Shown here piece by piece: positions 1 through 38,390 of a DNA stretch of 38,390 nt. Under the pieces are notes generated by a model that was not told the DNA's origin, ran no database searches, and worked only from the letters and a program-made list of their open reading frames with translations. Source of the DNA: Prevotella sp. (GTDB taxonomy: Bacteria; Bacteroidota; Bacteroidia; Bacteroidales; Bacteroidaceae); NCBI GenBank assembly GCA_017619445.1, contig JAFZSI010000052.1, positions 1 to 38,390 of the forward strand. Direction: 5' to 3'. Made by a program: the position numbers and the translations under genes. Each line of letters begins with the position of its first letter. The stretch's first letter is position 1.

Positions 1-139
1 CGCTACCGAAAAGACGCTTTTCGGACAGACGGAGGGCCTTCGTTATGTCAATTATCGCATTCATTGCACTCGTGGCATCATTTTCTTTGAAAAACTTGCC
101 GATCTCTGAAAAAATGTTTGTACCTTTGTCGCTGAGCAT
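1..139 (-). CDS. Hypothetical protein, N-terminal 46 residues, cut by window edge
   Basis: On the minus strand an ATG at 139 opens a frame that stays open to the window edge. It gives 46 residues beginning MLSDKGTNIFSEIGKFF. The segment is hydrophilic and probably helical, with no signal peptide. I do not recognise the family. A Bacteroidota-type -7 element lies just upstream at 168-175. The frame is divergent from the LOG-family gene at 295. It is called because of the promoter-like element and the plausible composition; the rest of the gene lies outside the window. Confidence 0.5.
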   Translation of the reverse strand, partial: MLSDKGTNIFSEIGKFFKENDATSAMNAIIDITKALRLSEKRLFGS

Positions 140-167
140 AGAGTTTTGTACTTTATTGTTAGCACTT

Positions 168-175
168 CAAAGTTA
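168..175 (-). promoter_or_regulatory. Candidate -7 element for the left-edge CDS
   Basis: The minus strand reads TAACTTTG, matching the Bacteroidota -7 consensus TAnnTTTG, about 28 nt before the ATG at 139. No good TTTG -33 element is seen at the usual distance, so the call is tentative. Confidence 0.35.
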
Positions 176-294
176 CAAAATTTCCGCGACATACGGAAAT
201 CCCTGTGCTCTTTTTTGCGACCTAATCTCAACTATTTTTTAACTTGCGATACTTGAATAAAATATTTAAATTGTAAAAATAGTAAAATTAAAAG

Positions 295-1257
295 ATGATT
301 TCAGCAACCAACTTCAACGAATTGAAAGGCACCGTTGACTATTTCCGTACGGTGCCCTACGACGTGACGCGCCAGCGGCTCTATGCCGCAGCCGACCTCT
401 ATGAAGGCTTCAACCCCGACGACCCGCAGTCGTTCAGCACCTGCCACGACACGCTGGTGTATCAGCACTACATGCAACTTGGCAAACAGGCCAGGAAGGT
501 GGAGGAAGCCTTGGCACGCACCCTGCACGACCACGGCATACACATGGCCCTCGACCGATTCTTCGACAAGCACGACGGCCGCCTGTGCATCGGCATCATG
601 GGCGGGCACGCCCTGCAGCGCACCGACGCCATGTTCCGCCAGATAGTGATGCTCAGCAAACGGCTCACCGAGGAAGGATTCTTCATGCTCAGCGGCGGTG
701 GCCCCGGCGCCATGGAGGCAACCCACCTGGGCGCATGGATGGCAGGACGAAGCACCGAGGATACGCTCGACGCCATCAGCATGCTCGCCAGTGCCCCGAC
801 TTTCAGGGACGAGGGATGGCTGGCCACAGCCTTCCGCGTCATGCGGAAATATCCGCAGCAGCAGCACGTGAGCCTCGGAGTGCCCACATGGCTCTACGGC
901 CACGAGCCCTCCACCCCCTTCGCCACGCACATCGCCAAGTTCTTCGAGAACAGCATCCGCGAGGACAGCATCCTGACACTCGCTTTCGGAGGCATCATCT
1001 ACACACCCGGCAGCGCGGGCACCATGCAGGAGATATTCCAGGACGCCGTGCAGAACCACTACCTCTCATTCGGGTTCTCCAGTCCCATGGTATTCCTCGG
1101 TAAGGACTTCTGGACGAAGGAAATGCCCGTCTATCCCCTGCTCGTCAGCCTCATGGAAGCCGGAAAATACAAAAACCTGCTCCTCACCCTCACCGACCAG
1201 AACGAGGAGATTCTGGCAGAACTGAAAAAGTTCAGGGAAAAAAGTGAAAAGTATTAA
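295..1257 (+). CDS. LOG-family Rossmann-fold nucleotide-binding protein
   Basis: This 320-residue protein belongs to the LOG/lysine-decarboxylase-like family. Characterised members are nucleoside 5'-monophosphate phosphoribohydrolases (cytokinin-activating LOG, bacterial PpnN). A glycine-rich SGGGPGAMEATHLGA segment lies mid-protein, and a version of the PGGxGTxxE signature appears later as PGSAGTMQE, with the second Gly replaced by Ser. The N-terminal 100 residues are an extension relative to short LOG proteins. There is no signal peptide, so it is cytoplasmic. The gene converges with deoD, and a 26-bp inverted repeat separates the two. Nucleotide metabolism is a shared theme with deoD, but the exact substrate cannot be read from sequence. 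Confidence 0.85.
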   Translation: MISATNFNELKGTVDYFRTVPYDVTRQRLYAAADLYEGFNPDDPQSFSTCHDTLVYQHYMQLGKQARKVEEALARTLHDHGIHMALDRFFDKHDGRLCIGIMGGHALQRTDAMFRQIVMLSKRLTEEGFFMLSGGGPGAMEATHLGAWMAGRSTEDTLDAISMLASAPTFRDEGWLATAFRVMRKYPQQQHVSLGVPTWLYGHEPSTPFATHIAKFFENSIREDSILTLAFGGIIYTPGSAGTMQEIFQDAVQNHYLSFGFSSPMVFLGKDFWTKEMPVYPLLVSLMEAGKYKNLLLTLTDQNEEILAELKKFREKSEKY

Positions 1258-1260
1258 ATT

Positions 1261-1320
1261 ACAAGTTCAGCGTTTAGATTGCTTTTGCAAATCAAAAAGC
1301 AATCTAAACGCTGAACTTGT
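1261..1320. terminator. Perfect 26-bp inverted repeat between convergent genes
   Basis: Bases 1261-1286 are exactly complementary to 1295-1320, with an 8-nt loop (1287-1294). The stem is AT-rich at the loop side and ends four bases past the LOG-protein stop. It sits between the convergent LOG and deoD genes and could terminate transcription in both directions. There is no classic GC-rich stem with a long U tract. Part of the arm (CGCTGAACT) recurs at about 1330. Confidence 0.65.
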
Positions 1321-1343
1321 GACTTTTGAACGCTGAACTGGAA

Positions 1344-2051
1344 CTAAATGAGCGAGAACGCCACGTCCATCATGTTGGTGAAGGTGTTCTGTCGCTGCTC
1401 GGCCGTTGTCACCTCGCCTGTGATGAGGTGGTCGGAAATGGTGCAGATACCCAGTGCGCGGTTGCCCGAGCGGGCGGCGTTCATGTAGAGTGCGGCAATC
1501 TCCATCCCCACGGCCAGCACGCCCATGTTTATCCAGCCCTGATTGTCGGGATGGTCGGAATAGAACACGTCGGAAGACATGACGTTGCCCACCTTGTAGT
1601 TGTAACCAAACTTCTCGCATGCCTCTGCCGCACTACGGATGAGGCTGAAGTCGCCAATGGGTGCGAAGGTGCCGGGCAACTGGTATTGCGCAGCATAATT
1701 GGAGTCGGTGCAGGCTCCCTGTGCGATGACCAGGTCGCCGAGATGCAGGGCCTCGGTCAATGCTCCTGCCGAACCGACACGGATGATGGTTTTCACATCG
1801 TAGAAATTGAACAGTTCGTAGGTGTAGATGGCTATGGAGGGGATGCCCATGCCATGGCCCATCACGCTGACGCGTTTGCCGTCGCGCATGCCCGTGAAAC
1901 CAAACATGTTTCTCACCTTATTAAACTGCACCGGATTGTCCAAGAACTTCTCTGCCATGAGTTTGGCGCGCAAAGGGTCGCCTGCCATGATGACGGTTTC
2001 GGCTATGTCGCCGTACTGTGCCCCGATGTGGGGGGTTGGTGTCTTTGCCAT
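1344..2051 (-). CDS. deoD: Purine-nucleoside phosphorylase, DeoD type
   Basis: The 235-residue product matches the usual length of hexameric DeoD (about 239). It catalyses reversible phosphorolysis of purine (deoxy)nucleosides to free base and (deoxy)ribose-1-phosphate in the cytoplasm. Visible family features are the N-terminal TPHIGA segment with its conserved His, the phosphate-binding GDPLRAK loop, RVGSAGAL, the MEIAALYM substrate segment (VGMEIAAL), and SDHL with the catalytic Asp. The reading frame stays open 25 codons further upstream, but homology begins at MAKTPTPHIGA, so the ATG at 2051 is chosen. A -7 promoter element lies 50 nt upstream. It converges with the LOG gene and is divergent from the lipoprotein gene. 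Confidence 0.95.
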   Translation of the reverse strand: MAKTPTPHIGAQYGDIAETVIMAGDPLRAKLMAEKFLDNPVQFNKVRNMFGFTGMRDGKRVSVMGHGMGIPSIAIYTYELFNFYDVKTIIRVGSAGALTEALHLGDLVIAQGACTDSNYAAQYQLPGTFAPIGDFSLIRSAAEACEKFGYNYKVGNVMSSDVFYSDHPDNQGWINMGVLAVGMEIAALYMNAARSGNRALGICTISDHLITGEVTTAEQRQNTFTNMMDVAFSLI

Positions 2052-2100
2052 AATGTTAAAAGATTTATTAGTTAAACATTCAATAGAGTTATATTTTCTG

Positions 2101-2108
2101 CAAAAATA
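2101..2108 (-). promoter_or_regulatory. -7 promoter element for deoD
   Basis: The minus strand reads TATTTTTG (consensus TAnnTTTG) about 50 nt upstream of the deoD ATG. A TTG at the start of a TTGAAAC segment lies about 23 bases further upstream and may be the -33 element. Confidence 0.55.
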
Positions 2109-2194
2109 GCATTTTTTCTGGCACATTGTTTCAATAAAGGCACTTTTTTTCTAAAAACTATGGCTTTTTCCTCACTTTTACTGTTTTTTTTCGT

Positions 2195-2202
2195 TATTTT
2201 TG
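2195..2202 (+). promoter_or_regulatory. -7 promoter element for the lipoprotein gene
   Basis: TATTTTTG matches TAnnTTTG, 28 nt upstream of the ATG at 2231. The -33 region is a T-rich tract (TGTTTTTTTTCG) rather than a clear TTTG. Confidence 0.55.
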
Positions 2203-2230
2203 CACAAAAATCAACTTATTTATTACACAC

Positions 2231-2995
2231 ATGAAAAAACAGTATTTCCTACTCCTGGCAGGCGCAGCTATCTTGTGCGCATGCAACAGCAAGAACACCA
2301 CGGCAGCACTGCAGGTGTCTGAACCGAATGACACCATTGTTCAGACGGCCACGCAAGAAAATGAGGCGGCAGAACAGCCCGACATGACGGCACCGGAAAT
2401 CAACCCCAACGCAGCGGGCCTGATTACCCTGAGCCAGTGCCCGACTACAGACAAGCATCTCAGCGTGAAACTTTCTGAGGACAACGACGAAGCTGTTATC
2501 TGCTACGACGGCAAGGAACTGCAGACCATCAGCGACAAAGAGGGCGGTTTGGTGGCGGCTGGCGGAGAGGTGCCCATCTACTTCATGGATGCGAATTTCG
2601 ACGGTTTCACCGACATTTTCATTGGTCCGGGAGAGTCGCGCACCTACAGCACGTTGTTGCTCTGGAACAATGAGAAGCAGGAGTTTGAGCGCGTGGGCAC
2701 ACTGAGCGAACCCACGCTGCAGGGATTCATGCTGTGCCCCGAATCGAAATGCGTGTTTGAGGGCGGCAGCAGTTCGGCCTTTGCCTTTGACATCACGCTG
2801 AGCACATGGGAAGGAAACAAACTGAAGAAAAGCGAGCATCTGACAGTTGTCTCAGGGCCTGAGGCGTATGGTAACAACGGTGTCAGCAACAAATACACGC
2901 TCAAGGGTACAGACAATTCTGTTACCGTCTCTACAGACGACATCAGCAGGCTACCAGAATTGTGGCAAAAAGCCGTTGAAATCTACGATTTGTAA
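2231..2995 (+). CDS. Predicted lipoprotein with FG-GAP/VCBS-like segment
   Basis: This is a 254-residue protein of unknown function. Residues 1-18 form a lipoprotein signal (MKK, hydrophobic core, LCAC lipobox with Cys18 as the probable lipidated residue). A low-complexity acidic linker follows to about residue 60. Around residues 117-130 the sequence YFMDANFDGFTDIFIG has the D-x-N-x-D-G-x-x-D pattern of calcium-binding FG-GAP/VCBS-type loops. The protein is presumably anchored at the cell envelope. Its stop codon lies only 2 nt from the stop of the convergent GH125 gene. No partner can be inferred from the neighbours. Confidence 0.8.
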   Translation: MKKQYFLLLAGAAILCACNSKNTTAALQVSEPNDTIVQTATQENEAAEQPDMTAPEINPNAAGLITLSQCPTTDKHLSVKLSEDNDEAVICYDGKELQTISDKEGGLVAAGGEVPIYFMDANFDGFTDIFIGPGESRTYSTLLLWNNEKQEFERVGTLSEPTLQGFMLCPESKCVFEGGSSSAFAFDITLSTWEGNKLKKSEHLTVVSGPEAYGNNGVSNKYTLKGTDNSVTVSTDDISRLPELWQKAVEIYDL

Positions 2996-2997
2996 GG

Positions 2998-4395
2998 CTA
3001 GGGCTTTTGTTTGTCATACACCCGCAGCACCAGTTCGCCAAACAGCGTATTGGCCCATGCAAACCATTTGCGGGTGAAGCGGCTGGCATCGTCGCAGTGG
3101 AAACTCTCGTGCATGAAGCCTGTTCCACCGTCGGTATGCTGAAGCATCTGCAGGCAGCGGTCTATTTCGGCCTTGTCGGTGCTTGTCAGGGCGCGCATGA
3201 TAATGCTCATGGGCCAAACGTAGCCTGGGCCGATGTGCGGGCCGCCTATCCCCTCGCCTGCCTTTCCACTGAAGAAATAGGGGTTGTCCTTGCTGAGCAC
3301 AAAACGGCGTGTGTTCTGATAAACCGCATCCTCAACGGGCACGTCTGCAATATAGGGCAAGGCAAGCAGACTGGGCACGTTGGCATCGTCCATGAGCAGT
3401 TTGTTGCCATAGCCGTCAACCTCGTAGGCATAGATTTTTCCATACTTGGGGTGGTTGCATACAGCATAGGTTTGCAGCACCCTTTCCACTTCGTCGGCCA
3501 AGGCCAGCGCATCGGCAGACAATGCGGTGTTCTGACGGTACAGTTCAATCTCGGACACTTTCTTTAAGATGCTGACAGCAAAGAAATTGCTGGGAATGAG
3601 AAAAGGAAAGATGCAAGCATCGTCTGAAGGGCGGAACATCGAGGCAATGAGTCCCACGGGACGAACAGGATGGCCGTAGCCGTCGTTCTGCGTGGTGTCT
3701 GTGGCACGCTCGGTTCTGCGCATGAAACGGTAGGGGCCGTTGCCGTCTTTGCGCTGTTGCTGGCGAAAGGTGCGGAGAATGTCGTGCACGGCCAGCGTCC
3801 ATGCCTCGCCAAAGATGCTGTCGTCTCCCGTTGCCTTCCAGTAGGCGTAAGCTAAGCGCACCGGATAGCAAAGCGAGTCAATCTCATACTTCCTTTCGTG
3901 CAGTTCGGGCTTCATGTCCGTGAGGTCGCTCTCCCACTCGCTGCCCGTGGGATTGAGGTTGAAGGCGTTGGCATAGGGGTCGAAATGGATGCAGCGCAAC
4001 TGGCGTAGTATAACGCCACGAATGAGTGCTTTCAGACGTGGGTCTTCTGCACAGAGAGGCAGATAGGGCCACACCTGGGCCGCCGAGTCGCGCAGCCACA
4101 TGGCATGAATGTCGCCTGTAATGACAAACGTGTCGTCTTCTCCGTCCAATTTCTGATAACTGACGGTAGTGTCGAGGGTGTTGGGGAAACAGTTCTCAAA
4201 CATCCAGGCAAGATAAGGCTGGGCTTTCAGCAGTTTTTTCATGGATGTTATCTTACGCTCCACCACCTCGGAGCGGAACAGCCGCTTTTCCACAGGCGGG
4301 CGGCGCGAGACCAGATGGTCTTGCGGTAATGCTTGCGCATGGGCCAAAACTGACGACATAACGCAGACAAACAGATAAAGAAATCCTTTTTTCAT
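2998..4395 (-). CDS. GH125 exo-alpha-1,6-mannosidase (former DUF1237)
   Basis: This 465-residue protein belongs to glycoside hydrolase family 125, metal-independent exo-alpha-1,6-mannosidases that act by inversion. A signal peptide (residues 1-20, ending AHA) predicts export. Family segments visible are ITGDIHAMWLRDSAAQVWPY near the N-terminus, NPTGSEWESDLTDMKPELHE, PVRPVGLIASMFRPSDDACI, and GGTGFMHESFHCDD near the C-terminus, which holds a probable catalytic Glu. It is the last gene of a minus-strand run behind a GH92 alpha-mannosidase, 115 nt upstream. This suggests joint trimming of alpha-mannosides such as N-glycan or yeast mannan fragments. No SusC/SusD pair is nearby. Confidence 0.93.
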   Translation of the reverse strand: MKKGFLYLFVCVMSSVLAHAQALPQDHLVSRRPPVEKRLFRSEVVERKITSMKKLLKAQPYLAWMFENCFPNTLDTTVSYQKLDGEDDTFVITGDIHAMWLRDSAAQVWPYLPLCAEDPRLKALIRGVILRQLRCIHFDPYANAFNLNPTGSEWESDLTDMKPELHERKYEIDSLCYPVRLAYAYWKATGDDSIFGEAWTLAVHDILRTFRQQQRKDGNGPYRFMRRTERATDTTQNDGYGHPVRPVGLIASMFRPSDDACIFPFLIPSNFFAVSILKKVSEIELYRQNTALSADALALADEVERVLQTYAVCNHPKYGKIYAYEVDGYGNKLLMDDANVPSLLALPYIADVPVEDAVYQNTRRFVLSKDNPYFFSGKAGEGIGGPHIGPGYVWPMSIIMRALTSTDKAEIDRCLQMLQHTDGGTGFMHESFHCDDASRFTRKWFAWANTLFGELVLRVYDKQKP

Positions 4396-4510
4396 CTACT
4401 CAAATACTTTTCTCTTCTCTGCTTTCGCACATAGAGGTGCAGAGTTCCCTGAGTTTAGGCTTATTCTCCTCAACTGTTTATGAAAAACTCCCCACGGGGT
4501 GCAAAGGGCC

Positions 4511-6658
4511 TCACGGTCTGTCTTTCTTCGCTGTACCAAAGCGTGAAGGACGGCTGCCCATATACAGTTCGAGCGTTGCGCCACGATGGAAGTCCTTGAA
4601 GTCTATGTAAGAACGGGTATAGGGCTTGCCATTGAGCACGGCCCGCTGAATATAGATGTTCTCGGGGCTGTTGTTGTGGGCTACGATTCGGAACTGTTTT
4701 CCCTCGCCCACATTCACAGACACATCGTCAAATAAAGGGGAGCCCAACACAAAGCGGCCGCCAGCAGGGTCAACCTGATAGATGCCCAAAGCAGAAAGAA
4801 TGTACCAGGCTGACATTTGCCCGACATCCTCGTTGCCGCACAGACCGTCGATGCCCGTGTGGTAAAGTTCGCGCATGATGCGCCGCACCATGGCTGCCGT
4901 TTTCCATTGCTGGCCAACATAATTGTAGAGGTATGCAATGTGGTGGCTGGGCTCGTTGCCGTGGGCATACTGGCCGATGAGACCTGTAATGTCAGGCGGC
5001 GCATCCTTGCCCAAGTCACCCGTAACGACAAACAACGAGTCAAGTTTTGCAGTAAAGGCACGCTCTCCGCCAAACAAGCTAACCAGCCCGCTCACATCGT
5101 GGGGTACAAGCCAGATGTACTGCCAGGCGTTGCCCTCGGTGTAATCTTTGATGTGGTTCAGTTCAGCTGCAAAGGGGTCAAATTCTGGACGGAAACGCCC
5201 ATTCTCATCCCTGGCGCGCATAAAGCCTGTAGATGGGTCGAAATAGGACTTATAAGACGCAGCCCACTGTCTGAAATTCTTGTTCTCCGGGGCTACTTTC
5301 AGCGCACATCCGTAGGCTATGGCATACTCCATTCCTTTGCCAATAGACTCGTTTTCCTTGTCCATTTCGTAGGGAATATAGCCATACTGGCGCAGCAACG
5401 CATTAGCCCGTTTGTGTGAGCCTACAGAACGTTCCATGGCCTCAATGGCCAACCGCCGGTCAACGCTGAAGCCCTTTAGAATAAGATCGGCCAACACTGG
5501 AATAGCCGGATTGCCCACCATGCAGTTGGTCTCGCATCCCATAAGATGCCACACGGGCAATGTCTTCTGCTCCTGATAGATGTGGAGCATGGTGGCGGCA
5601 AAGTCTTGCTGACGTTCGGGATGGATGATAGTGGCTAAAGGATGTGCAGCACGGTAGGTGTCCCACAACGAGAAGGTAGTGTAGTTGGTGAAATCTCCAT
5701 GATGCACCTCACCGTCTGAGCCCCGGTAGTCGCCGTTCACATCGTTGAACACCGAGGGAGCAACCATGGTGTGATACAGACAGGTGTAGAAAACCTTCTT
5801 CAACTGTTGGTCATGGGTGTTGACATGAATCTTCGCGAGTTGCTGCTCCCAGGACTTGTCTGCCTGTTCGCAAACAGACTCAAAATTCCACGATGGATTC
5901 TCGGTTTTCAGGTTCTCACGCGCATTGTCGATGCTCACTGCCGAGAGCGCCACCTTCACCAGCATGGGCTTCACGTTTCTGAACACAACCACAGACAGCG
6001 AGTCGCCATTGAGCGGCTTCAGCTGAACATCTTCGGAAAACTCAGCCACGAAAAACAATTTCTGGTTGTCAGCCCATCCCGTGGAATGTCGGTAACCCGT
6101 CAACATGCGCGCACTTTCCTGACGGATGGCGCATGCTGTAACACGGTCCCACCCAACACCCCACTTCAGGTCTATGGCAATGCGGGCGGTGTCAATGTCC
6201 TTTGAGAACGAGTAGCGGTGAAATGCCGTACGCTCTGTGGCTGTCAGCTCTGTGAGCACATCCCCACCGTCAGCAAAACGAATGCGCAGCGAGTAATAAC
6301 CAGGACGGCAACGCTCATCCTGATGACTGAACACCAACTCGTGCGTCTGCTCGTCTTTCACGGGCAGGAATGCCACGTCGCCCAGGTCACCGCAGCCCGT
6401 ACCGCTGAGGTGTGTGTGACTAAAGCCCACCAACACCGAGTCGGACACATGGTAGCCTGAGCACCAGTCCCAGCCACGCGTATGATTTGTGGGGCCTACC
6501 TGCACGAACCCGAACGGCACATTGGCCCCGAGAAACACATGTCCGTGCCCACCTGTGCCAATGAACGGGTCAACAAAGGCTGTTTTGTCCTGCGCCATTA
6601 CAGCAACAGAACAAAACAGCATCCATAAAAGCCAATTATTTCTCAGCTTCATAGTCAT
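4511..6658 (-). CDS. GH92 family alpha-mannosidase
   Basis: This 715-residue protein is a glycoside hydrolase family 92 enzyme, calcium-dependent exo-alpha-mannosidases common in Bacteroidota. An N-terminal signal peptide (about residues 1-22) predicts export. Family hallmarks are FVDPFIGTGGHGHVFLGA, GFSHTHLSGTGCGDLGD, the MGCETNCMVGNPA segment, GNEPSHHIAYLYNYVGQQWK, and GLCGNEDVGQMSAWYILSA close to the C-terminus. A second in-frame ATG two codons later (6652) could also be the start. It lies 21 nt downstream of the large dehydrogenase and 115 nt upstream of GH125, so the three are probably co-transcribed. Exact linkage specificity (1,2, 1,3 or 1,4) is not readable. Confidence 0.95.
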   Translation of the reverse strand: MTMKLRNNWLLWMLFCSVAVMAQDKTAFVDPFIGTGGHGHVFLGANVPFGFVQVGPTNHTRGWDWCSGYHVSDSVLVGFSHTHLSGTGCGDLGDVAFLPVKDEQTHELVFSHQDERCRPGYYSLRIRFADGGDVLTELTATERTAFHRYSFSKDIDTARIAIDLKWGVGWDRVTACAIRQESARMLTGYRHSTGWADNQKLFFVAEFSEDVQLKPLNGDSLSVVVFRNVKPMLVKVALSAVSIDNARENLKTENPSWNFESVCEQADKSWEQQLAKIHVNTHDQQLKKVFYTCLYHTMVAPSVFNDVNGDYRGSDGEVHHGDFTNYTTFSLWDTYRAAHPLATIIHPERQQDFAATMLHIYQEQKTLPVWHLMGCETNCMVGNPAIPVLADLILKGFSVDRRLAIEAMERSVGSHKRANALLRQYGYIPYEMDKENESIGKGMEYAIAYGCALKVAPENKNFRQWAASYKSYFDPSTGFMRARDENGRFRPEFDPFAAELNHIKDYTEGNAWQYIWLVPHDVSGLVSLFGGERAFTAKLDSLFVVTGDLGKDAPPDITGLIGQYAHGNEPSHHIAYLYNYVGQQWKTAAMVRRIMRELYHTGIDGLCGNEDVGQMSAWYILSALGIYQVDPAGGRFVLGSPLFDDVSVNVGEGKQFRIVAHNNSPENIYIQRAVLNGKPYTRSYIDFKDFHRGATLELYMGSRPSRFGTAKKDRP

Positions 6659-6679
6659 CTATAATATTCCTCTTTACTC

Positions 6680-9600
6680 CTATACACCCTCCTTCTTCGT
6701 CGTACATTCGTTGACGAGATAAACAATGCTCATATACGGGATGCCCGTATTGGTCTGCAAGCCAATCTCACAGGTACGGCTGTTAGAGTAGCCCACCTCA
6801 ATGTGGTTCTTCTCTATCTGCGGCCGCAGCTTGCGCAGGGCATACTTGTTCATCTCGGGGAAGGTGAAGCCTCGGTCACCGGCAAAGCCACAGCAGCCTA
6901 CGCCTTCGGGCAGATAGACATTGGTGCTGCACAGGCGGGCCAGGGCTATCAGGTCGTCGGCAACGCCCATCTCACGCGTGGAGCAGGTCAGGTGGAGCGC
7001 CACGTGGCGGTCAATGGGATGGAAGTCAAGCCTGTCTTTCAGATACACCATGATAAACTCTGCCGGCTCATAGAGCTTCATGCGTTTCATCACTTTCTTC
7101 ATGCGGTGCAGACACGGGCTCTGAGCGCAAAGCACAGGATAGCGTCCCTGCTCGGATGCTTTCCACAGGGCTTCCTCCAGTTCCGCACTCTTACGGTCGG
7201 CAATGTCGAGCATTCCCTTGCTTTCCCAAATCTGTCCGCAGCACATGCGGTCCATATTCTCAGGAAATATCACTTCATAGCCCGCTTTGTTCAGCAGCTG
7301 GCATACCTCATCGACAAGCGGACGCTCTACAGGGGCTTCCTTTGAAAGGCCCATGGTCTGGTTGATGCAGCTGGGGAAATAAACAACCTTCAAGTCCTCT
7401 TTCTCTGCCTGTCCCACATGCGAGCCAGGCTTAGGCTGCGATTTCTTCTTTGGCATGGCCGTGGTCCAAAGCGGCAGTCCCATCTTGTTCATGCCTCGAC
7501 ACACAGCACTCATGGCCGTTGAGCCCAGCGTAATGTGTCCTAAGTGAGCCACGTCGAGCACTACACGCAGACCCGACTTGATGCCTGCCATGTGGTTGGC
7601 GGCAAATTCGCCCACCTTATAGCCCGTCTTGTTGTTGAGCATGTCCATCTGGCGGATGAGGTGCGTCAGTTCACCGGTGTTGATTTTCATTGGGCATGAA
7701 GTTGAGCACAGTCCGTCGGTGGCACAGGTCTGGTCGCCGTAGTATTTGTATTGTTTCTTGAGCTTTGCCACACGCTCCGGATTCTCTCCCGTGTTCTCCA
7801 GCTCGCGAATCTCTCGCTGCACGGCAATACGCATACGCGACGAAAGAGTGAGTCCGCACGACATGCAGTTCACTTCGCAGAATCCGCATTCTATGCACTT
7901 GTTGGCGCGTTTCACAGCTTCAATGGTGGCTTTGGCTGTAGAAAGGCTTGGGTCGCTGAGGTAATGTCCTCCGTCGGGCACACGGTCGAAGTCAAAGTCG
8001 AGCACAGGCAGCGGCTTCAGGCACTTGATGAAGCACTCGGGGTCGTCGTTGAAAATCACGCCCTGATTCAGCAGTCCCTCGGGGTCGAAAATGTCCTTCA
8101 GCTCCTTCATCACCTCATAGGCTTTGTCGCGCCACTCGTAGCGCACAAACGGAGCCATATTGCGTCCTGTGCCGTGCTCAGCTTTCAGCGAGCCGTCGTA
8201 TCCCTCCACCACAAGCTTTGCCACTGCACGCATCATTTCCTCGTAGCGTTTCACCTCTGCCTCGCTCTTAAAGCTTTGGTTTAAGATGAAGTGATAATTA
8301 CCTTCAAATGCATGTCCATAGATACAAGCATCAGAATAGCCATGGTCGGCTATCAGCTTCTGCAATTTCACCGTTGCCTCGGGCAGACATTCGATGGGGA
8401 ATGCAACGTCCTCGATGAGGCACGACGTGCCCACTGGACGCGTACCGCCTACAGAGGGGAAGATGCCCGAACGGATGGCCCAGTACTTGCCATATACCTT
8501 CGGGTCTTCGGTGAATTCAGCGGGAATGTATAGGCTGAACTGTCCCAGGCACTCTTTGATCTTCTCAATCTTCTCCAGCAGCTGCTCATGGGTCTTCGCC
8601 TTTGTCTCAGTGAGTATGGCCGTCAGGTTGTGATAGTCGCCTGGCTCCACGCCCTCTATCTTGCCTGCATCAACGTCTTTCTTGTATTGCAGATAGACAG
8701 GGTCGTCAACCGAGTTGAGCGACATGTAGTCCAGCATCTCGGCACTCTTCACCATCAGCTGCTCGGCACTCATCTTCAGGTCCTCATCGCCTGCCTTCAG
8801 TTTTTTCATGGCCACCACCGCCTCGCAGCTCTCCTTCATGGTGAGGAAATACACCATGGCCGAGGCCTTGAACGGATAGTCGTAGAGCGTCTTCATGGTG
8901 ACCTCGGAGACAAATGCCAGAGTGCCCTCGCTTCCCACCATACAGTGGGCCATGATGTCGAACGGGTCGTCGTAGGCTATCAACGGACGGATGTTCAGAC
9001 CTGTAACATTCTTAATGCTGTATTTCTTCGCAATGCGGTCTGCCAGTTCCTTGTCTGCACGCACTCGGTCGCGCAGGTCCTCAATGCGCTGGATAAATGC
9101 AGGATGTGTCTTTCGGAAATCTTCCTTGCTCTTCTCATCGCCTGTGTCAACCACCGAACCGTCGGTCAGCACCAGACGCGCACTTACCAGCATACGGTCG
9201 CTGTTGGCATGTACGCCGCAGTTCATTCCCGAGGCGTTGTTGCACACAATGCCGCCCACCATTGCCGAGCCGATACTGGCTGGGTCGGGCGGGAACACAC
9301 GTCCGTAAGGCTTAAGAATCTCGTTCACCCGCGAGCCCACAATGCCCGGCTGCATGCGTATGGTGTCCTGGTTAGGGCCTATCTCGTAGGCTTCCCAATG
9401 TTTGCCGGCCACAATGAGCACAGAGTCGCTGATGCTCTGGCCCGACAAAGATGTGCCTGCGGCGCGGAATGTAAAGGGTAGCTTGTGGCGCTTGCAGGCT
9501 CCAATAATTTTGGCCACCTGCTCCTCGTTGTCGCTGCGCACCACCACCTTGGGAATCTGGCGGTAGAAACTCGCGTCGGTGCCCCATCCAAGAGTCCGGA

Positions 9601-9709
9601 GCTCGTCGGTGTAGATGTTGTCGGCGGGTACAAAACTTTTGATGTCGGCCAGAAACGCGTCATAGTTGCGCGCGTTTCCGCCATTGGCAGATTGTTTGGA
9701 TTGTGTCAT
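6680..9709 (-). CDS. FAD-binding and Fe-S-binding dehydrogenase (YdiJ/D-lactate dehydrogenase type)
   Basis: The 1009-residue product combines an N-terminal FAD-binding PCMH domain (GTSLSGQS, GSAMVGGIVCNNASGMNCG), an FAD-oxidase C-terminal domain (AEHGTGRNMAPFV), a ferredoxin-like region and cysteine-rich CCG domains. The 4Fe-4S ligands appear in CIECGFCEVNC and CATDGLCSTSCP. The CCG motifs appear as CCGQIWESKG and CCGFAGDRGF. Length and order match E. coli YdiJ, reported as a D-2-hydroxyglutarate dehydrogenase, and related D-lactate/glycolate oxidases. It would oxidise a D-2-hydroxyacid and pass electrons to the respiratory chain. A canonical promoter is 62 nt upstream. It leads a probable operon with the two mannosidases, an unexplained pairing. 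Confidence 0.92.
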   Translation of the reverse strand: MTQSKQSANGGNARNYDAFLADIKSFVPADNIYTDELRTLGWGTDASFYRQIPKVVVRSDNEEQVAKIIGACKRHKLPFTFRAAGTSLSGQSISDSVLIVAGKHWEAYEIGPNQDTIRMQPGIVGSRVNEILKPYGRVFPPDPASIGSAMVGGIVCNNASGMNCGVHANSDRMLVSARLVLTDGSVVDTGDEKSKEDFRKTHPAFIQRIEDLRDRVRADKELADRIAKKYSIKNVTGLNIRPLIAYDDPFDIMAHCMVGSEGTLAFVSEVTMKTLYDYPFKASAMVYFLTMKESCEAVVAMKKLKAGDEDLKMSAEQLMVKSAEMLDYMSLNSVDDPVYLQYKKDVDAGKIEGVEPGDYHNLTAILTETKAKTHEQLLEKIEKIKECLGQFSLYIPAEFTEDPKVYGKYWAIRSGIFPSVGGTRPVGTSCLIEDVAFPIECLPEATVKLQKLIADHGYSDACIYGHAFEGNYHFILNQSFKSEAEVKRYEEMMRAVAKLVVEGYDGSLKAEHGTGRNMAPFVRYEWRDKAYEVMKELKDIFDPEGLLNQGVIFNDDPECFIKCLKPLPVLDFDFDRVPDGGHYLSDPSLSTAKATIEAVKRANKCIECGFCEVNCMSCGLTLSSRMRIAVQREIRELENTGENPERVAKLKKQYKYYGDQTCATDGLCSTSCPMKINTGELTHLIRQMDMLNNKTGYKVGEFAANHMAGIKSGLRVVLDVAHLGHITLGSTAMSAVCRGMNKMGLPLWTTAMPKKKSQPKPGSHVGQAEKEDLKVVYFPSCINQTMGLSKEAPVERPLVDEVCQLLNKAGYEVIFPENMDRMCCGQIWESKGMLDIADRKSAELEEALWKASEQGRYPVLCAQSPCLHRMKKVMKRMKLYEPAEFIMVYLKDRLDFHPIDRHVALHLTCSTREMGVADDLIALARLCSTNVYLPEGVGCCGFAGDRGFTFPEMNKYALRKLRPQIEKNHIEVGYSNSRTCEIGLQTNTGIPYMSIVYLVNECTTKKEGV

Positions 9710-9770
9710 GGTACGTATATTTTAATATTAGTATTTAGGGTCAAACTTGCTGAAAAGCGCATATATGTCG

Positions 9771-9802
9771 CAAAGATAATATTATTTTTCTAAACACGCA
9801 AA
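9771..9802 (-). promoter_or_regulatory. Canonical promoter for the dehydrogenase-mannosidase run
   Basis: On the minus strand TTTG (9799-9802) is followed 20 nt later by TATCTTTG (9771-9778). Both match the Bacteroidota -33/-7 consensus, about 62 nt before the ATG at 9709. Confidence 0.75.
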
Positions 9803-9987
9803 TATTTTCGGACAAAAAAAGCGACTCACCATCAAGCTCGCGGGATATTTTGTTCGCAGATGTGCAGAGGTAAAGCAATACTTTGCTGATGATGAGAATT
9901 GTTTTTACAGCTGTGAAGTCCTGCTTTTGCAGTACAAACGAACTAATTAATCTCATTAACCCATACTTTGGAATAACAACTCTCAGA

Positions 9988-10023
9988 GTTACGTTGAAAT
10001 TTTCTAGAAAATTTATGCATAAA
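9988..10023. repeat. 36-bp palindromic element, copy 1
   Basis: The centre is an 18-bp perfect palindrome (AAATTTTCTAGAAAATTT, 9997-10014). The outer arms are GTTACG on the left and CATAAA on the right; the right arm has drifted from CGTAAA. Three further copies with the same layout occur at 10073, 26932 and 27016. Confidence 0.75.
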
Positions 10024-10072
10024 GCAAAGCTTTGTTATCGTCAATATTAACATGATAAAAACAGCATTACAC

Positions 10073-10108
10073 TTTACGTTGTAATTTTCTAGAAAATTTG
10101 AGCGTAAA
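10073..10108. repeat. 36-bp palindromic element, copy 2
   Basis: The centre is AATTTTCTAGAAAATT (10083-10098). The outer arms TTTACG and CGTAAA are exact reverse complements. This is the most symmetric of the four copies in the window. Confidence 0.8.
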
Positions 10109-10220
10109 GTATAGGTTTATAACAATAACATTTAGCATCAGAAATGCGAAGCATAGAGTTACGGGGCAGGAGTTACGGGTTGTGGTGGAAGATATGTAAA
10201 ATCGGTGTGTCATAGAGAAT

Positions 10221-10373
10221 ATGAACAGTGAAAAAACAGCGGAGAAATGGCCGAAAATTACTGTTCAGAATCAAGAAACAGGAAAAAACAGCTTGATTAA
10301 GGAGCGAAAGTGTAGAGAAATGGTTGATGTGGCGGTTTTTTACGCAGAATTGTTTGCGTTATTGCAAAAATAG
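10221..10373 (+). CDS. Doubtful 50-residue ORF upstream of the polysaccharide operon
   Basis: An ATG at 10221 opens 50 codons (MNSEKTAEKWPKITVQNQ onwards) ending in TAG at 10371. The residue mix is plausible for a small protein, and the frame sits alone in a gene-poor stretch. No promoter or ribosome-binding site is visible, and its 3' end overlaps the operon promoter at 10353-10384. I do not recognise it. It may be chance. Confidence 0.2.
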   Translation: MNSEKTAEKWPKITVQNQETGKNSLIKERKCREMVDVAVFYAELFALLQK

Positions 10374-10384
10374 CCGTACCTTTG
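10353..10384 (+). promoter_or_regulatory. Canonical promoter of the polysaccharide operon
   Basis: TTTG (10353-10356), a 20-nt spacer and TACCTTTG (10377-10384) match the Bacteroidota -33/-7 consensus exactly. The start point would be near 10390, leaving a leader of about 270 nt before the first gene at 10662. Confidence 0.8.
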
Positions 10385-10390
10385 CAATGC

Positions 10391-10661
10391 AATGTGAGCG
10401 AGGCATTGGTAGAATCTGCGAACCTTGAGTGTTCCCACGTGGAGTTTGCATCCCTTGCTGCATGCGTTTTATGGCTCAGTATGATGTGCTACACGGTCGG
10501 TTTTAAAAAACAGAACATATCGACCGTGAGCTATTATTGTGTCATATAATGTGTGCCGTAGTATGATTCTACCAGGAGTAAAAGAGTAAAGGAGAAGTGC
10601 CTTGAGCGCAGCAAAAAGGTGAGAGGGAATTGAGGACAAAAAGAGTTGTGGAAAAAAGGAA
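10391..10661 (+). promoter_or_regulatory. Long structured 5' leader of the polysaccharide operon
   Basis: The predicted transcript carries about 270 nt before the first start codon. Visible structure includes an 8-bp palindrome CCACGTGG (10435-10442). A hairpin is formed by CACGGTCG (10492-10499) and CGACCGTG (10521-10528), and its loop contains a smaller GTTTT/AAAAC stem. A purine-rich stretch GGAGTAAAAGAGTAAAGGAG (about 10575-10594) resembles repeats seen upstream of other genes here. Bacteroides capsule operons are known to use leader-acting NusG-like antiterminators (UpxY); no such gene lies in this window. A regulatory role is inferred only from length and structure. Confidence 0.45.
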
Positions 10662-11747
10662 ATGAGAATAGGTATTCTGACATTTCATAATGCCATTAAC
10701 CACGGTGCGGTGCTGCAGGCCTACGCAACGCAGACGCTGTTGTGCGACATGGGCCATGAGGCGGAACTGATTGACTACCGCAACGAGGCTGTGGAGAGTT
10801 ATTATGACAATATGCGCTTCCACCTTGGCGTACTGCTGAAGAAACGCAAGAAGCGCTACCTGCTCTCCCCTATTCTTTTCTGGCTGCAACGCCGTGCATT
10901 CAGCCGGTTCAACCGTAAGCATCTGAATGTGGCACCCAAAACGCGCAAACTGAATGAGTACGACCTTGTGCTCGCGGGCAGCGACCAGTTGTGGAACCTG
11001 CAGCTAACCGGTGGTTTCGACGACATGTTTTGGGGGAACACGGCTGCAGCTCAGCACACACGCATAGCATCGTGGGCAGTAAGCGCGGGCAGCAAAGCAC
11101 TGCCTATTGACAAAGAACAGACGGAGCGCATACGCACACTGCTCCGCAACTTTTGTGCACTTAGCGTGCGCGAGAATTCGTTGCAGGAGCGCATCAGCAA
11201 ACTGACGGACATGCCAGTGGTGCCGGTACTCGACCCCACCCTGCTGCTACCAGCTGAGCGCTGGAGTGCCTTGTGCCACAAGGTGCACACAAAAAACTAT
11301 GTGGTGGCCTACGCCGTTGAGTTCTGGGACAAGCGCAAGGTGGGCAGGGTTGCCAAACGCTTAGCTGAACGCATGGGCCTGAGCCTGGTGCTTATCCGCA
11401 TTTATGCTGATACGGGCTCCATGAAAGATGCGCTGCACGGGTTTGGCCCCGACGACTACTTGTCATATTTAAAGGATGCAAGCTATGTGGTCACCTCTTC
11501 GTTCCACGGTACGGCTTTTGCACTGATGTTCAAGAAACAGTTCTATTGTGTGGTTGACCCTGAAGTGGGCAACGTGCGTGTGCAGGACCTCCTCATCAAG
11601 GCAGGCATGGAAAGCCGCATTGTGGGTTACGACGCAGACTTCACGAATGTGGAAGACATAGACTATGAAAACTACGACCCATACGCCGCCTTGGCGGACG
11701 AACGGCGCCGGAGCATGGAGTTCTTGGAAAGAGTAATAAAAAAGTAG
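10662..11747 (+). CDS. Polysaccharide pyruvyl transferase family protein
   Basis: The 361-residue protein has the start typical of the CsaB/WcaK-like family (MRIGILTFHNAINHGAVLQA) and the late SSFHGTAFALMFKKQF segment with the conserved His. Family members transfer pyruvate from phosphoenolpyruvate to a sugar as a ketal, adding acid groups to surface polysaccharides. It is cytoplasmic, with no signal peptide. It is the first gene of the polysaccharide operon, and the next start codon is only 4 nt past its stop. Some proteins with this domain act on other acceptors, so the sugar target is unknown. Confidence 0.88.
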   Translation: MRIGILTFHNAINHGAVLQAYATQTLLCDMGHEAELIDYRNEAVESYYDNMRFHLGVLLKKRKKRYLLSPILFWLQRRAFSRFNRKHLNVAPKTRKLNEYDLVLAGSDQLWNLQLTGGFDDMFWGNTAAAQHTRIASWAVSAGSKALPIDKEQTERIRTLLRNFCALSVRENSLQERISKLTDMPVVPVLDPTLLLPAERWSALCHKVHTKNYVVAYAVEFWDKRKVGRVAKRLAERMGLSLVLIRIYADTGSMKDALHGFGPDDYLSYLKDASYVVTSSFHGTAFALMFKKQFYCVVDPEVGNVRVQDLLIKAGMESRIVGYDADFTNVEDIDYENYDPYAALADERRRSMEFLERVIKK

Positions 11748-11751
11748 AAAC

Positions 11752-12735
11752 ATGCTGGTATCAATCTTGGTTCCTGTCTATAATGCTGGCGAGTATCTGC
11801 GGCAATGCTTGACGTCGCTGACAGGCCAGAGTCACCGTGACATAGAATTGGTGTTGGTTGATGACGGCAGCACTGACGGGAGCGGACAGGTCTGCGACGA
11901 TTTGGCAGCGTCTGACTCACGTGTGAAGGTAATCCACAAAGAAAACGCTGGTGTGGCAGAAGCGCGCATCACGGCCTTTGAGCATTGTACAGGTGACTAT
12001 GTGACATTTGTGGATGCCGACGATTATGTGGCCAACACGCTGGTTGAATCAATGCTGAACATGGCCATTGAGTTTGATGCCGACATTGTGGCGTGTGGCC
12101 ATTTCAACGTGATGCAGCAAGGACAGAAAAAAGAACGTCACACCATGCGTGGACTCTACAACAAGGATGCTATCAGGAAAGCCATAAGCGAGTGTCTGCT
12201 TTACGACAAGAACACCCGCGCAAACGGCATGGCCATCTACTTGTGGGGCAAGCTGATGAGGCGCAGTCTGGTGGGCGAAGCATTGTTGCAGGGCCGCGGA
12301 CTGTGGTTTGCAGAAGACCAAATAGCCCTGTTTCACATGCTCTACCATGCGCAGAGACTCTACGTCATGCACGAACCACTGTATTACTATGTGCAGCACC
12401 CGCAACAAGTGAGTAAGCGCTACGACAGTTCCATCTGGGAGATGCAGGCTGAGTGCTGGCGACGCTACCGGAAGGTGGATTCCGACAATCTGTTAGGCGA
12501 GCAGTTAGACATGCGCATCTGGAAGTCCATCTACCTCACCATCAAGCAGCGCATCGCACCGAATGTAAATAGTGCCAAAGCTTTCGGAGTGGAATTGGAA
12601 AAAGCACGAAAGACAGACGAGATAGCTCGTTTCTTCAAAAAACGACGACTCAACGAGTCGCTGAAAGAAAATCTGAAGTTCTGGATGCTTAAATACCGGC
12701 TCTATACACTTTATTATAAAACGGTTGTAAGTTAG
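11752..12735 (+). CDS. GT2 family glycosyltransferase
   Basis: This 327-residue protein is a GT-A fold family 2 transferase. The first 100 residues hold VSILVPVYNAGEYLRQCL, the nucleotide-binding VLVDDGSTDGSG, and the metal-binding DAD in VTFVDADDYV. It would add a sugar from a nucleotide-sugar donor to the lipid-linked repeat unit on the cytoplasmic face of the inner membrane. Donor and linkage cannot be read. The C-terminal 100 residues are variable, as in many capsule GT2 enzymes. Confidence 0.92.
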   Translation: MLVSILVPVYNAGEYLRQCLTSLTGQSHRDIELVLVDDGSTDGSGQVCDDLAASDSRVKVIHKENAGVAEARITAFEHCTGDYVTFVDADDYVANTLVESMLNMAIEFDADIVACGHFNVMQQGQKKERHTMRGLYNKDAIRKAISECLLYDKNTRANGMAIYLWGKLMRRSLVGEALLQGRGLWFAEDQIALFHMLYHAQRLYVMHEPLYYYVQHPQQVSKRYDSSIWEMQAECWRRYRKVDSDNLLGEQLDMRIWKSIYLTIKQRIAPNVNSAKAFGVELEKARKTDEIARFFKKRRLNESLKENLKFWMLKYRLYTLYYKTVVS

Positions 12736-12755
12736 TACGGACATTTTCTATTCAA

Positions 12756-13784
12756 ATGGATAATACGAAAATTGATTTTGTGGTAACATGGCTCGACTCT
12801 AATGACCCAGAGTGGCAGAAGGATTACAGCCGATATAAAGGGGATGATTCGCAGGCTGACACAGGCAGGGCACGTTTTCGTGAGTGGGACTTGTTTCATT
12901 TCTGGTTTCGTGCTGTTGAGCAATATGCTCCGTGGGTAAACAAAGTGTTTCTGGTTACCAACGGCACCTTCCCGAAATGGATAAACCCGAATCACCCAAA
13001 GCTGGTACTCGTAAAGCATGAGGACTACATTCCACATGAACTGCTGCCCACATTTAACTCGCGAACTATCGAACTGTACATGCACAAGATTCCCGGTCTG
13101 TCGGAACACTTTGTGTATTTCAATGACGACTGCTACCTTAACCAACCCGTCAAACCGTCGTATTATTTCAGAAAGGGCCTGCCCTGCGACCGTAATAAAG
13201 AAACTGTTTTCAATGTGGCCCGTTATACCCCAGAAGACCGTTATAATACTTTTCTTTCGCTTTTGGCAAGTGTGAGCGTAGTCAATGGACACTTCCGTCG
13301 TCCGGCTGTCATCAGCAAGTCGTTACGCCGTTGGTTTGGCCCTCATTTAGGTTTCTCTGGCGTTCTGATCAGCTTGCTTGTTACTTGTTACCGCTTTGAG
13401 CGCTTTGTGGGTTTCAAAACCCGTCATGTGGAGCAACCATATCTCAAGACGATATTCGAAGACGCATGGAAAGCAGAGCCTGAATTGCTTCGCTCAAGCT
13501 GTACACGGTTTAGGGAAGAGTCGTCTTTGACAATCTATTTTTTTCGTTATTGGCAGTTTGCATCTAATAAGTTTTATCCAGTCAACTTGCACGGCATTAA
13601 TAAGATTCAAATAAGAAAAGAAAATGTGCATCGCATGGCAGAGGCGCTGCACAACAAAAAAACAAAATCACTTTGCCTGAACGACTGTCATTTTTGTACA
13701 GACAACGACTTTGTACCCATACAGCGTGTGCTAAAAGAGGAATTCGAAAAGAAATTCCCTGTAAAATCGGCATACGAACTATAG
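12756..13784 (+). CDS. Stealth-family sugar-phosphate transferase
   Basis: The 342-residue protein shows all four conserved regions of the Stealth family. CR1 is IDFVVTWLDSNDPEW (about residues 6-20). CR2 runs REWDLFHFWFRAVEQYAPWV to NDDCYLNQPV. CR3 lies around the FRYWQFASNKFY segment, and CR4 is LNDCHFCTDNDF to FPVKSAYEL at the C-terminus. Known members are hexose-1-phosphate transferases that build phosphodiester-linked capsules (Neisseria group A SacB, eukaryotic GNPTAB). It would transfer a sugar-1-phosphate from a nucleotide sugar in the cytoplasm. With the LicD and TagF-type genes downstream, it points to a phosphate-rich glycan. Confidence 0.9.
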   Translation: MDNTKIDFVVTWLDSNDPEWQKDYSRYKGDDSQADTGRARFREWDLFHFWFRAVEQYAPWVNKVFLVTNGTFPKWINPNHPKLVLVKHEDYIPHELLPTFNSRTIELYMHKIPGLSEHFVYFNDDCYLNQPVKPSYYFRKGLPCDRNKETVFNVARYTPEDRYNTFLSLLASVSVVNGHFRRPAVISKSLRRWFGPHLGFSGVLISLLVTCYRFERFVGFKTRHVEQPYLKTIFEDAWKAEPELLRSSCTRFREESSLTIYFFRYWQFASNKFYPVNLHGINKIQIRKENVHRMAEALHNKKTKSLCLNDCHFCTDNDFVPIQRVLKEEFEKKFPVKSAYEL

Positions 13785-13803
13785 GCGTACTCTAAGTAGA
13801 ACC

Positions 13804-14655
13804 ATGACAAAGAACGACAATTCCCCGACGCTTAATGAAATGTCAATCAAAGACATTCAGACTGTAAGCCTTGAATTGCTTTTAGATGTACACACTTTCT
13901 GCAAGGAGAATAACATCAACTACACGCTCTACGGCGGTACCATGATAGGGGCAGTTCGGCATGGTGGTTTTATTCCCTGGGACGACGATGTGGATGTTGC
14001 CATGCCGCGTCCTGACTATGAGCGGTTTATCAGCACTTACCAGTCAAAGCACGGCTATAAATTATTTGCGTCGGGCAGTGAGGAATGCTATCTGGCATTT
14101 TCACGGCTATGCGAAATGCAGCGCACACTGGTCACTGAAGACAGGTTGCCCTGGTGCAATCAGGCAACGGGCGTGTGGATTGACATCTTTCCGCTTGATG
14201 GAGCACCAGACGATGAGCGTGAGGCAGAGCGAAGTATCAAGAACATGCGTAGAAGATGGCTTCAAGGGTGCTATGCACGTTCAGCTCACTCTTCGTTCTC
14301 TGCCGCCACCACCTTATACAAGAAAGTAAAATTAGCATACAAAAAGCTATTTCTAAACAATCGTTTCCGCAACATTCATTTGATGAACAAGAAATACATA
14401 GAAGACTGCAAGCGCATCAAGTGGGGAGCAACGAAGCATTTCTGTAATTATGCTTTCATAACGTTCGGATTGCGCGAATACATTCCGATGGAAGACTATC
14501 AATCCACTGTGGATTTTTCCTTTGAAGGAACACCCATGTCAGTGTGTAACGGATATGACCATCTTATGCGTCACAAATATGGCGACTACATGCAGCTGCC
14601 CCCAATTGAAGAACAAGAGCCAAGACATAATCTTTGCCGATTCTATTGGAGGTAA
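13804..14655 (+). CDS. LicD-family phosphotransferase (LicD-1)
   Basis: The 283-residue protein carries the LicD signature: GGT at about residues 44-46, then GAVRHGGFIPWDDDVDVAMP with the acidic WDDD metal/catalytic cluster at 59-62, and a C-terminal YDHLMRHKYGDYMQLPP. LicD-type proteins transfer phosphocholine or other polyol/alcohol phosphates from CDP donors onto glycans. It resembles LicD-2 closely along its length, including the DIFPLDGAPD segment, so the two look like paralogs from one duplication. A TagD-type cytidylyltransferase follows 32 nt later and could supply its CDP donor. An internal ATG at 13840 is an alternative start. Confidence 0.9.
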   Translation: MTKNDNSPTLNEMSIKDIQTVSLELLLDVHTFCKENNINYTLYGGTMIGAVRHGGFIPWDDDVDVAMPRPDYERFISTYQSKHGYKLFASGSEECYLAFSRLCEMQRTLVTEDRLPWCNQATGVWIDIFPLDGAPDDEREAERSIKNMRRRWLQGCYARSAHSSFSAATTLYKKVKLAYKKLFLNNRFRNIHLMNKKYIEDCKRIKWGATKHFCNYAFITFGLREYIPMEDYQSTVDFSFEGTPMSVCNGYDHLMRHKYGDYMQLPPIEEQEPRHNLCRFYWR

Positions 14656-14687
14656 GCGCATAACTGGAAAGAAAAACCAAACTTACT

Positions 14688-16034
14688 ATGAAAAAAGTAA
14701 TAACATACGGAACTTACGACCTGTTACACCAAGGTCACATCAACCTGCTGCGACGTGCAAAAGCACTTGGCGACTATCTCATTGTGGGTGTTACAAATGA
14801 CAACTTTGACCGAGAGCGCGGCAAGTTGAATGTCAAGAACAATGTCTTAGAGCGCGTAGAGGCCGTCAAGGCTACAGGCCTAGCAGACAAAATCATTATT
14901 GAGGATTATGTGGGTCAGAAGATTGACGACATACAGAAATACGACGTTGACATCTTCACTGTGGGCTCCGACTGGGTGGGAAAGTTCGACTACCTGAACG
15001 AGTTTTGTGAAGTGGTCTATCTTCCACGTACAGAAGGTATTTCATCAACAATGCTGCGCGAAGAACAAGATGAAAATATCAGAATGGGCATTGTGGGAGC
15101 TGGACGTATTGCAAGGCGTTTCCCTGACGAAGCAAGCGTGGTGAGTGCCCTGAAATTAGCAGGTGTTTTTGATATTGAATTGCCACGGGCTCAAAAACTT
15201 GTAGAAACTCATCAGATGGAGAAAGCCTACGATTCGTTCGAAGATTTGGTGAATGATGTTGATGCTGTCTATATTGCCACACCACATCTGAACCATTACG
15301 AACAGTCGCGCTATGCACTGGAACAGAAAAAGCATGTGCTCTGCGAAACGCCTTTGGTACTGAAAGGCAGTGAGGCGCGTGAGTTGTTCAGCTTGGCCGA
15401 ACGAAACAATGTGGTGTTGCTCGAAGCCAATAAAACAGCCTATTGCCCTGCATTCAACCATCTTATAACAATGATAAAAAGCGGTCTGATTGGCGAGGTT
15501 GTAGACATTGAAGCATCTGAATCAAAAGTATGGGGTGACCCCACTTTGCGCGAACTTGACCCTAATCAGGCGGGCGGGTCGTTCTATGAGTTAGGCTCCT
15601 ATCCCCTACTGCCCATCATTAGGCTCATGGGCACCGACGTCCGCAACCTGAATGTATATTCTCGCATGGACAACGGTGTTGACATATATACAAAAGGAGT
15701 TATGCGCTTTGAAAAATCTGTATGCTCATTCAAGCTTGGCCTTGGTGTAAAAACAGAAGGAAACCTCGTGATTTCCGGCACTAAAGGTTATGCTTATGTG
15801 CCTGCTCCGTGGTGGAAGACAGACTACTTTGAGCTTCGTTATGAGGACCAAAATAAGAATAAAAAATTCTTCTATTCGTGGGATGGCGAAGGATTACGCT
15901 ATGAGATTCAGGAGTTTATCTCATGCATCTACAATAAACGCCTTTCTTCGGCCAAGTTGCGTCCTGCAGAGAGTATAGCCATGGCTGAACTTATGGAGCA
16001 GTTCGGAAAACGGGTAAACTTTATGGAAATATAG
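14688..16034 (+). CDS. Glycerol-3-phosphate cytidylyltransferase fused to Gfo/Idh/MocA oxidoreductase
   Basis: The 448-residue protein has two domains. Residues 1-127 are very like TagD: ITYGTYDLLHQGH with the HxGH motif (His14, His17), GSDWVGKFDYL, and RTEGISST at 114-121. This domain would make CDP-glycerol from CTP and glycerol-3-phosphate. Residues 131-448 are a Gfo/Idh/MocA dehydrogenase with the NAD(P)-binding MGIVGAGRIARR. The family's usual E-K-P motif reads E-T-P (220-222), losing the Lys often needed for catalysis, and the usual D-x-G-x-Y appears as ELGSY. The second domain may therefore be altered or inactive. Both domains are in one uninterrupted frame. The fusion recalls bifunctional CDP-ribitol synthases, but with different domains. 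Confidence 0.9.
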   Translation: MKKVITYGTYDLLHQGHINLLRRAKALGDYLIVGVTNDNFDRERGKLNVKNNVLERVEAVKATGLADKIIIEDYVGQKIDDIQKYDVDIFTVGSDWVGKFDYLNEFCEVVYLPRTEGISSTMLREEQDENIRMGIVGAGRIARRFPDEASVVSALKLAGVFDIELPRAQKLVETHQMEKAYDSFEDLVNDVDAVYIATPHLNHYEQSRYALEQKKHVLCETPLVLKGSEARELFSLAERNNVVLLEANKTAYCPAFNHLITMIKSGLIGEVVDIEASESKVWGDPTLRELDPNQAGGSFYELGSYPLLPIIRLMGTDVRNLNVYSRMDNGVDIYTKGVMRFEKSVCSFKLGLGVKTEGNLVISGTKGYAYVPAPWWKTDYFELRYEDQNKNKKFFYSWDGEGLRYEIQEFISCIYNKRLSSAKLRPAESIAMAELMEQFGKRVNFMEI

Positions 16035-16087
16035 CTGGAAGCACACGTGCAGAAGTATAGAATTGATTCATATATAGATTCTTTGAG

Positions 16088-17083
16088 ATGGCAAATCAAC
16101 GGAATCCTTATTTTGACACCATGAAATATGTGCTCATTGCACTTGTTGTATTTGGTCACACATTGGCGTCAAAAAAACATGCAGACATCAATTACCCGTT
16201 GTATGTAACCATGCTGTTGTTCAAAATGCCGTTGTTCATTTTTATTTCTGGCTACTTCTCAAAAGTTAAAGCCAAGGATTCCTTTTTCCAAGGGTTATTG
16301 AAGATTATTGAAACCTTCGTGGTTTTCCATTTCATTGGAGTAATCATAGCTTTGCTAAAAGGAGAACCGCTTACCCTGCGGCTTATGCTCACGCCTTCAT
16401 GGCCATACTGGTATTTGCTTTGCCTTGTATACTGGAGGCTGATGCTGTATTTCATTAACATTAGAAAGAACAACTGGAACCCTTTTGTGGTGCTGGCTGT
16501 TTCTGTGTTATTGGCCATTGGGGCGGGTTTTGTTCCCATTAATAAATTGTTTGAGTTTCAGCGTACATTCACTTTCTTGCCATTCTTTGTTGCAGGTGTT
16601 TATGCATCGAAACACCGACATTCATTCACTGAGACACCTTCCACTTCATATAGATTATTTGCTTTCCTGTTTTTGTTGTTTGTATTTACCTTGGCTTTTT
16701 TCATTGAGATCCCTCAAGACGAATTGTTTTTAGGAAGGACAAGTTACTATTATCTTGATGTTCCTGCAATAACAGGTTGCATCTACAGGATAATACATTT
16801 AGTCATGGCTTTTTCAATGGGCTTATGTGTCATGGCACTGATTCCACATAAGCAGACACCTGCAAGCAAGCTGGGACAGGAAACGCTGTTTGTCTATGTG
16901 TATCACACCTTCTTTGTCATAGCCCTCCGCTCTGCCATCAGAAACATGCATTTTCCTTCCAACACACTATGCATGATAATCTATGCTTCTATTATCTTAA
17001 TAGTGCTACATTTCTTGTATAATGTTCACTTCCTGCAGTTCATGCTGAACCCCATTACTAATTACAAAAAACAGAAAAAATAA
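16088..17083 (+). CDS. Acyltransferase 3 family membrane protein
   Basis: The 331-residue protein is strongly hydrophobic, with about nine or ten membrane segments. It begins with the family's typical FDTMKYVLIALVVFGHTL, which contains the conserved His. Acyltransferase-3 proteins sit in the inner membrane and commonly O-acetylate surface sugars using acetyl-CoA. In this operon it probably decorates the repeat unit with an acyl group. The DNA here is visibly AT-richer than in the first two genes of the operon. The next gene starts 7 nt after its stop. Confidence 0.85.
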   Translation: MANQRNPYFDTMKYVLIALVVFGHTLASKKHADINYPLYVTMLLFKMPLFIFISGYFSKVKAKDSFFQGLLKIIETFVVFHFIGVIIALLKGEPLTLRLMLTPSWPYWYLLCLVYWRLMLYFINIRKNNWNPFVVLAVSVLLAIGAGFVPINKLFEFQRTFTFLPFFVAGVYASKHRHSFTETPSTSYRLFAFLFLLFVFTLAFFIEIPQDELFLGRTSYYYLDVPAITGCIYRIIHLVMAFSMGLCVMALIPHKQTPASKLGQETLFVYVYHTFFVIALRSAIRNMHFPSNTLCMIIYASIILIVLHFLYNVHFLQFMLNPITNYKKQKK

Positions 17084-17090
17084 AAGAATA

Positions 17091-17828
17091 ATGATGAAAA
17101 GAATCTTAATTGTTGGCGGTGCAAACGGTATCGGCTTGTCTATGGCTCAGATTCTTGTAAAAAGAGAAACCACCGAAAAAGTATATATAGTGGACAAGGC
17201 TCCTCTTGCCGATGAGTTTAAAAACGAAAAGACAGAGAGCGTTGAGTTCAACCTTACTTCGAGTGATTATTCCATCTTTGACAAATACAATGATATAGAT
17301 GGACTGATTATCACTGCAGGATTTGGAAGACTGGCGTTGTTCAAAGATGTTCCCGAAGAAATGATAGATGCATACTTCAACGTAAACACCATTCCTGTAA
17401 TACGCATTGTCAAGCATTTTTACGACAAACTTTTAGGTGAGACGAAATTCTGTTGCGGCGTAATGGTCAGTATTGCTGGTTACATGTCCTCGCCATTCTT
17501 CTCACTCTATGGTGCCACAAAGGCAGCATTGAGGGTGTTCATTGAAAGCGTGAATGTGGAACTCGAAAAGGCTGGATCGAAAAACAGAATTCTCAATGTG
17601 TCACCAGGTTCACTTAAAGGCACCAGTTTCAACCAGGAGAAAACAGACCTAAGTGTTACGGAACCCATGGCAACAGAAATATTGAATCATATTGAGGCCC
17701 AAGACGATTTGTTCATCCCGCAATACGAGGAAATATTCAAACAGGTACTTGAACGATACCACAAGGATTTTCGTGAAGAAGGACGCCACAGCTACGACTA
17801 TAAGCTGAATTCAGGAAGAGTGAAATAG
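17091..17828 (+). CDS. Short-chain dehydrogenase/reductase
   Basis: The 245-residue protein is a classical SDR: VGGANGIGLSM is the NAD(P)-binding loop (residues 8-18), ITAGFGR stands for the NNAG segment, and VSIAGYMSS with YGATK supplies the catalytic Ser, Tyr and Lys. Its substrate is unknown. In this operon a likely role is reduction of a ketose or keto-sugar precursor, for example of a polyol phosphate to be activated by the nearby cytidylyltransferase. That is inference from position only. There are two adjacent ATG codons at the start (17091 and 17094). Confidence 0.88.
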   Translation: MMKRILIVGGANGIGLSMAQILVKRETTEKVYIVDKAPLADEFKNEKTESVEFNLTSSDYSIFDKYNDIDGLIITAGFGRLALFKDVPEEMIDAYFNVNTIPVIRIVKHFYDKLLGETKFCCGVMVSIAGYMSSPFFSLYGATKAALRVFIESVNVELEKAGSKNRILNVSPGSLKGTSFNQEKTDLSVTEPMATEILNHIEAQDDLFIPQYEEIFKQVLERYHKDFREEGRHSYDYKLNSGRVK

Positions 17829-17859
17829 TATGTAATTCAGAGAATAGGGGCAATTGGTT

Positions 17860-18693
17860 ATGCGAGAGATGACCATTACCGACATTCAGTCGGAAGAGTT
17901 GAAAATACTAAAAGACTTTCATGCCTTTTGTCTTAAAAAGAATTTGACCTATTCCTTGTATGGAGGAACAATGATTGGTGCTATAAGGCATCAAGGGTTT
18001 ATTCCTTGGGACGATGACCTCGATGTGGCAATGCCGAGACAAGATTATGACCGTTTTGTAAAAGAATATATATCTGACAATGGCTACATACTTCACTCGC
18101 TTGAATATGGAAACAGTATGCTAGCATTTGCTCGCATCTGTGAAATGAAAAAGACATTAGTGAAACAATCGTTGCCATGGTGCGAACATGAGACAGGCAT
18201 TTATATCGATGTGTTTCCGCTCGACGGTGCTCCAGATAATCCTACAGAAGCAAAAAGATTTGTACAACAGCTACACCAAAAATGGATGTGCGTGAAACTG
18301 AACAGGGTTTCTCTGCGTAATATGAAGAAATACCGAAAACAAAAAACTAAGATGAATATCCTTGTTCGGAAAATGCTATTTAGAAATCCCATATCCAAAC
18401 GCATAGACTGGCTTTCACGTCTTGACAATGCTTGCAGGGCAATTCCATTTGGAAGCACTGGCCATTTCATCAATGCTGCCTTCGGTGAATACGGCGTGAA
18501 AGAGTACCAACTCACTGAGGATTTCACTCATACTGTGATGAAGCAATTTGAGGACGGAGAGTTCTGTGTGTGCAATGGGTACGATAGGCTTATGCGCACA
18601 AAGTATGGCGATTATATGCAGATGCCTCCTGAAAACAAACGCCTGCTAAAACACAGAGGTTCAAAGTACTATTGGAAAGAGGAGAGCCAATAG
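17860..18693 (+). CDS. LicD-family phosphotransferase (LicD-2)
   Basis: The 277-residue protein has GGTMIGAIRHQGFIPWDDDL at residues 35-54 and the C-terminal YDRLMRTKYGDYMQMPP. It is a close relative of LicD-1 by motif order and wording. An upstream in-frame TTG at 17854 exists, but the ATG at 17860 aligns better with LicD-3 and is chosen. It would transfer an alcohol-phosphate from a CDP donor to the glycan. It lies 31 nt before the TagB/TagF-like gene, suggesting action on the same phosphopolymer. Confidence 0.9.
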   Translation: MREMTITDIQSEELKILKDFHAFCLKKNLTYSLYGGTMIGAIRHQGFIPWDDDLDVAMPRQDYDRFVKEYISDNGYILHSLEYGNSMLAFARICEMKKTLVKQSLPWCEHETGIYIDVFPLDGAPDNPTEAKRFVQQLHQKWMCVKLNRVSLRNMKKYRKQKTKMNILVRKMLFRNPISKRIDWLSRLDNACRAIPFGSTGHFINAAFGEYGVKEYQLTEDFTHTVMKQFEDGEFCVCNGYDRLMRTKYGDYMQMPPENKRLLKHRGSKYYWKEESQ

Positions 18694-18724
18694 TAAACTC
18701 AATTGCATTTATTTAGAAAAGCAT

Positions 18725-19909
18725 ATGCGCTTTAGCACCATTTTAAGCAAGTCTGTCAGTCATTTTTCTGCTCATTTAAACTTTATTTTTGCACGTATTG
18801 CTGTGGGGATGAAGAAGCCTGAGCGAAACAAGTACTTCTGTATGAGTCTGCTTGGTGAAAGCTATGGTGACAACATTAAACCCCTCTCTGACTATTTGGC
18901 TGAAAATGAAGAGAGGGCACAGATAGTATGGGCGTTCAATAAACACTTTACCGGTTTATCCAGTTGTCCACATAAGGCAGTCAAGCTATACACTTTCAGC
19001 TATTACTACCACATGCTCACCTCCAAATTCATTCTCAGTAACGCACGGCTGAATCAGCGAATGATGCACAAACGCAAAGGACAAGTGTATTTGCAAACAT
19101 GGCATGGAACTGCACTGAAACGACTGGGCACGGATATTAAAAGGCAGCGAAGCCCCTGGGAACAGATGTACAATCCTGGTGTATTTGAATTTGATGTAGG
19201 CAATACAGACATTATGATTTCTGGATCTCGATTCATGACCAATATATTCCGAGAGAAATTCCAGTATAAAGGAATGATTGCAGAGACGGGCACGCCACGT
19301 ACAGACATTTTCTTTCACTACAATCCCATGATTAAGACGAAAGTCTGTCAGGCTTTTGGGTTAGAAGAAGGAAAACAGCTCATTCTATACGCACCTACAT
19401 ACAGGGCAGACAAACAATACACATTCTATGACATTGACTTGAAGAAGGTTAAGGACACATGGGAACGCAAAACCGGACGCTCATGCGACATTATGGTGCG
19501 TCTGCATCCCAAACTACGCCCCAACAAACAAGCATTTGAACAAGTTTTCGGAAACAACATCACTGATGCGTCTGCTTATTCAGACATGCAGGAACTGCTT
19601 TATGCCACCGATTTGTTTGTCACAGATTATTCCTCCACAATGTTTGACTTCATGTACACAGGGCGCCCCGTGCTACTCTACACTCCTGACCGCGAATCCT
19701 ACAACCGTGGTTTTTATTTCCAACTCCAGGAACTGCCGTTCATGGTTATTAACAACAATAACGAGATAGAGCATCAACTCAATGCTTTTGATGCCAATTC
19801 TTATGCCACCCGCATCGAGTTGTTCAAACGAAAGATAGGTTCTGTAGAGTCGGGAAACGCGACAGAACAAGTTATCCGTTTGCTTCAAACATATAATGAA
19901 TGCAATTAA
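18725..19909 (+). CDS. CDP-glycerol glycerophosphotransferase family protein (TagB/TagF-like)
   Basis: The 394-residue protein belongs to the TagB/TagF/TarL polyol-phosphate transferase family. Family landmarks are the LQTWHGTALKRLGTD segment with its conserved His, the MVRLHPKLRPN stretch, and the donor-site FVTDYSSTMFDFMYTGRP close to the C-terminus. In Gram-positive bacteria such enzymes prime or polymerise glycerol- or ribitol-phosphate chains from CDP-polyols. The length fits a single catalytic domain (TagB-like) rather than long two-domain TagF. With the TagD-type domain upstream it implies CDP-glycerol use. It is probably peripheral to the inner membrane. Confidence 0.92.
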   Translation: MRFSTILSKSVSHFSAHLNFIFARIAVGMKKPERNKYFCMSLLGESYGDNIKPLSDYLAENEERAQIVWAFNKHFTGLSSCPHKAVKLYTFSYYYHMLTSKFILSNARLNQRMMHKRKGQVYLQTWHGTALKRLGTDIKRQRSPWEQMYNPGVFEFDVGNTDIMISGSRFMTNIFREKFQYKGMIAETGTPRTDIFFHYNPMIKTKVCQAFGLEEGKQLILYAPTYRADKQYTFYDIDLKKVKDTWERKTGRSCDIMVRLHPKLRPNKQAFEQVFGNNITDASAYSDMQELLYATDLFVTDYSSTMFDFMYTGRPVLLYTPDRESYNRGFYFQLQELPFMVINNNNEIEHQLNAFDANSYATRIELFKRKIGSVESGNATEQVIRLLQTYNECN

Positions 19910-19953
19910 ATGGCGCATCTGCAGATGACCACACATGAGCATCTAAACAAAAC

Positions 19954-21255
19954 ATGCTGAACAGACTTTTAAATAAACCTTGGCTCAACAAGTTGCTTGA
20001 AGCACAATTTTTCCTTGTGTGGATAGCGTGCTCTGGTCTCCCAAAACGATACGTCAAGATTTTGTTTGTCAGCGAGATTGTTCTTTTTTCTGTCATGGCA
20101 ATACTCAACTGGCGCACTATATACAAATACCTTACCTTGTCAAAATCAGGCAAATCAATGGTATGGCTATATATAGCATTCTTTGCGGTGGCAGGTGTCT
20201 ATTTATGGCTTTCTTACAAAGACTTGCCCTATTTCTGGCGCATTCCACTACTGCTCTACGACCAGGAATACATATACCGACAATTCATGATAGTCACAGA
20301 GTTGTTTGTTCCATTGGGGCTCAGTTTCATCATGGCAAGAACAGGAACAATATATAAGGCCAATTCTCTGTTCCTTTTTATTTTTCTCGCCGGCGTTGTT
20401 GGACTTTATTATTCTGGACATGCCAACAAGATTATGCTTTCCGGACTTGTTGTCTCATTGTCGAGCCTTCTTGCCCTGAAAACGCGCAATTATCTCTATC
20501 TGTTACTGATTCCACTCGTCATTTCCAACCACTCTGCTTACAACATAGCCGCAGCAGTCACGGTGGGAATGATTATCTTGCGACGTCCAACAAAGGCTTT
20601 CCTTGCCCACCACACCACATGGCGCATCCTCTTTTTGTTGCTCGTCATCGCACTTATTATATACCATTATTCTGATGACATATACGAAATCATTACCACA
20701 GACGAGAACTCACTATGGCGACTTAGGGTGTGGGAAAACGAAATCAACACGCTTTCTGACACCTATTATACAGGAGTAGGTTTTGGCACTTCATACGTAA
20801 CCTACGACATCTATACAATTGTGAACAATTCCAACATGTATTTCGATAAAGACCGCACACTATACGGACGACTTTTCATGGTGGCCAACCACAATTCGTT
20901 TCTCAACATGTTCTATCGCATGGGATATGTTGGTGGCATCATTTTCACGTTGCTCAACATCATGATCTGCTCGTTCACAATTCACTGCTACCGGAAAGCC
21001 AAAGAGTTCAGAAGATATATTTGGTGGGCGTTCTCATGTTTTGTCTATCAAATCATCATCATCTTCCTCAATCCTGGACTTGAAATGATGCAGTTTGCCA
21101 TCAATTACATGGGGTCGCTGTCCATGTTGCTGGCTGTTAATTACAGTCATGTGCTGGTGATGAAAGGAAAACGAAGCTATCTGCATCGCTTATACGTCAA
21201 AGCACAATGGAGAAAAATACAATTGAAGACATTCATAGCCACCTCCTTGCGTTAG
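19954..21255 (+). CDS. Wzy-like O-antigen/capsule polymerase
   Basis: The 433-residue protein is very hydrophobic, with about ten or more membrane segments. A large hydrophilic stretch around residues 245-310 (HYSDDIYEIITTDENS onwards) is probably the periplasmic loop seen in Wzy proteins. No single catalytic motif is diagnostic, so the call rests on topology and position in the operon. It would polymerise lipid-linked repeat units in the periplasm. Its last 49 nt overlap the start of LicD-3. An O-antigen ligase or another membrane protein cannot be excluded. Confidence 0.75.
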   Translation: MLNRLLNKPWLNKLLEAQFFLVWIACSGLPKRYVKILFVSEIVLFSVMAILNWRTIYKYLTLSKSGKSMVWLYIAFFAVAGVYLWLSYKDLPYFWRIPLLLYDQEYIYRQFMIVTELFVPLGLSFIMARTGTIYKANSLFLFIFLAGVVGLYYSGHANKIMLSGLVVSLSSLLALKTRNYLYLLLIPLVISNHSAYNIAAAVTVGMIILRRPTKAFLAHHTTWRILFLLLVIALIIYHYSDDIYEIITTDENSLWRLRVWENEINTLSDTYYTGVGFGTSYVTYDIYTIVNNSNMYFDKDRTLYGRLFMVANHNSFLNMFYRMGYVGGIIFTLLNIMICSFTIHCYRKAKEFRRYIWWAFSCFVYQIIIIFLNPGLEMMQFAINYMGSLSMLLAVNYSHVLVMKGKRSYLHRLYVKAQWRKIQLKTFIATSLR

Positions 21256-22034
21256 GCAAAGCATTCCATCAGCTTTGCCTACTACACCATATACCTTATT
21301 TTATATTAGGAGGCACCATGCTCGGCGCTTTTCGCCACAAAGGGTTCATACCCTGGGACGATGACATGGACTTTGGAATTCCCCGTGAACACTACAACCG
21401 CTTCCTTGAAATAGCCCGACAAGAAATCGAAGCACCCTATATTGTGCTCGACTATCATAACTCTCAATACGTGTCTTTGGGATTTGCCAAGATGGCAGAC
21501 ATGCAAACAGTCATAAAAGAGACCTACAGACCACAATGCGACGAACAGATTGGCATCAACATAGACATCTTTCCTCTTGACCTAACCAATGGTAAAAAAG
21601 GTCTGTTTTCGTTCAACGCACACATCAGAAGATTATTCAAACTGCAGAAACTACTTAGCTTCGAAGACAAGAACCGACCTGCAACCAAACGACTCTTGGC
21701 AAAAGCAGCCAAGAGTCTGCTTTTCTTCAGTCCCAACCTACCGTCAAAAATACAGCAGTACATAGAACACAGAGTGACCACAACATCTATTCCTCAAACC
21801 GCCTATTTCAGCAATTTTTTAGGTGGATGGGGACTTCAAGAGCTGGTGCCCATCTCAGTTTTTGGCGAGCCAACACTCTATCAATTCGAAGACACAGCCT
21901 TTTATGGTCCACAGTACCCTGAACAATACTTAGAAACACTATACGGAGACTACACCACCCTACCTCCAGAAAACCAACGACACACTCACACCTGCGAAGC
22001 CTATATAATCACCCATCACCCATCTCCCAAATGA
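21207..22034 (+). CDS. LicD-family phosphotransferase (LicD-3)
   Basis: The 275-residue protein has GGTMLGAFRHKGFIPWDDDM at residues 35-54 and the late LYGDYTTLPP. It differs more from LicD-1 and LicD-2 than they differ from each other. The start at 21207 overlaps the polymerase gene by 49 nt, and its N-terminus lines up with LicD-2, which supports it. The last residues (IITHHPSPK) are encoded by three heptamers related to ATCACCC. The stop overlaps the next start as ATGA at 22031. It probably transfers a further phospho-alcohol to the glycan. Confidence 0.9.
   Translation: MEKNTIEDIHSHLLALGKAFHQLCLLHHIPYFILGGTMLGAFRHKGFIPWDDDMDFGIPREHYNRFLEIARQEIEAPYIVLDYHNSQYVSLGFAKMADMQTVIKETYRPQCDEQIGINIDIFPLDLTNGKKGLFSFNAHIRRLFKLQKLLSFEDKNRPATKRLLAKAAKSLLFFSPNLPSKIQQYIEHRVTTTSIPQTAYFSNFLGGWGLQELVPISVFGEPTLYQFEDTAFYGPQYPEQYLETLYGDYTTLPPENQRHTHTCEAYIITHHPSPK
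22008..22028 (+). repeat. Three tandem 7-bp units (ATCACCC type) at the end of LicD-3
   Basis: ATCACCC, ATCACCC and ATCTCCC follow each other directly and encode part of the LicD-3 C-terminus just before the GT4 start codon. Confidence 0.7.
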
Positions 22035-23128
22035 AAAAAATACTGTTTGTACTACACCTTCCACCGCCTGTTTACGGGGCATCCATGGTTGGGAAATACA
22101 TACACGACAGCGAGCTAATCAATAATGCTTTCACATGCCGATACGTCAGCCTGACATTGGCTACTAACATCAGCGACATAGGTAAGCCCAGCATACGCAA
22201 AGCCATCGACTACCTAAAGCAGTATCGAAGCATAAGACGGCAGGCACGCGACTTTCAGCCTGATTTGATATATGTCACCCCTAATGCCACCGGCGGAGCA
22301 TTCTATAAAGACTTCTTCATTGTGCAAATGCTGAAACGCCTGACACCACAAGTCATTGTTCATTACCACAACAAAGGCATTCGGCACAGGCAAGACAAGA
22401 CCTTTGACAACAGGCTATATCGCCACTTCTTCAAAAACCTGAAAGTCATCCTTATAGCCAAACCGCTATACATAGACGTGAAGAAATACGTCAGTCCAGA
22501 CAACGTCTATTTCTGTCCGAACGGAATACCCCTCTCGCCCAACACCCAACACCCAACACTCAACACCCAACACCCGGCACTCCTCCGCATTCTTTTTTTG
22601 AGCAACATGATAGAATCAAAAGGAGTGTGGACACTGTTAAGCGCATGCCAACAGTTGCGCGACCAAGGATGCACCTTTCAGTGCGACTACGTAGGAAACT
22701 GGAGCGATGTTGATGAGAAAACATTCAACAACCAAGTAGCAGAACTCAAATTGGGAGAGCAAGTCAAGGCACATGGAGGAGTTTATGGCGATGACCGCTC
22801 AAACTTCTTTAATCGTGCAGACGTGTTTGTACTGCCTACCTATTACCCCAACGAATGTTTCCCTCTCGTGCTGCTCGAGGCCATGCAACACGGCATTCCT
22901 TGCATCTCCACCAACGAAGGAGCCATTACCGATATTATTGACGACGGGCAGACAGGCTTCATCATTCCTGCCAACAATCCATCAATGCTGGCCGACAAAC
23001 TGCAGTTCCTCTCTGAGAATCCTAAACAAAGAAAGGAAATGGGACAGCGAGGCTATCTAAAATTCAAAGACAACTACACCATCAACCACTTTGAAACCCG
23101 TCTCCTAAACATTCTGCATAATGCTTAA
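22031..23128 (+). CDS. GT4 family glycosyltransferase with heptanucleotide repeat insert
   Basis: The 365-residue protein is a GT-B fold family 4 transferase. The C-terminal half has NECFPLVLLEAMQ, the family E-x7-E motif, followed by GIPCISTNEGAITDII. The N-terminal PPPVYGASMVGKY segment is the acceptor-side loop. Residues 171-184 are encoded by six 7-bp units (22541-22582) and lie between the two domains, where they look like an insertion. Six units keep the frame, but other numbers, unless changed by three, would not. It starts at an ATGA overlap with LicD-3. Donor sugar unknown. Confidence 0.92.
   Translation: MKKILFVLHLPPPVYGASMVGKYIHDSELINNAFTCRYVSLTLATNISDIGKPSIRKAIDYLKQYRSIRRQARDFQPDLIYVTPNATGGAFYKDFFIVQMLKRLTPQVIVHYHNKGIRHRQDKTFDNRLYRHFFKNLKVILIAKPLYIDVKKYVSPDNVYFCPNGIPLSPNTQHPTLNTQHPALLRILFLSNMIESKGVWTLLSACQQLRDQGCTFQCDYVGNWSDVDEKTFNNQVAELKLGEQVKAHGGVYGDDRSNFFNRADVFVLPTYYPNECFPLVLLEAMQHGIPCISTNEGAITDIIDDGQTGFIIPANNPSMLADKLQFLSENPKQRKEMGQRGYLKFKDNYTINHFETRLLNILHNA
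22541..22582 (+). repeat. Six tandem 7-bp units (AACACCC) inside the GT4 gene
   Basis: Units are AACACCC, AACACCC, AACACTC, AACACCC, AACACCC and GGCACTC. They total 42 nt and encode 14 residues in frame at positions 171-184 of the glycosyltransferase. Confidence 0.85.
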
Positions 23129-23172
23129 TGCATAATTCATAATGCATAATTATCAATTGTCAATTAGTCAAA
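23117..23172 (+). repeat. Low-complexity repeat before the WecG/TagA gene
   Basis: The spacer is built of repeated CATAATGCATAAT-like and CAATTGTCAATTAG-like units. The same AATTGTCAAATT family recurs at 25785-25835. It may have replaced the original ribosome-binding region and ATG of the next gene, which now seems to start at TTG. Confidence 0.6.
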
Positions 23173-23949
23173 TTGTTTCGTCTTTCTGAAATAAAACTTC
23201 TGCCATCGCGAGATGCGCTCAAGGCCATTCCCGAAGGTAAGATACTGATAAACACCATCAATGCCCATTCATTCAATGTGGCTCAAAAAGATGTGCTCTT
23301 TGCCGAAGCTTTGCTGAAAGGAGACTACCTATGCCCCGACGGCATGAGCATCGTCAAGGCATGCCGATGGCTCAAAACACCCTCATGTCCAAAAGAGCGC
23401 ATAGCAGGTTGGGATTTGTTCGTCTGTGAAATGGACAAACTCAACAAGAAGTTTGAAACCTCAACACCCAACACCCAAACGACCAAACGACCAACACCCC
23501 AAAAGCCCGTCTGCATGTTCGTGGGCAGTACTGACAATGTGCTCACCCTTATCCGCCAGCGCGCAGCCACCGAATATCCCAACATTCAGGTTGTCACCCT
23601 CTCGCCACCCTTCAAGCCCGAGTTTACTGACGAAGACAACCGCCAAATCATCAATGCCATCAACAACACCAACCCCGACCTCCTCTGGATTGGCATGACA
23701 GCACCCAAGCAAGAGAAATGGATTTACAGCCAGTGGCAGCAACTCAACATCCATTGCCACGCAGGAACCATTGGCGCAGTCTTCGATTTCTATGCCGGAA
23801 CAGTACGCCGAGCCCCTGAGTTCTGGCAACGACACTCTTTGGAATGGCTTCACCGCCTGCTCAGCAATCCCCGACGTATGTGGCGGCGATACATCCTCGG
23901 CAATCCTCTGTTCATCTATTATATCATCAGGGAAAAGTTAAAAGGCTGA
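23173..23949 (+). CDS. WecG/TagA/CpsF family glycosyltransferase
   Basis: The 258-residue protein is a GT26 transferase. It has INTINAHSFNVA, YLCPDGMSIV and GWDLF in the N-terminal half, then FVGSTDNV, MTAPKQEKWI and GAVFDFYAGTVRRAPEF. Family members add ManNAc or ManNAcA to lipid-linked GlcNAc, the second step of enterobacterial common antigen or wall teichoic acid linkage-unit synthesis. No ATG is available near the N-terminus; TTG at 23173 gives the expected start. Residues 96-110 come from a repeat-like tract. It is the last gene of the operon, and a strong terminator follows. Confidence 0.9.
   Translation: MFRLSEIKLLPSRDALKAIPEGKILINTINAHSFNVAQKDVLFAEALLKGDYLCPDGMSIVKACRWLKTPSCPKERIAGWDLFVCEMDKLNKKFETSTPNTQTTKRPTPQKPVCMFVGSTDNVLTLIRQRAATEYPNIQVVTLSPPFKPEFTDEDNRQIINAINNTNPDLLWIGMTAPKQEKWIYSQWQQLNIHCHAGTIGAVFDFYAGTVRRAPEFWQRHSLEWLHRLLSNPRRMWRRYILGNPLFIYYIIREKLKG
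23463..23500 (+). repeat. Repeat tract inside the WecG/TagA gene
   Basis: Two AACACCC units are followed by two AAACGACC units and AACACCCC. The tract encodes a Thr/Pro-rich stretch (residues 96-110) between the two halves of the enzyme. Confidence 0.7.
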
Positions 23950-23983
23950 ACACTTTCTGAAAAACTAAACACAATCAAACAGC

Positions 23984-24027
23984 AAAAGGCGCAAGACTTA
24001 TTAAATGGTCTTGCGCCTTTTTGTTTT
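23984..24027 (+). terminator. Rho-independent terminator of the polysaccharide operon
   Basis: AAAAGGCGCAAGAC (23984-23997) pairs with GTCTTGCGCCTTTT (24008-24021) across a 10-nt loop and runs into a T-rich tail. It lies 35 nt after the WecG/TagA stop and between convergent genes, so it may also stop ettA transcripts. Confidence 0.9.
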
Positions 24028-24073
24028 CTGTCGGTTCATTGCTCATTTCTCGCCGCCAGGGGGCTGGGGGGCT

Positions 24074-25771
24074 CTACCCTTCCATCAATTTCCTGTAGCG
24101 GATGCGTTTGGGCTCCTCAAGGCCCAGACGTTGGGCCTTGTTGACCTCATACTCGCTGTAGTTGCCCTCGAAATAAAAGACACGTCCTTCGCCTTCGAAT
24201 GCAAGAATGTGCGTGCAGATGCGGTCGAGGAACCAACGGTCGTGGCTGATGATGACGGCACAGCCTGCAAAGGCCTCCAATCCTTCCTCCAAGGCTCGGA
24301 GAGTGTTGACGTCGATGTCGTTGGTGGGCTCGTCAAGCAGGAGCACGTTGCCCTCCTGTTTCAGGGCGATGGCAAGGTGCAGACGGTTGCGTTCACCGCC
24401 GGAGAGTACGGCGCACTTCTTTTCCTGGTCGGCACCGCTGAAATTGAATCTTGACAGATAGGCGCGCACGTTGACGTCCCTGCCTCCCATGCGCAGGGTC
24501 TCGTTGCCCTGGCTCACCACCTGATAGACAGTTTTATCGGCTGCTATGTCTTTGTGCTGTTGGTCAACATAACTGATGCGCACGGTCTCACCAATGGCAA
24601 ACGTGCCGTGGTCGGCCTGCTCCATGCCCATGATGAGACGGAACAGGGTGGTTTTTCCTGCACCGTTGGGACCAATAACACCCACAATGCCGTTGGGTGG
24701 CAGCATGAAGTTGAGGTCGCTGAAGAGCACTTTCTCATCGTATGCCTTAGCCACATGCTCGGCCTCTATCACCTTGTTGCCAAGGCGCGGTCCGTTGGGG
24801 ATGAATATCTCCAGCTTTTCCTCTTTCTGTTTCTGTTCCTCGTTGAGCATGGACTCATAGCTGTTCAGACGTGCTTTTCCCTTGGCATGACGGGCCTTCG
24901 GGGCCATGCGAACCCACTCCAGCTCGCGCTCAAGAGTCTTACGACGTTTCGAGGCAGCCTTTTCCTCTAATGCCAACCGTTGGCTTTTCTGTTCAAGCCA
25001 CGACGAATAGTTGCCCCGCCAGGGTATTCCCTCTCCGCGGTCGAGCTCAAGAATCCATTCAGCCACATCGTCGAGGAAATAACGGTCGTGGGTGACGGCA
25101 ATTACTGTGCCCTCGTATTGCTGCAAGTGCTGTTCCAGCCAGTCAATGCTTTCTGCGTCAAGATGGTTGGTAGGCTCGTCGAGCAGCAGTACGTCGGGTT
25201 TTTGCAGGAGCAGGCGGCAGAGAGCCACGCGGCGACGCTCACCACCCGAGAGATTCACCACACTTCGGTCGCCAGCTGGGCAGTTGAGCGCAGCCATTGC
25301 ACGGTCGAGTTTCGAGTCCATGTTCCACGCGTCGGTAGCATCGATGATATCCTGAAGTTCCGCCTGACGGTTCATCAGTTTCTCCATCTTGTCCGCATCC
25401 TCGTAGTATTCGGGAAGGCCGAATTTCACGTTGATGTCGTCGTACTCTGCCAAGGCGTCATACACATGCTGAACACCTTCCATCACATTCTCCTTGACGG
25501 TCTTCGTCTCGTCAAGCGGAGGGTCCTGCGGCAGGTAGCCCACCGAATAACCCGGACTCCACACCACATGTCCCTGATATTTGTCGTCAAGGCCAGCGAT
25601 GATTTTCATGAGCGTGGACTTTCCGGCACCATTCAGTCCGATGATGCCAATCTTTGCCCCATAGAAAAAACTGAGGTAAATGTTCTTGAGCACTTGTTTC
25701 TGGTTCTGCTGAATGGTCTTGCTCACTCCGACCATCGAGAAAATCACTTTCTTGTCGTCAACGGTTGCCAT
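24074..25771 (-). CDS. ettA: ABC-F protein EttA (energy-dependent translational throttle)
   Basis: The 565-residue protein has two ABC ATPase domains: Walker A GLNGAGKST and GPNGAGKTT, signature LSGGERRRV and LSGGERNRL, and Walker B with LLLDEPTNHLD and LLLDEPTNDID. There are no membrane segments. Between them lies the charged P-site tRNA-interaction linker. Length and wording match EttA (about 555 in E. coli), which binds the ribosomal E site and gates entry into elongation according to ATP/ADP. It lies 100 nt downstream of the CDF transporter on the same strand, with a repeat-filled spacer. Confidence 0.93.
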   Translation of the reverse strand: MATVDDKKVIFSMVGVSKTIQQNQKQVLKNIYLSFFYGAKIGIIGLNGAGKSTLMKIIAGLDDKYQGHVVWSPGYSVGYLPQDPPLDETKTVKENVMEGVQHVYDALAEYDDINVKFGLPEYYEDADKMEKLMNRQAELQDIIDATDAWNMDSKLDRAMAALNCPAGDRSVVNLSGGERRRVALCRLLLQKPDVLLLDEPTNHLDAESIDWLEQHLQQYEGTVIAVTHDRYFLDDVAEWILELDRGEGIPWRGNYSSWLEQKSQRLALEEKAASKRRKTLERELEWVRMAPKARHAKGKARLNSYESMLNEEQKQKEEKLEIFIPNGPRLGNKVIEAEHVAKAYDEKVLFSDLNFMLPPNGIVGVIGPNGAGKTTLFRLIMGMEQADHGTFAIGETVRISYVDQQHKDIAADKTVYQVVSQGNETLRMGGRDVNVRAYLSRFNFSGADQEKKCAVLSGGERNRLHLAIALKQEGNVLLLDEPTNDIDVNTLRALEEGLEAFAGCAVIISHDRWFLDRICTHILAFEGEGRVFYFEGNYSEYEVNKAQRLGLEEPKRIRYRKLMEG

Positions 25772-25784
25772 GGCATTATTTATT

Positions 25785-25866
25785 TACAATTTGACAATTT
25801 ACAATTTACTATTTATTTCTTCATTTGACAATTTGACAATTTCTCCTTTACTCCTTTACTCCTTTC
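25785..25866 (-). repeat. Low-complexity spacer upstream of ettA
   Basis: Read toward ettA, the spacer has GGAGTAAAGGAGTAAAGGAG followed by repeated AATTGTCAAATTGT and AAATAGTAAATTGT units. Similar units occur at 23117-23172 and 28944-29085. Confidence 0.6.
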
Positions 25867-25871
25867 ATTTC

Positions 25872-26762
25872 TCATTTCTTCGGCACAGGTTCCACGTGCA
25901 GGGTTACGTGGGTAGATTCACCGAAATATTCTTTCAGTTTTCGTTCAATCACAGAAGCCTTGTCGTGCGCTTCTTTCAGCGACAAGTTACCGTCCATGCG
26001 TATATGCGACTCAATGGCAATGCGGTTGCCAATGCGGCGTGTGCGCAGGTTGTGGGGCTCACAAACTCCAGCAACGGAAAGCATAATCTGTTCTATCTCG
26101 CGCTCCGTGTCAGCAGGCAGCGAACCCTCCGTCAGCTCGCTAATGCTCGTCTTCATCAGTTCCCAAGCCACCTTCACCAACATCAAGCCTATCACCACCG
26201 AGGCCAAAGGGTCGAGTACCGCCCATCGGTTGCCCAACAGAATGGCACCGCCAATGCCTATGGCTGCGCCTATAGACGAGAAGGCATCGCTGCGGTGATG
26301 CCATGCGTTGGCAGTCACAGCCTGTGAGTTAAGCTCGCGACCCTTGCGGGCCGTATATTGATAGAGCAGCTCTTTGACCACAATAGACAGAAGTGCAGCC
26401 CACAACGCCAACTTACCCGGCGTCTGCAACTGCTCACCACCCACCCATGCGGCAAACTTCATCAGCCCAGACACAATGATACCCATTGCAGCTGCCGCCA
26501 AGGCAAGTCCAATGACCGACGAGGCAAGCGTCTCAAACTTACCGTGACCATAGTCGTGCGACTCATCCTGCGGCCTTGCGCTGATGTTGACAAACACAAT
26601 CACTATCAAGTCGGTGATAAAGTCAGACAAAGAATGCACGGCATCGGCTATCATGGCCGCACTGTGTCCCAACAGTCCAGCCACGAACTTGAATACGAGC
26701 AGCAGCACATTGCCAAGGCTGCCCACAAGCGTCACCCTATAGATTTCTTTCTCTCGTGTCAA
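25872..26762 (-). CDS. Cation diffusion facilitator family transporter
   Basis: The 296-residue protein is a CDF inner-membrane divalent-metal/proton antiporter with about six membrane segments and a cytoplasmic C-terminal domain. Metal-site pairs are visible as ADAVHSLSDFITD and HHRSDAFSS, with HDYGHGKFE between. The frame is open 53 codons further upstream, but family similarity begins at LTREKEIYRVTLVGSLGN. Its first codon is TTG (26760-26762), taken as the start; no ATG is near. A canonical promoter lies only 8 nt upstream, which implies a leaderless or nearly leaderless mRNA. The metal is not readable. Confidence 0.88.
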   Translation of the reverse strand: MTREKEIYRVTLVGSLGNVLLLVFKFVAGLLGHSAAMIADAVHSLSDFITDLIVIVFVNISARPQDESHDYGHGKFETLASSVIGLALAAAAMGIIVSGLMKFAAWVGGEQLQTPGKLALWAALLSIVVKELLYQYTARKGRELNSQAVTANAWHHRSDAFSSIGAAIGIGGAILLGNRWAVLDPLASVVIGLMLVKVAWELMKTSISELTEGSLPADTEREIEQIMLSVAGVCEPHNLRTRRIGNRIAIESHIRMDGNLSLKEAHDKASVIERKLKEYFGESTHVTLHVEPVPKK

Positions 26763-26770
26763 TCCGAATG

Positions 26771-26802
26771 CAAAGATAATGCAATTTATCTCAATACCCA
26801 AG
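26771..26802 (-). promoter_or_regulatory. Promoter immediately upstream of the CDF gene
   Basis: On the minus strand CTTG (26799-26802), a 20-nt spacer and TATCTTTG (26771-26778) fit the -33/-7 consensus. The -7 element ends 8 nt before the TTG start codon. Confidence 0.65.
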
Positions 26803-26931
26803 CAGATTTGCAGAAAAAAAAACCTGCCACAAATTATAATGCTTTGAACAATTCCATCAGAGCATTCCTTTGCATTCGTAAAGCATAGAGTTACGCCAAC
26901 AAAGCTACACTTTGTTTTCATAAAGCATAGG

Positions 26932-26967
26932 TTTAGGAAAAAATTCTCTAGAAAATTTGAACGTAAC
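26932..26967. repeat. 36-bp palindromic element, copy 3
   Basis: The outer arms are TTTAGG and CGTAAC around a CTCTAGAAAATT core. It has the same length and layout as the copies at 9988, 10073 and 27016. Confidence 0.7.
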
Positions 26968-27015
26968 TCTTAGGGTTGCGCTGACAATGCTACACTTTGT
27001 TTTCATAAAGTATAG

Positions 27016-27051
27016 GTTTACGAATAAATTCTCTAGAAAATTTGACCGTAA
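27016..27051. repeat. 36-bp palindromic element, copy 4
   Basis: The outer arms are TTTACG and CGTAAC around CTCTAGAAAATT. It lies in the second unit of the 85-bp tandem repeat. Confidence 0.7.
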
Positions 27052-27125
27052 CTCTTAGGGTTGCGCTGACATCATAAAAAAGCAGGGTTCTAAATGCAGG
27101 TGTGGAGCAAACAAATGGCCAAACA

Positions 27126-27157
27126 TTTGGCTTATTGTGGAAAAACGCTTAACTTTG
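27126..27157 (+). promoter_or_regulatory. Canonical promoter of ispE
   Basis: TTTG (27126-27129), a 20-nt spacer and TAACTTTG (27150-27157) fit the consensus, about 70 nt before the ispE ATG. Confidence 0.75.
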
Positions 27158-27228
27158 CAGAGACAACCATAAACAGAGAAGGATGTTAAGTGAATTTTGT
27201 AAATAACACTGACAAACCAACCCGAACC

Positions 27229-28098
27229 ATGCAAATATCTCCCTGCGCAAAAATCAATTTAGGACTGAATGTGGTGAGTCGCCGTAGCGACGGTTACCAC
27301 AACCTGGAAACGGTTTTCTACCCCGTGCCGCTGTTTGACTCGCTCAGTATTGAGCCGCTGCCCGACGGTGCAGACAGTTGTCTCACGGTGACGGGCCTAC
27401 AAAACGCCAACGAATTGGGCGATGCGGAGAAAAACCTTGTGATGCGCGCCTACCGTATGCTGGAAAAAGACTTCAACCTGCCTCCTGTACACATCACGCT
27501 CGGCAAGCATATTCCCATGCAGGCGGGCTTGGGCGGCGGAAGCAGCGACGGAGCATACACGCTGCGCCTGCTGAACAGCCTGTTTGAGTTGGGATTGACG
27601 GACGAGATGTTGCGTGGCTATGCTGCGCGTTTGGGTGCCGACTGCCCGTTCTTCATCACCGCCACGCCAGCATATGCCGAGGGCATTGGCGACAGGCTCA
27701 TGCCGGTGCCGCTCTCTCTGCAGGGCTGGCAACTGGTTGTTGTCAAGCCGCCCGTAGCCGTCTCCACCCGCGAGGCATACGCAGGCATTACGCCAAGAAA
27801 GCCGCTGAAATGTTGCCGCGATGTGGTGATGCAACCCGTGAACACGTGGCGCGGGGAACTGGTGAACGATTTTGAGGAGAGTATTTTTGCGCTGCATCCC
27901 GAGATTGCTGCCGTCAAGCAACGCCTGTATGACTTGGGAGCTGTGTATGCGGTGATGAGTGGCAGCGGCAGCAGTGTGGTGGGGTTGTTCGATAATTCTA
28001 CGAACATAAGTACACGCCTAACAGATTCCATGAAGGAGTTTGAGGGTTGTTTTACAAAAATAGTAAACCTCCCCCCGGCCCCTCCAAAGGAGGGGTGA
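27229..28098 (+). CDS. ispE: 4-diphosphocytidyl-2-C-methyl-D-erythritol kinase
   Basis: The 289-residue GHMP kinase phosphorylates CDP-methylerythritol in the MEP isoprenoid pathway. Visible features are the N-terminal AKINLGLNVVSRRSDGYHN, the ATP-binding PMQAGLGGGSSDGAY and the late VMSGSGSSVVGLF. A GTG at 27190 would add 13 residues, but family similarity starts at MQISPCAKINLGL, so the ATG at 27229 is used. The final residues (LPPAPPKEG) are translated from a C/G-rich intergenic hairpin element, so the original stop has probably been lost or displaced. Confidence 0.95.
   Translation: MQISPCAKINLGLNVVSRRSDGYHNLETVFYPVPLFDSLSIEPLPDGADSCLTVTGLQNANELGDAEKNLVMRAYRMLEKDFNLPPVHITLGKHIPMQAGLGGGSSDGAYTLRLLNSLFELGLTDEMLRGYAARLGADCPFFITATPAYAEGIGDRLMPVPLSLQGWQLVVVKPPVAVSTREAYAGITPRKPLKCCRDVVMQPVNTWRGELVNDFEESIFALHPEIAAVKQRLYDLGAVYAVMSGSGSSVVGLFDNSTNISTRLTDSMKEFEGCFTKIVNLPPAPPKEG
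28068..28095. repeat. C-rich/G-rich hairpin element at the ispE 3' end
   Basis: A C-rich run leads to CCCCTCC (28079-28085), AAA and GGAGGGG (28089-28095), a 7-bp GC stem. I recall this kind of element as common between Bacteroidales genes. Here it overlaps the last codons of ispE. Confidence 0.6.
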
Positions 28099-28129
28099 TA
28101 GCGCTGTAGGGGTGTAAATCAACACAAAA

Positions 28130-28189
28130 AAAGAGGTACAGAGGCTTTGAATGATGCTGTTTCCAATTCAAAAAACTCTGTACCTCTTT
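28130..28189. terminator. Bidirectional terminator between ispE and the DnaJ-like gene
   Basis: AAAGAGGTACAGAG (28130-28143) pairs perfectly with CTCTGTACCTCTTT (28176-28189). The loop holds a smaller TTTGAAT/ATTCAAA stem. A-rich and T-rich flanks suit termination of the convergent genes on both strands. Confidence 0.85.
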
Positions 28190-28213
28190 ATATATATGTA
28201 CTAACCATTCCAC

Positions 28214-28933
28214 CTATAATATATTGGCCAGGGCAGCGCGTTGCTGTTCTGTAAGTTTCGGCAACACCACCTGATAGGTGATAATGAGGTCAGTATGACC
28301 ACCTGTGGGCAACGGTTTTCCCTTGCCCCGCAGACGTACTTTGGTGCCGTTTTGTGTGGAAGGCTTTACTTTCAGTTTTACTTTCGAGCCTGTAGGCAGC
28401 TGGATAAACACCTCGCCGCCCAACAAGGCTGTCTTCAGGTCGAGTTTCACAGTAGAGAGAGTTTCGGTGGGCTGACTGAAATCAGAGAATCCGTCGAAGC
28501 CAGAACTGCGGCCATAACCCGAACTGCGGTTAAAGCCTGCACCACCCGCAGACTGTGCACCGTTGGCACGGGAGCCGAACAGCTGCTCGAAGAAACTGCT
28601 GAAACCGCCCCCGCTGCCGAAAGTACTGAAGTCAAAGCCGTCGAAAGGAGAGCCGTTGCCGCTCCACTGGCCACCAAAGCCGCCAGCACCTTTCTCAAAG
28701 GCCTCGGCCTGCCGCCATTGCTCGCCATACTGGTCGTATTTCTTTCGCTTCTCGGGGTCGTTCAACACGTCGTAAGCTTCGTTCAGCGCCTGGAACTTCG
28801 CCTTTGCCTTCGGATCATCGGGATGCAGGTCGGGATGAAACTGCTTGGCACGTTTCAGATAGGCTTTCTTGACATCCTTCTGCGGAATGTCCTTACTGAC
28901 GCCCAGAATCTTGTAATAGTCTATGAATGCCAT
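28214..28933 (-). CDS. DnaJ-class co-chaperone without zinc finger (CbpA-like)
   Basis: The 239-residue protein has an N-terminal J domain (residues 1-70) with the HPD motif in FHPDLHPDD, which stimulates DnaK ATPase. A Gly/Phe-rich linker follows at about residues 80-150, then one C-terminal substrate-binding domain with [19 protein letters not shown]. There are no CxxCxGxG repeats, so it is class B. It is shorter than E. coli CbpA (about 306) because the second C-terminal domain appears to be missing; the protein ends at [13 protein letters not shown]. The spacer upstream is full of tandem repeats. Confidence 0.9.
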
Positions 28934-28943
28934 GATATCTAAT

Positions 28944-29085
28944 ATTTTACTATTTTACTATTTTACTATTTATTTATCGCGGGGGTACGGAGGTACGAGG
29001 TACGGAGGTACGAGATTACCTCCTTTACTCCTTCTCTCCTTTACTCCTTCTCTCCTTTACTCCTTCTCTCCTTTACTCCTTCTAT
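28944..29085 (-). repeat. Cluster of short tandem repeats upstream of the DnaJ-like gene
   Basis: Three types follow each other. ATTTTACT is repeated about three times at 28944-28967. GGTACGGAGGTACGAG-like units lie at 28984-29014. A 16-bp unit, AGAAGGAGTAAAGGAG on the minus strand, is repeated four times at 29022-29085. All lie in the predicted leader of the DnaJ-like transcript. Confidence 0.85.
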
Positions 29086-29131
29086 AAAATATTAAATGCA
29101 AAAAACGTGCCGAACATGGTGGTTTTATCAA

Positions 29132-29139
29132 CAAAAATA
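29132..29139 (-). promoter_or_regulatory. Candidate -7 element for the DnaJ-like gene
   Basis: The minus strand reads TATTTTTG. It would give a leader of about 190 nt containing the tandem repeats. No good -33 element is seen. Confidence 0.4.
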
Positions 29140-29141
29140 TG

Positions 29142-29149
29142 TACTTTTG
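29142..29149 (+). promoter_or_regulatory. -7 element for the 5'-nucleotidase gene
   Basis: TACTTTTG matches TAnnTTTG, 20 nt before the ATG at 29169. It is back to back with the candidate element for the divergent DnaJ-like gene. The -33 region is weak (GGTTTTATC). Confidence 0.55.
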
Positions 29150-29168
29150 TGGCAAAATTATTATTCCT

Positions 29169-30908
29169 ATGAAAAAACTCATCATCCTGTGTATGGCAGC
29201 TATTTGCTTCTCCACTACAACCATGGCAAAACAGAAAACAAAAACGGTTGACATCCGCGTCATTCAGACCAGCGACGTGCACGGATGCTTCTTTCCCTAC
29301 GACTTCATTTCGCGCAAGCCAAAGAGCGGCACACTGGCGCGTGTCAGCACCTACGTCAACAAGCTGCGCGAACAGTATGGCGACCGCCTGCTGCTGCTCG
29401 ACAACGGCGACATTCTGCAAGGTCAGCCCACATGCTACTACTGTAACTTCGTAAAGCCTGAGATACCCAACGTGGCAGCGGAGGTTATCAACTATCTGGG
29501 CTACGACGCGCAGACCATGGGCAACCACGACGTGGAGACGGGCCACGCGGTGTATGACAAATGGATTAGTGAGGTGAAATGCCCCATGCTTGGCGCAAAC
29601 ATCATTGACACCAGCACCGGAGAACCATACGTGAAACCTTACGTAGTGTTCGTCCGCGACGGCATCAAGATAGCTGTCCTGGGCATGCTCACTCCCGCCA
29701 TCCCCAACTGGCTGGGCGAGCACCTGTGGAGCGGACTGCGGTTTGAGGAGATGGTCAGTTCGTGCCGCAAATGGGTGGATATCATTCAGGAAAAAGAGAA
29801 GCCCGACGTGCTGATAGGCCTCTTCCACTCAGGACGTGAAGGCGGCATACAGACAGCGGAATACGATGAGGACGCAACGACAAAAGTGGCGCAGCAGATT
29901 GAAGGCTTTGACTTGATACTGTACGGACACGACCATGTGCGCTACGAAGGCAGCGTGAAAAATCCGTCGGGCCGCAACGTTATTCTGCTCGACCCGTCGA
30001 GCAACGCCATCTATGTAGCCGACGCAAGTATCAGTGTGACAAAGAAAGGAAAGAAACTGATAGACAAGAAGATAAGCGGCAAGGTGGTTGACGTGCGTGG
30101 CGAGGAGATTGACCAGCGTTACATACAGCATTTCCAGCCACAGATGGACAGCGTGAGTGCGTTTGTGGACAGAAAGATAGGCGTGTTCAAGAACACCATA
30201 CGCACCCGTGACTGCTACTTCGGCAATGCGGCCTTTACCGACTTCATCCACGACTTGCAGATGAAAATCACCAAGGCAGACATCTCGTTCAACGCACCCC
30301 TTTCGTTCGACACATCCATAAAGGCTGGCGAAGTGCGCATGAGCGACATGTTTAACCTCTACCGCTACGAGAACCAGATTTGTGTGCTCAAAATGACGGG
30401 CGAGGAAGTGCGCAAACACCTTGAGCTGAGCTACGACCGCTGGGTGAACACCATGCGCACGCCCGACGACCACATCATGCTGCTCAACGACGACGCACGT
30501 GAGGACCAGCAACGGTTTGGCTTCAAGAACCTCGCGTTCAATTTCGACAGTGCAGCGGGCATTGACTACGAGGTTGATGTAACCAAGCCCGATGGTCAGA
30601 AGGTCCGTGTGTTGCAGATGAGCAACGGACAGCCCTTCGACGAGCAAAAATGGTATCTTGTGGCCATGAACAGCTACAGAGCCAACGGCGGCGGCGAACT
30701 GCTCACCCTTGGCGCCGGCATTCCGCACGAGGAAATCAAGAACCGCATGGTATATGAGAGTGAGAAAGACCAGCGCTTCTATCTGACTCAAGAGATAGAA
30801 AAGGCTGGAGAGATGGACCCGCAGCCACACAACAACTGGCGCTTTGTGCCCGCAGAATGGGCAGAGCCAGCCCTGAAACGCGACCGCGAACTGATATTTG
30901 GGAAATAG
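29169..30908 (+). CDS. Secreted 5'-nucleotidase / 2',3'-cyclic phosphodiesterase family metallophosphoesterase
   Basis: The 579-residue protein has a signal peptide (MKKLIILC to TTTMA, about residues 1-20). The metallophosphoesterase motifs are DVHG, DNGDILQG, GNHD and YGHDH. A C-terminal 5'-nucleotidase domain includes NAAFTDFIHDL and MTGEEVRKHLELSYD. It would dephosphorylate nucleotides or cyclic nucleotides in the periplasm. The ATG at 29169 is preferred over one ten codons upstream because it begins the signal peptide. The nudC-like gene starts 2 nt after its stop, so the two are co-transcribed. Confidence 0.92.
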   Translation: MKKLIILCMAAICFSTTTMAKQKTKTVDIRVIQTSDVHGCFFPYDFISRKPKSGTLARVSTYVNKLREQYGDRLLLLDNGDILQGQPTCYYCNFVKPEIPNVAAEVINYLGYDAQTMGNHDVETGHAVYDKWISEVKCPMLGANIIDTSTGEPYVKPYVVFVRDGIKIAVLGMLTPAIPNWLGEHLWSGLRFEEMVSSCRKWVDIIQEKEKPDVLIGLFHSGREGGIQTAEYDEDATTKVAQQIEGFDLILYGHDHVRYEGSVKNPSGRNVILLDPSSNAIYVADASISVTKKGKKLIDKKISGKVVDVRGEEIDQRYIQHFQPQMDSVSAFVDRKIGVFKNTIRTRDCYFGNAAFTDFIHDLQMKITKADISFNAPLSFDTSIKAGEVRMSDMFNLYRYENQICVLKMTGEEVRKHLELSYDRWVNTMRTPDDHIMLLNDDAREDQQRFGFKNLAFNFDSAAGIDYEVDVTKPDGQKVRVLQMSNGQPFDEQKWYLVAMNSYRANGGGELLTLGAGIPHEEIKNRMVYESEKDQRFYLTQEIEKAGEMDPQPHNNWRFVPAEWAEPALKRDRELIFGK

Positions 30909-30910
30909 AC

Positions 30911-31717
30911 ATGAAATACGCTGAAAACACCACGTTTTGGTTTGTGTTCTGCAAGAGCGACCTGCTGCTGCAGAAACTTGGCGACGAAATCTACACCGTG
31001 CCTACGGGCGACACACCGCCCACGGAAGTAAAGCCCTGGACCACCATCCACGACATAGAAGTGCCCATGATGGACGGCATGAAGGCAAAGGCATACACCA
31101 TAGACATGCCCGTGACCGACCATCCACCCTACGAGATGTGCGGGCTGAGAGCCTCATACTATAAACTGCCGCGTGTGCTCTATCTGGCAGCAGGCAAATG
31201 CCAAGAAATCATGTACTGGGACCAAAACACCCGTTTCTGCGGGGTCTGTGGCGGACAGATGAAGATGCACACCAACATCTCAAAGCGTTGCGAGCAATGC
31301 GGCAAGGAAGTGTGGCCGCAGTTGGCCACCGCCATCATCGTACTTATACGCCGTGGAGAGGAGGTGCTGCTGGTTCATGCCAACAATTTCAAGCGGAATT
31401 TCTTTGGACTTGTAGCGGGATTCGTGGAAACAGGCGAGTCGTTGGAAGAAGCCGTGATACGAGAAGTAACCGAGGAGGTTGGAATAAACATAGCCAACAT
31501 CCAATACTTCGCAAGCCAGCCTTGGCCCTACCCCAGCGGACTGATGGTAGGCTTCACGGCCGATTACGTTAGCGGAGAAATAAAACTGCAGCGCAGCGAA
31601 CTGGCCGCAGGAGGCTGGTACAACAGGCACAACCTGCCCGAACTGCCCGAAAAACTCTCCATTGCGCGCCATCTGATAGACAGTTGGCTGGCCTCGTTCG
31701 ATGACGAGAAACAATAA
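30911..31717 (+). CDS. nudC: NAD+ diphosphatase (Nudix hydrolase)
   Basis: The 268-residue protein has a zinc ribbon (CGVCGG and CEQCGK), a Nudix box GFVETGESLEEAVIREVTEE followed by VGI, and SQPWPYPSGLM, the signature of NADH pyrophosphatases. It hydrolyses NAD(H) to NMN(H) and AMP and may also remove NAD caps from RNA. A longer frame begins at 30857 inside the previous gene, but the ATG at 30911 starts the family-like sequence. Pairing with a nucleotidase suggests nucleotide salvage, although the nucleotidase is exported and NudC is not. Confidence 0.93.
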   Translation: MKYAENTTFWFVFCKSDLLLQKLGDEIYTVPTGDTPPTEVKPWTTIHDIEVPMMDGMKAKAYTIDMPVTDHPPYEMCGLRASYYKLPRVLYLAAGKCQEIMYWDQNTRFCGVCGGQMKMHTNISKRCEQCGKEVWPQLATAIIVLIRRGEEVLLVHANNFKRNFFGLVAGFVETGESLEEAVIREVTEEVGINIANIQYFASQPWPYPSGLMVGFTADYVSGEIKLQRSELAAGGWYNRHNLPELPEKLSIARHLIDSWLASFDDEKQ

Positions 31718-31757
31718 ACAGGGCAAGTGGGTACTGTGAGCCCCGCGTTGCCCTGTT
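31718..31757. terminator. Hairpin between convergent nudC and the DUF4861 gene
   Basis: ACAGGGCAA (31718-31726) pairs with TTGCCCTGT (31748-31756). Including the last base of the nudC stop codon makes a 10-bp stem. The T tail is weak, so termination strength is uncertain. Confidence 0.6.
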
Positions 31758-31783
31758 CCATAGTATTCTCTGCATTCAGAAAG

Positions 31784-33004
31784 TCATTCCACCACGACAC
31801 TGAGCGGACGATTCTGACCGTCGAGAAACTCATTGATGCGCACTTTCCACTCGTTGAAGGTGCGCACGTCATTTTTGCTCCATGCCGAGCCGAAATAGTA
31901 AGTGTATTTCTCCCCGGGATTCAGTTTGTGCAGCCCCACGGCATGGCCCGCATAACCGTTCTCTGCCTTCTCGTTCATGATGAGCGTGGTGTTGCATTCC
32001 CCCTTCGGAAACAGCGCAGCCACAAAGATTTGGAAATTCTGCTTTGTGGGGTTATCCGTCGGGTCGGCGTAGGCCACAAAGTCGCGTCCCAGGCAAATAT
32101 CCTCCAGCGACTCGGGATGAAGCACCACACCAGCAGCCAGTGTCTCCGTCTTGCGCAGCCCGTTGTACCACACCGTCATGCTACAGAAGTTTGAGCCCTT
32201 GTCCAGACTGATGATGCGGTGCTCCACCACGCCCTCCTGTCCGTTGATGCTTGTCGGGTTGTAGGTCAGCCTTACGGTGAAGCGCAGCGGGCCGTTGTCC
32301 AGAATCTCATAGTCCTTGTAGCAGTACGGAAGAATGGGCTGTCCATTGTCTGCGAGCAGCGCCGGAGCACCACAGCCGAGCGTTGGTCCCACCTTATAGC
32401 AGTCCAGCCCGTAGCCGTGGTCATAATGGTAGGTGGTGGCCTGCTCCACAGCCAGCGCCTCGCTGTCCTTTCCCTGCTCCTTGAGTTTCACAATGCGGCT
32501 ATGGTTCGACAGTTCCGTCACATAGCGCTTGTCCACCTCCAGGTCGGGCGTATTCTTCACCCACACATCGATGCCAAAAGCCCGCTCACCGCTTCGCTGC
32601 AAGGCAGGGCCATACAGGCGGTAGGCCGTGCGGTCGTTTTCCCACGCAATGTCGTCAACGCGTTCAGGATATTGCTTGCCGCACACCCATGTTCTCATGG
32701 TCTGCGGCTTGCCCGTGGTGATGGTAAAAACGGCGTTTCCCTGTGGGCGCACGGCTGCGTCGATGAGCAATTTGCCGTCGTGTGTCAGTTGGTAGTCCAC
32801 CTCCTGCTCGAGCGCATTTTTTACCACGAGGCTTGTGCCTGTTTTCACGCCCAGTTTGGCATAAACCGTCTGTGCGTCAATCTCCACAACCTCCTGACGC
32901 TGGCACCGTTCCGTGTTGCTCACCGTCACCTTCACTTCAGCGCCATTCACCAACAGGGGTGCCATGGCCAGTGCCACGAGAAAAGATTTTGTCTTTAGTG
33001 TCAT
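31784..33004 (-). CDS. DUF4861 family secreted protein
   Basis: The 406-residue protein has a signal peptide (MTLKTKSFLVALAMAPLLV, cleavage after NGA). It carries the features I associate with DUF4861: WENDRTAYRLYGP, HYDHGYGLDCYKVGPTLGCG and a beta-rich C-terminal half with YYFGSAWSKNDV. Family members are found in Bacteroidota polysaccharide-use regions, but no activity is established to my knowledge. The ATG at 33004 is chosen over one ten codons earlier because it starts the signal peptide. It lies 61 nt downstream of DPP IV on the same strand and is probably co-transcribed. Confidence 0.8.
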   Translation of the reverse strand: MTLKTKSFLVALAMAPLLVNGAEVKVTVSNTERCQRQEVVEIDAQTVYAKLGVKTGTSLVVKNALEQEVDYQLTHDGKLLIDAAVRPQGNAVFTITTGKPQTMRTWVCGKQYPERVDDIAWENDRTAYRLYGPALQRSGERAFGIDVWVKNTPDLEVDKRYVTELSNHSRIVKLKEQGKDSEALAVEQATTYHYDHGYGLDCYKVGPTLGCGAPALLADNGQPILPYCYKDYEILDNGPLRFTVRLTYNPTSINGQEGVVEHRIISLDKGSNFCSMTVWYNGLRKTETLAAGVVLHPESLEDICLGRDFVAYADPTDNPTKQNFQIFVAALFPKGECNTTLIMNEKAENGYAGHAVGLHKLNPGEKYTYYFGSAWSKNDVRTFNEWKVRINEFLDGQNRPLSVVVE

Positions 33005-33065
33005 AGTTTCTTTGTTTGTTTCTTTATATCTCAAAATTTTAAGTGCTCAACATCTTCATTTTCCG

Positions 33066-35270
33066 TCACCTCATTTCGCTCTGGAAGAACTGTGCTATCT
33101 GCCGCAGCAGATGGTGGCGCGTGTTGCCGCCATAGATGCTGTGGTTGCGGTTGGTATAGACGTTCATCTTGAAGTCTTTGTCGGCCTGCACCAGCGCCTC
33201 TGTATATTCAAACGTGTTCTGCGCATGCACATTGTCGTCGGCCAGCCCATGGCAGAGCAGCAGCGCGCCGCTTAGGTTGTAGGCACGCGTAATGGGGTTG
33301 TCGTCGTAGCCCTCGGCATTCTCTTGCGGGGTGCGCATGAAACGCTCGGTGTAGATGGTGTCGTAGAAGCGGTAGTCCGTGGGCGGCGCCACAGCCACGC
33401 CGGCCCTGAACACTGCCCTGCCCTCGCTCATGCTCATCAGCGTGTTGAATCCGCCGTAACTCCATCCCCAGATGCCTATGCGCTGTGCGTCAACATAGGG
33501 CTGACGGCCGAGCCACAGGGCTGTTTCCACCTGATCCTTAGCCTCAAGGTTGCCTAAGCGCAGGTAGGTACACTTCTCAAACTCAGCACCACGCGCACCC
33601 GTTCCGCGTCCATCAACGCAGACCACGATAAAGCCCTGTTCTGTGAGGTAACTGTCGTAGAGCGCGCCCTGCCCCATAGAGCCGAGACTCCACGAGTTGA
33701 CCACCTGCTGGCTGCCCGGGCCGCTGTACTGCCACATGATGACGGGATATTTTCGTGATGCGCTGAAGTTGGCAGGTTTCAGCATCACGCCGTTCAGTTC
33801 GACGCCCTCCGAGGTGCGCAACGTGAAGAACTCCTTCTGTGCCAGCCCGTAGGCGGCGAGTTTCTGGCGCAACGGCTGGTTATCGATGAGCGTTGCCAAC
33901 GGCTTTCCGTTGTTGTCGCAGGCAGTAAAGACATAGGGTGTGTTGGCGTTCGACCAACTGTGAATGAAATACTTGTAACCCGTGCTGAAGATGGCTCCGT
34001 TCCATCCCTCTTTCTGCGTCAGGCATTCGGTCTTGCCCTTGGCATTCACTACATACACCTCGCGGTTCAACGGGTTCCTGGCCGCAGCCTGATAGTAGGT
34101 GTTGCCCGTGGCGTCGTCATATCCGTAGGCTGCCGTCACGTCGAAATTGCCCTGCGTCAGTTGACGGTACAATTGTCCGTTGATGCCGTAGAGGTAGAGA
34201 TGCATGTGCCCGTCGCGGTCGCTGGGCAGCAGAATGTGCTTGTCTGTCACCTGTATGCCGGCAACCACCTCTTCCTTCACATACTTGGGCACGTTCTCCT
34301 TGATGAGTAGCTGGCACACTGTGGAGCGCGGGTTGGCGGCATAGATTCTCAGTTCGTCCTGGTGGCGGTTCATGGTGTAGAGCAGCACCTTGTCGGCATC
34401 GGCCGTGGCCACGATGCGCGGAATATAGCCGTCGGGGTCGAGCGGCAGGTCAATCTTGCGTGTCTGGCGGCTCTTGATGTCGAAGCTGTAGGCAGCCACG
34501 GTGGCGTTCTGCTCGCCAGCCTTGGGATATTTGTAGGCATAGTCGCCGGGATAGAGTTTGTAGTCGTCGCGCTGCGGGTTGGAGCCTCGGAACAGTTGCA
34601 GCGAGTAGGTCTTCACACGCTGCTCGTCGTAGCGTATCCAGCAGAGCATGGTGCCGTCGGCATTGAATGTGAGCGCAGTGCTCAGTCCAAACTCCTCCTC
34701 GTTCACCCAGTCGGGCACACCGTTGATTACCTCGTTGCGCTTGCCGTCCTGTGTCACTTGGCTCTCGGCGTTGTCGTAGAGCAGTTTCACCAGATAGATG
34801 TTATTGTCGCGCACAAAGGCAATCTGCATGCCGTCTGGGCTCCACACTGGCGACTGCTGCGGGCCGTAGTCCGACAGGCGCTCCAACTTTCGCGAGGCAA
34901 TATTGTAGATGTAGTGCACGGCCTTATATGAGCGGCGGTAGATGCGCTCCGTCTGCGTCTGGATAATCATACGCTTACCGTCGGGGCTCATCACGTAGCC
35001 GTCCACCGAGTTGATGGTCTCGCCCTGCGTGTGGTTCACGTCAAGCAGCACGCCCGTCTGCTTGCCCGTTTTGAACGAGTACTGCAGAATCTGCTTGCGG
35101 TCGGCACTCAGCTGTGCATAACTCTCCCCGTCGTCAAGGGGTGTCACTGCACTCAATTGCTCTGCAGCAAAATAGCCACCCGTAATGTCACGCAGCTTCA
35201 GCGTCTCTGCTGCATTGCTGTCAACGGCTGCCAGCACAAGTGCGGCAATGAGAAGGATTATTCTCTTCAT
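33066..35270 (-). CDS. Dipeptidyl-peptidase IV (S9 family)
   Basis: The 734-residue exported serine peptidase has a signal peptide (residues 1-20). An N-terminal beta-propeller includes DWVNEEEFGL, the Glu-Glu pair that binds the substrate N-terminus. A C-terminal alpha/beta-hydrolase domain has GWSYGGF (catalytic Ser), GLADDNVH (Asp) and NRNHSIYGG (His). It removes Xaa-Pro or Xaa-Ala dipeptides from peptides in the periplasm, fitting the proteolytic nutrition of this group. It is expressed from a tandem array of promoter-bearing repeats upstream and leads the run into DUF4861. Confidence 0.95.
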   Translation of the reverse strand: MKRIILLIAALVLAAVDSNAAETLKLRDITGGYFAAEQLSAVTPLDDGESYAQLSADRKQILQYSFKTGKQTGVLLDVNHTQGETINSVDGYVMSPDGKRMIIQTQTERIYRRSYKAVHYIYNIASRKLERLSDYGPQQSPVWSPDGMQIAFVRDNNIYLVKLLYDNAESQVTQDGKRNEVINGVPDWVNEEEFGLSTALTFNADGTMLCWIRYDEQRVKTYSLQLFRGSNPQRDDYKLYPGDYAYKYPKAGEQNATVAAYSFDIKSRQTRKIDLPLDPDGYIPRIVATADADKVLLYTMNRHQDELRIYAANPRSTVCQLLIKENVPKYVKEEVVAGIQVTDKHILLPSDRDGHMHLYLYGINGQLYRQLTQGNFDVTAAYGYDDATGNTYYQAAARNPLNREVYVVNAKGKTECLTQKEGWNGAIFSTGYKYFIHSWSNANTPYVFTACDNNGKPLATLIDNQPLRQKLAAYGLAQKEFFTLRTSEGVELNGVMLKPANFSASRKYPVIMWQYSGPGSQQVVNSWSLGSMGQGALYDSYLTEQGFIVVCVDGRGTGARGAEFEKCTYLRLGNLEAKDQVETALWLGRQPYVDAQRIGIWGWSYGGFNTLMSMSEGRAVFRAGVAVAPPTDYRFYDTIYTERFMRTPQENAEGYDDNPITRAYNLSGALLLCHGLADDNVHAQNTFEYTEALVQADKDFKMNVYTNRNHSIYGGNTRHHLLRQIAQFFQSEMR

Positions 35271-35296
35271 CGATACAATTTTATTGGTTTATGGTA

Positions 35297-35327
35297 CAAA
35301 GGTACGATTATGTGAGCGAAAAACAAA
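35297..35327 (-). promoter_or_regulatory. DPP IV promoter P1 (repeat unit 1)
   Basis: The minus strand has TTTG (35324-35327), a 19-nt spacer and TACCTTTG (35297-35304), 27 nt before the DPP IV ATG. Confidence 0.7.
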
Positions 35328-35380
35328 AGGAAAACTCTTTTTTCTTTTGTTTAGCCGAACGTGAGTGCCTTCGACGAAGC

Positions 35381-35411
35381 CAAAGGTACGATTAAGTGAG
35401 CGAAAAACAAA
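35381..35411 (-). promoter_or_regulatory. DPP IV promoter P2 (repeat unit 2)
   Basis: The same TTTG, 19-nt spacer and TACCTTTG layout occurs exactly 84 bp upstream of P1, with the -7 element at 35381-35388. Confidence 0.6.
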
Positions 35412-35464
35412 AGGAAAACTCTTTTTTCTTTTGTTTAGCCGAGCGTGAGTGCCTTCGACGAAGT

Positions 35465-35495
35465 CAAAGGTACGATTAAGCGAGCAAAAAGCAAA
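35465..35495 (-). promoter_or_regulatory. DPP IV promoter P3 (repeat unit 3)
   Basis: A third TTTG, 19-nt spacer and TACCTTTG set lies 84 bp further upstream, in a diverged repeat copy. Confidence 0.55.
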
Positions 35496-35545
35496 GGTAA
35501 AAACTTGTTTTTTTCATTGCTTTTTCGAACAAAAGTACTTTATAC

Positions 35546-35578
35546 TTTGTCAAAGGTACGTTTTTTTCATTACATTTG
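35546..35578 (+). promoter_or_regulatory. Promoter of the radical SAM gene
   Basis: TTTG (35546-35549), a 21-nt spacer and TACATTTG (35571-35578) lie 22 nt before the ATG at 35601. It is divergent from the DPP IV promoters and touches the end of the tandem repeat. Confidence 0.65.
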
Positions 35579-35600
35579 CAACGCAATTCACTTAAAAGAT

Positions 35601-36533
35601 ATGAAATTCTACAACGACTTCGGCACCTGGCTGCGCCAGCAGTTCCCCTTCAGGGTGCAGAAACTGGCCGTCGATGCGGGCTTCAGTTGCCCCAACCGCG
35701 ACGGCAGGCTGTCCACGGGCGGATGCTCCTACTGCGACAACCGCACGTTCAACCCTGCCTACTGCGACCGGCGGCTCACCGTCAGCGAACAACTGGAGCA
35801 AGGCAAGCGATTCTTTGCCCGCAAATATCCCGACATGCGCTACCTGGCCTATTTCCAGGCGTTCACCAACACCTACGACTCGCTGCCCAAGCTTCAGCAA
35901 CTCTACGACGAGGCCCTCGCCGTGCCTGGCGTGGTGGGACTGGTCATTGGCACGCGCCCCGACTGCATCAGCGACGCCCTGCTCGACTATCTTGAGCAAC
36001 TCAGCCGCCGCACCTTCCTCATCGTCGAGTATGGTGTGGAGAGTGCCAACGACAACACGCTCAGGCGCATCAACCGCGGACACGACTTCGCCTGTAGCCG
36101 CGATGCCATTGCACGCACCCACAGCCGGGGCATACTCACCTGTGCACACATCATACTGGGACTGCCCGGCGAGGACGCTGAGGAAAGCCTCCGTCAGGCC
36201 CCGCTCATCTCCGCACTCGACATCGACATCCTGAAAATCCACCAACTGCAAGTCATACGCGGCACTCGACTCGCCGACGAATACCTGAGGCAGCCCTTCC
36301 ACCTCTACACCGTTGACGAGTACATCGACCTCGTGGTCAAATACATCAGCCTGCTCCGCCAGGACATTGTCCTTGAGCGATTCGTCTCCCAGTCGCCCGA
36401 CAACCTGCTCATCGCACCGCGCTGGGGCCTCAAGAACCATGAGTTCACCGACCTGCTCAACCGCAGGTTCCGCAGCATGATGAAGCCCGACAGCCAACAC
36501 GCGCAGCCCTCCGACCAGCATTCCCAACAGTAG
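35601..36533 (+). CDS. Radical SAM protein, YhcC/TIGR01212 type
   Basis: The 310-residue protein begins with the family's NDFGTWLRQQFPFRVQKLAV and CPNRDGRLSTGGCSYCDN, whose cysteines should hold the 4Fe-4S cluster. Later segments are QAFTNTYD, GTRPDCI, VEYGVESAN, HIILGLPGE and LKIHQLQV. The family is widespread, and its reaction is not firmly known to me. The upstream frame is open to 35445, but that region is the tandem repeat and promoter, so the ATG at 35601 is used. It converges with the patatin-like gene across a 397-nt gap. Confidence 0.9.
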   Translation: MKFYNDFGTWLRQQFPFRVQKLAVDAGFSCPNRDGRLSTGGCSYCDNRTFNPAYCDRRLTVSEQLEQGKRFFARKYPDMRYLAYFQAFTNTYDSLPKLQQLYDEALAVPGVVGLVIGTRPDCISDALLDYLEQLSRRTFLIVEYGVESANDNTLRRINRGHDFACSRDAIARTHSRGILTCAHIILGLPGEDAEESLRQAPLISALDIDILKIHQLQVIRGTRLADEYLRQPFHLYTVDEYIDLVVKYISLLRQDIVLERFVSQSPDNLLIAPRWGLKNHEFTDLLNRRFRSMMKPDSQHAQPSDQHSQQ

Positions 36534-36798
36534 GATGACGGGCGAAAAGCATACGGAGAAAAGGCTGTGTCTGTGCTCGTGAGGTTTTTCATAAAGTATT
36601 TATTTTAAGATTGTTAGAAGTAATATTTAAATTTACACTACAAAGACACAAAAACCCACGAAAACCTGCAAGAGAATCGTCAAGATAATACCTATACCCT
36701 GATAAACTGCTCAGTAATTCTTACAACTGCCAATTCCCACCCCCAAAAAAGAAAGGAGAAATGGGAATATTGAATTCCTATCAAAGAAGTAATAACAA

Positions 36799-36903
36799 TC
36801 ACACATCAAGGCACTTACGTTCAATTTCGCCTTGATGTATATCGAAGACATAATCCCCATTATCTTGGGTTTCTTCAGAAAAAAACCTCGAAACAGCTGA
36901 GTA
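36799..36903 (-). pseudogene. Possible coding remnant downstream of the patatin gene
   Basis: Between a TAA at 36904 and a TGA at 36799 the minus strand reads 34 codons, including EETQDNGDYVFDIHQGEIER, which has natural protein composition. There is no start codon. It could be the 3' end of a decayed gene. The family is not recognised, and chance cannot be excluded. Confidence 0.25.
36803..36838. terminator. Hairpin between radical SAM and patatin genes
   Basis: ACATCAAGGC (36803-36812) pairs with GCCTTGATGT (36829-36838) across a 16-nt loop. No T tail follows, so a terminator role is only suggested by its convergent position. Confidence 0.4.
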
Positions 36904-36930
36904 TTATTGAATGATTATGGCCCGATAAAA

Positions 36931-37809
36931 TCAAATAACTCCCGATAACTCGCGTGGATGATACTTGTTGAGAGCCTGCAGCGTTTTCTGGCGGCCAATG
37001 GCGATGAGTTTTTCTGATTTATCGTAGTCGAAGCCGCCGTAACGGCTCATCTGGATGTCAACAAGCACATCGGGCTTCACCAGTTGGGCCATGAGGATGG
37101 AGTTCTGGCGAATCATCAGCGAACTGACCCGCGAAAGCATTGTGTAGTAGTTGAATTCAAGGTTGTCGGGTATCAGCTTGTTGAGTATCTGCTGCGACAG
37201 CGATTTGCTTCGCTTGCGTTTTTCTGTCAGTTCATGCTGAATCTCCCACTGTGTCTTGTAATCATGTCCACTCACATCAACGCCCACCAAGATATCGCCC
37301 TCATGGCGCAGCACACGGTTCATCGGGATGGGGTTTGTCACCCCACCGTCGATGAGTATCATGCCGTCGCGGTGAACAGGCTCGTAGAACGACGGCAGAG
37401 AGATGCTGGCACGGATGGCGTCGAAGAGGCTGCCTTTCCTGAACACCACCTCATGCCCTGCTCTCAGGTCGGTTGCCACGGCACAATAGGGCATCGGCAG
37501 GTCTTCGATAAGCACATCGGGCACAAACTCCATGATGGCCCCGATGATGCGCGAGCCCTTTACGATGTGGTTCAGGCTCAGCGAGAAGTCTGTCAGTTCC
37601 AGCATCTTCTTGCGGTCCACCGTCTTCATCCACTCGCGGAACTCCTTGAGTTTGCCTGCCGCATAGACGCCGCCGATGAGTGCTCCCATCGAACAGCCTG
37701 CGATAGAGGTGATGCGATAGCCCTGCGCCTCCAGTTCCTCAATGGCACCGATATGGGCAAGCCCCCTCGCACCACCGCTCGACAATACTAATGCTACGTC
37801 TTTTGTCAT
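36931..37809 (-). CDS. Patatin-like phospholipase
   Basis: The 292-residue protein has the patatin catalytic features: the oxyanion-hole SSGGARGLAHIG, the nucleophile Ser in GCSMGALIGG (G-x-S-x-G), and DGGVTNPIP with the catalytic Asp. This layout matches bacterial RssA/NTE-type esterases that act on phospholipid or acyl substrates. No signal peptide is present from the chosen ATG at 37809. A start 12 codons earlier adds a short hydrophobic stretch and is less likely, because family similarity begins at MTKDVALVLSSGG. It lies 155 nt downstream of the rubredoxin-like gene on the same strand. Confidence 0.9.
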   Translation of the reverse strand: MTKDVALVLSSGGARGLAHIGAIEELEAQGYRITSIAGCSMGALIGGVYAAGKLKEFREWMKTVDRKKMLELTDFSLSLNHIVKGSRIIGAIMEFVPDVLIEDLPMPYCAVATDLRAGHEVVFRKGSLFDAIRASISLPSFYEPVHRDGMILIDGGVTNPIPMNRVLRHEGDILVGVDVSGHDYKTQWEIQHELTEKRKRSKSLSQQILNKLIPDNLEFNYYTMLSRVSSLMIRQNSILMAQLVKPDVLVDIQMSRYGGFDYDKSEKLIAIGRQKTLQALNKYHPRELSGVI

Positions 37810-37964
37810 TTTTTGAACAATTACAAATTGAAAGAAAGTAAACAACTTTCACTAACAGCGTGACAAGCATATAAATAGGCCGATAACGAGTGTCATCATG
37901 CCTTATTAATTTTCTCCTTGTGCTTGTAGTCAAAGGCAGAGGATGCCTCCAAGTAGTTGCAGGA

Positions 37965-38126
37965 TTATTCTTCTACGGGTACAAATTTCTCCTTCTTGCG
38001 CTTGCAGCGGGGACAACGCCACGTATCGGGCAAGTCTTCAAACTGGGTTCCAGGAGGTATTCCCTGCTTGGGGTCGCCTTTCTCTGGGTCGTAAGTGTAC
38101 TTACAGGGGCATTTCATTTTTGCCAT
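37965..38126 (-). CDS. Rubredoxin-like protein with unusual first cysteine pair
   Basis: A 53-residue frame reads [20 protein letters not shown] and so on to [17 protein letters not shown]. The [26 protein letters not shown] and FVPVEE segments are typical of rubredoxin, a small iron electron carrier. The second ligand pair is the normal CxxC (Cys38, Cys41). The first is C-P-C (Cys6, Cys8) instead of CxxC, so one ligand is shifted by a residue. The usual Gly after each pair is Lys. It is cytoplasmic. The redox partner is unknown. Confidence 0.88.
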
Positions 38127-38390
38127 AATCAAATTTTTTTTGATGATTTTTTAAAATAAAGGACGGTTTTGCGTGGTGTCTGAATCGTAGAACAGTCACT
38201 CCGGCTACACCGTCCCCTTTTGAAGAAAAAATTTATTTGCAACGTTCGTTGCTAATACAGGCTACGTCATGGCATAGCTCAAGCAAGCTTGGCTCTGCTC
38301 ATTTGACTTGCACTGTATTTGCGTCGAGGTGCAGATGCACCATGCGATGCCATGAGAGATTATTGGGCTGGAGCCCACTTGCAGCGTACG
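38127..38390. other. Intergenic region at the right edge
   Basis: No gene is seen. GGACGGT (38161-38167) pairs with ACCGTCC (38209-38215), and GTAG/CTAC pairs inside it. Read toward rubredoxin this would be a structured leader, or the end of an upstream transcript with a T-rich tail. Short hairpins GCAAC/GTTGC near 38240 and GGTGCA/TGCACC near 38330 also occur. The remainder is unexplained. Confidence 0.4.

Follow-up and report, generated by a model that had tools for sequence, protein, structure and literature searches.

The chemistry of the phosphate-linked surface glycans of gut Bacteroidales is little known. In a 38,390-nucleotide stretch of Prevotella sp. DNA (contig JAFZSI010000052.1; hereafter the window), a single operon brings together gene families of wall teichoic acid synthesis with several candidate phosphotransferases. 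This raises the question of which activated building block such an operon would use in a Gram-negative bacterium, and which enzymes would supply it. Since teichoic-acid-like capsules have already been described in Gram-negatives (PMC5974469, in the portion available to us), the general idea is not new. The activated building block probably comes from an undescribed fused enzyme, the finishing partner of which is exchanged among related gut bacteria. The literature searched, in which few subscription journals were covered, yielded neither a publication on this fusion or on the exchange of its partner, nor an enzyme of the fusion family with a known activity.

Gene content of the operon

Thirteen open reading frames, all on the + strand and separated by gaps of -49 to 53 nt, occupy positions 10662-23949, in agreement with the one operon of 13 genes proposed in an earlier note on this DNA. 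The first two encode a polysaccharide pyruvyl transferase (10662..11747; PS_pyruv_trans, PF04230, 113 bits) and a GT2 glycosyltransferase (11752..12735; PF00535, 130 bits). They are followed by a Stealth-type (sugar-phosphate transferase) protein (12756..13784), LicD 1 (13804..14655; PF04991, 154 bits, cut-off 22.6), the fused TagD-MocA protein (14688..16034), a membrane acyltransferase of the O-acetylation type (16088..17083; Acyl_transf_3, PF01757, 80 bits) and SDR-A, the oxidoreductase that partners the fusion (17091..17828; PF00106, 77 bits; 434 bits against the SDR-A family, with the family-conserved YxxxK). LicD 2 (17854..18693; PF04991, 131 bits) is a near paralogue of LicD 1, with which it clusters in a four-row starred set. 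Next come a TagF/TarF-type polyol-phosphate transferase (18725..19909; Glyphos_transf, PF04464, 263 bits), a Wzy/WaaL-type membrane protein and probable polymerase (19954..21255; Wzy_C, PF04932, 42 bits), and LicD 3 (21207..22034; PF04991, 138 bits), which is distant from the other two and falls in a separate clade. A GT4 glycosyltransferase (22031..23128; PF00534, 116 bits) and a WecG/TagA/CpsF glycosyltransferase (23173..23949; PF03808, 164 bits; TIGR00696 above cut-off) complete the operon.

Pfam and TIGRFAM profile scans thus count three LicD proteins, one TagF-type protein, one Stealth protein and one WecG/TagA protein, and the five candidate phosphotransferases of the earlier note are all present. 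Its statement that each family makes or supplies phosphodiester-linked groups does not fit WecG/TagA, which is a glycosyltransferase and not a phosphotransferase. The motifs that it named (HQGH, RTEGISST, WHGTALK, DYSSTMFDF, PKQEKW and three WDDD, one in each LicD) were all found in the translations. For the Stealth protein, where regions CR1-CR4 had been claimed, CR2 alone passes its curated cut-off (PF11380, 139 bits, cut-off 39.4); CR1 and CR4, at 25 bits, miss theirs by about 2 bits, and the Pfam scan gave no CR3 match.

The TagF-type protein (394 aa) consists of a single PF04464 domain covering profile positions 12-365 of 367. Among solved structures it matches TagF (3l7i, 3e-35) and Cps3D (8qoy, 5e-30), and its WHGT and RxH (RLH) histidines align to those of TagF, which are the known catalytic pair of TagF/TarF transferases. 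The protein falls under the TarF, TarB and TarL equivalog cut-offs (TarF, 163 versus 550 bits). The genome, which is 85% complete, holds one copy of PF04464.

The rarity of this gene set was assessed in 295 Bacteroidales genomes, mostly drafts, in which pairs split between contigs are missed. Matches above cut-off were present for PF04464 in 50 genomes, for Stealth CR2 in 17 and for LicD in 40. PF04464 and Stealth occur within 20 kb on one contig in a single genome, that of the window, and at least three LicD genes lie within 10 kb of each other in three, all of which hold the fusion (G000, G055 and G178). The set is not unique, however: TagF-type, LicD and Stealth genes occur together in 6 of 86 fusion loci, the window included, and an almost identical operon is present at locus L037.

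This gene set is most naturally read as one for a phosphodiester-rich surface glycan, probably polymerised by a Wzy-type protein. Of the Wzy-type pathway suggested earlier, the operon shows only a part: it has one Wzy/WaaL-type protein, but neither a Wzx protein nor an initiating transferase (PF02397) was detected in the operon by Pfam; other contigs carry four PF13440 and two PF02397 matches as candidates for these roles.

Upstream of the operon lies a 5′ leader (10361..10552, + strand) with promoter-like sequence and a structured RNA (fold z -3.28). It is 73% identical to positions 3198-3392 of L037, where it also precedes the same operon. No second match was found in its own genome at E ≤ 0.001; matches in the other 294 genomes span 22-32 nt only, in five of them, L119 has a single 24-nt match (E 0.006), and an Rfam scan returned nothing at gathering score. 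A widespread capsule element was considered and rejected, as the near-full-length match is confined to L037; the two short matches that were checked, in L125 and L129, do not precede capsule genes by reading of the ORFs.

A fused cytidylyltransferase and oxidoreductase

The fifth gene had been described as a TagD-type CDP-glycerol synthase domain, and its fusion to an oxidoreductase was overlooked. The protein comprises 448 aa, with a TagD-type cytidylyltransferase domain (CTP_transf_like) at residues 1-126 and a Gfo/Idh/MocA domain (GFO_IDH_MocA) at residues 130-448. The TagD domain carries HxGH (as HQGH) and RTEGISST, and H14, H17, R114, T115, S119 and S120 are kept in all 86 fusions; its score against TIGR01518 is 119 bits, under the equivalog cut-off of 165.4. 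A structure model built from 74 aligned sequences (without L085, L092, L098, L101, L103, L105, L113 and five G-genome fusions) reached a pLDDT of 91, and an earlier model from 6 sequences (pLDDT 56) was discarded. The fold search was dominated by MocA chains, so the TagD half is assigned to its family by sequence alone. For the MocA part, the nearest characterised folds include the sugar ketoreductase KijD10 and the UDP-GlcNAc 3-dehydrogenase GnnA.

The window fusion has the Gfo/Idh/MocA fold and the NAD-binding GxG, which is retained in 84 of the 86 fusions, and, towards the C-terminus, the GTKG...PWW residues do not vary among the 74 aligned sequences. The lysine of the family's EKP motif, present in all four aligned PDB relatives, is replaced by Thr221 in the window. 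This catalytic lysine survives in only 8 of 86 fusions, all of one clade, and seven of these have no detected partner; the eighth, L111, has both the lysine and an SDR-B. L112 and L116 are of the lysine type. As the correlation between lysine and partner stems from one clade and one change on the tree, it counts as one event. Mutants of the KijD10 lysine are among the crystallised structure matches and reportedly retain some activity, and loss of the lysine need not abolish MocA activity.

An exchangeable partner

The TagD-MocA fusion is a conserved family, found mostly in gut Bacteroidales but also in Fibrobacter and Clostridia. We found 580 loci, of which the named ones are the 80 most similar to the window and hence a non-random sample. 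Among 395 genomes of the phylum, with at most four or five candidates scored in each (as in the TagD search of the Bacteroidales sample), the fusion was detected at E ≤ 1e-70 in one, that of the window.

In 71 of 86 loci the fusion has one of three partners nearby: SDR-A, as in the window, SDR-B or a class-V aminotransferase, as in L058. The partner SDRs often begin with an overlap. Partners change 14 times on the fusion tree, and the fusions of L075 and L076, which are 90% identical, carry different SDRs; partners are swapped often among related gut bacteria. No partner was detected in 15 of 86 loci, L063 among them; five of these (L094, L109, L112, L113 and L115) are short or one-sided stretches, whereas the fusion is flanked by several kb on each side in the remaining ten. 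In the window, the acyltransferase gene separates the fusion from SDR-A; in L037 it is not so placed, and the fusion and the SDR start are 88 nt apart. Neighbouring genes were called as the longest ORFs, a simple rule that may have got a few wrong; of 80 loci, 69 have an immediate + strand gene downstream of the fusion and 61 have one upstream, and only these were counted. LicD above 80 bits was not seen in 39 of 86 loci, and agreement between LicD and partner may be due in part to shared ancestry of the loci.

Possible functions of the cassette

We consider it about an even chance that the product of the operon is a glycan of repeating units with phosphodiesters as links or decorations, and with its donor supplied by a modular CDP-polyol cassette of the fusion and SDR-A. 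The TagD domain would transfer CMP onto a small phosphorylated compound, either a polyol or a carbonyl, and SDR-A would carry out the redox reaction that determines which polyol results, before or after cytidylylation. In relatives, SDR-B or the aminotransferase in its place would yield another stereoisomer or an amino-polyol. Because the MocA domain has retained the NAD fold without the canonical lysine, it may be an altered oxidoreductase whose substrate is the CDP-linked compound, or it may simply bind this compound and pass it to the partner. The three LicD proteins and the TagF-type protein would then place polyol-phosphate onto sugars, and the Stealth protein would transfer sugar-1-phosphate, towards a glycan presumably destined for the cell surface. 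Against such a cassette, the SDR, set apart by the acyltransferase gene, could belong to a nucleotide-sugar pathway instead; the loci without a detected partner or without LicD above 80 bits also count against it.

A broader proposal, which we put forward tentatively and with some doubt, sees the fusion as the hub of undescribed activated-polyol pathways. A shared carbonyl or polyol intermediate, CDP-linked or phosphorylated, would be finished by an exchangeable SDR of either of two dissimilar types or by the aminotransferase, which would select stereoisomeric CDP-polyols or a CDP-amino-polyol as donor; the MocA lysine would have been lost in partner-bearing lineages as redox chemistry moved to the partner. 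If so, the exchange of one gene would give gut bacteria a different phospho-building block for their coat.

The plainest alternative, that the fusion makes CDP-glycerol from sn-glycerol-3-phosphate, with a vestigial MocA domain and an SDR that serves another sugar pathway, strikes us as unlikely. It would fit the solved structures most closely related to the TagD domain, which by name are glycerol-3-phosphate cytidylyltransferases and share its HxGH and RTEGIS motifs, the glycerol-phosphate transferases that best match the TagF-type protein, and the MocA triad, which is incomplete in 78 of 86 fusions. Two fusions (L035 and L036) have even lost GxG and lack a detected partner, yet retain the TagD domain and an adjacent LicD. 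However, near-universal GxG and invariant GTKG...PWW residues are unlike a vestige, and the sub-cut-off TIGR01518 score and the specific, often overlapping partners also speak against it. Moreover, the TagD-like CpgD uses phosphoglycerate (PMC12275187, as far as the accessible part goes), so glycerol-phosphate is not established, and the CDP-glycerol step of the earlier note is unsupported as stated. CpgD also lends weight to a substrate other than glycerol-phosphate, either a different three-carbon acid such as phosphoglycerate or a polyol phosphate with a longer chain (tetritol or pentitol phosphate), with redox first, as in CDP-ribitol synthesis, where a reductase precedes the cytidylyltransferase (PMC10918830, in the section seen). 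We think this distinctly improbable: no examined residue pattern discriminates between substrates, and the closest solved relatives bear glycerol-3-phosphate enzyme names.

Modification of a UDP- or dTDP-sugar of the same glycan by MocA and SDR, with cytidylyltransferase fusion and linkage serving co-expression only, would agree with KijD10 and GnnA as nearest folds; we give it little credence, as the same fusion from Bacteroidales to Clostridia argues for a shared substrate. Least probable of all is decoration with aminoethylphosphonate or phosphocholine by LicD, the aminotransferase of relatives being PhnW. Excerpts of two reports describe 2-aminoethylphosphonate on B. fragilis CPS-B (PMC12413058) and LicD-like genes in phosphonate loci (PMC6697681), and three aminotransferases tested score 127-152 bits with the PhnW-AepZ model. 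These scores lie far below its cut-off of 361 bits, and two of the three enzymes match BhcA with a higher score. PEP mutase matches occur in 12 of 20 aminotransferase genomes (from 20 of 27 aminotransferase loci), with six above cut-off, three of more than 180 bits, and the remaining ones below 34 bits. PEP mutase is also absent from the 25 commonest of 95 families among 93 of 94 neighbour proteins (the one dropped was an ORF antisense to an aminotransferase; L047, L098, L104, G-genome loci, proteins above 900 aa and already known families were left out). The window genes scanned include neither a phosphonate gene nor an aminotransferase. On the PEP mutase search and the neighbour scan, phosphonate was rejected as a general explanation.

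Should this reading of the CDP-polyol cassette hold, new CDP-activated donors are to be expected, an amino-polyol included, and single genes would predict coat chemistry in rumen and gut species. Because partners are exchanged, two or three small enzymes would be enough to address the identity of the substrate directly.

Comparison with known systems

With the wall teichoic acid pathway (TagA/TarA, TagB, TagD, TagF/TarF) the operon shares a WecG/TagA-type protein, a TagD-type domain and a TagF/TarF-type protein. In contrast to that pathway, the host is Gram-negative, TagD is fused to MocA, a TagGH/ABC exporter and a second PF04464 (TagB-type) gene are absent from the operon, and three LicD proteins, Stealth and a Wzy-type protein are added. 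The likeness to wall teichoic acid drawn earlier extends to parts only: in the Bacteroidales genomes, 5 of 6 fusions have a LicD gene no more than 10 kb away, whereas TagD-only matches adjoin PF04464 genes in 3 of 5, one of these PF04464 matches being weak at 24 bits.

The TagF-like capsule polymerases of Actinobacillus, Neisseria and Bibersteinia, in the parts of the reports at hand (PMC5974469, PMC8262930), have in common with the operon a TagF-type domain and a Gram-negative surface polymer, and one of them is the Cps3D matched above. Those enzymes are described there as multidomain and as belonging to group 2 capsules; here, a single PF04464 domain accompanies a Wzy-type gene.

A comparable logic is seen in the pairs HS5.18/HS5.17 (CDP-6-glucitol) and Mnp1/Mnp2 (CDP-mannitol), in which, according to the part of the source consulted, a cytidylyltransferase and an oxidoreductase act in sequence to give a CDP-polyol, as separate PF01128 and PF01370 proteins (PMC10918830). 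Here, unlike in those pairs, PF01467 is fused to GFO_IDH_MocA, and the SDR or aminotransferase is exchangeable. Nucleotide-sugar keto hubs (dTDP-4-keto-6-deoxyglucose; UDP-GlcNAc 3-dehydrogenases with an aminotransferase) similarly offer one activated keto compound to alternative reductases or aminotransferases; by analogy, the cassette, if correctly read, would apply this principle to a CDP- or phospho-polyol.

Operon organisation and leader RNA

The window is the whole of contig C63 (38,390 bases) of a draft genome, G000, of 2.87 Mb in 81 contigs and 85% complete. Its operon (10662-23949, forward strand) comprises 13 co-directional ORFs spaced -49 to 53 nt apart; its left flank is a FAD-linked oxidase/GH92/GH125 block and its right flank an ABC-F/cation-efflux block. 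In Pfam terms the gene order is pyruvyl transferase, GT2, Stealth, LicD, TagD-type + Gfo/Idh/MocA fusion (14688-16034), acyltransferase, SDR, LicD, TagF-type, Wzy_C, LicD, GT4 and WecG/TagA. GC content is 39-47% in ten of these genes, 50-54% in the first two and the last, and 53-58% in five measured flanking genes; such contrast is usual for exchanged surface-polysaccharide loci. The motifs quoted in the earlier note are present in the translated ORFs, but of the Stealth regions that it listed (CR1-CR4) only CR2 is strong, CR1 and CR4 falling just below the cut-off and CR3 being absent from the Pfam scan report. A perfect 14-nt inverted repeat directly 3′ of the last gene (23984-24021) is likely a terminator.

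Nearly the same operon occurs in Prevotella sp. UBA3776 (locus L037), with protein identities of 59-91%, highest in the fusion (91%) and the SDR (87%). There the GT4 match is divided between two ORFs, and the pyruvyl transferase gene is preceded by two additional genes, which we read as one similar to a TagF-type transferase and one acyltransferase-like. Both operons start after the same leader RNA (window 10361-10552, L037 3198-3392; 73% identity), which is structured (z -3.28 for the window copy) and contains a long conserved hairpin ending ATCGACCGTGAGCTATTATTGTG; no two-sided changes were seen on comparing the two sequences. It is possibly an antitermination or regulatory leader. Upstream of it, at 9989-10113, lies a pair of inverted 36-nt arms separated by 47 nt, with 81% complementarity and a TTTTCTAGAAAA core in each arm; the pair may be an invertible or repeat element.

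Exchange of partner genes beside the fusion

Immediate neighbours were clustered for the 80 fusions most like that of the window, out of 580 (69 downstream and 61 upstream genes). The main clusters are SDR-A (20), SDR-B (17), class-V aminotransferase (17) and LicD (17); by Pfam, SDRs make up 37 of the 69 downstream genes and LicD 15 of the 61 upstream. Five neighbours form a small, weakly TarL/surf_polysacc-like cluster (e.g. L089 11349-12419, L048 8932-9990), whose members may be additional transferases of this system.

Calling a partner by a >300-bit match anywhere within the fetched locus gave, among 86 fusions, SDR-A in 24, SDR-B in 19, aminotransferase in 26, two partners in 2 and none in 15. 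YxxxK is retained in both SDRs, and the aminotransferase retains a QK lysine, which we take to be the PLP lysine. SDR genes directly follow the fusion in 38/46 cases, and in 25 of those 38 the stop and start codons overlap by 4 nt; in the window the two genes are separated by that of the acyltransferase. At locus L105 (2109-3436) in-frame stops interrupt the fusion match, so the gene is broken or misassembled there.

On the fusion tree (a quick method with SH-aLRT support only), partners change 14 times across 69 single-partner rows, compared with 25-39 in shuffles. The aminotransferase is linked to two separate fusion groups, and near-identical fusions can stand beside different SDRs (L075/L076, 90%; window/L038, 83%). 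Frequent partner exchange over a constant core is expected if every partner acts on the same compound.

The MocA domain

The catalytic lysine of the Gfo/Idh/MocA family sits in an EKP motif, according to excerpts of two papers (PMC7535918, PMC5969746). All four aligned PDB relatives have this lysine; the 86 fusions have K in 8, T in 60, I in 12, S in 3, L in 2 and V in 1. The K-E-Y set occurs solely in the eight lysine-bearing fusions, which form one clade. A partner was undetected in 7/8 of these compared with 8/78 of the others, the seven including L109 and L115 on short contigs and L112 with little sequence on one side. In the window, this domain may act as an oxidoreductase of altered function or, alternatively, in binding. 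Both options are kept because the correlation of lysine with partner absence is a single event on the tree, with L111 carrying both lysine and SDR-B, and because GxG, retained in 84/86 fusions, is lost in L035 and L036, where no partner was detected and LicD is still adjacent. Lysine mutants of KijD10 exist as solved structures and reportedly remain partly active.

LicD proteins and rarity of the gene set

LicD 1 and LicD 2 of the window are near paralogues, LicD 3 being separate. The 59 LicD rows taken from loci with a single partner show 10 changes of partner label, compared with 16-29 when labels were shuffled locus-wise 300 times. Such a pattern is consistent with LicD proteins adapted to what the partner enzyme makes; shared locus ancestry may contribute. 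LicD above 80 bits was not found within the stretch fetched in 39/86 loci.

Rarity was assessed in one set of 295 Bacteroidales genomes, of which 243 reach 90% completeness or more with contamination of 5% or less. Above cut-off, PF04464 occurs in 50, Stealth CR2 in 17 and LicD in 40; a full-length fusion occurs in six. The phosphotransferase count, previously termed exceptional, is so for Bacteroidales at large, since among the listed matches PF04464 and Stealth lie at most 20 kb apart on one contig only in G000, and at least three LicD genes within 10 kb occur only in G000, G055 and G178, all of which carry the fusion. The combination is not unique among fusion loci: TagF-type, LicD and Stealth genes are found together in 6/86 (window, L037, L051, L055, L064, L101).

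G000 has eight LicD rows in total, the highest number in the sample. Five of the matches, two of them full length and three partial, are on contigs other than that of the window (C59, C11, C69, C74, C53). With an initiating transferase and a flippase-like match as well, C11 probably carries a second polysaccharide locus. Elsewhere in the order, TagD-only genes adjoin PF04464 genes (G221:C17, G250:C29 and G057:C213, the last with a weak PF04464 match), and may represent a plainer CDP-glycerol-like system.

Proposed pathway and comparison with known systems

We propose that the fusion and an exchangeable finishing enzyme would form a CDP-polyol cassette supplying LicD proteins and TagF-type transferases in the synthesis of a Wzy-type glycan, which is likely teichoic-acid-like through its phosphodiesters. 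The remaining export functions would be supplied by other contigs of G000, where candidates are PF02397 (C71, C11), Poly_export (C47) and the Wzx-like PF13440 (C11, C69, C7, C67). A TagD-like domain does not imply CDP-glycerol, since the TagD-like CpgD uses phosphoglycerate (PMC12275187, in part).

Searches of open-licence papers gave no description of the TagD-MocA fusion or of its partner exchange. Available passages describe Gram-negative teichoic-acid-like capsule polymers (PMC5974469) and a Bacteroides capsule bearing 2-aminoethylphosphonate (PMC12413058, PMC6697681). CDP-polyol pathways with a cytidylyltransferase first and an oxidoreductase second are likewise described, in extracts of PMC10918830, for HS5.18/HS5.17 and Mnp1/Mnp2; these belong to protein families other than those of the window cassette.
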